From Fistulifera solaris (Eukaryota > Bacillariophyta > Bacillariophyceae > Naviculales > Stauroneidaceae), in NCBI GenBank assembly GCA_030295235.1, contig AP026180.1:62001-126000 (forward strand): DNA of 64,000 nucleotides, given 5' to 3'. The translations under genes and the position numbers were made by a program. The stretch's first letter is position 1. Every line of letters begins with the position of its first letter. Positions 1 through 64,000 of the stretch are shown here, in pieces. A model generated the notes under the pieces. It was not told the DNA's origin. It did no database searches and saw nothing but the letters and a program-made list of their open reading frames with translations.

Positions 1-1177
1 CGAGAAGCCATACCCTTTAGTAGTTCAAGGGCTCGAGATCGAATTGTAACGTCTTGATCCGACAAACAAGCCAGAATCAAGGGGCGGTAGTCGGGCGCAC
101 TTAATACCTTTGGGTGCGACTGCATCAACGAAGCAAATCCGACCAATCCAAGATATTTCAAGTTTTGATCTTGCTGTTCGACAAAATCTCTCAGTGTTTG
201 CGCGCATAACACAACAATCTCCGACACGATGGCCGGCATGGTTCCATCACTCTTACGACTGTAGGGGAGGCACAAAGTTACGGTGTGAACCGCCTCAAAA
301 AGTAACGATTTTGCCTGTGTGGTTCTCACTATTTTTGCAAGTGGTTCTAGCAATTTACGAGCAAGACGAGGCTCCTCTGGTACCAGACTCCCCAGCAGTT
401 TCACGACCTTGATAAGCATCCAGTTATTGCTCGAATTGGTCAAGAGATCGAAGAACGCTGGAGCAAGATGTAAATAATTTCTCGGGTTTTTGTCGCTTAA
501 CTCCGTAATGACATTTACAGCGCAGGAGACGACCGAGGGGTCGGAATCTTGCAAGCTCTTTTGAATATGTTCAAACGTTAAACGTAAACCCTGGGGATAC
601 TTTACGAACACTTTGAACAAACAAAGAATAGCCTTCTTGCGCAGATATGGCTGAGAGTGTTTCGTGAGGTGAGTTATCTCCGGCAACAGATCCTTCGCTA
701 GTTCTTCCGTGACAATATTGGAAATGCAATTCACAGCGAGCCCCGCCTCATACACCCCATGCATGCCGACGCCAACCGCTCCTCGCAACTCTTTCTTAAG
801 CAGATTGGTTGTAAGTAATATAACGTCAGTGTCTTGAGTGAACCCTTGGCTCTAAACAGAACAATAATAGTGAGTTTGGAAGCGACCATCAATCCGACAT
901 GAATTTAAAGTGTACGTACAGCGGCTAGATAGCCAATCCGTTTGTGAGCAAATCGAGGAGAGCTCATAACTTCGATGGACGGAAAAGACGCCCAGTTCAT
1001 GCTATACCCCATCATTTGCAGAAATGTCAATTTTTGTAAGGCATTCGCTTTGACATGCATATCACTGGAATTGATTTCTGATTTGATCTCAGCGATGCAC
1101 TGACTGATGTAAAGCGCGGTATCGCGTTTGGAGGCGCGTATACCCTTAACAACATCCGTCAACGTCTTTTCGAACAT
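1..1177 (-). CDS. AP3D1: AP-3 adaptor complex, delta subunit (N-terminal part; gene runs off the window)
   Basis: Large subunit of the AP-3 clathrin-type adaptor, which sorts cargo from Golgi or endosomes to the vacuole/lysosome. Exon 1 is 1177-920 and opens with MFEKTLTDVVKGIR, the classic AP-3 delta start; IAEIKSEI and IGYLAA follow. Exon 2 runs from 851 to the window edge and resumes at SQGFTQDTDVILLTTNLLKKEL, the conserved continuation. The intron 852-919 has a GTACGT donor and a TTTAG acceptor and keeps the frame. I translated exon 2 down to about position 180 without an indel; it reads as adaptin HEAT-like helices (for example YLRKKAILCLFKVF and SVVSCAVNVITELS). About 350 of the usual 900-1200 residues are present. 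The upstream neighbour is the SnRK1 gene, and VPS11, another vacuolar trafficking gene, lies 4 kb away. Confidence 0.93.
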
Positions 1178-2092
1178 ACTAATATTTAAGGGAATAGCGT
1201 GTTTACATTCAGATAGGATTTCCGATCAATAGAGCTGCAGAGAGCCGCAACATTTGCGAAATCAAGTCGCAATAACCGCGAGGTGCAAAAATCCGTGCAG
1301 CTGACAACAAAAGGCAATAAGCATGGGCAAAGATTTCTCGTTTTACTTAATCAAGACTGGGTACCGCTTGAGTACCGGTGGGTAAGGCTTGGTTGCTTTC
1401 TCCGCTCGCGCGCCTCGAGTGAGTCGTCAAATAATGATGAAATATTGAGCCATCTTGTTTCAAGTAACCCGGTAGTCTGAAACTTAGATCTTTCATTTAA
1501 TAAATCAATGTATTAACTATTTGGGACTGCAATGCAGTCGAGCCCCCTGGTCGGCCATGCTATACGAAATCCGGGTACAGGTAAAGCCGATTTTCACCAC
1601 TTCCAATTTCCGTAAAGTCAGTTACCTTGGTTTTACATCGTAAATACCAACAGCAGTATACAAATCATATCCCTCTTAACGGTCTAAAAGTGTTCCCTGG
1701 CTAATTTCTTTGATAGACGCAGAAGAACTGTCCACTTCGAACTTTGCTGGTGCTAAGCGTTTGCAGTTTGATAAAAGGCCGTAATGGCGTGCATGCTGGT
1801 ACTACCTAGCGTCATCAGCTCGGCATTAGTGTTCGAACAAAGACCAACCGACTCAACGTGGCCGGGCCAGTTAGGCTGTTCGCTTGGCTGGCGCTTCCAA
1901 AAGGAAACGGACACGAACGCGATCATTGAATCCTAGACTCATTTGCACTGCATCACATTTCAAGCTTATAGCGGAGCCAGTAAGCCGTGTCTGCTAACTG
2001 CGCTTCAACGGCTTCAGCTCTGTGATAAGGTTTGCGTCAAAAGGCAACCAACTAAATCGAGCTTATTGAACATCGGACTCCTTTGCAACGAC
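1178..2092. other. Intergenic: AP-3 delta promoter side and SnRK1 downstream region
   Basis: No supported gene. The short open frame at 1283-1480 has no recognisable product. The part nearest the kinase gene holds a decayed copy of that gene's last exon (separate entry). Confidence 0.6.
1975..2045 (-). pseudogene. Degenerate duplicate of the SnRK1 3' coding end
   Basis: This stretch closely matches 2171-2241, inside the last exon of the kinase gene: both carry CGTGTCTGCT, a CTGCGCTT block and CTTCAGCTCTGTGATAA. The copy has substitutions and an indel and no useful frame. Weaker similarity continues upstream to about 1900. It looks like a tandem partial duplication of the gene's 3' end that has decayed. 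Confidence 0.6.
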
Positions 2093-4431
<2,339 letters not shown>

Positions 4432-4911
4432 CGTTGCAAATGATATCTCGGTATACGAGGACAAACAAAAAAGTAAGGGCAAACGACGCGATGCGGACGA
4501 GTGTTGCGTGGGTCTGGTTGCAATGCAGGTTGCAAAGCGACGATGCAAGCTCGCTGTGCGGAGCGAAAGGACGAGATCCACTCGACCGCCGAAGTACACT
4601 TTTATGCTGTGTAGAAAAGACCAAAGACATTAGTTCTAGTTAAAAGCTGATAGTAGATCTTCTCCATCACATTCTACGCTCAGAAAAATTGTCGAAATTC
4701 GAAAAGTGCCAACTGGAAAAGGCGTTACTGTAGGATAAGAAGTAGAAACAGCGAACACAACACAACCAGCAACCAGCAAACAAGCTCTATTTCCAGAATT
4801 CCGGATTCCTTCCCGCTTCAACCCGTAACTCTAACTGAGGACGCCTCACGAGACCACGAGATCGAAAACTTTCGTGTGTTTTGCGAGCATAAAATAAAAA
4901 CAACAACGACC
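4432..4911. other. Divergent promoter region of SnRK1 (minus) and VPS11 (plus)
   Basis: No gene seen. The two start codons face away from each other across 480 bp, so both 5' UTRs and promoters must lie here. I see no clear TATA box. Confidence 0.6.
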
Positions 4912-7900
4912 ATGGCGTCCTCTCGATGGAAACGCTTTGCGTTCTTTGAGCGCAATCAGCTCAACTTGAATGCTGAAGTGCTAGAGGACCTTCTTCCGAG
5001 TACTTCGAACGCTTCGGGTCAGAAAAGCCCTTCGTCCGAGACGGAGGCTGGCAATGATTCGGTATCTCTTGTAGCGACGACAGCGTCGCTGACGATTGCA
5101 TCAAAACCCCCTCCAAGGACAAACACCCAAGAATCAACAGAAGAAAATGCCATGGCTGCAATGTGGGCTTCCTTAACTGTTTGCACATCCCCAGAGCCCC
5201 CCTGAAGGCGTTGAGCATGAAAGGAAAAGTTTTACCATTTCTCGTCAAAACGAAGCCATTCCAGATCATGCCACAAGATCAAAATCGTTCCTAGATGGGC
5301 TTGTTCTTGCTTTTGCTACGTCAGCACATACCGACTTAATTCATTGTATCGATATTACGATGAGGTGCAATCCGCCGCTGTCGTCGGAAATGGATGTAGA
5401 CAGTTTTGACGGCTGGAGAGGATATTTTTCTCCTTTTCTGAAAGCTCCGCCGGGCCCGTGCCGGCCGCCAACTGTGGAAAGTGACCGTCTAGAAGAAATT
5501 CCTACAGAAAAGGTTGTTGCAATTTCTTGTTGCCGCGGCACATCAGGTCACAATCCAGTGATGCTAGCTTGCATCTCGAAGAGTAATGTCACATTGTGGG
5601 AGGATCCGCATTTGCATTTGTCATGCCGTCTCCCAGTAAAGACCCCGCAACCTCCCACCGAACCCAAAGTTTATTCTTTGCAGAAAGAGTGGAACAATAT
5701 GGATGGCGACTGCCTTTCTGTCGATGTCATTCCTTCTCTTTTGGCTGTGGGAACCACCAGTGGCGCTGTGATTGTATACGCCATTAAGTCGACCGGGCGA
5801 CTCATTCGCAGCTACCTTCGGATACCGGCTCCTCCTGCGGGAGATAGCGCTGCTGTCGCTGTCAAACTTTATGCAGAGGGCGAGCAGAAAGCAAGTGTGT
5901 TTGTAGCATACCGACGCAACACGGATGCATCGTCGCAAGCTTCATCGGGAGTTTGCTGTTACGAATTTCCCTTTCCAAATCCTTCGTCTTCGGCAATGCT
6001 CTCTGCCCCATCAGCTCGACATGATTTGGACGGTCGATCGGTCGGATCCGCGCGCCACACGGATTCTATTATCAGCGCAAGCGGTTTGCAATTCATGGTC
6101 GTAAGTGACGCTTTGACGTGTTTTCTGCTGCCCTCAATTCCTTTGTGTCACATGTCAGCTTACACGTGATCTTTTCAACTCATGCTTAACCCAGGCGCGG
6201 CTAGATGGACTGTACTCATACTCTAAAACTGAAAGGATTGGGGTAGCTCCTATCGATGGACTAAAGCTTTCTCTGTCTTTGATACCCCCCGCGGCTAGTG
6301 CCACACCTGATCGAGAAGATGGCGATCGAGTTGGCAATGGGTACGCTCTTGTCTCGTCGACTGACTCAAAATCAAATCGTGATTCAGTCGATATCTATGA
6401 CGCCGACAACAAGTTAGTAGCGTTTCATTTACTCCTTCCACCGGGACATAGTGTCCTACGATCCGCGGGCATCACCACTAAACCAACACTGTCTTCCGAT
6501 GGGACACATCGGCCAGGGAGGTCTTCTGCTGTTGTGTTCACATCGGGTGGTTCATTGGTTACATTTCGTGAGAAGATGACAGCTGAAAAAATATCCCTTC
6601 TTGTCCAAAAGAATCTTTATTCGGCCGCTATCGTTGTCGCTTATGCCGATCCGGCATACGAGGCAGATAATATTACCAACCTGTATCGACAATACGCCGA
6701 GCATCTTTACGGCAAAGGTGATTTTGGAGGCGCCATCGATCAATACATACACACCATCGGATCACTAGAAACATCCCACGTTCTGTACCGATTCCTTGAC
6801 GCCCCAAAGATTGCATACGTTGTTCGTTACTTGGAGCAATTACGTAGTCGTGGCCTTGCAACACCAGTTCACGTCGAGCTTCTCCGGACATGTTACTTGA
6901 AGCTCAATGACCAAGCAGCAGCAGACGCACTGGGTTCTACTGGTTCCCGGCTAATTGACAAGAGCTCTTTGGCAAGTATCATCGCAAAAATAGGAATCAA
7001 TCCCAAAGAGGCAATTGCGAATGTTTGCTCGCTCGAGGCGAGTCAAGCAGCCGAGATACTTGTCATCCATGGGCTTTCTCTTGCACGCGTGCTTCCACGA
7101 GAAACGGCAGGATTGGTTATATCGCTTTGTGTTGGGACATACTCGTCAAAGTCTCTGGCAAATGCTGCTCTTCTGGAATCCATTGATTTGAAAAAGATGA
7201 TTGATAGAAAGGTGGACGAAGCGGAACAGATTTCCAAACCGTATCCTGTTCACCTATTCGCCCCAGCTTTTATCGAGAACCCGAAGATTCTTCGACTAAT
7301 TCTTGCTCACTGCAATCGAAACAAATGCCCGCTGACTCCGTCGTTGCGGCGAACCCTTCTTGAGCTTTCTCTGGCAGAGTGGAACCAAGCGAAACGCTCA
7401 GGCGATACAGAAGCTGAAAAGCTTCGTCATCGCGACGCAATTGCGGTAGGTATTTGTGTTTGCTACTGCATCTTATACGAATTAATCTCACATTTTCCCG
7501 TTTGTTACCAGGCTTTGACCGATTCTCATTGTCGAGATATAGGTGATTATGATGCGCTGGTGATTGTACAGCAGGCAGGATTTGAAGAAGGCGAGTTGCT
7601 TTTGTACGAGCGTTTGCAGATGACGCCAATGCTGCTTGAAAGATACGCAAACGAGGGCAGCGAGAAGTCTCGGCGACAGATGATTGCGATGTGCAAGGCC
7701 GATCCGGAAATTCTAGCTGATGTGCTAGGTCACCTTGTCTCCATGGCTACGCAGAGATTAGCAAGTGTAAGATCATGCTCTTGTTCGGTTTGTTCGAAGT
7801 TTTTTCGCTTCTAACTATCCTTTTAAGCATCCGAGCGGTTTTCACAAGGACGATGATTTCGGAGACGAGATGTTGCATGATATCATGGATGATATTGAAG

Positions 7901-8372
7901 AAACGTTAGCTTTAGCTCGTCGCCAGCGCGTGTTGCCTCCCTGTTCGTATCGCGAGAATACTGGCGGGTGAGTCCAGCGGTCAGTTCAGCACGCAAGACA
8001 AAACCCGTGCAACGTCAAAAACCTCGATCCCTTTGTCAGTCGCGCTGGATTATGTGGGCAATATACTGGATGAATCGCGCAGAGAAATACAGCGGCTTAC
8101 ATCAGAGGTGGAGGAGTACAATGTTATGTGCCATGCGATGGAGCAAGAAATTGAAAGTCTCACGTCGGACACGCGGTCTCCTATTGATGACGAGAAACAC
8201 GCGCCAAGAATGAACATCGAAGAGCTCTACGCCCGCGTTCGGGCAGACGAGAGTGAAGTGGGTAAACAAACTAGTACCAAGCCTACGGAAGCTTTTTTGG
8301 CGAGATATGAATCAATCTGAAGACAGTTTTGATGTGATTGCGAGATATTTTGGAAAAGGAATAATACAATAA
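4912..8372 (+). CDS. VPS11: VPS11, core subunit of HOPS/CORVET tethering complexes (three one-base breaks; no RING finger seen)
   Basis: Membrane-tethering subunit acting at late endosome and vacuole. The start is ATG 4912 (ACCATGG context): MASSRWKRFAFFER. Exons are 4912-6100, 6195-7445, 7512-7766 and 7828-8372, with GTAAGT, GTAGGT and GTAAGA donors. An N-terminal beta-propeller (LAVGTTSGAVIVY) is followed by clathrin-repeat helices (YGKGDFGGAIDQYIHTIG; the ALGNDF-type region is absent, as expected). A coiled coil (REIQRLTSEVEEYN) precedes the family C-terminus DSFDVIARYFGKGI. Frames break at C6 5197-5202 (one extra), between 7941 and 7958 (net one extra) and at T6 8293-8298 (one extra). Correcting each gives 1078 residues. 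Between coiled coil and C-terminus the usual Cys/His RING-H2 finger cannot be found in any frame. Identity is firm; loss of the RING is an inference from this sequence. Confidence 0.88.
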
Positions 8373-8474
8373 CTGTTCCGTAGAATCTATTTTGATTTTG
8401 CAAAGCAAGTCTATCAGGCATGTCGTCCTCACTTAGTACACTACTGATGATTATCTACACGGTACCAAATATGA

Positions 8475-10258
8475 TTAGGCTTTAACACTCATAACTGCAT
8501 CTACAAGCTCCGCCTTCTTCAAAGGTTTGCCGTCAGAATCGACAGCAGTTGCTCCCTAGCAGAAGTGATTGATAAGCGGCGATGATTGAATGAAAAGCAA
8601 CCGAAACTGTCATGACTTGAGACGTACCTTTGCCTCCAGATATTCCATAAGATCTTTGATCGTTTTTCGATTCAAAGTAGACACAGTCAATGAACTCCAG
8701 TCCTCCCCATTGTTATTGTCAATCTCAACTGAAGTTGGTTTTGATTTTGCAGCGACGGCCTTTTTAGGTGCCTTCTTTGTTGTCGTCGCTGCTTTTTTCT
8801 GTGCAGCAGCCTTTTTCGGTTTGGGTTCGTCTTCAACGACTTCTGAGACCGGTTCTTTCGCAACTTCTTGAGGAACTTCCGCGGTCGGTTCTTTCGCTGC
8901 TACTGGTGATTTTTTTCGGGGCAGGTGCGCTGGGCTGAGAAACGGCGATTTCTACGGGTGCTGCGTGCATCGACTCGGATAGTTCCTCTTTCATACTCGT
9001 GATAGCGTCCAAGCTTTCTTTGAGATCCGAAACAGCCACCGTCAGTTGCTTCACTTGATCTCGCAAAAGTTCCTGCACACGAATGATTCAAGAAGCGAAT
9101 CAGTTAAGAGGAATGAAACATCACACACACAAATCACATTGCAATACACAAACATAAAAGTCGTACATTTTCTCCCTGTAAAATCTCAATTTGCTTGGCT
9201 TGCGCCGCGTTGGTTTCCTTCGCCAGTTGCAATTCTTCCGCAAGCTCCGCTTCCAGCGCACGACCACCTTGCACCGTGTCCAAAAACAGTTTCATTTCCG
9301 TGCGGACCTCTTCCAAATCACGATCCCGAATTTCTTTCTCGGCCTTCATTTCGTTCAATTCCTGGACCAACGAACTTAACTCGGGCGCGGTAGAATCACC
9401 AAAGATACGAAAGTTTTGCAAGGCGGGAAGGTATCCCAACGCAATGAGCGTAAAGAACGCGGTCCAGTACCAAGTTTTCAATTCTTCCTTGTTGAGGACG
9501 TCCAGATACTGTTGCATTTGCCAATTCGGTTGAGTCGACAATTCGGCTAGCTGTTTCATTGTTTCTTGAAAGGCGGCTTCGGGAAAGGCAATGGCGCTTT
9601 GCAAGGCGGGTTCGAGTTTCGGAATGTTGACCTTTTGCAGATTGTTGTTGACATATTCCCATAAAAGCGGAGCGTTTCCGTCGGAAGCACTACTATCGCC
9701 CGCCAGCGATTGAAAGCTATCACGAAGATTTTGTGCCATCTTCTGGACGGTTTGCGGGGAATAATCGAGTTTGGGATAATCTGCCGTGACCGTGAATTGG
9801 TTTTGCATGCTCTGCAGGCTATCACGGAAACTCTGGGCCATATCCTGACTTTGTTTCAACAAGGCTTCCGTATCGATGGACTGCGCTGCTGCCTCGAGGC
9901 CGTTTTTAAAATCTTCCGTCGCTTGTTGCGCGGCTTCTGTGGTTTTTGCCGTATTTTCGACGGCACTGGTGTAGACCGCATCCGGAAGGAGCGAGTCGCT
10001 CGTCTCCATGTTGGGCAAGGTCTCGGGCTGAAACTCCGGAATTACTAATTGCGAAGCACTCGAGCCGTCTGTCACAGGTTCGCTGGCATAAACGGGTGCT
10101 TTGGGCTTGGCACCCGTCAAAAAGAACTTCAAGCTGTCGTTCGATTGCACATTTAAATGGGTTGCTGGTCGCACTAGGGGATGCAGAGGTTGAAAGGCGT
10201 GCGACGACGAAGACAGAGCTAATGCAAAAGCAAGTGGCGACAAAAATAGTAAAGTCAT
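8475..10258 (-). CDS. Plastid-targeted membrane-anchored coiled-coil protein (one-base break near 8913)
   Basis: Exons are 10258-9167, 9072-8628 and 8555-8475, joined by GTACGA and GTACGT donors. The first 21 residues form a hydrophobic signal peptide ending SSSSHAFQP, the heterokont plastid cleavage motif with Phe at +1, so import into the secondary plastid is likely. Repeated amphipathic helices follow (SFRDSLQSMQ and QNLRDSFQSLAG are internal repeats). A single membrane span lies at WYWTAFFTLIALGYL, then a long coiled coil (ELNEMKAEKEIRDRDLEEV), an Ala/Lys/Pro-rich linker and a C-terminal SAP/LEM-like helix pair ending KKAELVDAVMSVKA. The frame breaks at the seven-T run 8910-8916; one base fewer restores KKSPVAAKEPT and a 538-residue product. 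The function is unknown. The anchor plus coiled coil would suit a structural or nucleoid-tethering role, but that is speculation. Confidence 0.8.
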
Positions 10259-10710
10259 GATGATTAGCTGTTTTTTTTTTGAAGAATCAATCTCTCAACG
10301 CGGAATTCAATATGAATGAGGACGTGGTCGATGCAACGAAGGATGCGTAAGAAATCAGTAAAAGGGTTCGAAGTTGCGGTGCGTCGAGAAGATACGGACC
10401 GCAAATAGAGCGGCGTTTGTCCATGGTGTTGACAAGGTGCGCATTGCGCGTGAAAGGTCCACGTTGAAACAAGGCAAACACACGCCAGCCGAACTTTTGT
10501 TTATTCCGTGAAATTTTCTTCTGCAATAGCGTTGACCAGACTACTCAAAACGCCATACAAGCCGTCTTTAAATAATCGAGTGGTTGATGTCCGAAGATTT
10601 GAATTTAGCTCTAAATAAGCAATACAAAAATGACCATTAGTATTTTACTGTACCGATGCGATCTCATGACTTCAAGGAAAAGCAAAGAAGAACCTGTTTC
10701 GTGACTCACG
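10259..10710. other. Divergent promoter region, plastid coiled-coil gene / sulfotransferase gene
   Basis: 452 bp with no supported gene. Short open frames on the minus strand show no family features. Confidence 0.55.
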
Positions 10711-11690
10711 ATGATTCACGAGGACAATAAGAGGGGTCATTTTCTCGTTTTCTGCCATTTTATGAAGACCATGAGGATCCATGGAGCGCGGAGGCTACGC
10801 TTCTTTGTTTTAGGATTCATTTTATTAGTTTTGCTCCGATCAGCTCTCTTGTTTCTGCAAGTAAATGAGCAAACGGAAAGCGCGCCAACAGAAGCCTGGG
10901 AACCTGATGGTATTTTACACAACAACAACGTCAACTCGACCCATTCGAACGAAGCCGCTCTATCGACCATCCATCGTAGCCCATTGGATCAACTGAAAGT
11001 GCCCTACCCGATTTTACACGTTTCTCTCCCAAAAGTGGAACCACGAGCATATCGCGGTATTTCTATTGTGGCCAAATTTGGACGGCACATACGTTTGCCA
11101 ATACTATCGGCACGACCCATAAACAGAAACAAATGCGCGTGGGGCACTGTTATCTGAACAATGTACAAGCCGGACGTCCTCCATTGCAAGATTGTGGAAA
11201 GTACAAAGTATGGAGTGATTTGGGACATCCCCGTGGAACTCCCTGCTACTATCCGTCGGTACACGGGCTCGATGCATTTGTGAACGCCTATCCGAATGCG
11301 ACGATTCTGTTAGTGACACGGAACAGCACTGCCTGGAGTAACAGTGTACTGAAGTGGAAAAACGGAGACCTACTTCGAAAATGGCGAAGATGTGACAAAT
11401 TTCCTAATAAGCAATCTTCCGAGCAGGATCTGGTCAAGTTTTACGAGTGGCATGCTCAAAACATTCGAGAGTTTGTCCAACAACATCCGTCCTTGACGTA
11501 CGTCGAAGCGTCACTGGAGGATGAAGATCTTGCCGATCAATTAGAAGCAAAGATTGGAGTGAACGCGTCCTGTCTGGGTCATCATAACAGTCACGAAAAA
11601 CGGCTCAAACTAAATCCGAAATTTCGTCAACAATACTTGGCGGAGCAAGCTCGTCTCAATCAAACGAGCTTGAATGACCCGACAGGCTGA
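10711..11690 (+). CDS. Sulfotransferase-like type II membrane protein, diatom family (one-base break at 11028-11030)
   Basis: Predicted Golgi-type P-loop sulfotransferase using PAPS. A short basic N-terminus and one membrane span (FFVLGFILLVLLRSALLFL) give type II topology. The catalytic domain starts at PYPILHVSLPKSGTTSI, whose LPKSGTT is the 5'-phosphosulfate-binding loop. Downstream are ATILLVTRNSTAWSNS, the 3'-phosphate-binding region with Arg and Ser, and YEWHAQNIREF. The loop is readable only if the CCC run at 11028-11030 is taken as CCCC; as given, the frame leaves the family there and stops at 11157. With that base the protein has 326 residues. The start could instead be the Met at 10762. 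The substrate cannot be predicted. Confidence 0.8.
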
Positions 11691-11866
11691 AGCAGACATC
11701 GACAGTACAGGGGGAGTCATACGAAGTGTATGGCGACCACTTCTTTCATAATTCATAACGTTTCATCACTAGAGAATATACCTCAATATTAGTAATCTCG
11801 CTTTAAACGCCATTGTTTATAACAACGAACTCAATACTGCAACAACCAATTACTAGAAACGATTCT

Positions 11867-13638
11867 TTATATTCGAAACGTTAGAGGACTATGCGAAGCC
11901 TCAGAAGAATTCCTAGTTGCTTGTTTGTACATCGTTCGGAAAGCATTCGTTCCATCAACTCCGCTCAACTCATGACCGTGATACTCTTTCGCCTTGGTAG
12001 CGGTGTAACTCGTCATGTGTCCGTAGTATTTGCGAGCTAGGTCCACATTCAAGATATCTTGACCCGTAATTGTTCCACGGCAATACGGAGTCTTACATCC
12101 ACAGGTGAAGGGCTTCATTTCGGGAAAGTAACCAACAAATGTGGCATAATCCATACAAATCTCTTCTCCGACGGCAATGCGCGTTTTGGCAACCACATTC
12201 AAACCCGAAGGAGCTTCCAACCAACAGTTCGGATCGCAACTATGGTTGATAGGACGCCAATCATCCGGTTCGGGCGACCACATTCCGAACAATTCATCGG
12301 AAAGAGGCCAGCAATACGCCCCAAAGTTGTCCCAGTTGCGCATATCAAAAGCACTTTCGTTGTCCTCATTGTGCTTTCGCCATTTCTGCAAAACACGCTG
12401 CTTGGACACAACGTGCAAAGGCTTCTCCTCTAGGTCAAAGATGAGATCTCCGGGCTCCAAGTCCTTGGTCGCAAAGATTCCCCACGATTCACGGAGCGGA
12501 TCGTAACGCGCTTCCGACACCTGCGCATTGCGCTCTTCCCAAAGACGACGCGCGACTTCGACTTGATTCAAAATAAAAGTCGCGTGCGCTGCCACGGGAT
12601 CCATTTTATCCAAGATAAAGTCCGCCGAACCGTAAAAGCCCTCTGGGTAGAAGACCCCGCAATTGGGATTGATCTCTAGAAAAACGAGTTCTTCGCCCGA
12701 CGGATCGGATCGAACATCCAATCGACCGTATCCCCGTCCTCCGATCGCGGCAAAGACTTTACAAGCCAGTGTTTTCAAACGCTCGGCCAAGTCCGGCTCG
12801 CGGACGCTCGTCCAGGTAATGTTATCGTAGTCGACCCACTTCAAGTTGTAATGCTTGAAGTCTTCGCCTTCACCAAAGCGACATTCGACCGGTTCGTACG
12901 CCACGACTTCCATCGTCTTGTTGGGTACTTGTGCCGCAAGAACCGTAAATTCGCGCCCGACGATGAATTCTTCCACCAAGCAACCTCCATAGGTTTCGAG
13001 CATGCGCCGACACTGCAGTTCCAAATAGTGAACAGTGTGCACTTTTGATTCTTTCGTGAGACCGACACTCGCGTAACTGGAAAAATGTTTCACCAATAAG
13101 GGAAAGGACAACGGGTGCTTTGCGTCAGTGTACTCGGTCAAAAGTTGACGTAAATCGTCCTCATTGTACACGAAACGCCAGGCGGGAACGCTGACACCAC
13201 ACGCGAGGGCGACTTGTTTCATCTGCATCCGCGTCGGTTCAAAGAAAGACATTCCCGCTCCCGTGAATGGTACATTGAGTTTATTTTCCAGCAAGCTGAA
13301 ATGACGAGGAGTGCTGAGAATCGTCGGAAAGTTAGCAATGCGCACGACCCATCGACCGCAATTACTTACTCGACGACTTGAATTCCTACCGACGGCTCAT
13401 CCCATGCTCCATCGCACAAATTGATAAAGCAATCAATTTCTTTTTGTTCGAAACGCCGCGCTAACGCAATCAGTGTGCGCGCGTAATTGTGCGGCGTCAA
13501 CGATACGACTTCGACATCAATGTGATCGTATCCCGCCCGCTGCAAATGCTGCTGAATGTCGGCGGGAGGATCGTTTTCGTCATACTCGCATCCTTTCTTG
13601 TCGGAAGTCAAAACACAAAGGCGTTTCGGTAATTCCAT
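11867..13638 (-). CDS. ATP-grasp (D-Ala-D-Ala ligase-like) and SET-domain fusion protein
   Basis: Two enzymatic folds in one 571-residue chain. Exon 1 is 13638-13370 and exon 2 13313-11867; the 56-bp intron has a GTAAGT donor, a TGCTAAC-like branch site and a CTCAG acceptor. Residues 1 to about 330 resemble D-alanine-D-alanine ligase: FINLCDGAWDEPSVGIQVV, VPFTGAG, PLLVKHFSSYASVGL, VEEFIVGREFTVLA and the Mg/ATP-binding FLEINPNCG. Residues from about 345 form a SET domain: GIFATKDLEPGDLIF, the catalytic NHSCDPNCW, EEICMDYATF, and a post-SET zinc motif CGCKTPYCRG. No frame break is seen. SET domains methylate protein lysines with S-adenosylmethionine, while ATP-grasp enzymes join a carboxylate to an amine. 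The shared substrate is unknown. Confidence 0.88.
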
Positions 13639-14567
13639 GATTGTGACAAGGAGGAGAGGAGATCGAAAGGAAAAGAAGAAGAGTCAAAGAGAGCGACGAC
13701 GGATGATTGATTCTTCCGCAGCAGACGGGCAATGCGGCGCGAGATGGCATTGGTGAAAGAGGCAATCTGCGCAGCAAACTCGAGCGAGAGAAAAGAAAGG
13801 GTTCTGTTCTTTGTTTTGTTCTTCACGGGAACTCTTTTCCGAACGACGACCTCGCGCCAAATGCAGTCACGGATGCGGACGGTTCGGACCACGTCTGAAC
13901 CGCATCGAGCGCCCGCTGTCTCGTTGATGCTCCACAAGGTGTGTTGTGTTGATGGCTTTTCAATTTTCCATTCGTCCTGCAGTTGAACCCTTCCTATATT
14001 CTACTTTAGAATTGTTCGCCATGCAAAATTACGGAGCACCGGTAAGCTTTCGCTGACACTAGTTGGTGTGTGCCTCGCACGACGCATACCAGGTAGCGCA
14101 AATTTTTGTTCATAACGCCGCATCAACCGAAACTATTTGAATACATAAACCAAGCTATATAACTGAGGCAGCTACACTTGCGCTGTGGTCGTCGATATAA
14201 ATAGTTGTTGCGTTTTTGTCGCATGTCATGGTCGACGCGATGAGATGATGATGATGATCGAGACAAGGAAAATCAAGGAAATAAGATCGAGAGGCTTACC
14301 TGGTAGGACCGCTGTGACATCAGAAACTTCGGTGCGAATGAATTTTCGGTTGAGAATGAGGTGCGTCGACGGGAAAATGTTTCGACGATGAATTCAAAGG
14401 AAGTGATGAGGCGATATTGATGCAAATAGAAGCCTTTGTAAGCTTATTGTAAGAAGCGATAAGAATTATAAGATGTTGTTGTGGTGATTTCACGTTTCCA
14501 CAAAATCTGGCCTAGTGGTGTTTTCACATACTCAGAAAATCTGGAGGATCGCTGTAATCACTTTTCG
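13639..14567. other. Intergenic region
   Basis: Upstream of the ATP-grasp/SET gene. No supported gene. A short ATG frame followed by a good donor (CCGGTAAGC at about 14039) could be a 5' exon, but I found no partner exon. Tandem repeats begin at about 14568. Confidence 0.45.
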
Positions 14568-15235
14568 ATTCATAACTCTTGACTGAAACTCAGTCGTGTT
14601 CTTCATAAACTATCATTTTGGGTCTATAGTAAATACGGAAGACAACTTTTCGCAAGACTCTGGGACTTAAACGTGTATGTAAACGCTTCTAAAGACTATG
14701 TCATTGCAGTGAAGACAATGGAACTCCAAATATTTTGCTCAACGAACGAGTTGTAGGCAGCATTGTCGGTCGAAGAATATTCATTCATGACTGAAAGGCA
14801 GTCGTGGCGAAAACGGACATCACTTTGGTCCATAGTAAATACGGAATACAAAGTTTCGCAAGACTCTTCGACGTAATATACATAAACGCGTTACGTAAAC
14901 GCTGCTAAAGAGTAAGTCATTGCAGCAACGACAATGGAGTCCAAGATATTTTGCTCAACAAACGACTTGTACCTGGTAGCTGGTAGGCAGCATTGTCGTT
15001 CGAAAGAATATTCATTCATGACTGAAGTGCAGTCGTGGCGAAAAACGGACAACACTTTGGTCAAAAGTAAATACGGAATACAACGTTTCGAAAGACTCTT
15101 CGACGTAAGATACATAAATGTGTTATGTAAACGCTGCTAAAGCCTATTTCATTGCAACAACGACAATATAGCTCAACAGAGTTTGGTGAACGAACAAGTT
15201 GTAGGCAGCATTGTCGATTGTCAATTGACGTCACA
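14568..15235. repeat. Tandem repeat, about 231-bp unit, three imperfect copies (family A)
   Basis: Copies begin at about 14568, 14785 and 15016. Each contains TCATGACTG, a CAGTCGTGG block, AGTAAATACGGA, AAGACTCTTCGACGTAA, GTAAACGCTGCTAAAG and GTAGGCAGCATTGTCG. A dispersed relative lies at 38596-38808. Each copy opens with the inverted repeat GACTG-N5-CAGTC. The array ends about 240 bp upstream of the deaminase start. Confidence 0.85.
15226..15233. promoter_or_regulatory. CRE palindrome TGACGTCA upstream of the cytidine deaminase
   Basis: Perfect 8-bp CRE about 240 bp before the start codon, at the end of the tandem repeat array. It is one of four in the window, all non-coding. Confidence 0.35.
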
Positions 15236-15472
15236 CTTTCGATTATAGTAGATGAAGTTGTACTTACCAGTAAGTTATAGAATCAGACGGAAATTCTGGA
15301 GTTGAGAGCGAAGTAATTCGAAGGAAGATGATAATGACGATGTGATGATGAGAAGTTGATGCATATAATTGCAATCGACTGATATTACTGTTGTTGTATA
15401 CAACAATCAATCCCTCTCTCTTGCTTATCAAACTTTTTTTGGCTTCCGAAGCTTATCGTCAATCGTCACAGA

Positions 15473-16500
15473 ATGAATTCGTCTTCTACATCTTCGTCAT
15501 CATCTTCGACTCCTCTGCTGATTTCATCCGCTCTTTTGCCTTCTCTTGTCTCTTCGCATGGCGATCGCCCAAGAATGACAGTAACGACGACTACACACTG
15601 TTGAGAAAGGCTCATTCACTTCGATTGAGTCTCAGTAAACCACCTCTCAGTCAATTCCGCGTCGTCGCCATCTTGGTAACGGAACGAAAGGAACTCATTT
15701 TTGGAACCAACGTGGAATCGTACGGCAGTTTGACCAACACGCTCTGTGCCGAACGAGCGGCATGTTCGCAATACATCTTACAATACCCCGATCAGGAGAC
15801 ACGCCCCTTCATTACGACCATTTACATTGTGTCCGACGCCGATGTCCCCATTTCACCGGGGTGTTTGTGTCGTGAATTTTTGTCGGGACAAAATCTGAGT
15901 GCATCCCAAACGAGAATTGTCATGCAATCGGCGGATTCTTCTTCCAAACCGTGGGTGAGTTGTCTGCAGGAATTATTCCCTCGACCGTCTCTTTACAATC
16001 GATTGAATATTCAGCAGCAGCTCGAACTCGGAACCGTTTTGTCGTCGCAACAACCATTCTCGGGTCAATCGGTGGGGAGCTTGTCGCAGCAAGATATATT
16101 GAACTTATGGAATACCGCGTGGCAGGCTGCGAAAAGTGATGTACGTGACAAAGTCTTTCCGATGCACTATGGTGCTGCCGCACTCATTAAAGTCGATGAC
16201 GGAATTCATCGTTTGGTGAGTGCGTGTGCCTTAAAGGCCGTCGAGTACGGGTCCAGTCAAGATGCTTTGTGTCAGTTGTGGACTCTGGTATCAAAACAAC
16301 TGGAGCAGATCACGGCGGTGATCCTGGTCGATCAATTTGGTTTATTGCATACCCCCGCCGCTGTGGCGCGGTCGATTTGGGCCGAGTATGGAGGTGGAAG
16401 CGTGCCCATTATTCTGTACAAGTACGACAACACGCCCAAGGCTGAACTGGAAGCTGTTCCGATGGATTCTTTGGCGCCGTATGTGCCCAAAATTTGGTAA
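15473..16500 (+). CDS. Two-domain cytidine deaminase-like protein (one-base break at 15568-15570)
   Basis: Pyrimidine-salvage type deaminase fold. The start ATG 15473 gives a Ser/Thr-rich leader. Reading the CCC at 15568-15570 as CCCC continues into DDYTLLRKAHSLR and the catalytic domain, 342 residues in all. The active-site block is NVESYGSLTNTLCAERAA, with a CAE in place of HAE as in tetrameric and plant enzymes. The second zinc motif reads ISPGCLCREFL where the family has SPCGxCRQFL, so the first zinc cysteine appears shifted by one. The C-terminal half (YGAAALI, KAVEYGSSQDALCQLW, ITAVILVD) resembles the degenerate second domain of E. coli-type dimeric enzymes. Deaminase ancestry is clear; activity is uncertain because of the altered zinc motif. 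Confidence 0.8.
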
Positions 16501-16660
16501 TATTCGAACGATGAGATTGTGATTTGCCAATCATCTGCAATTAGTACCGTTGTGGATAGCGAATACATTAGCTATCACAAGTAAAAAAGAGGATGTGATA
16601 GCTGTAAACATATCTAGCATGAAGGTTCAAAAAAGGCGGTGAATAAAAACCTCTTTTCCG

Positions 16661-17107
16661 TTAAGCGCTAGACTTTCCTTGAGACACAACTGGGAAGAAT
16701 TGCAGTAACGACATTTGCCGTGCTTCCGAGGCTTTCTTCATTTCCCTGCGTTTTCTCAATTCTTCTAGTTTTGTGAGTCTGGTCATAACGTGCTTCCCAT
16801 GGAACGTCTCCATGTGATTAATCACGTGTGAATGATCATTTATGTGGAAGGGCACAAACTCACGGCACATCGTACAATACGCGCACTTGGCATCTTTGGC
16901 CTTGACATTATAGTAATCCCGATCCCCGCGAGCTTTGACTACAAGATGCATGAAATCCCAATACGGGTCGGACGATCGAGCGTAGTAAGGGCAAATGATG
17001 TCCGGACGGCCGACTTCCGTCGATAGGTCGGACATTTCGTCGAATTGAGTATTCCGAATGATCATCTTCGGTAACTCTGTTTCGGATGATGATTCTTTAA
17101 TGAGCAT
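16661..17107 (-). CDS. Small zinc-finger protein with a C-terminal PIP-box-like motif
   Basis: A 148-residue single-exon protein I cannot assign to a named family. Residues about 80-115 hold a Cys/His cluster (CAYCTMCREFVPF, then HSHVINHMETFH), reminiscent of BED-type or C2H2 fingers. A basic helix follows (KLEELRKRREMKKASEARQ). The C-terminus QMSLLQFFPV matches the PCNA-interacting peptide consensus Q-x-x-L-x-x-F-F exactly, preceded by basic residues as is usual. Start ATG 17107 is the first Met that gives a protein-like N-terminus. Together these suggest a nuclear DNA-binding protein recruited to replication or repair forks; this is inference from motifs. Confidence 0.65.
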   Translation of the reverse strand: MLIKESSSETELPKMIIRNTQFDEMSDLSTEVGRPDIICPYYARSSDPYWDFMHLVVKARGDRDYYNVKAKDAKCAYCTMCREFVPFHINDHSHVINHMETFHGKHVMTRLTKLEELRKRREMKKASEARQMSLLQFFPVVSQGKSSA

Positions 17108-17351
17108 TTTCAAAGAAGGGAGAATGGAGGAGAATGTGTGTTGGTAGCAGATACAATCAGAGATTCGTGAGAATAAATAGTGTAGATGAACGAGAAATGG
17201 TTTGAAAAAATGACGAGAATGTGCATGGCGGAAGACTCCTCTCTCCCGCCTTGGCGCGTTGATCGCCGGTCGGGTCTCATACACACGCAAGCATTGCCAC
17301 ATACCCAGAAAATCTGTGCAGTCCGAAAAAGTGTTCTTTTCGTTTTGGCAT

Positions 17352-17396
17352 GGGGTGTGGGTGTGGGGTGTGTGTGTGGGGTGTGGGGTGTGGGGG
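17352..17396 (+). repeat. GT/G-rich microsatellite with G-quadruplex potential
   Basis: Six runs of three to five G separated by short TGT spacers, about 245 bp upstream of the zinc-finger start. The G-rich strand is the template strand for that gene. Confidence 0.7.
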
Positions 17397-17521
17397 AAGG
17401 ATTTCAAAGATCGAATCATCGACAAAATATCGATTTTGTATAGGAAAAAGAGAATAAATGACTCTTGGCGGGTAAACCGCAGGCGGCTAGTTACAATAAT
17501 AGATCCAAAGCTAATCATGCT

Positions 17522-17640
17522 CTAATTGCGATTGCAGCCGGCAATGTCTTTTTCGAGTCCTGACCTTCATGTTTTACTATGATCCAAACAGTGGATTTTA
17601 CCAATCCATGACTGGATATCAGTCATGAGACTGCCTCAAT
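17522..17640 (+). repeat. Direct repeat, copy 1
   Basis: Shares AATTGCGATTGCAGCCGGCA, TTTTTCGAGTCCTGACCTTC and the tail GACTGGATATCAGTCATG with copy 2 (17760-17880). Contains a perfect inverted repeat CATGACTG-N5-CAGTCATG at 17607-17627. Confidence 0.85.
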
Positions 17641-17759
17641 CCTCAATCCTTTTGTCCATGCAGCTTGCAGCGCGAATTTTTTGTTCACTTCGCGTTTGTT
17701 CGCAGTCTCATTATAACAATGGATTAAAAGATTAATACGCTCTCACCTTGGAATTTCGC

Positions 17760-17880
17760 GCAATTGCGATTGCAGCCGGCAATGTCTTTTTCGAGTCCTG
17801 ACCTTCATGTTTTTACTATCATTCAAACAGTTGGTTCTCCCAATCCGCGACTGGATTTCAGTCATGTTACTGCATCAAAG
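17760..17880 (+). repeat. Direct repeat, copy 2
   Basis: Second copy of the block at 17522-17640, 238 bp downstream, about 90 percent alike by eye. It contains GACTG-N5-CAGTC at 17849-17863. Confidence 0.85.
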
Positions 17881-18241
17881 GCTCGATCTTTGAAAAATAG
17901 CTAGACTTCTTGCGTACCTTGGTATTGGTATTGTCTCAAAAAAATAAGGCCACATCATTCTCTCTTACTATCGGATCGGTAATTGACTCGACTCTCACTT
18001 TTCTGCCGTCACATACCAGGTAGGCGTCAGCAACAGTCGGTACTTGTAGCTGGTCGTGCGAAGGACGTACCAGCTCAAACGATACGCGAAAAGCACATAA
18101 AAAAATAAGACGGAGAATAATAAAAAACAAAACAAAAACAAAAGTACTCCGTAGAATGAGGCATTCAACCATCAAGCCATGAATCCAGCTGAATTATAAA
18201 GTAACAAAAATAGGATCGATCAACGAGAGAGACGGCAAAGT

Positions 18242-19647
18242 ATGTTCCCGCCAACGGCACTACGATGTTCCGTTCGAATCATCACATCACGGGCCGGTCG
18301 AAAGCTGCACGGGCGCCATCGTTCGACCGTTCCGGCTCCTCGTCCCGAAGCGTCCCTTTCCACACCACGAATTGATTTGCAAGTAGCCGCCAAAATTGAA
18401 GGAGAAGAATCCCAGATTGTGACTGTCGAATTACGAAAAGGTGAAAAGCTACGGGCGGAGTCGGCGTCGATGATTTATATGACGGAAGGTACGAACGAAC
18501 GAACCGTCGTCGTCGTTTCATGAAACCTTGGCGTGATTTTCTTACAGTGTTGTGTTTGCTGCATCCAGGCGTGGATATGGATACAAACTTGGGAGAAGGT
18601 GGAGCATTTAGTCGATGGATGACGGGGCAAAATGTATTTCTTACCGACTTTGTTTACAATGGAGAGAGCAAAGGGACAGTGGCGCTCGGAACCGACTTTC
18701 CTTCCAAAATAATACGACTTTCACTGGACGATTTACCGGAAAATACACTCATCTGTCAGCGGGGCGCGTATTTGGCGAGTAATCCGGGTGTGGCGATTGA
18801 AATGGAATTCGCGAAAAGTCTGAAAGCTGGTTTCTTTGGTGGCCAGGGGTTCATATTACAAAAATTATCCGGAGAGGGAGACGTGCTAGTCAAAGGAGGT
18901 GGAACGGTTATTATTCAAGATTTAAAGCCAGGAGAGACACTTCGGGTGTCATCTGGTAGTATTGTAGCTTTTGAAAGGACGATCGAGTATGATGTACAAA
19001 TGATGCCGGGGATTAAGAATGTCATGTTTGGAGGTGAAGGGCTCTTTATCACCTCATTGAAAGGCCCTGGTCGAGTATGGCTTCAGGGTATGCCACCGGA
19101 TCGAATGATTGCCGAAATTGCTAGACGAGTTCCGTCGGGTGGTCCGGGGATTGGTATTCCTATTGGAGTGGGAGGAGGAAGCAGCAGTACGGAAGATGCT
19201 GGTGATGCTTCGCCCGGCGATGACAGTGCCGCAGATGCTGTAGCAGCCGCCGATGCTTCGATTCAGTCGGAACGAATGGCTACCGTTGCTACGAGTGGAC
19301 AGTCAGGAGATCCAGATTCACCTTCTAGCTTGTTTGGAGATGCTGCCCCTGATGAGACTGTCGCGAAACCAATGGAGAGCGACACCGATACATTTGCTAC
19401 GGACAATTCGTTCTCAACGTCTTCTACCGAACCAACCTTCAGCGATTCTGATTTTGCTTCGACGGAATATAACGAACCAACCTTTGATGAGGTAGAGATG
19501 AAGGAGGGTGATTTCGCGAATGACGACTTTTCTAGCTTTGAAGAGGGGACGAGCACTGAAGGGCTGGCAGACACTGTATCCGAAGAAAGTGGATCGAGCA
19601 TTCTAGGCACTCTTTGGGATCTTTTCATGGGCGGCCGCGATGATTAG
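18242..19647 (+). CDS. AIM24 / TIGR00266-family protein with an acidic C-terminal tail
   Basis: Exons are 18242-18488 and 18569-19647; the donor GGTACGAAC and acceptor ATCCAG preserve the frame and give 441 residues. The leader is rich in Arg and Ser with few acidic residues, as in mitochondrial presequences. The core has the family's landmarks: KLRAESASMIYMTEGVDMD, FLTDFVYNGESKGTVALG, FPSKIIRLSLDD, CQRGAYLASNPGVAIEME, FGGQGFILQKLSGEGDVLV and NVMFGGEGLFITSLKGPG. Yeast AIM24 is a mitochondrial inner-membrane protein affecting MICOS and respiration; the bacterial relatives are of unknown function. About 150 residues at the C-terminus are Ser/Asp/Glu-rich and low complexity, unlike yeast AIM24. 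No frame break is seen. Confidence 0.82.
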
Positions 19648-19694
19648 TTTGTTAGCAACAAGGCAATTATGAAAAAAACTGTAAATACTCAATT

Positions 19695-20857
19695 CTATTG
19701 AATAATTAACGTCTTGTGTTCCCACCCGTACAGAGCCTTGTGATTATCGAAGAGTTCCTGCATGGCAGCAATGAGTTTGTCTTGATACTTTTGAATGAGT
19801 TCGGGGGATGGATCGTCGCATTTTTCTGTCGGAATGGCTTTTCCCTTGACGCCAAAGATAGGTACACGGTACGGAATCGGTAAATAGTAACGACCATAAA
19901 TGAGAATAATGGCAAACCCGAGCTTCCGACTAAGATTTTCCACTCCACGAAACCACCAAGACAACAGAACCTGCGTATTGCCAAACACATAACAAGGAAC
20001 CAGATCAGCACCAGTCCGCAAGGCCAACTTAATAAGACCCACCCGTTCTTTCAACAAAATGACTTCTTCGTCTCCGTGCACAAAGACTTCGGCGACACCC
20101 CCGGTCGAAATCCCAATCGTGTACGGATATTGTTCGAGTTGTCGTTGCGCCGTATGTCGATCGGCATCGACGACACCGATACTGCGCAAGATTTGTTTGA
20201 ACAATGGAGGACGGAGGGCCGCACTACTGGCGAGTCCAATGAAATGATGACCGGACAGACTGGGCCACGCGAGCATACTCAAAATATTGCCGTATCTGTG
20301 CGCAGGGTGAATGGTGAGTCTACGTTGTGTGTGTGTCACAATATCGAGTCCACGAACTTCCGTATTACTTACGGAAAGACTCCATGGGGCGGTGCAACTA
20401 ATATTTGGGGCCGTGTGTTGGGATGGACGGCCACCGGATCGTGTGTCATGATAGAATCCTCGTACGCAAAGCGGAAGGAGAAATACTTGGCAATGAGATG
20501 CGCGAGTTGACTGTGCAATGTCGCCGGAACGAAGGCTTGCGGTAAAATTGCCAACGGCAGTAACGCCATCAGAAGGTACGCAAACGCGCGCGGAATACTC
20601 CCCACCACGAAATATCCCAACAAGGTCGTGACAATGGGGATAGTAATGGCACCATTGGGTACACCAAACGCTAGAAAAAGAACACAAATGACTTCTTCCC
20701 ACCATTTCATTGGTTCTACTTTCAAGACGTGTTCCTTGGTGACTTTTTCAATCGGAAGGGCGGCCGCTTGACGCTGTTCGGGGCTTTTAGAGAGAGCGAC
20801 TTTTTCGGCCAACGAAAGCCCGCAAAAGTCTAAAAAGCCAGCCTGCGATTTCTTCAT
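19695..20857 (-). CDS. DGAT2: Type-2 diacylglycerol acyltransferase (DGAT2/MOGAT family)
   Basis: Makes triacylglycerol by moving an acyl group from acyl-CoA to diacylglycerol in the ER membrane. Exons are 20857-20373 and 20295-19695, with donor CCGTAAGT and acceptor CGCACAG; 361 residues. An N-terminal hydrophobic hairpin (EEVICVLFLAFGVPNGAITIPIV and a second span) precedes the acyltransferase core. The catalytic motif reads APPHGVFPYGNIL, so the usual HPHG is PPHG. Further family blocks are IGVVDADRHTAQRQL, IGISTGGVAEVF, LLKERVGLIKLALRTGADLVPCYVFG and GRYYLPIPYRVPIFGVKGKAI. Diatoms carry several DGAT2 paralogues; which one this is cannot be told here. No frame break. Confidence 0.9.
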
Positions 20858-21366
20858 GGTCAAGAATGAATTAAAACGAAAACAATAGCGGCTATTTCTA
20901 TCCAAAATGCAGTCCAGGATCTTTAGAATCTTTACTTGGACGACTACGACTGCGAATATTATAATGCGGAACGCAAAAATCACACGACGACGACGATGAA
21001 CAAAGGAAGAAAAAACGGATCGCGAAACAACATCGCTAGTACGATGTGGTAGCACAAAACGTGCTAAATAATCTATACACATCGCACCAACACTCTTTAT
21101 TATGCCGTTGGTGTTTTGCGTTTAACCGAGCCATCTGTCGACGTCGGACAGACGCCAATGCCAGTGGTCGATCGTCGTCGTTGTTGCAAACACGTGCAAC
21201 ACAATGGCAATGCGCCTTTTCATTGTTGTTATTTGCTTGTGAACATTCGACGCCTTCCTTTCTTGTTTATTTGTTAAAGCACTGCTAGTTCGATAGCCTC
21301 ATTCAAACTATTTGATTCGTTTTTTTGTTCCACAGTCTATAATTGACCACAAAACAACGCAACAAA
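20858..21366. other. Divergent promoter region, DGAT2 / nucleotide-sugar transporter
   Basis: About 510 bp with no supported gene or repeat. Confidence 0.55.
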
Positions 21367-22770
21367 ATGAACCCCGTCAAAGTGATTACAGCGGGAGGAG
21401 CCGCCAATAATTCCTCCAAAACATCATCTCGCAAACCGCTCGCACAGACGGTACAAAATGAACTGGATTTTGCTACCAAACTGGAAATGGAACACCCGGA
21501 TGACGACTCAAACAACGATCCGCTTCATTCACGACACGCGGCGTATCACGATGATCCGCTCCAACACACATCATCATCCTCGCCCTATTCCGACAATCCT
21601 TCTCGGATGAAACAAGGACCGCCAGATCATCATCATCATCATCATTCTACACATTCCGAGATTTCCCACGATAAGTCTTCAAAACTGGATCTCATTTGGT
21701 TGATTGTCTGCTTCTTTGGGATCATGGCGTCCTTTGTTTGTTACGGTTTGTTGATGGAATACACAACATCGGGAGGCCGTGAATTGCACGAACTTTCCTT
21801 TCTGTTTGTCACATCGGCCCTCTATACCATCACGGCGGCCGCGGGTCGCTATGTCCGCGATGAAACACCAACGACGATACCTCCGGGACGATTTGCCGTC
21901 TTGGGTTTGACCAGTATGGGGAGTACCTTTTGTTCCGTCCGGTCGTTGCGGTACGTCCTTTGAAGCATTGCATCGTGCATGGTGTCGTCTTTCTCACCCC
22001 CAACTTTAGATACGTCATTTACCCCATTCAAGTGTTAGCCAAAAGTTGCAAACCGGTTCCTGTCATGTTAATGGGGACGTTGATGGGCAAACGGTATCCG
22101 TTACGGAAATACATCAATGTCGTCATGATCGTTCTCGGTGTCGCCATGTTCATGGGTGGTGGTGATTCCAAGCACAAAGGCAGCGGTGATTCCGACGCCT
22201 CGCCCCAACAAATGATTGGGATCGTCTTGCTGTTTATTTCGCTCTGTTTCGACGGAGGCACCGGCGCGTATGAAGACAAACTCATGAGCGTCCATTCCGT
22301 CCAACCCTTTGATCTCATGTACAATATTCAATTGGGAAAAACCATTCTCGCGGGCATTGGCTTGCTTGTCTTGAATCAATTGCACATTTTCATACAAATG
22401 GTGCAAGAAATGGGCTTTTGTTGGTGGCGCTCGGATTGAGTGGTGCCTTGGGCCAAGTCTTTATCTTTGTGACGATTGCCAATTTGGGGCACTGACGTGC
22501 AGTATTATTGGGTTGGCGCGGAAAGTCACGACGTTGGTGGCCAGTATTTACTTTTATGGTCACGCGTTGAATGCTGTACAATCCGCCGGCTTGTTTGTCA
22601 GCGTCGCCTCCATGGTCATGAACTTTTGGGGAAAGAAAAGCAAGAAAGAGGGTCACGGCGGTGAGAACAGTGGCGCGGTTCCGGAAGAAATGGAAAAGAT
22701 ATTGGCGGAGGAACACGATGACGAAGAAGAAGGAGGAGGAGGAGATGTAGAACTCCCAACACAGCGGTAA
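21367..22770 (+). CDS. SLC35B-type nucleotide-sugar transporter (two one-base breaks)
   Basis: Multi-pass Golgi/ER antiporter importing a nucleotide sugar, or PAPS, in exchange for a nucleotide monophosphate. Exon 1 is 21367-21950 and exon 2 22010-22770 (GTACGT donor, TTTAG acceptor). A cytosolic Ser/His-rich leader of about 100 residues with six consecutive His precedes the membrane domain. Family landmarks are LMEYTTSG, GSTFCSVRSLRYVIYPIQVLAKSCKP, MGTLMGKRYPLRKYINVVMI, CFDGGTGAYEDKL and, after correction, TCSIIGLARKVTTLVAS. The C-terminus is acidic after WGKKSKKE. The frame breaks at TTTT 22416-22419 and GGGG 22486-22489; one base more in each restores a 448-residue transporter. The sulfotransferase at 10711 would need PAPS, but I cannot say which substrate this carrier takes. 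Confidence 0.83.
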
Positions 22771-22890
22771 CAGACAATAGTTTAACGATATGCTATCAGA
22801 CACATGCAGGGAACGAATTGTAGGTCTAGTTTTAGTACGGAAGAAAGAGCATGCGACTATCAGTCATTCTATTTCTACGAGACACTAGCT

Positions 22891-25656
22891 TTATGTCCAC
22901 GACCGACGCTCTTTACCGCATGCATCCTGGAACGCTCGGACAACAATGCTGAATTCTTCAAACGGCAATCCCTTACTCAACGAACTCATGAACTCCGCCT
23001 TGGGGCGTTCTGGAATACGTTCAACGCCCTGGAAAGCGGATGCAAGCCACTGCAAAAGCAACTGGGGATTGAATAAATTAAGCTTCCACAATGTCTCGGG
23101 TATCTGGCGCTCATTGTAGGCCGGCAAATCTCCGATCACCGCCCTTGCCAAGTTATGTACAATCATCTGGCCTTCGCGAGAAAGAGCTTGCTCTAAAGCC
23201 GCCTTGCTATCCGGTTTGTTCTGCTCGCGAAGCGAAAGCGCATACGATATTAAGTCATCGAGAAACCGAAGTGTTCCTTTGTTCGCCCCTTGATGCTCCA
23301 ACTGCATTCCAACAACGGCGCACTGCAATAGCGAATGAAGTAAAGGACTGATCATTAACGGGTCCGGGCAGTTATTGGTTACTCTCCCCATAAGATAAAA
23401 GAATTCCTCCACCACGTCCGGATGGTTGGTCATGTCTTCCAAATCTCTCAGAAACGAAAATGTTGTGTTCGAGAGTGTGAATACTGTATCAAAAAGTTGC
23501 TTGGTGTAGACAGCGTTGTGACCGTATTCAGCAACGCAAATACTAGCCAAATAAAGGAAAGGCGATTGCCGTGATCGTTCGTAGCTGAGTACGATTGTCT
23601 GTAACAACGTATTCACCATAGGAGAATATGCATTGGAACCTATAGACCGAAGAGCGTGCTTATGCAAGCGGCATATTTTCTCGGCCAACATATTATCTTC
23701 GGGAAAACGATTGAAGGCAGCCTCAAGCAAGCTCCATAATGTTTTCATCATTTCCAGCATTGGGTTCGGCGTACAATTCGCAACTTTGAGAAATTGCACG
23801 ACGACGGTAAGGCGATCGATCTCCGGAATCAAGTTTTTCCTTGGCGACGCGTGCTGATCTCCGCTACCGCGGCACCTAACCGGATGAGGATGGGCTGCGT
23901 CAATCGCGCAACATAGGGCGATATGTCGTGTGTCCGCGTATCGAATATTTCCCGTGACACTGCGGTGCAGGCTCCTTCTAAAACTTGAAGTTCATCTGCC
24001 AGCTGCAAGTGCCCGGCAACATCCGAATACAGCTGCAGAACTGGTTCAAATATGGCAAATTTCTGGTTCGAGCACCCACAGAGCTCTTTGATCGCAATAG
24101 CCGCGGCCGGTGCACACTCCTTGTCCGATAAGCTTTGTGCTAAGAAAGGTAGCAAAGGTTTTGTTAACTCAGGATGTGCCGCCAGCCAAGACGCATATTT
24201 CCCTATTATCTTGCTCGACGTGTATCGTAATGGCCGAATGTTCATTGGTAGATGCGACATCATCTCAAAGATAAAGGGTAGAAACTCGTTCTCGTCGCTA
24301 GGAACGAATCGATGTATGGCGCAAATACACGCCAAACTCGATTCGATCCCTGCCATTGTTGTAGATTTTGTTGCACCTGCTGTCGCAATGCCGTCCCGAT
24401 TTTTTGGAGCACACTGTGGCCACCCAACAAGCGACAGCAATCTTCTACGGTCTCTGCCACATAAAATCGATGCCGATTGATATCTTCTACGAGATCGTCC
24501 GCCAGTTCGTCAATGTCGTCGGGAAATTTCATAAGATGATTGACACACACGTCAATGAGTTGCAGCATATGTGGGGTGTAAATGTCGATCAGCTCTTGTC
24601 GCCATTCAAAGGGATGGATCGCTTCCAGATCGATGACCAGTCGGTACCAGAAATTAAGCGTTATACTGGATACCTCTGGATCCGCAACCTGTGAGCACTT
24701 TAATACTCCATCTACCATGTTGGTGACCGGTTGCTCCGATAATATCAGACTCATGTACGACTCTCCCATTTCGGTAATGACGCGACAGTAGGCTCGCTGA
24801 ACGTCTTCATCCTCGGACGCCAGTGCTTCCTCCAACGGAAGCTGAAACAGCAGTGGCAGCATCGCTTGCACCAAAGTCTCGTTCCCGTATTGATGACTCG
24901 GATACATCCGCAACACTTCCACCACCACATCCGCCGCCGCCTCCATCAACTCCGCTTGCGTCAATGCTTGTACGGACGCCGCCAATAATGCCGTTTCGGC
25001 CAAAGTATCCGGTCGAATGGGAACATAATGAATCCAAGCATGAAGAATTTGCAAAACATGGGTGGGTTCTTGTGTTTGCAAGAATTGAAAGAAGGTCGAC
25101 GACGTGGCCACCAGATGATCTCGCATCGTATATCGGTACACATCATCGACATAGAGTCGCCGCGACGCACATTCTTCCGGTAACACTTTCAAGATAATTA
25201 GAGCGAGCGATGTCGGATTCGACAACAAGTCACTGACAATGGTACACCAATTCATTTGTACCGCCAATGCCGAGACACAGAGCGCGAGACGGGTCGTCAA
25301 GGCGTCTCCTTGCGCATGCTTTTGTAAATGTTGCAACAACGAATCCCGCAAGGACGGCAACGACTCGACCGGTAACTGATGAATATCGGTGCGGCATTTG
25401 GTGTGCAAGGTTTGTGCCGCAAAGAAGCGTTTTTGGACATTGGAGGATGCGTCGTGCAACAATTTGTCACACACCATCCATGATATTGGTTTGGACTGAA
25501 AGCTAATGAGATACCGGTCCGCTAATTGTCGTTGCGACCACCATTCTTGAGAAGATTGTGTCGAATCAGTCGAAAAACAGCATTCAAGGCTAATTGGACG
25601 CGACTCAGTTCTTCGTCCGCATTGTCGCTGTGCGCGGGCAGTTGTGCATGTGACAT
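22891..25656 (-). CDS. Transportin-3/importin-13/MTR10-type nuclear transport receptor (three one-base breaks)
   Basis: Karyopherin-beta carrying cargo such as SR splicing proteins into the nucleus under Ran control. The start ATG 25656 gives MSHAQLPAHSDNADEE and the importin N-terminal block LADRYLISFQSKPISW, VCDKLLHDASSNVQKRFFAAQTL. HEAT helices follow throughout (LTTRLALCVSALAVQM, SITLNFWYRLVIDLE, YTSSKIIGKYASWL). The product ends near residue 922, the usual family length. The frame breaks at AAAAA 25573-25577, CCC 24348-24350 and TTTTT 23834-23838. Each needs one extra base in the run, after which the reading is continuous and divisible by three. Among family members, TNPO3/MTR10 fits best from layout; IPO13 is the alternative. 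It is convergent with the transporter gene, about 120 bp apart. Confidence 0.83.
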
Positions 25657-26076
25657 TTTTTTCTCCTTTTAATTGAAACCCGTTAGAGCAGATTGCGTTA
25701 ATCCTCGATTCTTTTGCAGATGTGGCAATGTAGTTTGCCTTTTCCTTCTCAGAATGAATGAATCAGAACTCTGACTGATAAAGTCGAAGGAGGAAATGAA
25801 CGATGATGAGCATGCGATCGGATCTATGCGCTGCGCGCTGCCTTGTTTTTGCGAGCTTTGCTGACTATAAAACCATGTGACGTTCCGGGTACTTTTTCGT
25901 TTAAAATAGAAAACAGTTATGAGTCTTAACGGTACCTATTACTTTTTTTACGTTTCCACGTGGAATGATAAAGACGCGCACTGCACCGCGCAACTTTCAC
26001 GAGGATCTTCCCTCCATCGCCGCGGCGTCTTCGTCTTCTCATTTTCATCGAACGAGAAGACTTTTTCATAGAGACC
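25657..26076. other. Divergent promoter region, importin / STI1
   Basis: 420 bp, no gene. Short open frames here have no family features. Confidence 0.5.
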
Positions 26077-27797
26077 ATGACGACCGCGGAAGAGGTAAGT
26101 CCAGCACTCGATCCTTTTTCTGCACACACCCACAGACTCACATTGTAGTAGCACAAAGCGCTCGGCAACACCGCCTTACAGGCCGGAAACTTTACGAAAG
26201 CCATTGAGGAATATTCGGCCGCGATTCGACTCGACGGTACCAATCATGTTTACTACAGCAACCGCAGCGCGGCCTACCTTTCGAAAGAGGATGCTCCCAA
26301 TGCGTTGGAGGATGCGAATGCCTGTATTGCTCTCAATCCGACCTTTGTGAAAGGATATTCTCGGAAAGGAGCGGCGTTGCATGCGTTGCGGCGGTACAAT
26401 GATGCGATTGCGGCCTTTGAGGAAGGATTGAAGATAGCTCCGGGTGATGCTGCATTAATCAAAGGACTCGAATCGGTCAAGAAGGAACAGAAGGGAGGAC
26501 CTGGGCCTGTTTCGGGTTTATTTGGTCCAGAAATGATGGCAAACATGGCTCGTGATCCTCGATTGGCGGTAATGTTGCAAGATCCAGACGTTCAAGCCAA
26601 AATTCGTCTCGTGCAGTCCAATCCGGAAATGTTGCAAAGTGTCTTGCAGGATCCGAAAATGATGAAACTCTTTTCACTCATGATGGTGGCTCCGGAAGAG
26701 GAGGAGCAGGCAAAACCCGCCGCACGTGCTCCAGCTCCAGCTCCCGCACCGGAACCCGCACCGGAAGAAGATTGGTCTCAGCTCTCCCCGGAAGAACGCG
26801 CCGAGAAAGAAAAACAAAAGGAAGCGAATGAAATGAAAAAGAAAGGTAATGATCTATATAAAGACAAGAAATTCGATGAGGCTTTGGCGGCGTACGATCA
26901 AGCCATTGCGATTGACCCCACGAACATGACGTTTCATTCCAACAAGGCGGCGGTGTATTTGACCAATAAGCAATATGACCAATGCATCGAGGCGTGTATG
27001 AAAGCGGTTGAAGTGGGAAAAGAAAATCGTGCGTCCTTTGAGGATCGCGCCAAAGCCTACGCTCGGGCGGCCAAGGCGTATCAGAAAAAGGGTGATTTGG
27101 AGAAAGCCATTGAAATGTGCAATGAAGCGCAGTTAGAGTCGTACGATTCAGCCACACAGCGTCTGTTGAAAACGTTGGAATTGGAGAAGAAAAAAGCCGA
27201 CACGCTAGCGTACCAAGATGACGCAAAGGCCGAAGAAGCCAAACAAAAGGAAACGATTTCTTTCGCGCGCAACAGTGGCCCCAAGCCGTGGAGCAGTACG
27301 AAGAGGCCGTCAAACGGGCTCCCAAAAATGCCGCCATCCGTAACAACTTGGCGGCCGCCCTTTGTAAAATTATGGATTTCAATGGAGCCGTCCGACAAAT
27401 TGAAGAGGCTCTGGCGCTGGATCCTAAGTACGTCAAAGCCTACGCGCGCAAGGGTGATATTGAGATGTATCGGAAGGAATTTCACAAGGCAATGGACTCG
27501 TACAACAAGGGCCTTTCTATGGAACCCGACAATAAAGCGTGCTTGGAGGGACTCAGCAAATGCCGAACAGCAATTCAAATGGGCCGACGCAATATGACGG
27601 CGGAAGAGAAGCAAGAACAAGCTGCGCATGCCATGGCGGATCCAGAGATCCAATCCATTGTTTCGGATCCTATCGTGCAGCAAGTATTGCGAGACCTACA
27701 GGAAAATCCGGCGTCCATACAACAAGTCATGCAGGATGCCCACATGAGAAGCAAGATCGAGAAGCTTATCGCATCTGGTATCATCGAGACTGCTTAG
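26077..27797 (+). CDS. STI1: STI1/HOP, HSP70-HSP90 organising co-chaperone (one-base break at 27249)
   Basis: Adaptor that hands client proteins from HSP70 to HSP90. Exon 1 (26077-26094) codes only MTTAEE; exon 2 begins at 26152 with HKALGNTALQAGNFTKAIE. TPR1 lies at residues 7-120, a DP/STI1 domain at about 140-190 (GLFGPEMMANMARDPRLA), then an Ala/Pro/Glu linker. TPR2A (GNDLYKDKKFDEALAAYDQAI), TPR2B (VKAYARKGDIEMYRKEFHKA) and the C-terminal DP2 domain (MADPEIQSIVSDPIVQQVL) follow. Two-carboxylate-clamp residues (KxxGN, N, K-x3-R) are visible in the TPRs. The frame breaks at GG 27249-27250; one more G gives KGNDFFRAQQWPQAVEQYEE and 554 residues. The acceptor is a TAGTAG doublet, and only the second AG avoids a stop. 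Confidence 0.93.
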
Positions 27798-28905
27798 GCG
27801 AGTAGACAACGTACAAACTTGCGCACAAAAAGTAGAGATAGTAGCAGCAATATTCCTGGTAGTATGTGGTTTGATTAGCCATTCCAATATTACTTTATCA
27901 TTTTGTATCTAGATATGTAAGAGAAAACAATCTACCATTGAATCCCTTGGCGAGTCGAGCATGAATCTAAATGGCAAGCGCGTCGGGCAAAGAAAGCCAC
28001 GCATCTCTTTTTATTCGAATGGACTACCTCTCCACGCCCAACAAACTCATTATACGAGTCTTTAAAATGTGTATGTTTGCTCAATGCTTTTGAAATGGTG
28101 CAATGCTCATTAACGAAGAAAGAAAGGATAGGAAGTCATAAACGTAAAGCGAAAATACAAAGTGCACTAGAATCACTACAACTATTCTTCAGCACCGTAG
28201 ACTGACGCAAGTTGTTCCGCAAGTGAAGAGATCCTTGTTAAGATCATCCTAGACCTAGATATGTTAGCGCTACTATTTCAAGCAGATGCAAGTACCAAGT
28301 ACTTTAACCGCAGACCCGCTCTAGAATAATTCTTCCTATAAAATAGCTCATACGAAATTTTACTGGTAGTCAGTAGTCCGCTTTGATAAAAAAATCAGGA
28401 TACGGCGTCTTTTTGTTGAATGTCGGTGAAAGCCACCTTAGAAAGTGACGTCACTTCTGCTTCTACAGTACATCAAAGACTAAGAGGAATTTGAGTACCG
28501 GTTTGGACCATAGGGGAATTGGGAACTCGAAAGAACGTTGAGAGTACATGTCAAGCCATACAACGCGAAGTGACGTGGGTCCGTTTCTGTTGAAGATACC
28601 ATTTTCTTAGGCGTACGTATGTACTACTTTTCCACAGTCGTAGATGACATTTGACAACGTGTGACACCGCAGACTACAATGCAGCTCATACTCGATGCTT
28701 TGGCTCCGAAAAACAACATGAAAACGACTGGCCTGGGCCTGGGCCAGGCGATACTTGCGCCAAGCTTGCACGTGTAAAAAGGACCCCCATTTTGCTCCTT
28801 TTATTTTGAGAACATTGCTTTCTATTCAAGGGGCAGACGCATCAAGGATGCTTGCTAATTTGTGATCTTAGGTACAAATAAAAACTATCAGATGCTACGG
28901 TTACT
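27798..28905. other. Intergenic region, about 1.1 kb
   Basis: No supported gene. It holds a 14-bp palindrome with a central CRE (separate entry) and a GGCCTGGGCC-rich patch near 28730. Confidence 0.5.
28443..28456. promoter_or_regulatory. Extended CRE palindrome
   Basis: AAGTGACGTCACTT is a perfect 14-bp palindrome centred on TGACGTCA, about 450 bp upstream of the ankyrin-type gene. Confidence 0.4.
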
Positions 28906-30952
28906 ATGAAGCGATCCAGTGAAGAGGATTCGAACGACAGCTGCTCACGAAAAGAGGGGAAAACGGAGTCTCTTGTCGATTTGTTAAGTCAAGGCAGATG
29001 GGATGATGCATTACAAAATATTCGATCCAACCCGTCTTCCCTCGAAAATTCCCCGGACCCAACGCCTCTAGCCCTAGCCTGTCGATTGGGAGCTCCTTAC
29101 GAATGTATTTCTGCTTTGCTGGAAGCTTGTCCTAAACATCTTCGGCGCGTGTTAGACTCGAGAGGAACTCCTTTGCACGAAGCAATCGTTTGCGAAAATA
29201 CCGAAACGTCGGTAATCGAGCTTTTACTTCGAAAAGACGAAGAAATGGAAGGCGAACGATCAACTTTGCTGCAAGATGTCGATGGATTTACTCCTCTTCA
29301 CTTGTTAATTCGGAGGCGTTTTCAGACACACATACTTCAAGAGGGTACCAATTTATTGCAGATCTTGGAGATATTAGTTCGCTCTTGCCCGGATGCTGTC
29401 ATCGTTCCAGACAGAGGAGAATATGAGGAGCCTCCTCTTGTTTATGCGATCAAAGCGAACGTTTACGCTCCAGTTTTGGGTTTCGAGGATGATAATCGCG
29501 TTGAACGGCAAATTTATGAGATGGTCGACTGTATGCTCCGATACAACCCAGCTGCTGCTGGCCGTGTGTTTACAGGCTTTCGTGGACAGGTGAGTTTTGA
29601 GGGAAGATTTGTGGACTTTCTTTGTCGTAAATCTAAACAATGTTTTCTGCTCGCCAGTACACTGCTCTTCACTCGGCTGTCTTTCACGGGCGCTGCACTG
29701 ATACGATAGAGCTCATATTACGTGCTGAAGCTGCTTCCCTCACTTCACCCAATCAGCGAAGGGCTGCTTTGTTGCAAAACACTCAAGGAGAAATCCCCTT
29801 ACATTTTTGCGCGATGCGTAGCGAGCGGCCAAGAACGGTTGCAGTTATAGCCGATGCTGCTCCGGAAGGCGTACTCAAAAAGATTCATCTGGTCTGACGC
29901 CACTCCATTGGTTGTGGATTCGATTTGTCAGCACTTTGCTGACCTTGGAAGACGGAGGTCGCGGTACGAATGTTACGATTGCACTACCTTCGAGGCGTCC
30001 ATTGCCGCCCGTGGAGATCAGCCGTTACGCGGAGTTTGCAACGCTTGAGCAAGGAAATTTTGATGCGGACTCGCAGCTCATTAAGCGAATGGACCCATCT
30101 ATTGATTTTCTTCGCATGCGTCACATTCCGGTAGAAGTACTGGCTGATGCGGACTGCCTGAGGAGGGCAAGCCGTTCGGTTGAACTGTTACGCCGAATAC
30201 GTGACCACCACCTTGAAGCGATCCGCACGAATAGTGATGAAGTGAAAGAGTGGACAAGAGAGGAAGTTGTAACGGCATTCTTCTGGTCAAAGGTTGTATC
30301 GCTTTTACAAAGTGCTAACAAGGCCGCTGGTGTCTCTTTCGTCGGCGAGAGAAATCTTTTGCATATTGCTCTTAGTAGCAAGTGCTGCCCGTCGTGGGTA
30401 TGCTACATGGTGGCGCAAATGTACCCTGAAGAGCTGATGCTGAAGGATAGCAAAGGGAGGTTTCCTTTGCATTGTGCTGCTGGTCGGTCATGGGATCGCT
30501 GGGATTGGCCATGTCCAGAACCGTTGGGCGATGCGACTGCCACGAAATTGTTGTTGTTCGACTCACTCCGCATAATGAAGTGGGCACTCGATTTGACACC
30601 GCCAGAAGTATTGCACGTTGTTGACAACGATAACAGATTAGTGCTTCACCACATAATCGACACCTATGTCACTGCGAGCGCACTGATAAGTAGACCAATG
30701 CAAGATGATCCCTTCGACGATATGCTATTGCTGATCAGAAACATTGTACGCTTGAATCCTGATGCACTTCACTGCCGGGACGGAGTGACAATGCTGTATC
30801 CATTCCAACAATCAGCAACAAGAACAACAGCAGCGGCATCCCACCATTCTCAGCATCCGAGCATACTTCGATCCGATCTCCTTTCGGTCAGCTTAGCTTA
30901 CGAGTTACTCAGAGAAAGCCCCACCATTCTTGAAATCGCTCGGGGACATTAG
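28906..30952 (+). CDS. Ankyrin-type repeat protein, diatom-type (one-base break at 29877-29881)
   Basis: Exons are 28906-29589 and 29658-30952 (GTGAGT donor, CGCCAG acceptor). Ankyrin-like units can be seen by their TPLH or PLH signatures: TPLALACRLGAPYE, TPLHEAIVCENTETSVIELL, TPLHLLIRRRF, ALHSAVFHGRCTDTIELILR, IPLHFCAMRSE, LTPLHWLWIRF, LLHIALSSKC and FPLHCAAGRSWD. They are irregular in spacing, as in the large ankyrin family of diatoms. No enzyme domain, membrane span or signal peptide was found. The frame breaks at AAAAA 29877-29881; one more A joins VLKKDSSGLTPLHW and gives 659 residues. It is probably a protein-interaction scaffold; the role is unknown. Confidence 0.78.
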
Positions 30953-31143
30953 ACACTATCTCATTGCGTTCCCCAAGATCTAAATTACATTTGACTTTCA
31001 ATCTCCGAGATGAAGCATGACAGCCTGTACATTATCACATGAAACATCTCGCTTCCTTGCCGCAAATATTTAAAGGGTAACCCAACTTCATTTTCTATAG
31101 ACAATGCTTTTGATCGATTTAGGTAGAAATGTCTGCATTGTAG

Positions 31144-32432
31144 CTACATGTGCATAAATCGAAACCGTTCTGGGGAACAAAACTCAAAATGCCATGCATC
31201 CAAGTTTTTACCAAGTGCAAAGTCGGCCATCATTGCTCCAAGAGCCGGAGTCATTTTGAAGCTACAAAAAGTGAGCAATGTTTGACGCGATATCAGATAC
31301 ACATATTTCATCAGCTTACCCATGGCCTGATAGTCCAGCAACGGCAAACACTCTCGAGTTTTCTCGGAGAGGCCCAATCAGGTAGTTAGAGTCAGGGGTC
31401 ATCGTATACAAGCATGGTAAAACCATTTTGAAAAGGGTCCCTTGAGCGCCTAAAAGAGATTGATTGTACGATAACAAAGAAGCCGACACCATTTCTTCCA
31501 ATTCTAAGCCAGACACGTGAATTGGATTATTGCTAGCGTCCTGCAATACATCTTCTCTGCCGTGTACTCCTACTTTGAGCCAGTGTTTGTGCCCGTGATC
31601 ATCCGAGTCACAAGGCAACCCGTAGAGGGGGAAAAGGCCACGCTGGCGTGTCCATCACCCATGTGGGCATGTTTTTATAACTATAAAGATTCGGGTCAGT
31701 TGCGCTCGATACGTCAATCCATGCGGATAGCTGTCGTAAAACTCTTAGATGTGGAGACCATGATGGCAAAAGTTGCCCAGCCCAGCCACCAGCGCTTATG
31801 AGCAAAGCCTTTGTCTGAATAGCTTCGTTCTCTCCGTCACCCGACCTCAGCAGAATTTCCACGTAGGATTCCAGTTCCTCATACGAAACAACTGTGGTTT
31901 CTTCTCTGATGCTTGTTTGACTGTGCTGTTCGGCCTCTTTCAATGCTGCATCAATTATGAGTTCTGGCCTCAAGATGCCGCCTCCGGGCTCATACAAGCC
32001 GACCAAAGGATGATTTGAGGTTGTATCATCGAAATTGAATTGAGGAAAACGATTTCGAAGGTTTGAGTTGCTCATAAATTCCACCGGTATTCCGTATTTT
32101 TCCGCAGAATCGTAGGACGCTTGCAGCCGCGGAGGCAGTGATCCATCGACATTTCCTGGTGCCATCAACAGCGTTCCACACTCCTGCATAAGGGAATCAC
32201 CACAGTAGTTTTCCAGCTGCTGAAACTGCTGGATGGAATATTCAATCCAGGGTACGTAGCTAGGATGCTCATAATACGCGCGTCGATAGATCCTTGTTTT
32301 GCCGTGTGAGCTGCCCCAAGTGTGCCCTTTTGAGAATCTTTCAATTCCCAACGATCGTGCTCCACCTTTAGCAAGTGCCCGCAAAGCGAAAGATCCTACT
32401 CCTCCCAGTCCGACAACTACTGCATCATACAT
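31144..32432 (-). CDS. FAD-dependent sarcosine oxidase-like amine oxidase (MSOX/SolA family; one-base break at 31627)
   Basis: Oxidises N-methyl or cyclic secondary amino acids (sarcosine, N-methyltryptophan, pipecolate in relatives), releasing hydrogen peroxide. Exons are 32432-31320 and 31261-31144, with GTAAGC donor and TTGTAG acceptor. The N-terminus DAVVVGLGGVGSFALRALAKGG is the dinucleotide-binding fold, followed by IERFSKGHTWGSSHGKTRI, the flavin-proximal GSSHG block. The C-terminal half has WPFPLYGLP, CLYTMTPDSNYLIG (with the Cys that can hold FAD covalently) and VAGLSGHGFKMTPALG. The frame breaks at the five-G run 31627-31631; one base less restores the protein at 409 residues. It ends in FMHM, without a clear peroxisomal SKL signal. 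Confidence 0.87.
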
Positions 32433-32727
32433 TGCTTATTAATTGCGTCCTTTTGCTGCTGGTCGAGAAGAATGACGAGCCGCGAAAAACGAGAAACGCA
32501 AGATGCAAGCCAACACGGAACACGAAGAATGCGTGACACGCACCATAACCGAGTCATTATTTTGTCTCTGAAGCATAGTGTGGAATCCGGTATTGAATAG
32601 TCATTTTATTGTATCTGCAAAACAACATGATAAAAGCTAATGACCGGACTAAGGCATTTGATTGAAAAGCTAAAAAGACAGAGATATCTCCGAATTGCAA
32701 GCAACTTTAGGCGCAACTATAGATTCA

Positions 32728-33933
32728 TTATTGGTTAAAAAGACTTCTTTGCTTCGTGCTAGCATCGTGTAGCTTGATAAGAGCCTCTTTGATTTCTTTC
32801 ATGTGAGGTCTGTCGGCTAGTGATTCCGCCCAGCCACGTTTGAGGACGCGGCGCAAAATCGTTGGCCATGACCTCGGGATCGTAGGTCGTTCCCCCAGTA
32901 CAGCCACACATTCTTTCACTTGTGGACCCGCTAAGCCGTCATACGGTTTGCATAAAGCCATTAGCTCCCACAAAACGACGGCATAAGAGAAAACATCGCA
33001 CTTTACATTGTAGGGATGCTTGCGAATCACCTCCACCGCCATATACCTCGCAGTCCCTGTATTTCCGGCTAAATTAAAAGTCGAGTCAAGATTGCTCCCT
33101 GCTGGTAGTTCGACCGCTAAGCCGAAATCGAAGATCTTCAATGTTCCGTGGCAATCGTAGCCGACGTTACCAGGCTTCAAATCGCGATAAATGATCCTGT
33201 TTTCGTGGAGATATTCCAGCGCAGCAGCAATGTCGATTGCGCTTTGCAGTCGTTCTGAAAATAGTTGCATTCGAACGGTAGCCCGATTTGCTTTTAACAT
33301 GGAACCTTTGCTCTCCTTGGACCGTTCTCGCCAGGAGGCTATCTTTTTGCTCAAGGTCTCTTGTAATTTATCAAAGACCAAAAAGAATCCATCGGCTCGT
33401 CCGGTCTCGGCAAATCCGGCTACTCCAGCAGCCGACCATCCTCTTAATTCGATGACGTGTTCGTGTTTGAGTGCCGACAGAAAATGTGCTTCCATTACTA
33501 AATCCTTCGCACCCACAACGAGCTTCTTTGGCTCTAACGCCAACTTTGGGTTGAGATGTTTGATAATGTACGTCCGGTCTTTGTTGTCTCCGGCAGTTAA
33601 TTCATTGTCGTTGCGAAATGCCATGATTTCAAAGACGTGCGAAAAACCTCCGTAGGCAATCATTTCACCCACGTGAAGTTCCTCTCGTTCAAAGCGCGGC
33701 AAGTCATAGAGCCTACAGTTCGTCTGAACAAAGTGCGATTGTGCTAACACCTGCCCCACTCGCATTTCTGTTCGTTGTACTAAGCGTTCCGCAACATCAC
33801 CCGGCAAACATAGCTCATCGTAGCTATCATCGTCACCTGACATTCCTTTGCTATCTTGTGAATGTGCCGTAAGTGTCTCAAGTTTATTTACATTTAACTG
33901 TGCCCGTCGAACCAGAACAGGTGACAACGGCAT
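32728..33933 (-). CDS. Serine/threonine (or TKL-like) protein kinase, tandem paralogue 1
   Basis: Single-exon kinase of 401 residues. An N-terminal segment of about 80 residues ends in DLPRFEREELHVGEM, a block shared with the neighbour. Then come the glycine loop IAYGGFSHVFEI, catalytic lysine in YIIKHLNP, IIYRDLKPGNVGYD (Tyr in place of the His of HRD), DFGLAVE and the activation segment GNTGTARYMAVEVI. The C-lobe ends KEIKEALIKLHD. The RYMAPEV-type APE is AVE. The downstream paralogue (34539-35839) has the same architecture. Regulation and substrates are unknown. Confidence 0.85.
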   Translation of the reverse strand: MPLSPVLVRRAQLNVNKLETLTAHSQDSKGMSGDDDSYDELCLPGDVAERLVQRTEMRVGQVLAQSHFVQTNCRLYDLPRFEREELHVGEMIAYGGFSHVFEIMAFRNDNELTAGDNKDRTYIIKHLNPKLALEPKKLVVGAKDLVMEAHFLSALKHEHVIELRGWSAAGVAGFAETGRADGFFLVFDKLQETLSKKIASWRERSKESKGSMLKANRATVRMQLFSERLQSAIDIAAALEYLHENRIIYRDLKPGNVGYDCHGTLKIFDFGLAVELPAGSNLDSTFNLAGNTGTARYMAVEVIRKHPYNVKCDVFSYAVVLWELMALCKPYDGLAGPQVKECVAVLGERPTIPRSWPTILRRVLKRGWAESLADRPHMKEIKEALIKLHDASTKQRSLFNQ

Positions 33934-34538
33934 GCTGAATTCAACACGCTGGTACGATTACGCTAACAAACACTGGAAGGAATGAATCAACGAACGTCTC
34001 TGTTGGTTATTAAAGTCTCTTGAAGGTGTTTGCTTTACGTGAAGATGGAGTTGCCCTCTCGTTCGGTCACCGTCAAATTGGCACCATGAAGCCTGCATGC
34101 GCGGGTCTACGGCGTTTTACCGCAGAAAATTTCCCCCAAAAAACAGAGTGACTTTTTGGCATCAATACGCGCACTATGTACAGAAACTTCTACAGTAACT
34201 ATCCCAAGGCGGTCACAATTCTCACAAAAGCTCATAATCTCCAACCGCTTTCTCAATTTCACGCAGAAACCCCGTCGGTACTATAAACATTATAGTATAG
34301 CAAAAGCTCCGCCGTTTCAGTCCCGATCTTCGGTCCCGATCTCCTTTGCCATGAACAAAACAAAAAACATAGACTAGCTCCGAGTCAAGAATAGAGGGGG
34401 AGTCGAGTCGTCATCCAACGCAAGCCGAGAAAAAGGAAGATGACGAACATGATGTGGTGAGCGAATCATACGAAGATACTTTCTTAGAATGCTTCGATAG
34501 AAGATTGCTTTAGACAGTGCAACGTTATATTTTGACTG
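33934..34538. other. Spacer between the two kinase paralogues
   Basis: About 600 bp; promoter of paralogue 1 and 3' region of paralogue 2. Nothing else recognised. Confidence 0.5.
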
Positions 34539-35839
34539 CTACTCTAGTCTAGCTCGAATCGCCGAACGTTGCTGCATCCGGAACTTCTTTCCAGGAGAGA
34601 CATCGTCGCGTATCTTTTCTAATATCGTTTTGACTTTCATCATATCCGGCCGTTCGTGTAAATTTTGGCTCCAGCCTCGTTTGAGCAATTTTCGGAGCGC
34701 AAAGGGCCACGCCCACGGAATGACGGGCCGTGCACCTTCCAGTGAAACCATTTCTTTCACTTGAGCACCGGGAAGGCCGTTGTAAGGCTTGAGCATCGCA
34801 ACAACTTCCCAAAGAAGTATCGAGAATGAAAACACATCGGCTTTCAAATTATACGGCTCTCTTCGAATGACTTCCACTGCCATGTATCGCGGTGTTCCGG
34901 TGTTGCCACCGAGGTAGAAAGTTGCATCAGGGTTCTTTCTCGCTGGAAGTTCTATTGCCAAGCCGAAATCGAAGATCTTCAATGTCCCTTCGCAATCGTA
35001 GCCAACATTGCCTAAAGTGAAAGAAATGAGTCAAGTGCACACGCCAAGGATTAGCGAGAAATCATTGACTTACCGGGCTTCAAGTCGCGAAACAGTATTC
35101 TTTTGTCATGCATATACTCAAGTGCCGATGCTACATCGATTGCCGAATGGAGACGTTCGACAAAGAGCTCTGGGCTGCCAACGCATGCGGATTTCGGTAT
35201 CGATAATAGTCCTTTTGGTTTGGGAGCTTTGATGGATTCCTCGCGCCATTGGTGGATTCGTTGCCCAAGGGTGATTGTTAACTTGTCGTAGATCAAGAAG
35301 AAGCCGTCCGGTCGGCAGGTCTCGGCAAATCCAGAAACTCCAGCCGCCGAACATCCCCGTAGCTCAATGATGTTTCGGTGCGCCAAGGCGGAAACATAAT
35401 AGGCTTCCATCACAAGATCGCGGGCTCCGGTCGTGAGCTTTTTCGTCTCATGGGCAAGTCTTGGCGTCAGGCTTTTTATAACATATTTCTTTCCTCCTTC
35501 GACGGGAAGTTGGTGATGATTGTGGAACGAGGTGATGTCGCAAATGGCTGAAAAGCCGCCTAGCCCAACAACTTCACCAATATCAAAATCGCTTCTTTCA
35601 AACAGAGGAAGATCGTGTAGTCTGTGATTTCGTTTCAGATAAATTGTTTGGTTTAGCAGCTCCGATACTCTAAACTCTGTCTTGCGGACCAGTTCTCCCG
35701 CCTGTTCCGAGGGTATTGAATAATCATCCTCGATGGTAAAGCCAACCGTTGAATGTGCCGATGTTCTTTCGAGTGCTGTGCACTTCATGAGCAATCTTTC
35801 ATCTAGGCATGCTGTTGTGGGGGGTTGCAGGTTTGTCAT
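34539..35839 (-). CDS. Serine/threonine (or TKL-like) protein kinase, tandem paralogue 2
   Basis: Exons are 35839-35074 and 35011-34539, joined across a 62-bp intron (GTAAGT donor, TTTAG acceptor) that falls exactly within DLKPG|NVGYD; product 412 residues. It shares with paralogue 1 HDLPLFERSDFDIGEV, GLGGFSAICDI, YVIKSLTPRLAHE, GARDLVMEAYYVSAL, IELRGCSAAGVSGFAET, FRDLKPGN (Phe for His), DFGLAIELPA and GNTGTPRYMAVEVI. Tandem, same-strand arrangement with high similarity indicates a local duplication. Paralogue 1 lacks the intron at the matching site. Confidence 0.85.
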
Positions 35840-36123
35840 GGCGTATTAAAAGGCTGATTCTTTCTATGAAATAGATTGCAGATGGATGTAAAGCGGTGTG
35901 AATGGGAAAAATGAGTTGGTTTTTTGCGTCCTTCGTCGGCATCAAAACGAGAACAAACGTTAAATAATCGTAAATCATCATCAATCATCGGAGAAGTTGC
36001 GGGATAAAAGTGTCTGTATTGTAGGGAACCCCGACATTTTAGCTCCACGAATATCCTCTATCCTCCATCTCTCTCTAGAGCCTCTAGAGAGCTAGAGCTA
36101 GCTAGAAGCTAGAGCGTTTAGCT

Positions 36124-36694
36124 TAGTGTTCGAAAAATACCGTTTTATTGAAATTGAAAAAAACCAAAACGGTTTTAAACCGTATTAAACCGGTTTTATC
36201 GTATTTTATGGTTTTATTCCGTATTATTCAAAACACCGTCATTACGTCCCTGTAGCTACAGCTACAGGAAGCTTTTCAAGAAGAAAAGCTTCCCAATTTG
36301 ATCTTTTATGCAATGAGATTATTTCCAATGTGATCAATTGATTGACCAGGTTAAAACATTCTTGGCTTACTTGAAGCTTAGCGAAAATAAAACATTAAGT
36401 TCTCTCAAAATTCATGTCTATTTACTGGCGTAACGAAACTGTGCAAGGAATATAAAACTCAACATTTAATCAAGACTGGTGATTGGTTATTGATCTGCTG
36501 CGCTCTGATAGTCCATTGCTTGGAAAAAGGCGTGCTAGGCTAAAAAAGATATCCACCGGAAACTTAAGGGTCTACGGCGTACAGACGTCTAACGAAAAAA
36601 ACCGTTTTTTTCAAAATCATAAAAACCAAAAACCGGTTTAGTACAGTATAGTACGGTTTTCTGTTTTTTGGTATTAATACGGTGTCGAACACTA
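36124..36694. mobile_element. Non-autonomous hAT-type element 1 (MITE), 571 bp
   Basis: Bounded by perfect 10-bp terminal inverted repeats TAGTGTTCGA / TCGAACACTA. Flanked by identical 8-bp direct repeats GTTTAGCT at 36116-36123 and 36695-36702. An 8-bp duplication and TIRs starting TAGNG are hAT hallmarks. Subterminal zones are dense in AAACCG/CGGTTT motifs on both sides, as in transposase-binding regions. No transposase is encoded. An internal hairpin lies at 36267-36293. Confidence 0.9.
36267..36293. repeat. Perfect hairpin inside hAT-type element 1
   Basis: GGAAGCTTTTC and GAAAAGCTTCC are 11-bp complementary arms around a 5-base loop. It follows a CTGTAGCTACAG palindrome. Confidence 0.8.
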
Positions 36695-37062
36695 GTTTAG
36701 CTTCTACTTCATCTTACATGCATGCGAAGTGCAAGGCCCAAGGCCAAAAGCCACAGTCAAAGACATCGCTATGGGCCTTCTGACTTCTAAGTCCTAGGAA
36801 ATCTTTGGTCGTCAGACGTACAGTAGTCGTGATTCGTGATTGTTCTTCGTTGAAACGTATGGCATATAGTGTAAGGAACTGGCATTTTGGGTGTTGGGAG
36901 TCTATAGTCAAGAGTTAGGAGGTTTTTGCTTATTGCTTACCAGTACAATACAGTAGTGCTAATTGGTATTTGGTATTTGGTTGTTATGTGAAGCCCATAA
37001 TGACCGTGATGACCGTACTACTGTAGTAATGATAACAGGAAATGACCACAAAGGTTGAGACG

Positions 37063-37363
37063 TAGTGCTTGGAAAGGTTTGGGGCGAAACCGTTTTAAAC
37101 CGAATATTAACCACAAAATTATGAAATTGGTTGAAATTTCTTGAAACCGTTTCATTTTATTAAGTACCGGAGCGATCTTAGCGGTACCCAAATAGTACAT
37201 TTCGTCGGATTCGGCGTCATTGAACGTGCGAAAACGACGTTTCTTAGCTAGATCTACAGTGGCTGGAGGACATTAGAAGATGATGAAACGGTTTCAAAAC
37301 CGATTCGACCAAAAACCGGTTCAAAAATATTCGATTCAAATTTTCCGCTGTTTCCGAGCACTA
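37063..37363. mobile_element. Non-autonomous hAT-type element 2 (MITE), 301 bp
   Basis: Termini TAGTGCTTGGAAA and (reverse complement) TAGTGCTCGGAAA, flanked by identical 8-bp duplications TTGAGACG at 37055-37062 and 37364-37371. Subterminal AAACCGTTTTAAACCG and AAAACCGGTT motifs tie it to element 1. No coding capacity. Confidence 0.9.
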
Positions 37364-37698
37364 TTGAGACGACTACCGACTACGTACTACGTATTGACAC
37401 CTCACACGTCACACTCACCACTCACCCCGCTCCCGACTCCCGACTCATCACTCATCACCGGTCATGAATCATCTAAAATGGCAAGCCCGCACAATAGAAG
37501 ATGAACAATGAGCTATGTTTATGTATGACGTTTGCATCTTTGAGTCACGACAAAAATACTCAATTTCGGTTTGACCGTAAAGCCGGGCTTGAAAACAAGA
37601 ATTTGTTTGCAAATCAAGCAAAGGCAGCGAGCTGTTAGATTTGGAACTCGCCGGTGTCCACGATAAGCTTCGTGCTAGCTATTGACTTCATCAACTAA

Positions 37699-38377
37699 TC
37701 ACGGCGATTGCTTGGGGAGCATTCCCAACTCAGCAAGGATTTCTTCCTCTTTGCCACCATGAGTTCGTAGTCTTCGTCATCTTCGTGATCGTATCCAACC
37801 AAGTGGAGCATGCCATGAATAAGCAACATATGAATCCGTTCTTCCGCGTCGTAGATTCGTGCCATAGCACCCGATACACCGCGTTCATCCTCTTCTTCTT
37901 CGTCATCACTGTCATCTAGCTGCTCATAATATTCCTTATCTTCCTGGCACCGACGCATCACATACGGGACATCCACCAGAAGATCACCTAGTTGATAGTA
38001 GTCCGGTATATCAAACTGAGGCGGCTCTAAAGTCCCCGGCTCGATGTACTCAGAAAATGGGAACGAAAGAATATCCGTTGGAGCATCGACGCCTCGTGAC
38101 TCTAAATTAATTTCTTGCATTTCCTCGTCCCCAATCAGTTCCAAGGACACTCCGTACGTTTCGTAGCCGATGTGCCTCCGGATTCGATTCAATGTTTCCA
38201 GTAAGCGAGCCTCGTCTATCTCTAGTACATTGGTCTGATCGTTTTGAAACAGTATCTTGCCCGGAATAGAAGAGCCCGGCTTGGATCCGTAGCAGCGAAT
38301 TTGTCTTCGTCCCCGACTGATGCAAGAGCGCACTGCAAAACCGGTTGACGATCGAATGAGGGCCAAAAGGAAATCAT
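37699..38377 (-). CDS. YbeY: Endoribonuclease YbeY, organellar (two one-base breaks)
   Basis: Zinc-dependent RNase for rRNA 3'-end maturation and ribosome quality control; eukaryotic forms act in plastids or mitochondria. The catalytic metal site is HGMLHLVGYDHE, matching HGxLHLxGYDH. DILSFPFSE and QLGDLLVDVPYVM are the other conserved blocks, with an acidic insert (DDSDDEEEEDERG) before the active site. The frame breaks twice: at AAAA 38365-38368 (one more T on the coding strand links MISF to LALIRSSTG) and at TTT 37750-37752 (one more base gives KEEEILAELGMLP and a stop at 37699). Corrected length is 226 residues. The N-terminus is Arg/Ser-rich, consistent with organelle targeting; Met 38410 is an alternative start. 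Confidence 0.9.
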
Positions 38378-38410
38378 ATTAAACACATTGAGGGATTTGT
38401 TCACCAGCAT

Positions 38411-39307
38411 TGTAACATTGAAAATCGATTCGGTGGATCTTTTTGTCGAAAGATTTTTGCAACGAATGTTTTCCTTGACATTTTTGTCTTGCGAAAAAGC
38501 GGATGGCTATATGATGGCTGAGACAGACTCGCGACCGAAACAAGACTGCATTGTATGTCTCACCAGTTTCGACCTCTCGAGTTCATGAAAAAATGAGTCT
38601 CTTCGACGTAAGACAGATAGAAGTGTGATACAAACGCTGCTTAAACGACTATTGCATTGCAACAACGACAATGGAGCTCAAGATATTTTGCTAAACGAAG
38701 AAATAAATAGCAGGCAGCATTGTCGCTCGAAAGAAACCGAATTCATGACTAAAACCAGTCGTGGAAAAGTTGAGGTATGTAGTAACACTTTCGATAGTAA
38801 TGAGACAGACAGAAAAGCTGCTCATTGTTTCAAAAAAAAAATAGTCTTGACCTTTTGCAAGACTATTTTCTAATCTATGTCTCACCTGTTTCGACCTCCG
38901 ATTTCTTATATAAAATAACTTTAGTTATGATGCAGACGCTTAATGATGCAATCTTATTTGATCCAAACGATTGCTGAAAAGTCACTCCTAACGATCACGT
39001 TGTCGGCTGAAATGTGACTTGAAACAATATGATGGCGATGCCTAATAACGCGGCATAATCAGCTGCGATACCTTACAAATTGAATTGACTAAAAATAATA
39101 TTCTTGCGTCAAACAGCCGATTTTCCTTTCAGTGTCCAGCTTCAGAAGCAAAAGTGAGAGACAGAGAAGAGAGAAGTCCCGGCAAATTCTCGACAAAGTA
39201 CGTAGTATGCTAGTTGCGAATAGTTAGAAATGCTTCCTTTGAAACAAAAGAAAAGTTTGTCTGCACTGCCTTGTAACTACTTGATATCATTAGAATTTGC
39301 ATGAAAA
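38411..39307. other. Intergenic region with a dispersed family A repeat
   Basis: 900 bp upstream of YbeY and downstream of the SGNH gene. No supported gene. See the repeat at 38596-38808; a TGTCTCACC-GTTTCGACCTC block occurs on both sides of it (38553-38578 and 38876-38897). Confidence 0.6.
38596..38808 (+). repeat. Dispersed family A repeat copy
   Basis: Shares with the array at 14568-15235 the blocks TCTTCGACGTAAGA, ACAAACGCTGCT, TTGCAACAACGACAATGGAG, AAGATATTTTGCT and GGCAGCATTGTCG, and a CATGACT...CAGTCGTGG inverted repeat. About 23 kb from that array, same orientation. Confidence 0.8.
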
Positions 39308-40291
39308 TCACCTGACTCGAATTCCCGACTTTCCTTTCAACAACAGCTCCAAGCGTCCAGCGATCCGTGGAACCCACATTTTGTAGCCTTCCAGACTGGG
39401 ATGCATGGAGTCGACCATTCGATCATCTTGTATTCTCCCATCGGGAGTGATGAAGATATCTCCGCTGTCCATATAGGCACAAAATTTCATCAAATTACAT
39501 GTCTTCTTTAGTTCGGCATTGATCCAGAGCGAATTTTCCCATTGTTTCCCTAGCGTAAACCGATTTTCCAGTTCATTGTAATCGGGACCGCGGAACGGCT
39601 TTTGGTCATTGCACGGCAACAAGCCGTGAACGAGTATCATGGCATCGGGTTTTTGTCGATGCACCACGTGAATGACTTGCAGAATGCCGGCCAGTGTCGT
39701 GCGCTTGTTACAACCATCTCGTCCCATATTATTGGTACCCAGCAGTATGACAAAGGCTTTCGGTTGCATCGCCTCGGGCAGTAGTCCATTTTGTAAATGC
39801 CACAAGAAATGTCCTGTGGTATCCCCCGACGACCCCAAAATCAAACCTTTCATTCGGTCCGTTTGAAAATACTGATCAAAGACTCGTTTGTTGGCCAAAT
39901 ACGCCGGCTGATGACCATTCATTCGCGTTCCATTGAGTCTTTCGAAGATGGAATCCCCCAAGAAGACGACATCGAGAGGACTGGGCGCAGCGGCGGCGAC
40001 TTGTTTCATCCGCTGATGATGCGCCCGCCACACTTGTCGTTTGTACATGTACGCGGCCGCGGGATCTCGACACGAGCAGTGTGCTACTTGATAGCCATCG
40101 TCTTGACAAAGCAACGGATTGGGAGCCGCAATGAGGAGTGGGTCGGTGGAACGTTCGGGGTCTCGGGTGGTCGTGAGCGGATTGTTGCGGGGATGCTGGC
40201 CCAGTATGTATACAATTGCTACAAAGAGAATAGCAAATATATGTCGTTTTCCAAAGCTGGTAGACGGTGGTGGTAACGAAGGGCTTGTCAT
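39308..40291 (-). CDS. SGNH/GDSL-type hydrolase with N-terminal membrane anchor
   Basis: Single exon, 327 residues. One hydrophobic segment near residues 18-32 (IFAILFVAIVYILG) suggests a signal anchor, so the enzyme domain is probably lumenal or extracellular. SGNH landmarks are VVFLGDSIFE (block I Ser), LGSSGDTTGHFLWHL (block II Gly), VILLGTNNMG (block III Asn) and DSMHPSLEGY (block V Asp-x-x-His). The closest layout is the PAF-acetylhydrolase Ib beta/gamma type. A Cys-rich segment (CQDDGYQVAHCSC) precedes the domain. The substrate, an acyl or acetyl ester, is unknown. No frame break. Confidence 0.85.
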   Translation of the reverse strand: MTSPSLPPPSTSFGKRHIFAILFVAIVYILGQHPRNNPLTTTRDPERSTDPLLIAAPNPLLCQDDGYQVAHCSCRDPAAAYMYKRQVWRAHHQRMKQVAAAAPSPLDVVFLGDSIFERLNGTRMNGHQPAYLANKRVFDQYFQTDRMKGLILGSSGDTTGHFLWHLQNGLLPEAMQPKAFVILLGTNNMGRDGCNKRTTLAGILQVIHVVHRQKPDAMILVHGLLPCNDQKPFRGPDYNELENRFTLGKQWENSLWINAELKKTCNLMKFCAYMDSGDIFITPDGRIQDDRMVDSMHPSLEGYKMWVPRIAGRLELLLKGKSGIRVR

Positions 40292-40745
40292 GGTTTAATA
40301 TCGAATGAAGAATGAAAAAGGACGAACTGGAAGCTGGGAGCTGCGCGAAAAGTGAAAAAGACCGTCAAAATAAGCTAATATCTTAGCGTTACTAGTTCAT
40401 CATGCGACCACTGTCGCACCGTCGCACCTCCTTTCCACGAATGAAACCGCGAAACCATCGTCTTGGAGCCATGTACCCTTTGGTCGAGTGTAAATGCAAT
40501 GCGGTACTTCGAAATAGAACTCGTGTCGAGTCGACTCTTGAAATTGTGTACTGCGTTGGTATTTCGCGGCATTGGGCAAGACACGCAAACGGAAGCTGGC
40601 CCTTTTGTTCGTCGCCAAACGCCAAACGCGAAGATCCATTTTCTTTCGTCTCACAATAATACACTCGTGACAACCATCATCATTATTTTTTGATATTTCC
40701 TCTTTCTCTTTGTGAAGCATATTTCAACCTTTCTCTCCTATCAAC
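40292..40745. other. Divergent promoter region, SGNH hydrolase / annexin
   Basis: About 450 bp. Several overlapping short frames on both strands, none with a recognisable product. Confidence 0.5.
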
Positions 40746-41856
40746 ATGACGATTCCCATCTATCCTGAGATTGTGATGCAACAAGATCTCGCGCCGGATC
40801 ATTTCGGTTCCGAAATTGATGATCTTTGTCAACAGATTCGTGATGCGACGAAAGGATGGTACGTGCGTGTTGGTTATTGGCTTCAAATTATGATCGTTTC
40901 GACCAGAGATCCGCGTGTTCTATTGCTTTTTTCTTTTCTCACACACTCATTCACACACTAACAGGGGCGCCAACAAACAAAAAGTAATTGATGCACTCGC
41001 GACGCAAGATTCGACCAAACGTTACATGATCTCGTTGCGGTATCCGGAATTATTCAAAACACCGCTCGATGAATTGATGAAGAAAGAATTCAGTGGCGAT
41101 TTCGGTCTAGCTCTCAAATTTTTGGCGCTGCCGATGCATCAGGCGGAAGCCGCCATGATTCGGAAGGCCACCAAGGGCATCGGGGCGAATGTCAACATTG
41201 TCTGGAGTATCCTGGTCGGACGCACCAACGCGGAAGTCGAATTGCTCAAAAAGACGTACTACAAAAAGTACGACAAGGATTTGGGAAAATTGTTGGCTTC
41301 GGAATTACACGGTGACATGGAACGTTTGATCTTCAATTGTTTGCAGGCGGCAGAAGAAGAATACGATCCCAAATATCACAATATCGATAAAGCCAAGGAA
41401 GATGCCGACATTATTCACAAAAAAGGACAAGGAAAATTCTTTGGAACTGACGAAAAGACCATCTTCAAAGTATTGTGTGCCGCCCCGCCGCAACACATTG
41501 AAAATATTTCGAAAGAATACGCCGACAAGTACGGATACACGTTGATGAAAGCGATGGAAAAGGAATTGGGCGGAGAAGTACGCAGCGCGTGTCTGCATAT
41601 GCTCGGAATGAAACTCAAGCCGTTCGAGACCATGGCCAAACTCATCAAAGAAGCCTGTGCGGGATTTGGTACCGACGAACTGTTGTTGGCGTGTACGATC
41701 ATTCGTTGTCAAGCTATTTTGGGACAGGTGCAGTCGGCGCACATTGAATTGTACAGCAAGACCATTCACGATCGTGTGCGCAAAGAAGTGGGTGGAAAGT
41801 TCAAGACATTGTTGTTGCAAGTTTTGAACGCTTCTTGGCCGGAAGAAGGTGCATAA
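40746..41856 (+). CDS. Annexin
   Basis: Calcium-dependent phospholipid-binding protein at membranes. Exons are 40746-40858 and 40965-41856 (GTACGT donor, AACAG acceptor); 334 residues. Four annexin-type repeats of about 70 residues can be placed. Repeat 1 has KGWGANKQKVIDALATQDSTKRYMI, repeat 2 KGIGANVNIVWSILVGRTNAE, repeat 3 GTDEKTIFKVLCAAPPQHIE and repeat 4 AGFGTDELLLACTIIRCQA. The type-II calcium loop GxGT is kept best in repeat 4 (GFGTDE), whereas repeats 1 and 2 have GWGAN and GIGAN, so calcium binding may be limited. No N-terminal extension or signal peptide. No frame break. Confidence 0.92.
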
Positions 41857-41940
41857 TAGATGTGGATGGTTGTGATGCTGTCTCAGTTAACGTATTCTTC
41901 GTAATAAGTTGATCTATAAAACTTGATTTGTTTGCTTTCT

Positions 41941-42678
41941 TTATTGTGAAAAATACAAATGTATATTGTACATGGCGAGAATGCAAACGGTGGATACCAA
42001 TCCGTATCGTTTGATACCAATCGGTGTTGCTTCCAAGGGATCCTTTGCTGAAATAATAGGGGACGCTGCACCCTCTTTTTTGTGCTTATTCGATCGACCA
42101 AAGAATCTTTTGGATGGCAAATTTCGTTGCTTTTCTGATAATTGAGTACATTGCATCAATGATTGTAAAGATTGGGATATTAACGAAGGAACCCAGGAGG
42201 AATGAATCGACATTTTGGAGGGCATCCACGTCGAAACAGTCTGATCGACCACCAAAGAGACATGCGTCACCGTGTCCAATGACTGCACACGCCAAACTCC
42301 GATCCATTCGTTGTTGTCTTTCGCTTGCAACGACAGCGTTTGCTGTGTAGGATCGTACGTATATTGCACCTTTCCGCGCCACGTACGAAACCACCACGAT
42401 TCCAACGTCATGAGTACATCGTAGACTTCGACAGTTTTCTTGCGGCGCGAAGATCGATCCAGCAAACAATCCCACACAATCGAGGAAGCCAGGGGAATGT
42501 CTTGAACGAAAATACCCCGTACCGTATGGTCTAAGACGCGGTAGCTTTGGTAGAATCCTGTTCGAGATAATTGTTGCAAGGCTTCCGGATCGAGTATCTC
42601 GAAAGGCTGCGACAATGATGATTCGAAGGAGTGTATTTGAGACAAGAGGACAAGGAGAAGGAGATAAAGATGTCTCAT
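41941..42678 (-). CDS. START/SRPBCC-like secreted or membrane protein
   Basis: Start ATG 42678 has a CCACCATG context and opens a signal peptide (MRHLYLLLLVLLSQIHS). The 245-residue protein has a hydrophobic C-terminal segment (LVSTVCILAMYNIHLYF) that may anchor it. The middle resembles a helix-grip (START/COQ10) fold: VRGIFVQDIPLASSIVWDCLLD, then alternating strands (KVQYTYDPTQQTLSLQ, WIGVWRVQSLDTVTHVSLVVD) and a terminal helix (SWVPSLISQSLQSLM). Such folds bind lipids or hydrophobic cofactors. The family call is by pattern only; a diatom-specific protein of unknown role is the alternative. Confidence 0.6.
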   Translation of the reverse strand: MRHLYLLLLVLLSQIHSFESSLSQPFEILDPEALQQLSRTGFYQSYRVLDHTVRGIFVQDIPLASSIVWDCLLDRSSRRKKTVEVYDVLMTLESWWFRTWRGKVQYTYDPTQQTLSLQAKDNNEWIGVWRVQSLDTVTHVSLVVDQTVSTWMPSKMSIHSSWVPSLISQSLQSLMQCTQLSEKQRNLPSKRFFGRSNKHKKEGAASPIISAKDPLEATPIGIKRYGLVSTVCILAMYNIHLYFSQ

Positions 42679-43189
42679 GGTGGCTATAATTATGATTTGA
42701 TATCGTAATGAACCGCAATGCGCATTGCGCATCAAATGTCAAAATAAGGCGGTCGCCAGAAAAACGCGTCGATCATCCCTCCTGACTCAATCATAATCAA
42801 ATCAGTCACGACCGGATCGGAGGGTTTATAAAAAACGCCGCAGCAGCGCACACAATAGTCTAACCCGACGTAAACTCTTAGTCTTATATCCGCGTCTTCA
42901 TCAGTCACCAGTATTCGGATTCTCACTATACAGATATCTTCAGCTTCATCAGCAACGCAGGCATTAAATCTTATCCGCAGCCTTTTCAGCTTTGACTATG
43001 GGACAAAGTATATGTCGTCCGGATTTCGCCACGACTGCACTTCGGTCATGAGTTTCGTCGAGCTCGTCCAATACCGTGCTATTCCCCATTTCCAATTGCG
43101 CTGCAAAACTGCTAAGCAACTGCGTCTTCATAATGATGCGTTGATCTCCGGCATTTTGAAATCGATTTTCACTTGAATAATCCTTCTTT

Positions 43190-43300
43190 CGCTGTAGACT
43201 GTTTTTAGTATAGAATCGACGTGTAGATTACTTTTTTCATGATTGCAATTGAGTCATGAGTTACACTTTTGTTCAGTGTAAATTCATCACGTCGTTTTCC
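43190..43300 (+). repeat. Left flanking direct repeat of the satellite cluster
   Basis: Shares with 44440-44550 the order AGTATAG-TCGA-GTGTA, ACTTTTTT, a GA(C/T)TGCA...GTCATGAG inverted repeat, ACACTTTTGTTCA and CACGTCGTTTTCC. The two copies bracket the four-copy array. Confidence 0.75.
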
Positions 43301-43337
43301 GTGTACATGGTGTAATGACGATCAAATCCCAGCTGTA

Positions 43338-44293
43338 GTTCAGAATCATCATTGTTGCGACTTTATTTACCCGTAATTTCAATTATATTTGCAGTTGAAT
43401 GACAGTGGACGGATGCGAGAGACGCAAAACGGAACCCTTTGTTGTTTGGTTCATGACTACGGTAAAATACAGTCTTGGCTAGCGTAAACCAACACTCCGT
43501 TGGATAGTAAAAATCATGGAGTCGATCCTCGGATTTTCTACGTGAAAATAGAAGAAAGTCTTAACAAATAGTTCAGAACCCTCATTGTTGCGACTTTATT
43601 TACCCGCAATTACCAGGTATAATTATATTCGCAGTTGAATGACAATGGACGGATGCGAGAGACGCAAAACGGAACTCTTTGTTGTTCCGTGTTCGGTTCA
43701 CGACCACTGTACAATCCAGTCTTGGCTGGCGTAAACCAACACTCCTTTGTATAGTAGAAATTCATGGTGTCGATCCTCGGATTTTCTACGTGAAAATAGA
43801 AGAAAGTCTTAACAAATAGTTCAGAACCCTCATTGTTGCGACTTTATTTACCCGCAATTACCAGGTATAATTATATTCGCAGTTGAATGACAATGGACGG
43901 ATGCGAGAGACGCAAAACGGAACTCTTTGTTGTTCGGTGTTCGGTTCACGACCACTGTACAATCCAGTCTTGGCTGGCGTAAACCAACACTCCTTTGTAT
44001 AGTAGAAATTCATGGTGTCGATCCTCGGATTTTCTACGTGAAAACAAAAGAAACTTATAACAAGTAGTTCAGAATCATCATTGTTGCGACTTTATTTACC
44101 CGTAATTACCAGGTATAATTATATTCGCAGTTGAATGACAATGGACGGATGCGAGAAACGCAATACGGAACCCTTTGTTGTTCGGTGTTCGGTTCATGAC
44201 TACTGTACAATCCAGTCCTGGCTGGCGAAAACCAACACTCCGTTGTATAGTAAAAATTCATGGTGTCGATCCTCGGATTTTCGACGAAGGATT
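43338..44293 (-). repeat. Satellite family B, four copies (233-248 bp), minus orientation
   Basis: Copies start with GTTCAGAA(T/C)C at 43338, 43571, 43819 and 44067; the second and third are almost identical. Each ends in TGGCTGGCGTAAACCAACACTC and GTCGATCCTCGGATTTTC. The reverse complement matches the 215-bp units at 62935-64000 (GAGTGTTGGTTTACG, CATGAACCGAACA, AAAGGGTTCCGT). Confidence 0.9.
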
Positions 44294-44439
44294 TCAAAGA
44301 ATAAAAAAAAACTAACACAATCCTAAACATTTATTCCTAATTTCCTAAAGTCATGAAAGCTTTGATTGCCAAAAAGATATTGTCTCCCGCATCGGATCAT
44401 CGCATCCCGACGATAAAACTTTTCCGCCGTACAGGCGTC

Positions 44440-44550
44440 AGCGAAAATCGGTATTCAGTATAGGTTCGATGTGTATTCGACTTTTTTTACGACTGCAGTT
44501 CAGTCATGAGGTGCACTTTTGTTCACTTCAATTTTGGTCACGTCGTTTCC
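44440..44550 (+). repeat. Right flanking direct repeat of the satellite cluster
   Basis: Partner of 43190-43300. Contains GACTG-N5-CAGTC at 44491-44505, about 280 bp before the amine oxidase start. Confidence 0.75.
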
Positions 44551-44787
44551 GCCTCAAATGAACGCGACGCGGCGAGCCGCGAGCCCATTTTTCTTTTGTC
44601 ATTCCTCGCATCATCCCATGTATTCATACATTCCTTTTCATCACAACTGACCTCACAACTCTGCACTAAATTTTTTCATTCGCTCGTTATCCCGCTGAAG
44701 AACTGCATCCTTACTAGCGAGACCGATCTCTTGACGCGCCTACATTTCTTTGTACGACTCCTCGGAAGTATCTCCCACCACACACAA

Positions 44788-46399
44788 ATGCGCGTCGCCA
44801 TTGTTGGAGCTGGAGCCTCCGGCTTGCAATGCGCCCATTCTCTCTTGTCGTCCAAAGCGATAACGCCGGAACAACTGACCATATTAGAAGCTCGTGATCG
44901 TATTGGTGGACGAGTCCACACTCACGAGGGATACGATTTGGGGGCGGCGTGGGTGCACGGGACGGGAGCCGATTGGGGACGCCGCCATAACAACCATAAG
45001 AACGACTACTATCACAACAATCCCATGATGAAGTTGTTACAGAAAACAACACCGGTCGGTGCTCTCGCCGATCAGCATCATTTGCGTTGTGTCTGTAATG
45101 GCAATCCTTGGATGCGTCCGCAATCAGTGCTGCATCAAGCCTCACAAATTCAGTTGTATCAAAATGGCGATCCCATCGATCCTGCGGATCCTGTCATACC
45201 GGCTTCGTTGCGTGAACATTACACTCGCTTGGAACAAGTCACCAAGTACGGGAATCAATTGTATGCCCAGGGGCGTGGCTTGGAGACGGCGCATGTGTCA
45301 TTGCAAGAGGCGCTGCATCAGGAGGGCGGTCCCATTCAACACTCTTTGACACTGTTTTATCAGCACTTACTCGAATGCTGGTACGGAGCAGCCGCATCCG
45401 AATTGCAGTTGTGTGAGTTTATTGACGAGCAGAAAGACGAGGACGAAGAAGAACACAGAGGTGACGGTGATGATGACCATTATCAATGGGATGCAACGTA
45501 CAGCCCCGAAGGAGATTTTTACGGACCGCACTGCACACTCCAGCGCGGTATGATCAGTGTACTGGAGCCACTGTTGTGTGACGGCGTACAAGAACGCGTG
45601 CGTTTAGAAGAGCCCGTCATCCGTTTGTCGCACACGGAGAACGATACGATTTTGCTAGAGACGCAACGAGGAAGTCTATTCGAAGCCGATTGCTGTGTCT
45701 TGACCATGCCCGCAGGATGTCTCCGCGACGCCTTGCAGCAAGGCAACTTTTTACGACCCCCTTGTCTTTAGAGAAACAAGAAGCTATTGAATTCTTACAA
45801 ATGGGAACCTACAAAAAGTCATGATGACGTTTGATCACATCTTTTGGCCGACGGAACCCGCTTTCCTCGGTATGGTTCGTTCCCTCGAGGCGTCTGAGCG
45901 CAGCAAAAATTTGGGGCCATCGCTGCTGTTGGACAATTTGTGGGCTAGCCAAGGCAAGCCTTGCATTGAAGCCGTTCTTTTCGGTCACGACGGAACTTGG
46001 GCCACGGGGAAATCCGATGAAGTGATACGTGATGCCGTCCTCGACTTTATGGAAGAAGCCATGGGGAAATCGGATCTGCGCTCACATTGCATCGACTGCC
46101 ATATCACTCGGTGGGAAGAAGATCCGTACAGTCGAGGTGCCTATTCGTCAATGAAACTGGGTTGCTTGTTGCGTCACGCCGAAGAATTGCGACAACCGGA
46201 ATGGAACGGGCGTTTGATTTTCAGCGGGGAAGCGACTATTTCCGAGTTTGAAGGGAGCGTCCACGCTGCTTTGTTCAGTGGTATGAATGCCAAGGACATT
46301 GTACTCCGGCTTCTGGAACGAGAAGAGGGAGCCACACCTGCCAAGGTCGCCGATCAGCCGTCGAACTCCTCTGATCCTCAAATTTTGTCGATTGCTTGA
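44788..46399 (+). CDS. Flavin-containing amine oxidase, polyamine-oxidase-like (two one-base breaks)
   Basis: FAD enzyme oxidising polyamines or similar secondary amines. The start MRVAIVGAGASGLQCA is the dinucleotide-binding fold; EARDRIGGRVHTHEGYDLGAAWVHG is the conserved FAD/substrate entry block. C-terminal landmarks are QMGTYKKVMMTFD, the HITRWEEDPYSRGAYSSM block and LIFSGEATISEFEGSVHAALFSG, the FAD-binding end motif. An acidic insert (QKDEDEEEHRGDGDDD) sits mid-protein. The frame breaks at TTTTT 45748-45752 and AAAAA 45813-45817; one more base in each gives NFFTTPLSLEKQ and TYKKVMMTF and 537 residues. No SWIRM or Tower domain is seen, so a cytosolic or organellar polyamine oxidase is more likely than LSD1. 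Confidence 0.87.
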
Positions 46400-46870
46400 A
46401 CTATGGACATGTACTCTACCATGAGTTTCAATTTGTAATTGGATCAAGGAGAGGAATCTGTATACATATTGTCACAGATATAATAAAGATAGAGAAGAAT
46501 CTTAGTTTTTAGTTGCACCGGTCCTGTAAATGAAACAGAAAAATTCAGTCCCAGAAACTTGCGGCGTCTTCTCATTCAGTTCGCCGCGCGACTGTATTTC
46601 TTTATTATATTGTGAAGAATACTTTCGAACAAAGAAACGAGTATTTATTTGCATCATGCAAATGAGCTTCTTGCACTGAAGGAGGAAGAAGCAACCAAGA
46701 ACTCTTTTCCATTCGCTCATTAAGCGATCGCATAAAACAAACGTAACCTTATCGTGCAGCTTTAAGCATCAACAACAATTATCATCACCTCGTTCCTTCG
46801 AAATCTTTCCGCATTTGGCCTTGCTGCGAAGCTATTCTCTCCAAGAATCCGATCCTTTACGACATCAACC
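46400..46870. other. Spacer between amine oxidase and pirin
   Basis: 470 bp; no gene or repeat recognised. Confidence 0.5.
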
Positions 46871-47718
46871 ATGACTACTACTCCATCTATGACGTTCCCC
46901 AACATTCGCGTCGTTCCGAATGAGAAATTGTACGTGAGTGAACCACCTCCTTACATGTTTGGGAATCCAGGAAATCCAGGTTTCAATCCGACGTGGACGA
47001 ACGACAATTGGTTGAAATCACGCTTTCATTTTTCCTTCGCCGAATATCACAATCCACGCAATTCGAACTTTGGAGTTCTCCGTGTTATGAACGATGATTT
47101 GGTGCAACCAGAACGCATGTTTGGGACTCATCCGCATCGTGATATGGAAATCATCACCTACATTGTCGATGGAGAATTGACCCATGAAGATAGCATGGGA
47201 ACGAAAGAAAGTCTGGGACGTGGGAGCATTCAATTCATGACGGCCGGAACGGGAGTGATGCATTCGGAAGCGAATGATGGTGAGAAGCCGTTGCGCTTTA
47301 TACAAACTTGGATTGTTCCTTCGGAAGAGGATTGACTCCGAATTACGGATCGTTTCGTGGTGATCCGGATCTTCGTCGGAACCAGTTACACCATTTGGTA
47401 TCGAATGTTAAGGATCCATCGGTCGCGACGCCAGTGCAAATCAATCAAGATCTGGACGGCTTTGTGTCAGAGTTAGAACAGGGCGAAAAACTGACGTACG
47501 ATTTGGCTCAAGGTCGTCAAGCTTATATGCTTTGTATTGAAGGTGGGGTTACTGTGAACGGCAAACAGCTGCACAAATACGATGCCTGTGAGATTACGGG
47601 TACTGGATCGGTAGAAATAGAAGCCACCGAAACGGAGGAAACGGAGCATGGAACCTTGGCGCACATTCTCTTGTTTGTCATGGCGGCCGTTCCAGGATCC
47701 GGGCGTTCTGATTTGTAA
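46871..47718 (+). CDS. Pirin (one-base break at 47325)
   Basis: Iron-binding bicupin; relatives act as transcription cofactors or quercetin dioxygenases. The metal site reads FGTHPHRDMEIITYIVDGELTHEDSMG, shown here in part, with the His and Glu ligands; QFMTAGTGVMHSE is the second conserved cupin block. Reading AA 47325-47326 as AAA gives WIVPSERGLTPNYGS, typical of pirins, and continues into the second cupin (GRQAYMLCIEGGVTVNGK) for 282 residues; as given, the frame stops at 47335. No targeting signal seen. The gene is convergent with the PC-esterase-like gene, 79 bp apart. Confidence 0.93.
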
Positions 47719-47797
47719 TTAATTTGATACTTTGTTGTTCATTTTTAAACTTGCAGTATTCGTTTATGTTATCGGATTTTTTATATTGTCTATACAT

Positions 47798-48917
47798 TTA
47801 TATTTTCTGGTCAATGAGTAGTTGCTGAAATAGATCAGCAACCACATCCAGCGGCCCAGGTATGCACATGTGTAAACAGTCCTCAAAGGGATTAGTATGA
47901 GCATCCGGTCGATTGTACAGCATTCGCAAATCGAGAATCGGTATGGAGCGTTCACGCAAATAATGCATGGCAAACATATCCCGATCGTAGAATTCTCGGT
48001 AGTTGTACTTCCAAGTTAGATTGAGCTTGATTATTTCCAAAGCTGCTTCATCGGGCGACATGTCCAGTAAGGGCTCGTCAGAACAGCCGCCGGGTTGTTG
48101 CGTCTTGTAAATGAATTGCAACTGTGGATACCGTTCCAAGAGGAGAGGAACGACGGTTTGCAAAGTTTCGGGAAAGTTACCGTACACGTGCGGCCCCACG
48201 CCCCAAAGAACAATATCCGTAGAATCTTGATAACGATCTAAAATGGTGGTAATATTGTATCCGCGTTCTTTTTTTCGCGGCAACAGAAAATCGGATTGAA
48301 CAAACCGGAACTGAGCGACACACGGCGTATGAAACAAGGAATTCATGAGAGTCGATGCCAGTTGTTGGCCTGTCGAATCTCCCACAATCAATACACGCCG
48401 CTTCCCCCAGTAATTCACAAGTATAGGTAGCATTGAAGGGTTGTGTCAGAGATGGTGACGTCCACGTATAGTCGTCGGTAAAGTTGCGACGATCGTGACA
48501 AATACAACCGTGTCCTCCGGCTTGAGCGAGAAAACTCGTGTTTCCTGTATAATGCTGAGCCGCATTCTGTTCGAAATCCGTAGCACTTTGTGGCCAATTT
48601 TCAGTTCCGCATAACTCGGGGAGTAATTTATCGTTTCGATCCGATTTATCCCAGGGACAGCATATCGGATTATGAAACGCTTTCTTTGGTGTCCGTACCC
48701 AAACTCCTTCTAAAGGTGCATTGCAATACTGTTGCGTCGAGTCGCACACAAGTGTAACATTTGTTGAAAATTGTAGTGGAGATGATTCTTGATCGTTTTC
48801 ATCAGATATGATTATCTCTTCGTCGACCTCTTGCGCCTTGAAACGCAGTACGAGATAGTTCAACGATACTCCGAAAACGACTGCCACTAATGCGGCATGT
48901 CGAAATGTCACGTTCAT
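47798..48917 (-). CDS. PC-esterase/TBL-like SGNH membrane protein (one-base break at 48404)
   Basis: Probable Golgi type II membrane protein that acetylates or deacetylates glycans, by analogy with plant TBL and animal CASD1-type proteins. Start ATG 48917 (MNVTFRHAALVAVVFG) gives a signal anchor of about 20 residues. A Cys-rich lumenal segment with several N-x-S/T sites follows (CCPWDKSDRNDKLL, ICHDRRNFTDDYTW). The catalytic block is RVLIVGDSTGQQLASTLMN, with the GDS serine. The C-terminal CLHMCIPGPLDVVADL holds the expected His in place of the usual DCxHWCxPG. The frame breaks at the five-C run 48404-48408; one base less gives CELLGKRRVLIVGDS and 372 residues. Confidence 0.75.
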
Positions 48918-49647
48918 GTTAAACAACAAGTTAGATTGTGCTTGTTATTTTTTCAAATTTACGTAAACACCACATGAATGATGAGCGGGTCATAATTATT
49001 CTTTCTCTCATGGTCGCAATAAAGTGGAGGGTGGAGGGAGAATTTGCACTTCCGACCGTGTCTTCGTACTGGTACTGAATTGCAGTGCCGTTCACGACTA
49101 AAAGAGTAGGCTTAATTGTAGTATTCAAAACCATACGCCTAATTATACAATGCCGCATGGAATGTCTTGGTATATGATTTCGAAAATTTTAGTTTCGTTT
49201 AATTAGACAAGTTTGACACCGCTTGTTCCTTCTTCACGTAGTTTACTACGCGACTTTAGTCGCTGATTGTCCGTTCAAATGACCCAACGCCACTGAAACA
49301 AACCGACATCTTGTTTTGAGCGTTCGATGCCGAACGAAAGGCCACGAATGCCGCGGCACCCGTCCTCACGTTGAATTGCTACGGACCGGCACTGGATGGC
49401 TTTGAAATTCGCCCTACTTTTCAAAACCGAGATCATTGAATTGGATCGAAACAAAATCAATTTTGGAACATCATTCGTTTCCTCCTCAAAAGCAACTCAT
49501 ACTTTGTCTCATCATCCAAGCTGGAATCTCTGCAGCTTGAAAGGATAAGTAGAAGCGTCTTATAAGTATCCGAACAGTCGTGCCCGCTTGTACGATTTGA
49601 TTTTATACGAACCTTGTTGAACAAACTGACATTAAGGGAACAAAACA
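48918..49647. other. Divergent promoter region, PC-esterase-like / DUF6824 gene
   Basis: 730 bp without a supported gene. A weak inverted repeat GGTACTG-AATTG-CAGTGCC lies at about 49071. Confidence 0.5.
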
Positions 49648-50631
49648 ATGCCGAGAGGAAAAGCCAAGACAGAGGAAGATCCTGTTTCCGCAGAAGAAAC
49701 ACCCAAGGATGACAGCACAGAAGAGGAAAAGCGAAAGGCCGACGACGAGGACGATTCCGCTCCCGATGCGAAGAAAACAAAGACGGATGAGTCAAACGAA
49801 GAATCGGAGACGCCTGGTTTAGATCTCAACCCCGCCACTGAGCCAGAGCCCATTGCGGCCAGCACAGAGGGCACTACAATTTTCAATGATGCAGATGTGC
49901 TCAGCGGAAGAGGCGGCGGCACCAACGTTCATCCGGGCAATCGAACATTCCGTGACTTGATCAACCTGCACCGTCGCGCCTATTTGAAAGCTCGCAAGAA
50001 CGATAAGCCGGCAATCTCGCGTGCTATTGTACGCTCCATTCGCGAAACGAACGGACGTTTCCTCAAGAAAGACGAAAAGTCCGGTCTTTGGTACGAGATT
50101 GGCGATGACGCCGCCCGTGAAAAGACGAGTCAAGCCTTGCGCCAGCGTGCTCCGGAAATGAGAAAGCTCCTCTTTGATACGGAACGAGAGGAAGCTCGAG
50201 CGGCTGCCGAAGAACACATGCGACAGCATCGCATGATGATGATGCCGCCGGGTATGACTCCGGAGATGATGGCGAACATGCCCCCAATGCCCATGGGTCC
50301 GAACGGTATGCCCATGATGCCGAACCCGTTCTTTGCGCAAATGCAGGCTCAGCAAGGCAAGCAAGGAAACGGAAAGAATGAAGGTGGTGAGAATGGTCAG
50401 TTTCCCGCCATGCCTCCGTTCCCCATGTTCCCTTTTATGCCATTCCCACCGCCACCGGGTGTTGCCGTCCCTGGTGGTAAGTACCCTGTTTTGTGCACCA
50501 CTAAGTAGTTGTTCAGTTGTGAATCATCACTCTCACTTCTTTCTTTCATGTATTTAGCCCCACAACCTCCTACGCAGGAAGAAGAAAAGTCGGAAGAGAA
50601 GGAAGAAGCCAAAGAAGAATCTGAGGTTTAG
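49648..50631 (+). CDS. DUF6824-domain protein (stramenopile-specific)
   Basis: Exons are 49648-50476 and 50558-50631, with GTAAGT donor and TTTAG acceptor; 300 residues. A charged N-terminus with a likely nuclear signal (KRKADDEDDSAPDAKKTK) precedes the DUF6824 core: DVLSGRGGGTNVHPGNRTFR, then YLKARKNDKPAISRAIV and GRFLKKDEKSGLWYEIGDDA. This family is abundant in diatoms and often nuclear, but its biochemistry is not established. The rest is Met/Pro/Gln-rich (PMPMGPNGMPMMPN), a low-complexity region as found in transcription regulators, ending in an acidic tail. No frame break. Confidence 0.85.
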
Positions 50632-51415
50632 ACTTTCTTGTGAAAGCAACGTGAGGTATCAAGTATCTTTCTGTGAACATTGATGGAAGTACTTTAGTGT
50701 GTCGTCAAAGTCGAATTCGACAAATATAATTTCTAGGAAACATTTGATTTGTGATCGTGTAGCATCTCTTGTTAGTCCGATCTTGTCCCTGGCTGTGCCG
50801 CAGATTGTGTTTATGCGATGAATGATCAAACAGAGTCTTTCTGGCTCAAATGCTAAGTTGCGCTTTGATCTTCAAAGGAACTAAAGCTCAATAGCGAGAC
50901 GGGGGAGTTCGCGAGTTGCGAGTCTCCTGACTCCTGACTCTCGAGCTCGAGTGGTTTACTAGACTACATATTATTTTCTACCCTTAGCTAAAGTCTAAAG
51001 TTGAGCTTTTGTGTTGAAATCTGACGTCACACGTCACTGTACAACGTTGTAGTACTAATTTTTTGAATTTTGAATTTTTTAGGAATATTGCCCCTACAAT
51101 AAAGGAGTTACTCGCCAGGACAACAGGTGTTTTATAAGGAACATATAATTAGTACGTTTGAATCACCAGGCGCGCTCAACCGTTACTGAGGCCCTAATCG
51201 CAAATTGTCACGCAATAGATTTATGTACTATTTCCTACTGTGAAACAAGAATAGATAGCAGATGGCGATGCAAGACAAGCCGCTAAACGTCGTCTCCATC
51301 TCACAACTTTGAGAAGGTGCAACTTTTTGTTGTTCATCAAGGAGAAAGACGAGTACACAGACAAAATTAAACAACTCCTGTACCTAATAATCTAGTCGAG
51401 TATCGATGTACCACG
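50632..51415. other. Intergenic region
   Basis: 780 bp. It contains a GACTC/CTCGAG-rich low-complexity patch at 50895-50955 and a CRE at 51022-51029. No supported gene. Confidence 0.5.
51022..51029. promoter_or_regulatory. CRE palindrome TGACGTCA
   Basis: Followed at once by a half-site-like ACGTCA (CACACGTCACTG), about 390 bp upstream of the five-pass membrane protein. Confidence 0.35.
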
Positions 51416-53866
51416 ATGGTGGAGTTAGAACAAGATTACCGAGCCGTAAGTTCCTTTGTTAATAAAATAGATTGCATCCCGAGTCTGTTGCTCACAAATG
51501 TCCCTGTAATGGCAACACAGTCTGTTCTTTTGCTTCGCATTCATTCGTTTCTTTCTACCTTGCGCAAAGAGTATTCAACTAATTTTGAGGACCTGTTCAA
51601 GGATGAAATCGCCAGTGAATCATATCGCGACGGCCTTGTTTTTCTCTCGTGCCTTTTAGGATGTATATTGTTTGTTTGGACGGTGGTACTGATAACTTTA
51701 AAATGCACGGGACATACTGTTGGATGTGCATCGGGAGCATTTCGACCTAAACACGAATTGAAAAAGAAGATCTTCCCGTTGAGAATACGGACTCGCACAA
51801 TTCAGACACCAGCTTCGATCACGACGACTCAATCTATGAAATTGCTTTCCGGCGGTCACAACTACCGTCAGGGGCTGCTGGTACAAATAATCACGACAAA
51901 AATGCGGATGAATCCGTGGGAAAAAGGAGTTTGGATACATCGATTCTTCTTCAACCTTCGAAGCGCGAACGAAGGACACAAAATGTGTTTTTGGCATTTG
52001 CCGTATTGACAATACTTTGTGCCCCGTTGGCCCACGTCTTCTTTTTTCTTACCTCTTAAAGAATCTTCAAGTGAAACATCAGTGTATGTCGTTGAAGCTC
52101 GCGATATTGTTGCGGAAGTCCAGCTATCGATCAATGCTATAGCAACAGGCTTGGCCAACTCATTGAAAATATTAGAAGATCTGCCTCGATCTGAAAATGA
52201 TATTTGCCCAGCAAGTGATCCTGCCGCCATCGAACAATTACTCAGCTTCAGTTTGGCGGCCATGATCGACGTCTACGAGAACGGCTCTCTATACCTTGGT
52301 GTCGAAGACAAAATTGACAATACTACAGAAGAAGTTGATACCTTCTTGGAATACATGAACGACGCTCTGGTTGTCACCGAAACTACCGCGGACACGGTGG
52401 ACGTGTATTTGTGGCTGGTGCCCGGTATTCTACTAAGTACGATCTGTGTCACTCTGGCCGTCGCTATTGGCACGGTATTTTCTTGGAGACGTGAATCGAG
52501 TCAGAGAATGCAGAACCTTCTGTCATATTTTGTGCTTCCATGTTTACTGACGGTTTCGCTGGCTTGTTGGTCGATCGCCATTGCGTCGGCAATGGGATCA
52601 GCCGTTGCAGCTGATGCATGTACGGCCGGAACATTGAATGGTTCACCAGCTACTACAATTCAAAATATACTCCTAGCAGAAGGTGTCGACACAACGAGTT
52701 TCTTGTCTCAGTTGATTCGCACCTACACAATGTCTTGTACCGGTAGTGATCCGACGGATATACTTGCATCTTATGGCATGAACACAACAGCCCTGTCTGA
52801 GGAAATATGGCAATATATCATTGCCGTGGATTCTATTGGGCGTGATGAACTGAATACTATGTGTGGTGCTAGCAAGAACATCACCACATTTCTTGAAAGC
52901 TTCCAGGATCTGGCCCAGCAGCTAGGGACTGTGAGTCGTTCTCTTGACAGCGCAAGTCTATCACTCTCATGCCCACGTATCAACGCAATCTACGAAGAAG
53001 CCGTCAACCAGACATTATGTATGCAATCCGCAGATTCTCTTGCGTACGGCTTCATTCTTTTTCTCATAATGGGCGTGACGACAATGGTTTTGATTTCTCT
53101 TCGAGCTTCTTGGGGACAAATCATTCTCGAAGACAAAATATACGAGGAACACGAGGTCGCTGAAAACATGATCGTCGACGAGCACGAAGAATATCTTCTA
53201 TACATCAGCCGATACAAACATGAATGGGAGGCTTATGATCAAGTAAATTGGCGACCCCAGCATCCGATGAGTCCACGGGTCGGCTCGATGGACTCCCCAT
53301 CCGTGACATCTTCCGCCACCCAGTCGGAATCAGATCCAAGCTCCGACAACCACCAAAGTGTAGCAAAACAGAAGAGCAGACGTGTCTTGTCACCCATTAG
53401 CGGGTTCAATCCCTACGAAATGGATCAGTGCTCTGTTTCTTCGCTAGGCTCAGGAAGAATATCGTTTCTTTCTCTGCAAGAGTCGCCCACGCAAGAAAAC
53501 CAATCATCTTTACGAGAATCTCGCAACCCAGACAATGACCGAGATTACGACGAAGAACGGGTCGACGAGGAACGTATTATTACCAGTACGGGTGAATCTA
53601 TGGAACTTCGACTTCCTTCCGCTCGTTACCTGTTTCGTCCGCGACCACGACCGGAACCGGATTATTACATCGAGTCTACACCTGGAGTGGTGAAATTCGT
53701 TCTCGAAGTAGAAGATACTTCACTGGTTCACGAGCGAGTGGATCAATTGTCGAGATCCCACCACAATCGTCCCTTGACACCAACACGATCCAAAGATCAG
53801 AAAGTGAAAGAGCTTGCTATGTTATTCGAATCATCGCCGGCAAATGATGACTTTTATGAATGTTGA
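51416..53866 (+). CDS. Five-pass membrane protein with large Cys-rich loop (two compensating one-base breaks)
   Basis: About 816 residues (791 if the stop-free, 75-bp GTAAGT...ACACAG segment 51446-51520 is an intron). Membrane spans are seen at GLVFLSCLLGCILFVWTVVL, VFLAFAVLTILCAPLAHVFF, YLWLVPGILLSTICVTLAV, LSYFVLPCLLTVSLACWSIA and FILFLIMGVTTMVLISL. Between spans 4 and 5 is a loop of about 170 residues with conserved-looking Cys and N-glycosylation sites. The C-terminus is a long Ser/Glu/Arg-rich cytosolic tail. The layout recalls tweety and prominin proteins, but I see no diagnostic motif. The frame breaks at AAAAA 51761-51765 (one short) and T6 52042-52047 (one extra); between them the reading is in a second frame. 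Function unknown. Confidence 0.7.
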
Positions 53867-54183
53867 TGAAGTCCAGAACAATTTCATCGCCACCTTTTGT
53901 AACTAAATTCAATAGACACTAATCAAATTTGCATTACTCCTGTGACTCCTTAGTCCGTAGTTGAGCGGATCAAAGAGATGAGATTGTTTGTAAGAAGCTA
54001 CGAGAGATTATGACTCTGCCCGTGTCGCTCTTTATGATGATGAATCTCTAGAATGATCCACCGAGAAGGTTCGCTCAAACTCGCTGAATACCGGGAAATA
54101 AGTTTTTCACAAACAAGTCTCGACAAACCCCACGGACTCAAAAACGTGTGTCTCCGACAAAGCATTCACTTTCTTCTGCAATT

Positions 54184-54573
54184 TCAACAGAGGGATTGAA
54201 TAAATGAAATTTCTCTTGCATGACAAGAAAGTATGGTTGTTTTTGTTGGATGATTCATCACACCGATTGGCGGCAGCAAGTGTTTCCAATACTTATGTCC
54301 GTATCCTCCTTCGCCGCCAACGGTCTCGTCCCACCGACCTCGTTCTGATGCAACATTTTGTAGCATAGCCACACGCGAGGCTCGTGTCGCGTATTGCTGA
54401 CGACAAATGCGGGCACAGTCGTGTCGAGTGCCGACCGCGTAGCCCAATTCCATTGTGGTGAAGTTGAAACACGACAAGGCGTTTGTCATGTATGAATCAA
54501 GACAAAAGGAAAGGATTTGTAGCGAGAATAGATAGTCGAGGCATTCTACAATCATCACAGCGAATAATATCAT
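54184..54573 (-). CDS. Uncharacterised open frame, doubtful
   Basis: About 129 codons from the Met at 54573 with a hydrophobic start (MILFAVMIVECLDYLFSLQI) that could be a signal peptide, then a Cys-containing region (RHDCARICRQQY). No family recognised. It may be chance or one piece of a broken gene. Confidence 0.25.
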   Translation of the reverse strand: MILFAVMIVECLDYLFSLQILSFCLDSYMTNALSCFNFTTMELGYAVGTRHDCARICRQQYATRASRVAMLQNVASERGRWDETVGGEGGYGHKYWKHLLPPIGVMNHPTKTTILSCHAREISFIQSLC

Positions 54574-54604
54574 CTTTATGCATCTCTGTTTAGTCGAAAT
54601 AAAA

Positions 54605-55925
54605 GCCACCAATTATTCCAGAATTTTTGAAACGTCCGTGAAATTTCTGCAAGATAAAAAATACTCCGTAATAGAACTGGTCCAGAAATTCTGGACCAGA
54701 CACACAGAATTGCTGTATGACGATGACAACAACAATTCCAGAATTTCTGGAAAGTCCGTGGAATTGAAACCTGACACACTGAATTGCTGTATGACGGTCG
54801 TCTCTCTAGACGTTTTGGAACGTGCCCAGCCTTTCGGTAGATCGGAAAACACTGGTCCAGAAATTCTGGACCAGTCACACAGAATTTCTGTATAATAAGA
54901 GATTACTAATCCAGAATTTCTGGAATTAAATTTTCTTTCATTTATGTTCGGAAACATACTTTCCAGAGTTTCTGGAGTATGCGCTTTCTTTCGTGTTTGG
55001 CCCAAACACCGTCGCCAGAAGTTTTAATCCAGAATTTCTGGGAATTCAATTTTCTTTCATTTATGTTCGGAAACACACTTTCCAGAGTTTTTGAATATGC
55101 AATTGCTTTCGATTAGATCCCAAACACCGTGTCCAGAAGTTTTGGAACGTGCACAGCCTTTCGGTACATCGAAAAACACTGGTCCAGAATTTCTGGACCA
55201 GACACACAGAATTTCTGTATGCTTAGAGAAAACTAATCCAGAATTTCTGGAAAATAAAGTTTCGTTCGTTCTGATCCGAAACACAATTTCCAGAGTTTCT
55301 GGAGTATGCGCTTTCTTTCGATATGATCCCAACCACCGTCTCCAGAAGTTTTGGAACGTGCACAGCCTTTCGGTAGATCGAAAAACACTGTCACACAGAA
55401 TTTCTGGACCAATCACACAGAATTTCAGTATGATTAGAGATAACTAATCCAGAATTTCGGGAAAATCAATTTTTGTGCATTATGATCTGAAACACGATTT
55501 CCAGAGTTTCTGGCGTATGCGCTTTCTTTCGATAAGATCCCAAACACCGTCTCAAGAAGTCTTGGAACGTGCAGAGCCTTTCGGAGGGATCGAAAAACAC
55601 TGGTCCAGAATTTCTGGACCAGACACACAGAATTTCTGTATGCTTAGAGAAAACTAATCCAGAATTTCTGGAAAATAAAGTTTCGTTCGTTCTGATCCGA
55701 AACACAATTTCCAGAGTTTCTGGAGTATGCGCTTTCTTTCGATATGATCCCAACCACCGTCTCCAGAAGTTTTGGAACGTGCACAGCCTTTCGGTAGATC
55801 GAAAAACACTGTCACACAGAATTTCTGGACCAATCACACAGAATTTCTGTATGGTTAGAGATTTTTTAATCCAGAATTTCTGGAACTTCCGTGGAATTTC
55901 TGTAAACCCTCCAGAATTTCTGGAG
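54605..55925. repeat. Array of short palindromes based on CCAGAATTTCTGG
   Basis: About twenty near-palindromes of the form TCCAGAA-T-TTCTGGA or ACAGAATTTCTGT in 1.3 kb. Four are 23-bp palindromes (arms CTGGTCCAGAA and TTCTGGACCAG around one base) at about 54677, 54852, 55179 and 55600. Longer units including GCGCTTTCTTTCGATA and GGAACGTGCACAGCCTTTCG recur. 55171-55440 is almost identical to 55592-55861 (period 421 bp), a recent tandem duplication. Confidence 0.9.
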
Positions 55926-56172
55926 CACAAGGACGTTGCACGAAAATTCGCGAACCAATCAGATCGTGAAGAAATAATAATGCGGTACGTTGTTGCCCCG
56001 CTGGATTTTTCTTCGCCCTCACGATAAAGGTTTGCTGCCACAGAATCATTCTGCCTATAACTTTTGTCATCCATAGCTTGACTTGATTCAAAAGCGAGTC
56101 GAGTGGTCTTACCAAGGGTCGATTTAAAAGCTTTTTCGATTGCCTGTTGGGCGCTAACGGCGGTAACAGAAA

Positions 56173-59100
56173 ATGGGCGTTCACGGATGGCCCTCTTTTC
56201 TCGTCGACTCGGAAATTCTTCCGCAATTGCCGAAAAATCCGATCGACTTGTTTGCGCTCGGCAACGCGGCGACGGCAGTCAGTCCTGTCATTCCTTCAAA
56301 TGTCGTGTTGCACATCGATGGGAGCGGGTTGGTGTACCAGCTGTTTCTGGTGGCTTCCGCACGTTATCAGCAGGGACCGTCGAAGGATCCTCTACCGGAT
56401 ACCTTTATGCCGCTGACTTACTTGGAGAAAGTTACACAGGAATTTATTACCAAATTGCAACAAGGAAAATACTCTTTCAAGATCTACTGGGATGGAGATC
56501 TTCGTCCGAAGTACAAGGCGCGAGAAGCCAAACGAAGAAAGCAGAAGCGCGATGAGGAGTGGTCGAACTTGTACGACTTTATTCAGACGGGACGAGTGCT
56601 CAACAACGATCAACGGAATTATCCTCTACCCCCTCTAGCTTTCACGCAAGTGAAATTGTCACTAAGGGAATACTCGATCTTTTGCAAAGGAGAAGCTGAT
56701 TATGAAATAGCCAAAGCTGCGATGCAGGCAGAACCGCAATCGTTGCAAGTCGTGGTGGGCAATGATTCCGACTTTTCGTTTTTCCGAGGAATATCCTACT
56801 TGCCCTTTAGTACATTGGCTTGGAATCCTTCCACACACACTCTACACGGGACGTGTATTCGGCGATCCGAGCTAATCAAAAAGCTAGATCTACCGGATGA
56901 AGCGGCACTAGTGGAAGTTGCTCTTGCTCTGGGAAATGATTTCGTTTCACCGGTTCTTTCCATCAATGAAGGAAAAAAGATCGAAAATAAGATTGCTTTC
57001 TTGCGTTCAAAGCCGGTTGGATATCAACTGCCCCCTGACTTGAAAGTGATTCCGCGCAAAGATGATGATGAGCCTTGGACACAGACCGAACTGGAAAACG
57101 CGATGGGGTTTTGTCGTCGATGGTACGACTTGGGGGAAATTGACGCTGATGACTGGTATGCACCCGAGCCAGAAGATACACTGATTCAAGTAGTTGATGA
57201 AGAAGTGGGGGATGTCATGTTCGTTCGACCTCAAGATGATCGCGTGCTGCCGGTCTTGCCATTCAAGGTGAGCAAGAAAACAGTGAAGTTCCGCCCTATT
57301 AAGGACAAATCTATGATCACTCCTGTTGCCAGGTGTTTGAACGAAGCTCTGGTGGACCGTAAAAGAATGGCGAAAACGGCGATCCATTTCTGTTACATCA
57401 GCTCCATATTCAGCTGTTGTCTACACTGTCCGTGTCCTCAAAACGGAAAGCCATCACGGAACGACCGACGTGGGATGATGTGACGTTGACCTATTGGATA
57501 GAAACCATACTTTCGAAAGCGTTCGATGCTAGCATGGATCTGAAAATGGCTCGTATCTTTAGACCAAGCAATACCTTCGACGCCGGCACTTATTTTTGGC
57601 TTTTGCAAAAGTCGCGCGAGAAGCTAACTGGAAAGTCAAAGGCGAAGAAAAAGGACGATAGTGAAGAGAAGAAAGCAGAAGAAGAAGCGTATGTACCGCA
57701 ACGATTACCGATTGACGAACACGAACAAGTTATTATAGACACTGTCAGAAAACATCGGGTATCGATTATTCAAGGAGAAACTGGTTGCGGTAAATCATCT
57801 CGCCTCCCCATTATGCTTCTAAAAGCTCCTCCACCCGACCCTGCACTTTCGGAAGTAGAAATGTTTGTTTCGCAGCCTCGGCGGATCGCAGCGAAGGCTC
57901 TAGTTGAACGTGTCCGGAGTATTGAACCGGAACTTGGACCGAAAATCGCTCTCCGAATGGGGCATGGAGTCCGTGAATATGAAAGTAAGCAAACCAAAGC
58001 TTGGTTCGTTACCACTGGCTACTTGGTTAGGGTACTGGCGAACGATCTGGGTCGTTTTAATACGGTCAGTCACTTAATAGTTGACGAGGTCCATGAACGG
58101 TCGGTTGATACGGATCTGCTATGCTGGCTGTGCCGGCGCCTATTGGCCTACAACCCCCACATTCGTCTCGTTCTCATGTCGGCAACGCTAGCAGCGTCGC
58201 TATATCAAGTTTATTTCGACGTGCGACATCCGCTTATTCATGTTGGAGCCAAACGATTCCCGCTGAAAGAGTACTACTTAGAAGATTTTTTGGATCCGAA
58301 ACAATTCAAACTGCCTCCGAGAGAAAAGAAGACCGTGGACGCACTAATCGCGAATTGCAAGACTACTAAATGTCGTGCTGCGCCATCTTATAACGTCATG
58401 GAAAAAGTATTTTCGTTTGTTACGTACCTGGCAACATCGCTCGGTCAGCCTGGCTCATCGGTTCTTATCTTTGTCCCCGGCATGAACGAGATCGTCTCGA
58501 TAACGGAGTTGGTTGAGCAAGTATATGTACCAGACGTCGTGTTCACTTGCTTTCCCATTCATTCCGACATTCCTTTCGAAGATCAGATGGAAGTATTTGC
58601 GCCACCCAAACCGGGGGAAATCAAAATTATGATTGCTACCAATGCAGCCGAATCCAGTGTTACGCTTCCCGACTGCGACCACGTTATCTGCCTAGGATTA
58701 TGCAAGCAGATTGTATACAACCAGTTAAGTCACAGGCAAATGCTTCTCCCTACGTGGATTTCTCGAGCGTCGGCTACACAGCGTGCTGGTCGAACATCGA
58801 GAGTTCGACCTGGTACTGTGTATCGCATGTATACTCGTGACATCTTTGAGAGGCACATGGATGAGTTCGAACCAGGAGAAATGCGACGCATTCCATTGGA
58901 CTCCGTCATACTGATGTTGAAGCAAATTGTCGAATCAGAAGAGTCGGTCAGCAAGATACTAAGCGAATGTTTGGAGCCACCTGATATGTCGACAATCGAA
59001 AGATCATATGACAGTCTACACAAGTCGCATTTCTTGACGCAGCCGGACGATGAAGGTACCATCACTAATCTCGGAAATTTCGTCGCAGCGCTGGGAATAG

Positions 59101-61146
59101 ATTTGACCCTTGGATCGCTGATAGGTGAGAACAATGTCGATCTATATTATTACACTCAACCCGGATATTTGTCTAACAATAGCTCTTCGCGCAGGTTTGG
59201 GTATTCAATTTGGCTGTGGCCCAGAAGCAGTCCAGCTTGCTGGGGTCTTATCATTTCCACAGGCCCCTTGGATTATGAGCAATTCTCTGATTCATGAACC
59301 CAGTGACTTCAATGACCAAGTCGCTAAGGCCTATGTATCGCGTTGTCACTTCGACGCAAATTTGTTCTCAGAACCACTCGCTGTGATGAATCTTATGTGG
59401 GAGTATTCCCATGCGCCGAGAAAAGGTAGTTTCTGTCGTCAATATTCTTTGTACGAACCTCGACTTCGACGCATGGTAAACGTATGCGAAAATCTTCAGA
59501 GGCGTGTTGCCGATTTCATACAGCTTCCCGCGACAGCTCTCGACTTGGAAGCACCACCGGTTTTTATGCCTCATGCTAAGATCTGTTTGTTGCGAATCCT
59601 ACAGGCATGGGTGTTTCACGACAGTGTCATTCAAAGTAGTCCTCGTGAACATTCCGGCGGTGCATCGGAAGATGCGTATGCCATAGAACTACTCAAGAAG
59701 AGTGATCCGATTGAAAATAAACACCTTCAGAAGTTACTCCACCCTAAGAGACACCCTTATCAGCTGCAGAAGGCAAAGAAAACAGAGCAGATGGGGACGT
59801 TCTCACTGGGTGATAAAGGTTTCGATGTTGAGGCTTTTCACGAGCGAATGTTATCATATGGCACCGAAAAGAACCACGATGTCATATGGTGGGAGTGTAG
59901 CGGCCAACGCACCTTATGCATCCAACGAGAAGCTAGTGCCAAGTTTGCAAACCTGAGCGACAATACAACGTCTGCCTTGTCGGCGAGTTTGCAAACTGAA
60001 ATCGCGATGCGGGTGACCAATAAAACCAAAGGTCGCTCCGAAAGACCTAGTGGACTTTGGGTTATCAGTAAGAGTGGTTTGGAAAAGAAGAAAAGTGGAC
60101 TGAAAATTTGGATTTGCTATGTATTTGAGGGTAAGAGTATCAATAACAAACGCTGGAACAACATATGTTTTCACTTGGAGGAGAGAATAAAGGCGAACTC
60201 GTCGAGTGGCCTTCACATAAAGGTTTTTCACACAGAAAAGCAATCGAGTAAGGGAAGCTTTTCTTTAGATGCCTTCGGTGGCGCTATCTCAATCGTGGAT
60301 TTACAAGATATGTTTGCTTCGGCGAGCGTGCAGATTACTCGTCACAAATTGCAAGAATCGGAGCAGAGAATTGTTTTTCATCAAACAGAAAATAAGCCAC
60401 TTGGTCCTTCGGGCCAAGCGTCGGGCGACATTGCAAACTCCAGTTGGGCCCGTCCTCCTGTGCAATCAAATGCTCCCGAAGGTGCTCGATTACTCAGCGT
60501 TCTAGCTTCAGGAAGGAGAAAGGCTCACATGGTCCGGATGGACTCGGACGCTGAGAAAAATGACGGCAATGACAAAGAGTATGTGGATATGCTTTTGAAT
60601 CGCGAAAAAACGAGTTTAGCCGTGCGATGGAAACGTGCTGGCAATAATGTTTACGTGAATGAAAATTCCGTACCCGCATCCGCACTTCCTCTCGGAGGTT
60701 CTAACAGCCTTTTTTGTGTCTGTGCTAATGCACTTGAAATCAAAGGTGGAGGAGTTCGGGTTGAAGGTTTAACGCTTCTGCCTCAAGGCCGGTTCTTTTT
60801 CATGTTGTGTCGCCTTACATTTGGTTTATTCCAGGAGGCGAACCTTTTGGATGGGACTTTGATCGACAAGAGCGTTACTTGGATCACTCAAGCGAACCAA
60901 AACGAAACAGCTGATAAAAATCTTGTTCGTGAACGTGTGACAAAAGCAGTCCAGTTTCATGAGGGAGCCATTGCAATGGGCGAAGATTTAGTTTGTTACC
61001 CTGATAAAGTCGTCGAACTGTTGCAAATTTTCGATAAGGTGGATGGCCATGAAACGAAAGCCTGGAAGTCACTTTACTCCAATCCATTCACAAAGAAGAA
61101 TATCAAAAACGCGAAATATGTTAGAAAAGCTACGCCGGAATATTAA
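56173..61146 (+). CDS. XPG/asteroid-like PIN nuclease fused to a DExH-box helicase (one-base break at 57361)
   Basis: Exons are 56173-59124 and 59195-61146 (GTGAGA donor, GCGCAG acceptor); 1634 residues after one correction. Residues 1 to about 370 are an XPG-type PIN domain: MGVHGWPSFLVDS, VVLHIDGSGLVYQLF (metal Asp), CKGEADYEIAKAA and VVVGNDSDFSFF (acidic site), and ALGNDFVSPVL. A linker with LLHQLHIQLLSTL follows. The helicase has Walker A GETGCGKSS near residue 535, SQPRRIAAKALVERV, DEVHERSVDTD, MSATL, FVPGMNEI, TNAAESSVTLPDCD and QRAGRTSRVRPG. A long C-terminal region of about 500 residues is unassigned. The two halves meet at AAAA 57361-57364; one more A gives RKKNGENGDPFLLHQ. A separate-genes reading is less likely because the helicase frame has no good start and continuity is restored by one base. 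Confidence 0.85.
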
Positions 61147-61215
61147 CTTTGTTAACAAATTACTGTAAAAGGATTGTTATTAACATATTGATTTATTTGT
61201 TCGTAAATCGTACCA

Positions 61216-62856
61216 TTAAGATAGTTCATAGAATGATTCTAATTGCCGACAAGGAGGGCAAATAAAACTGCGTTCATTGTAGTCGTCGGCATCACCTGCA
61301 ATTTCTAAACAATGAGTACAGCAAAAGTGGTTGCACAGATCGCAATAGTAACCTTGCTCTGGATCTTTCCCATCGCACGAAAAACAATCGACAGTAATAG
61401 CTGACTTCTCACCGGGTCGATAGGTGTGCATCCCGTTGGAAATATTGTATTTGCTGTACTCGCAAAGCGTGTGCTCAATTTCTTTTAAAGCGAGTCGTCT
61501 CCCGTCAAAGTACGGGAATTCGAGCCCGAGAATCTGAAATGTATTTTCTTGCAGAGCGGTCAAAGTGCGCGCGAGCTGCAGGGATTTCTCAATTCCACTT
61601 AACATCTCCAGTGATTTTTTATTTTCACAGAATATGAGCTTGAGACCCTCTATTGTTGGTCGATTGTTAGATAGTGATGCACCATTGGAGCACAAGGACA
61701 ATCGTCGATCACTTACCCTTAGCCCCCGGTCCAAGTACGCAAAAATTGTAGTCAATTTTCAGGCACCCACAAGTTTCCATGTCACATAAAATTTGCCACG
61801 CAAAGAAATCTCCCACTAACTTCATGCCCCGGAGAACGTCCAGTTTTTCTTTCGATTTTTTTGCCGCACAGAAGTTGTCGACAATCTTGTCTAACTTCTT
61901 CAGAGTAAGATTCAGTGCCATCATATACGGCTCAAAGCCACCCACATTATGTGCCCCCGTGAAAAATGCGGATGTCGCTTGACCACGATACACGCGGGCT
62001 CTCCGACTGTAGGCTTGCAAGGACGCGTCGGTCGGTTCCGCAAACCCAATGTTTTCAAACGTCTCGACACGGTTCACGAGCCGATACATGTACGAACGCC
62101 AAAGGACTTGTTTCGTCCATTCCTTATGACTCCAGGACCGCGGTATACGGCGTGGATTGTCTGTTTGTTTGTCGCTCGACGAAAAGAATAACTCCAAGAT
62201 GGACGCTTTGAGAAAAATGGTGCCCCGGTCGAGCTCCCGATAGACATTGCAAAACGAATGACGGGACATTCGTTCATTCAAAGAATACGGAAAATTTTCC
62301 GGATACTGCGTCTTTCGTTCCCACATTCGTTGTCGTTCGTACGCAAAAGATAAAATTGCAGAATGTGCAGTGACACGTGAGCGGAAAAAATTCCCGGAAT
62401 GAACGATGCCTCGTGTTGAAAGACTTTTGTTCAAGTCCTTGCAAGCCAAATAAACAGTTTGTTCGTCGAATGTCTTGTGCCTCTGTTGAATAGTTGGTTC
62501 TCTTTGGTATATCGATCATCGTCATCCGAAGGAGTTCGTCATCATCCGCTTCGATGGCAGTTTCCTCATCGCCGTCATCATAAATGATACTAACAAAGGA
62601 GCCTTCAACAAACTCTACCGTTCCATAGAAGTAAACGCCATCGAATTTCTGAATCCGAAAATCGCGTAAGTTTCGATTGCAAGCAGAGCGCAAAACTCGC
62701 TGAAAGATAAAACAACTCGCCTACCTTTTTGATTCTTTGACCGAATTGAAACGTAGGATAAGGTAACTCGCGTTTGAGGACAATGGGGCGGGATAATACC
62801 TCGTCGGCGTGTACACGAGGAAGCTGAGCATCGGAAGGATGCTTACTTGTTGACAT
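61216..62856 (-). CDS. Putative DNA base-hypermodification enzyme: Tudor-like, HMUDK/AGPT-type and PHD-like domains (one-base break near 62504)
   Basis: Exons are 62856-62725, 62648-61717 and 61649-61216; donors GTAGGC and GTAAGT, acceptors TTCAG and AATAG. Corrected length is 498 residues. Residues about 35-95 are Tudor-like: FGQRIKKKFDGVYFYGTVEF, VSIIYDDGDEE. Residues about 130-385 match the helical family of phage 5-hydroxymethyl-dU DNA kinases and alpha-glutamyl/putrescinyl-thymine pyrophosphorylases: FAYERQRMWERK, FCNVYRELDRGTIFL, LWRSYMYRLVNRVETFENIG, FFTGAHNVGG, VGDFFAWQILCDM and VLGPGAKEGLKLIF. The C-terminus has a C4HC3-type PHD-like cluster: CFSC, YYCDLCNHFCCTHC, ICPPC. The frame changes near TTT 62503-62505 (one base extra), between Tudor and enzyme domains. 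Known members act on hydroxymethyluracil in DNA; reader domains point to nuclear chromatin. Activity here is inferred. Confidence 0.85.
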
Positions 62857-62934
62857 GCTTAGTACCTAATTGCAAAAATGGAAATGCAAGGCAAACACCG
62901 CGCACCCCGCCATCATCGTCGTCTTTATTTTCCG

Positions 62935-64000
62935 GCGTCAAAACTTTCCATGAGACGTTGGATTTTCACTATAACGCAGAGTGTTGGTTCAAGCCAACCC
63001 AGACTGAATTGCAGTTATGAACCGAACAATAAAGGGTTCCGTTTTGCGCCTGTCGCGTCCATCAAATCTTATTCACATGAGAATAAAAATATTAGTTCGG
63101 GTAAATAGAGTCGCAGCAATGATTCTAGTGTTTCTTCGATTTTTCACCTCGAAAAACCAACGCATCGACAACGTGGATTTTCACTATGACGCGGAGTGTT
63201 GGTTTACGCTAACGAAGACTGGATTGCAACCATGAACCGAACAATAAAGGGTTCCGTTTTGCGCCTCTCGCGTCCATCCAATCTCAATCACATGAAAATA
63301 AAAATATTAGTTCGGGTAAATAGAGTCGCAGCAATGATTCTAGTGTTTCTTCAATTTTTCACCTCGAAAAGCCAACGCATCGACACCTTGAATTTTCACT
63401 ATAAGACGGAGTGTTGGTTTACGCTAACGAAGACTGGATTGCAGTCATGAACCAAACAATAAAGGGTTCCGTTTTGCGCCTGTCGCGTCCATCCAATCTT
63501 ACTCACTTGAGAATAAAAATATTAGTTCGGGTAAATAGAGTCGCAGCAATGATTCTAGTGTTTCTTCAATTTTTCACCTCGAAAAACCAACGCATCGACA
63601 ACGTGGATTTTCACTATAAGACGGAGTGCTGGTTTACGCTAACGAAGACTGGATTGCAACCATGAACCGAACAACAAAGGGTTCCGTTTTGCGCCTGTCG
63701 CGTCCATCCAAATCTCAATCACATGAAAATAAAAATATTAGTTCGGGTAAATAGAGTCGCAGCAATGATTCTAGTGTTTCTTCAATTTTTCACCTCGAAA
63801 AACCGACGGATCGACACCTTGAATTTTCACTATAAGACGGAGTGTTGGTTTACGCTAACGAAGACTGGATTGCAACCATGAACCGAACAACAAAGGGTTC
63901 CGTTTTGCGCCTTTCGCATCCGTTCAATGTCATTCGAATAAAATTATAATTACGGGTATATAGAATTGCGATAATTATGATTTTGAACGATATGTGCAAA
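62935..64000 (+). repeat. 215-bp satellite, five copies, running off the window (family B)
   Basis: AAAGGGTTCCGTTTTGCGCC recurs at 63031, 63246, 63461, 63676 and 63892, a period of 215-216 bp. Units also share GGGTAAATAGAGTCGCAGCA, GTGTTTCTTCAATTTTTCAC and GAGTGTTGGTTTACGCTAAC. Copies are about 95 percent alike; the first is the most diverged. Reverse complement of the cluster at 43338-44293. Lies directly upstream of the base-modification gene. Confidence 0.92.

What the first reader, a model, noticed from the sequence alone, without database searches (positions are those of the whole stretch)
61216..62856. Candidate eukaryotic DNA base hypermodification enzyme with chromatin reader domains
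The middle domain carries the phage HMUDK/AGPT-pyrophosphorylase signature series, including xxYERxRxWERK, NVYRELDRGT, LLWRxxxYRLxN and PGAKxGL. In phages these enzymes act on 5-hydroxymethyluracil in DNA. Computational surveys by the Aravind group reported eukaryotic relatives fused to chromatin domains, but to my knowledge none has been characterised in a diatom. Here the domain sits between a Tudor-like module and a PHD-like finger, which would direct a base-modifying activity to marked chromatin. It implies the cell also makes the hydroxymethylated base, for example with a TET/JBP oxygenase. Domain assignment is from recalled family patterns; activity and substrate are inferred.
Basis: partly seen in the sequence, partly recalled or inferred. 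Interest (0 to 1): 0.92.

Follow-up and report, generated by a model that had tools for sequence, protein, structure and literature searches.

The report
Diatom chromatin protein with phage DNA-modification domain
A diatom nuclear gene joins two likely chromatin-reading domains to a domain that viruses of bacteria use when they chemically alter the thymines of their DNA, which hints at an unstudied thymine-modification or -recognition system in some algae and copepods.

Summary
Minus-strand gene 61216-62856 has three exons and encodes a Tudor-like domain, a full HMUDK_hel domain (PF18723; 79.5 and 27.9 bits in two exons, cut-off 25) and a PHD-like finger. The frame changes between Tudor and HMUDK_hel are most likely assembly errors: a nearly identical database protein (P0002) reads through both. 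The genome is almost certainly that of Fistulifera solaris, an allodiploid diatom. Its two homoeologs differ with Ka/Ks 0.18 (0.11 in the HMUDK core), and this copy keeps 30 of 30 near-invariant family columns.

In phages the kinase is a separate P-loop domain (PF18748), beside or fused to HMUDK_hel; HMUDK_hel also occurs where no such kinase was found, so its own chemistry is unproven. It is a distant homologue of amino acid:DNA transferases. No match to Tet_JBP, the kinase or the transferase was found in this genome.

Eukaryotic members fall in one clade (diatoms, a pelagophyte, copepods), several with Tudor, PHD or chromo domains. Best reading: a chromatin-targeted protein engaging 5-hydroxymethyluracil-type bases, probably an enzyme, possibly only a reader. 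The family is known; I did not find this architecture in print (searches limited).

The parts
62725..62856 (-). Exon 1: start codon, N-terminal tail and first strand of the Tudor-like domain (44 codons)
   Evidence: the junction GQRIKK|KFDG agrees with homoeolog model P0001
62649..62724 (-). Intron 1, 76 nt, GT-AG
62510..62648 (-). Rest of the Tudor-like domain (PTM/DIR17 type), start of exon 2
   Evidence: PF21743 13.9 bits here, 20.8 bits in P0001, cut-off 27.2; 20 of 115 relatives match at E<=0.01, best 3.4e-10
62345..62430 (-). Two single-base frame changes (near 62428 and in the run 62345-62348), read as assembly errors
   Evidence: first site, against the homoeolog; P0002 holds the window's peptide blocks in one frame; P0001 is open at the second site where this assembly's C29 copy is not
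61717..62359 (-). HMUDK_hel domain, part in exon 2 (NVYRELDRGT, YRLVNR, GAHN, GDFFAWQILCD, LGPGAK)
   Evidence: PF18723 79.5 bits, E 3.5e-22; 30 of 30 near-invariant columns kept over the whole domain
61650..61716 (-). Intron 2, 67 nt, GT-AG
   Evidence: the protein across it (GPGAKEGLK) agrees with P0001
61447..61649 (-). HMUDK_hel domain, part in exon 3 (LKEIEHTLCEYSKY)
   Evidence: PF18723 27.9 bits, profile 210-271
61249..61386 (-). PHD-like zinc finger, all-Cys variant
   Evidence: PF00628 10 bits, below cut-off 24; family profile finds PHD-type fingers in the PDB, best E 2.3e-6; Cys spacing
61216..61218 (-). Stop codon

Best explanation
A nuclear chromatin protein in which a phage-related domain of the HMUDK_hel/ADDT superfamily engages a hydroxymethyluracil-type base in DNA, most likely as a group-transfer enzyme on that base, while the Tudor-like and PHD-like modules place it on marked chromatin. 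Shown: domain family, one intact gene, purifying selection, conserved core residues, distant homology to ADDT, one eukaryotic clade with several kinds of chromatin-domain fusion. Inferred: nuclear location, binding to 5-hmU, catalysis, and what is transferred.
For: PF18723 match. 30 of 30 near-invariant columns kept; 17 of these 30 are charged, polar, His, Cys or Tyr. Ka/Ks 0.18 over 489 codons, 0.106 over 209 HMUDK codons. Profile-profile match to ADDT: score 44.5, P 1.5e-5, probability 79.7%, 136 columns; best of 100 column-shuffled controls 25.0, reversed 17.1; a profile of 16 eukaryote-type rows alone 47.5. Also 5 of 115 members hit PF18724 at E<=0.01, best 1.8e-4. In phages the domain travels with 5-hmdU synthesis: M6 operon, Pam3, fusion to the kinase in Goe26; a thymidylate-synthase-like gene within 6 kb in 8 of the 8 viral loci that head the match list (L036-L043; two of them look like near copies) and in 24 of the 80 kept. 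Phages Montesquieu and Golden have a relative of M6 gp055 and a thymidylate synthase but no kinase, TAGT or ADDT match, which suggests an activity of its own. Chromatin domains in relatives: Tudor 20 of 115, chromo 65.7 bits in P0154, a PHD-like Cys/His pattern after the domain in 59 of 176 proteins, fragments and phage-type proteins included in the 176.
Against: No biochemical test of HMUDK_hel alone was seen in the passages I could read. In Goe26 it is fused to a kinase that would supply catalysis. Phage Tonitrus has ADDT, a TET-like protein and another kinase, with no HMUDK_hel among the four genes scanned, so the domain is not needed for every such pathway. No Tet_JBP, 2OG-FeII_Oxy_6, PF18748 or PF18724 match in this genome, so source of substrate and partner enzyme are unknown. 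The PF18748 profile misses some phages, phiW-14 among them, so 'kinase-free' phages may have unseen kinases. The phage-only profile matches ADDT more weakly (34.2, P 6.2e-4).
Confidence: 0.45

Rival explanations
1. One reading: the domain binds 5-hmU (formed by oxidation of thymine or by an unknown oxygenase) without changing it, and with Tudor and PHD recruits other factors.
For: In phages the domain is fused to or beside a kinase in some systems and beside TAGT glycosyltransferases in LuckyBarnes: a constant module with changing enzymes looks like a base-recognition unit. No partner enzymes found in the diatom. The other recognisable domains of the diatom protein are reader-like.
Against: Strict conservation of many polar residues and homology to a transferase family fit catalysis better; phages without a kinase, TAGT or ADDT match.
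Confidence: 0.33
2. Subunit of a kinase: it partners with an unrecognised P-loop nucleotide kinase in the nucleus and makes phosphorylated 5-hmU.
For: Pfam name; kinase/HMUDK_hel adjacency in M6 and Pam3, and in Ab18 with a sub-threshold kinase match; fusion in Goe26.
Against: No PF18748 match in the genome (the profile rings in 2 of 2 phages and 3 of 8). With my own four-sequence kinase profile, a kinase lies within 6 kb of only 10 of 80 viral loci. A kinase of another family would be missed: phage Tonitrus carries Ploopntkinase3.
Confidence: 0.1
3. Defence or repair: it detects 5-hmU in foreign (viral) or damaged DNA.
For: A 2026 study names a 5-hmdU DNA kinase in the legend of a figure of systems tested for defence, and aGPT-Pplase in a predicted, untested system (passages of PMC13092281).
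Against: No defence or repair domain was recognised in the protein; PADLOC gives no match for P0001; Tudor and PHD suggest native chromatin.
Confidence: 0.08
4. The domain has lost base-modification chemistry and serves as an ordinary DNA-binding or structural part.
For: No known partners found in the genome.
Against: 30 of 30 near-invariant columns kept; Ka/Ks is low in the HMUDK core, 0.106 against 0.18 for the whole.
Confidence: 0.04

Closest known systems
Pfam PF18723 HMUDK_hel / 'aGPT-Pplase clade 1' (Pseudomonas phage M6 gp055, Pam3_50)
   Same: Same domain, scored above cut-off, same core motifs; phage members sit in thymidine-hypermodification operons
   Different: M6 gp055 (323 aa) gives no domain but this one, so no chromatin modules; M6-type sequences are divergent (NIFRELDTVT for NVYRELDRGT)
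5-hmdU DNA kinase proper (PF18748 HMUDK_HMUD1; M6 gp054)
   Same: Lies beside or fused to HMUDK_hel in some phages
   Different: P-loop kinase; no such domain in the diatom protein and no match in its genome
Amino acid:DNA transferase ADDT (PF18724, M6 gp051, 'aGPT-Pplase2' or 'clade 3' in phage records)
   Same: Distant homology over the C-terminal half, shared VGxF/FGPW stretch and E-x-x-L-C
   Different: Not a member: the diatom pieces and P0001 give no PF18724 match
Kinetoplastid base J system (JBP1/2 + JGT)
   Same: Also a eukaryotic thymine-derived base made through 5-hmU (review passages, PMC11065753)
   Different: Uses JBP oxygenases and a glucosyltransferase; no Tet_JBP match here

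Membership tests
HMUDK_hel (PF18723) | Score above the curated cut-off over the whole profile | tested here: met
   79.5 + 27.9 bits over profile 6-271 of 281, cut-off 25; homoeolog 122.1 bits
HMUDK_hel (PF18723) | Near-invariant core residues kept | tested here: met
   30 of 30 columns that are at least 90% conserved among 109 relatives (M6-type phage proteins are not in that set)
HMUDK_hel (PF18723) | Acts on or binds 5-hmU in DNA | not testable with these tools
   needs protein biochemistry
5-hmdU DNA kinase (functional kinase, PF18748) | P-loop kinase domain in the protein or as partner gene | tested here: not met
   none in the protein; no PF18748 match in six frames of the genome. The profile rings in 2 of 2 phages and 3 of 8; split or other-family kinases could be missed
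ADDT / amino acid:DNA transferase (PF18724) | Score above PF18724 cut-off | tested here: not met
   no match in the diatom pieces or P0001; superfamily kinship only
Tudor (PTM_DIR17, PF21743) | Score above cut-off 27.2 | tested here: inconclusive
   13.9 bits here, 20.8 in homoeolog; 20 of 115 relatives match at E<=0.01
PHD finger | C4HC3 zinc ligands and profile match | tested here: inconclusive
   eight-ligand spacing present but Cys in the His place; 10 bits, cut-off 24; family profile best E 2.3e-6 to PHD-type fingers in the PDB
HhH-GPD DNA glycosylase fold | Profile match beyond the hairpin motif | tested here: inconclusive
   hhalign probability 8.5%, 13 columns only, template profile of six sequences

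The most novel reading that the evidence does not exclude
Diatoms, pelagophytes and copepods run a native nuclear system, acquired once from a phage-like source, that makes or reads a thymine-derived hypermodified base at histone-marked chromatin, without TET/JBP: an unknown eukaryotic DNA mark.
Probability: 0.3. Interest if true: 0.9.

Novelty: new variant of a known kind. Interest (0 to 1): 0.6.

Why it matters
[quoted passage not shown] A conserved, selected, chromatin-linked member of the phage thymidine-hypermodification families in a diatom that can be edited by CRISPR RNP in both homoeologs (abstract of PMC13276009) makes the question of further eukaryotic thymine modifications directly testable by knockout and LC-MS. 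The copepod relatives would extend it to animals.

Tried and rejected
SRA domain in the neighbouring helicase: the convergent gene 57363-61146 matched PF02182 SAD_SRA at E 2.8e-4, 21.1 bits, below cut-off 30.7, which would have been a second modified-base reader beside ours. Rejected: none of the 77 homologues listed carries a precomputed PF02182, 0 of 8 homologues scanned match it, and that half of the gene has no PDB sequence match.

HhH-GPD glycosylase fold: suggested by a GVGxFxA-like stretch; the profile comparison gave only 13 columns. Left open.

Pseudogene reading of the frame changes: rejected by P0002 and by Ka/Ks.

PADLOC: no match for three proteins tried. NCBIfam: no meaningful match for four. 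PHROGs: a family of unknown function, and a weaker one labelled terminase small subunit. A direct PDB sequence search with the phage-type profile A3 gave no related structure.

Literature: Iyer et al. 2013, Lee et al. 2018 and Lee et al. 2022 are not held; what I say of them beyond cited passages is recalled. Library searches listed no paper on this gene or on eukaryotic HMUDK_hel, but several listings were cut (20 of 28, 15 of 78, 10 of 40) and I judged by titles and abstract starts. Passages seen: PMC6449724, PMC6457204, PMC13092281, PMC9476957, PMC11955845, PMC5935921, PMC11065753. Abstract and outline: PMC13276009. PMC11071213: a term search only, no passage returned. I recall that the Iyer abstract names stramenopile algae among eukaryotes with such systems, so the domain's presence in them is probably not new.

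Full report
Observation. The gene lies on the minus strand at 61216-62856, with exon 1 62725-62856, a 76-nt intron, exon 2 62648-61717, a 67-nt intron and exon 3 61649-61216. Pfam finds PF18723 HMUDK_hel in exon 2 (79.5 bits, E 3.5e-22) and its continuation in exon 3 (27.9 bits); profile positions 6-209 and 210-271 join exactly over the intron. A six-frame search of the genome (51.7 Mb, 61 contigs, best candidates scored) gives five pieces, in this gene and in one other on contig C29.

Organism and copies. The best database match is Fistulifera solaris FisN_24Lh077 (P0001, 82% identity), which corresponds to the C29 copy as read by eye in the open frames. F. solaris is an allopolyploid diatom with two subgenomes (passages of PMC5935921; taxonomy), so the two copies are most likely homoeologs; the convergent helicase gene is duplicated with ours. 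The two copies are 87% identical in DNA, introns and short flanks included (1459 of 1684 aligned bases). Over 489 codons Ka is 0.077 and Ks 0.422, ratio 0.18; over 209 codons of the HMUDK core the ratio is 0.106 (codons next to indels were left out). Single blocks vary, from 0.09 to 0.64. Both copies are therefore kept as proteins.

Frame. In this assembly the Tudor part and the HMUDK part lie in different frames. A JGI-derived protein from another sequence, P0002, contains four peptide blocks of the window, from the Tudor domain well into HMUDK_hel, in order and in one frame; in the tree it is 99% identical to the window row over 196 columns. P0001 is open at the second site, where this assembly's C29 copy is not. 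The frame changes are thus most simply assembly errors. Relatives such as P0012, P0016 and P0024 show the same order Tudor, HMUDK_hel, Cys-rich finger.

Flanking modules. Tudor: below cut-off here, but 20 of 115 relatives match PF21743 at E<=0.01 (115 of the 120 hits were aligned). Finger: the 21-sequence profile A1 finds PHD-type fingers among solved structures, best E 2.3e-6 for a Bromodomain-containing protein 1 construct and 2.5e-5 for PHD finger protein 21A. By Pfam, PHD models match few of the 115 (PHD 4, PHD_2 3, others 1-2), so many fingers are divergent. The window's finger has Cys in the place of the PHD histidine, while the pelagophyte P0025 and the copepod-side P0122 and P0174 have His.

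Phage relatives. tblastn with relative P0047 found 447 phage records, with M6 gp055 113. In M6 the order is ADDT, PLP enzyme, radical SAM, PF18748 kinase, HMUDK_hel, Nmad5, a short ORF, thymidylate-synthase-like; the SN1 paper lists the same cassette and calls this gene aGPT-Pplase1 (passages of PMC9476957). M6 DNA carries 5-(2-aminoethyl)deoxyuridine, thought to arise from 5-hmdU after phosphorylation by a 5hmdU DNA kinase (passages of PMC6449724). In Bacillus phage Goe26 kinase and HMUDK_hel are one protein. Yet of eight further phage records three match PF18748, two of them above cut-off. LuckyBarnes has HMUDK_hel beside two TAGT glycosyltransferases. Montesquieu and Golden show no kinase, TAGT or ADDT match. 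phiW-14 also shows no PF18748, although by recall its pathway needs a kinase, so the profile misses some. With profiles built here from 2 to 9 sequences (the kinase one from four), the 80 viral loci kept of 377, with flanks up to 6 kb, show a thymidylate-synthase-like gene in 24, kinase in 10, TAGT in 7 and ADDT in 5; 58 prokaryotic genome loci with flanks up to 5 kb show 17, 7, 2 and 5. 31 of the 80 viral loci have at least one of these or Nmad5, so 49 have none in the stretch held. The commonest companion seen is 5-hmdU-type synthesis, not the kinase. In Tonitrus, which has ADDT, a TET-like protein and a Ploopntkinase3 kinase, none of the four genes scanned is HMUDK_hel.

Kinship with ADDT. 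Profile comparison gives score 44.5, P 1.5e-5, probability 79.7% over 136 columns. One hundred column-shuffled controls reach at most 25.0 and the reversed control 17.1; a phage-only profile gives 34.2 (P 6.2e-4) and one of 16 eukaryote-type rows 47.5. Five of 115 relatives match PF18724 directly at E<=0.01. This supports a common superfamily, and by inference a shared pocket. The HhH glycosylase comparison stayed at motif level.

Eukaryotic spread. A second search found relatives in the copepod Eurytemora carolleeae, in transcripts with prefix GFUD (by recall Calanus), and one of unnamed source with a chromo domain (P0154). In a FastTree of 124 rows, all eight rows whose source name marks a eukaryote (P0001, P0016, P0024, P0025, P0110, P0122, P0124, P0174) fall in one 68-row clade with local support 100, and all nine named phage rows fall outside it. 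Left out of the tree: 14 long or odd rows, 9 rows with under 200 residues after trimming, and 39 of the 56 new proteins. FastTree support is local only and long branches exist, so single acquisition is likely but not proven. Most rows of the clade have no named source.

Missing partners. No match in the genome to Tet_JBP, 2OG-FeII_Oxy_6, PF18748 or ADDT; a phage TET-like protein as query also found nothing. Controls: Tet_JBP rings in phage Tonitrus, just below the family cut-off, PF18748 in two phages, ADDT in M6 and phiW-14. PF20515 has no positive control. The search is exon by exon and could miss split genes.

Judgement. Membership in HMUDK_hel is secure. Calling it a kinase or a transferase is not. 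The most likely role is a chromatin-directed protein acting on a 5-hmU-type base, with catalysis somewhat more likely than mere reading because of the residue conservation, the ADDT kinship and the phages without a recognised kinase.

Noticed in passing
window 62958-63932: Tandem array, 4.5 copies of a 215-bp unit, 92% matches, just upstream of the gene's start. I did not see it in the roughly 0.7 kb read upstream of the homoeolog; no repeat search was run there.
   Followed up: partly
window 57363-61146 (+): Convergent neighbour: DExH helicase (DEAD, Helicase_C) with a GT-AG intron at 59125-59182; the diatom homologue P0204 also carries XPG nuclease domains. A weak SAD/SRA match in its C-terminal half is not supported by homologues.
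   Followed up: yes
P0154, P0122, P0174 (rows on the copepod side of the tree): HMUDK_hel with a chromo domain (P0154, 65.7 bits) or a PHD match just below cut-off (P0122, 21.6 of 24 bits) in a clade that includes copepod proteins; not in a paper listed by my searches.
   Followed up: partly
L011 4204-5828 (Brevibacterium phage LuckyBarnes): HMUDK_hel directly beside two TAGT-family glycosyltransferases and near a thymidylate synthase, with no PF18748 match in the record: may point to a sugar-modified hydroxymethyluracil route that uses the helical domain.
   Followed up: partly
G000 contig C29 homoeolog (L003, L174) and window: Several single-base length differences in or near homopolymers break reading frames in both genes, suggesting residual indel errors in this assembly.
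   Followed up: partly
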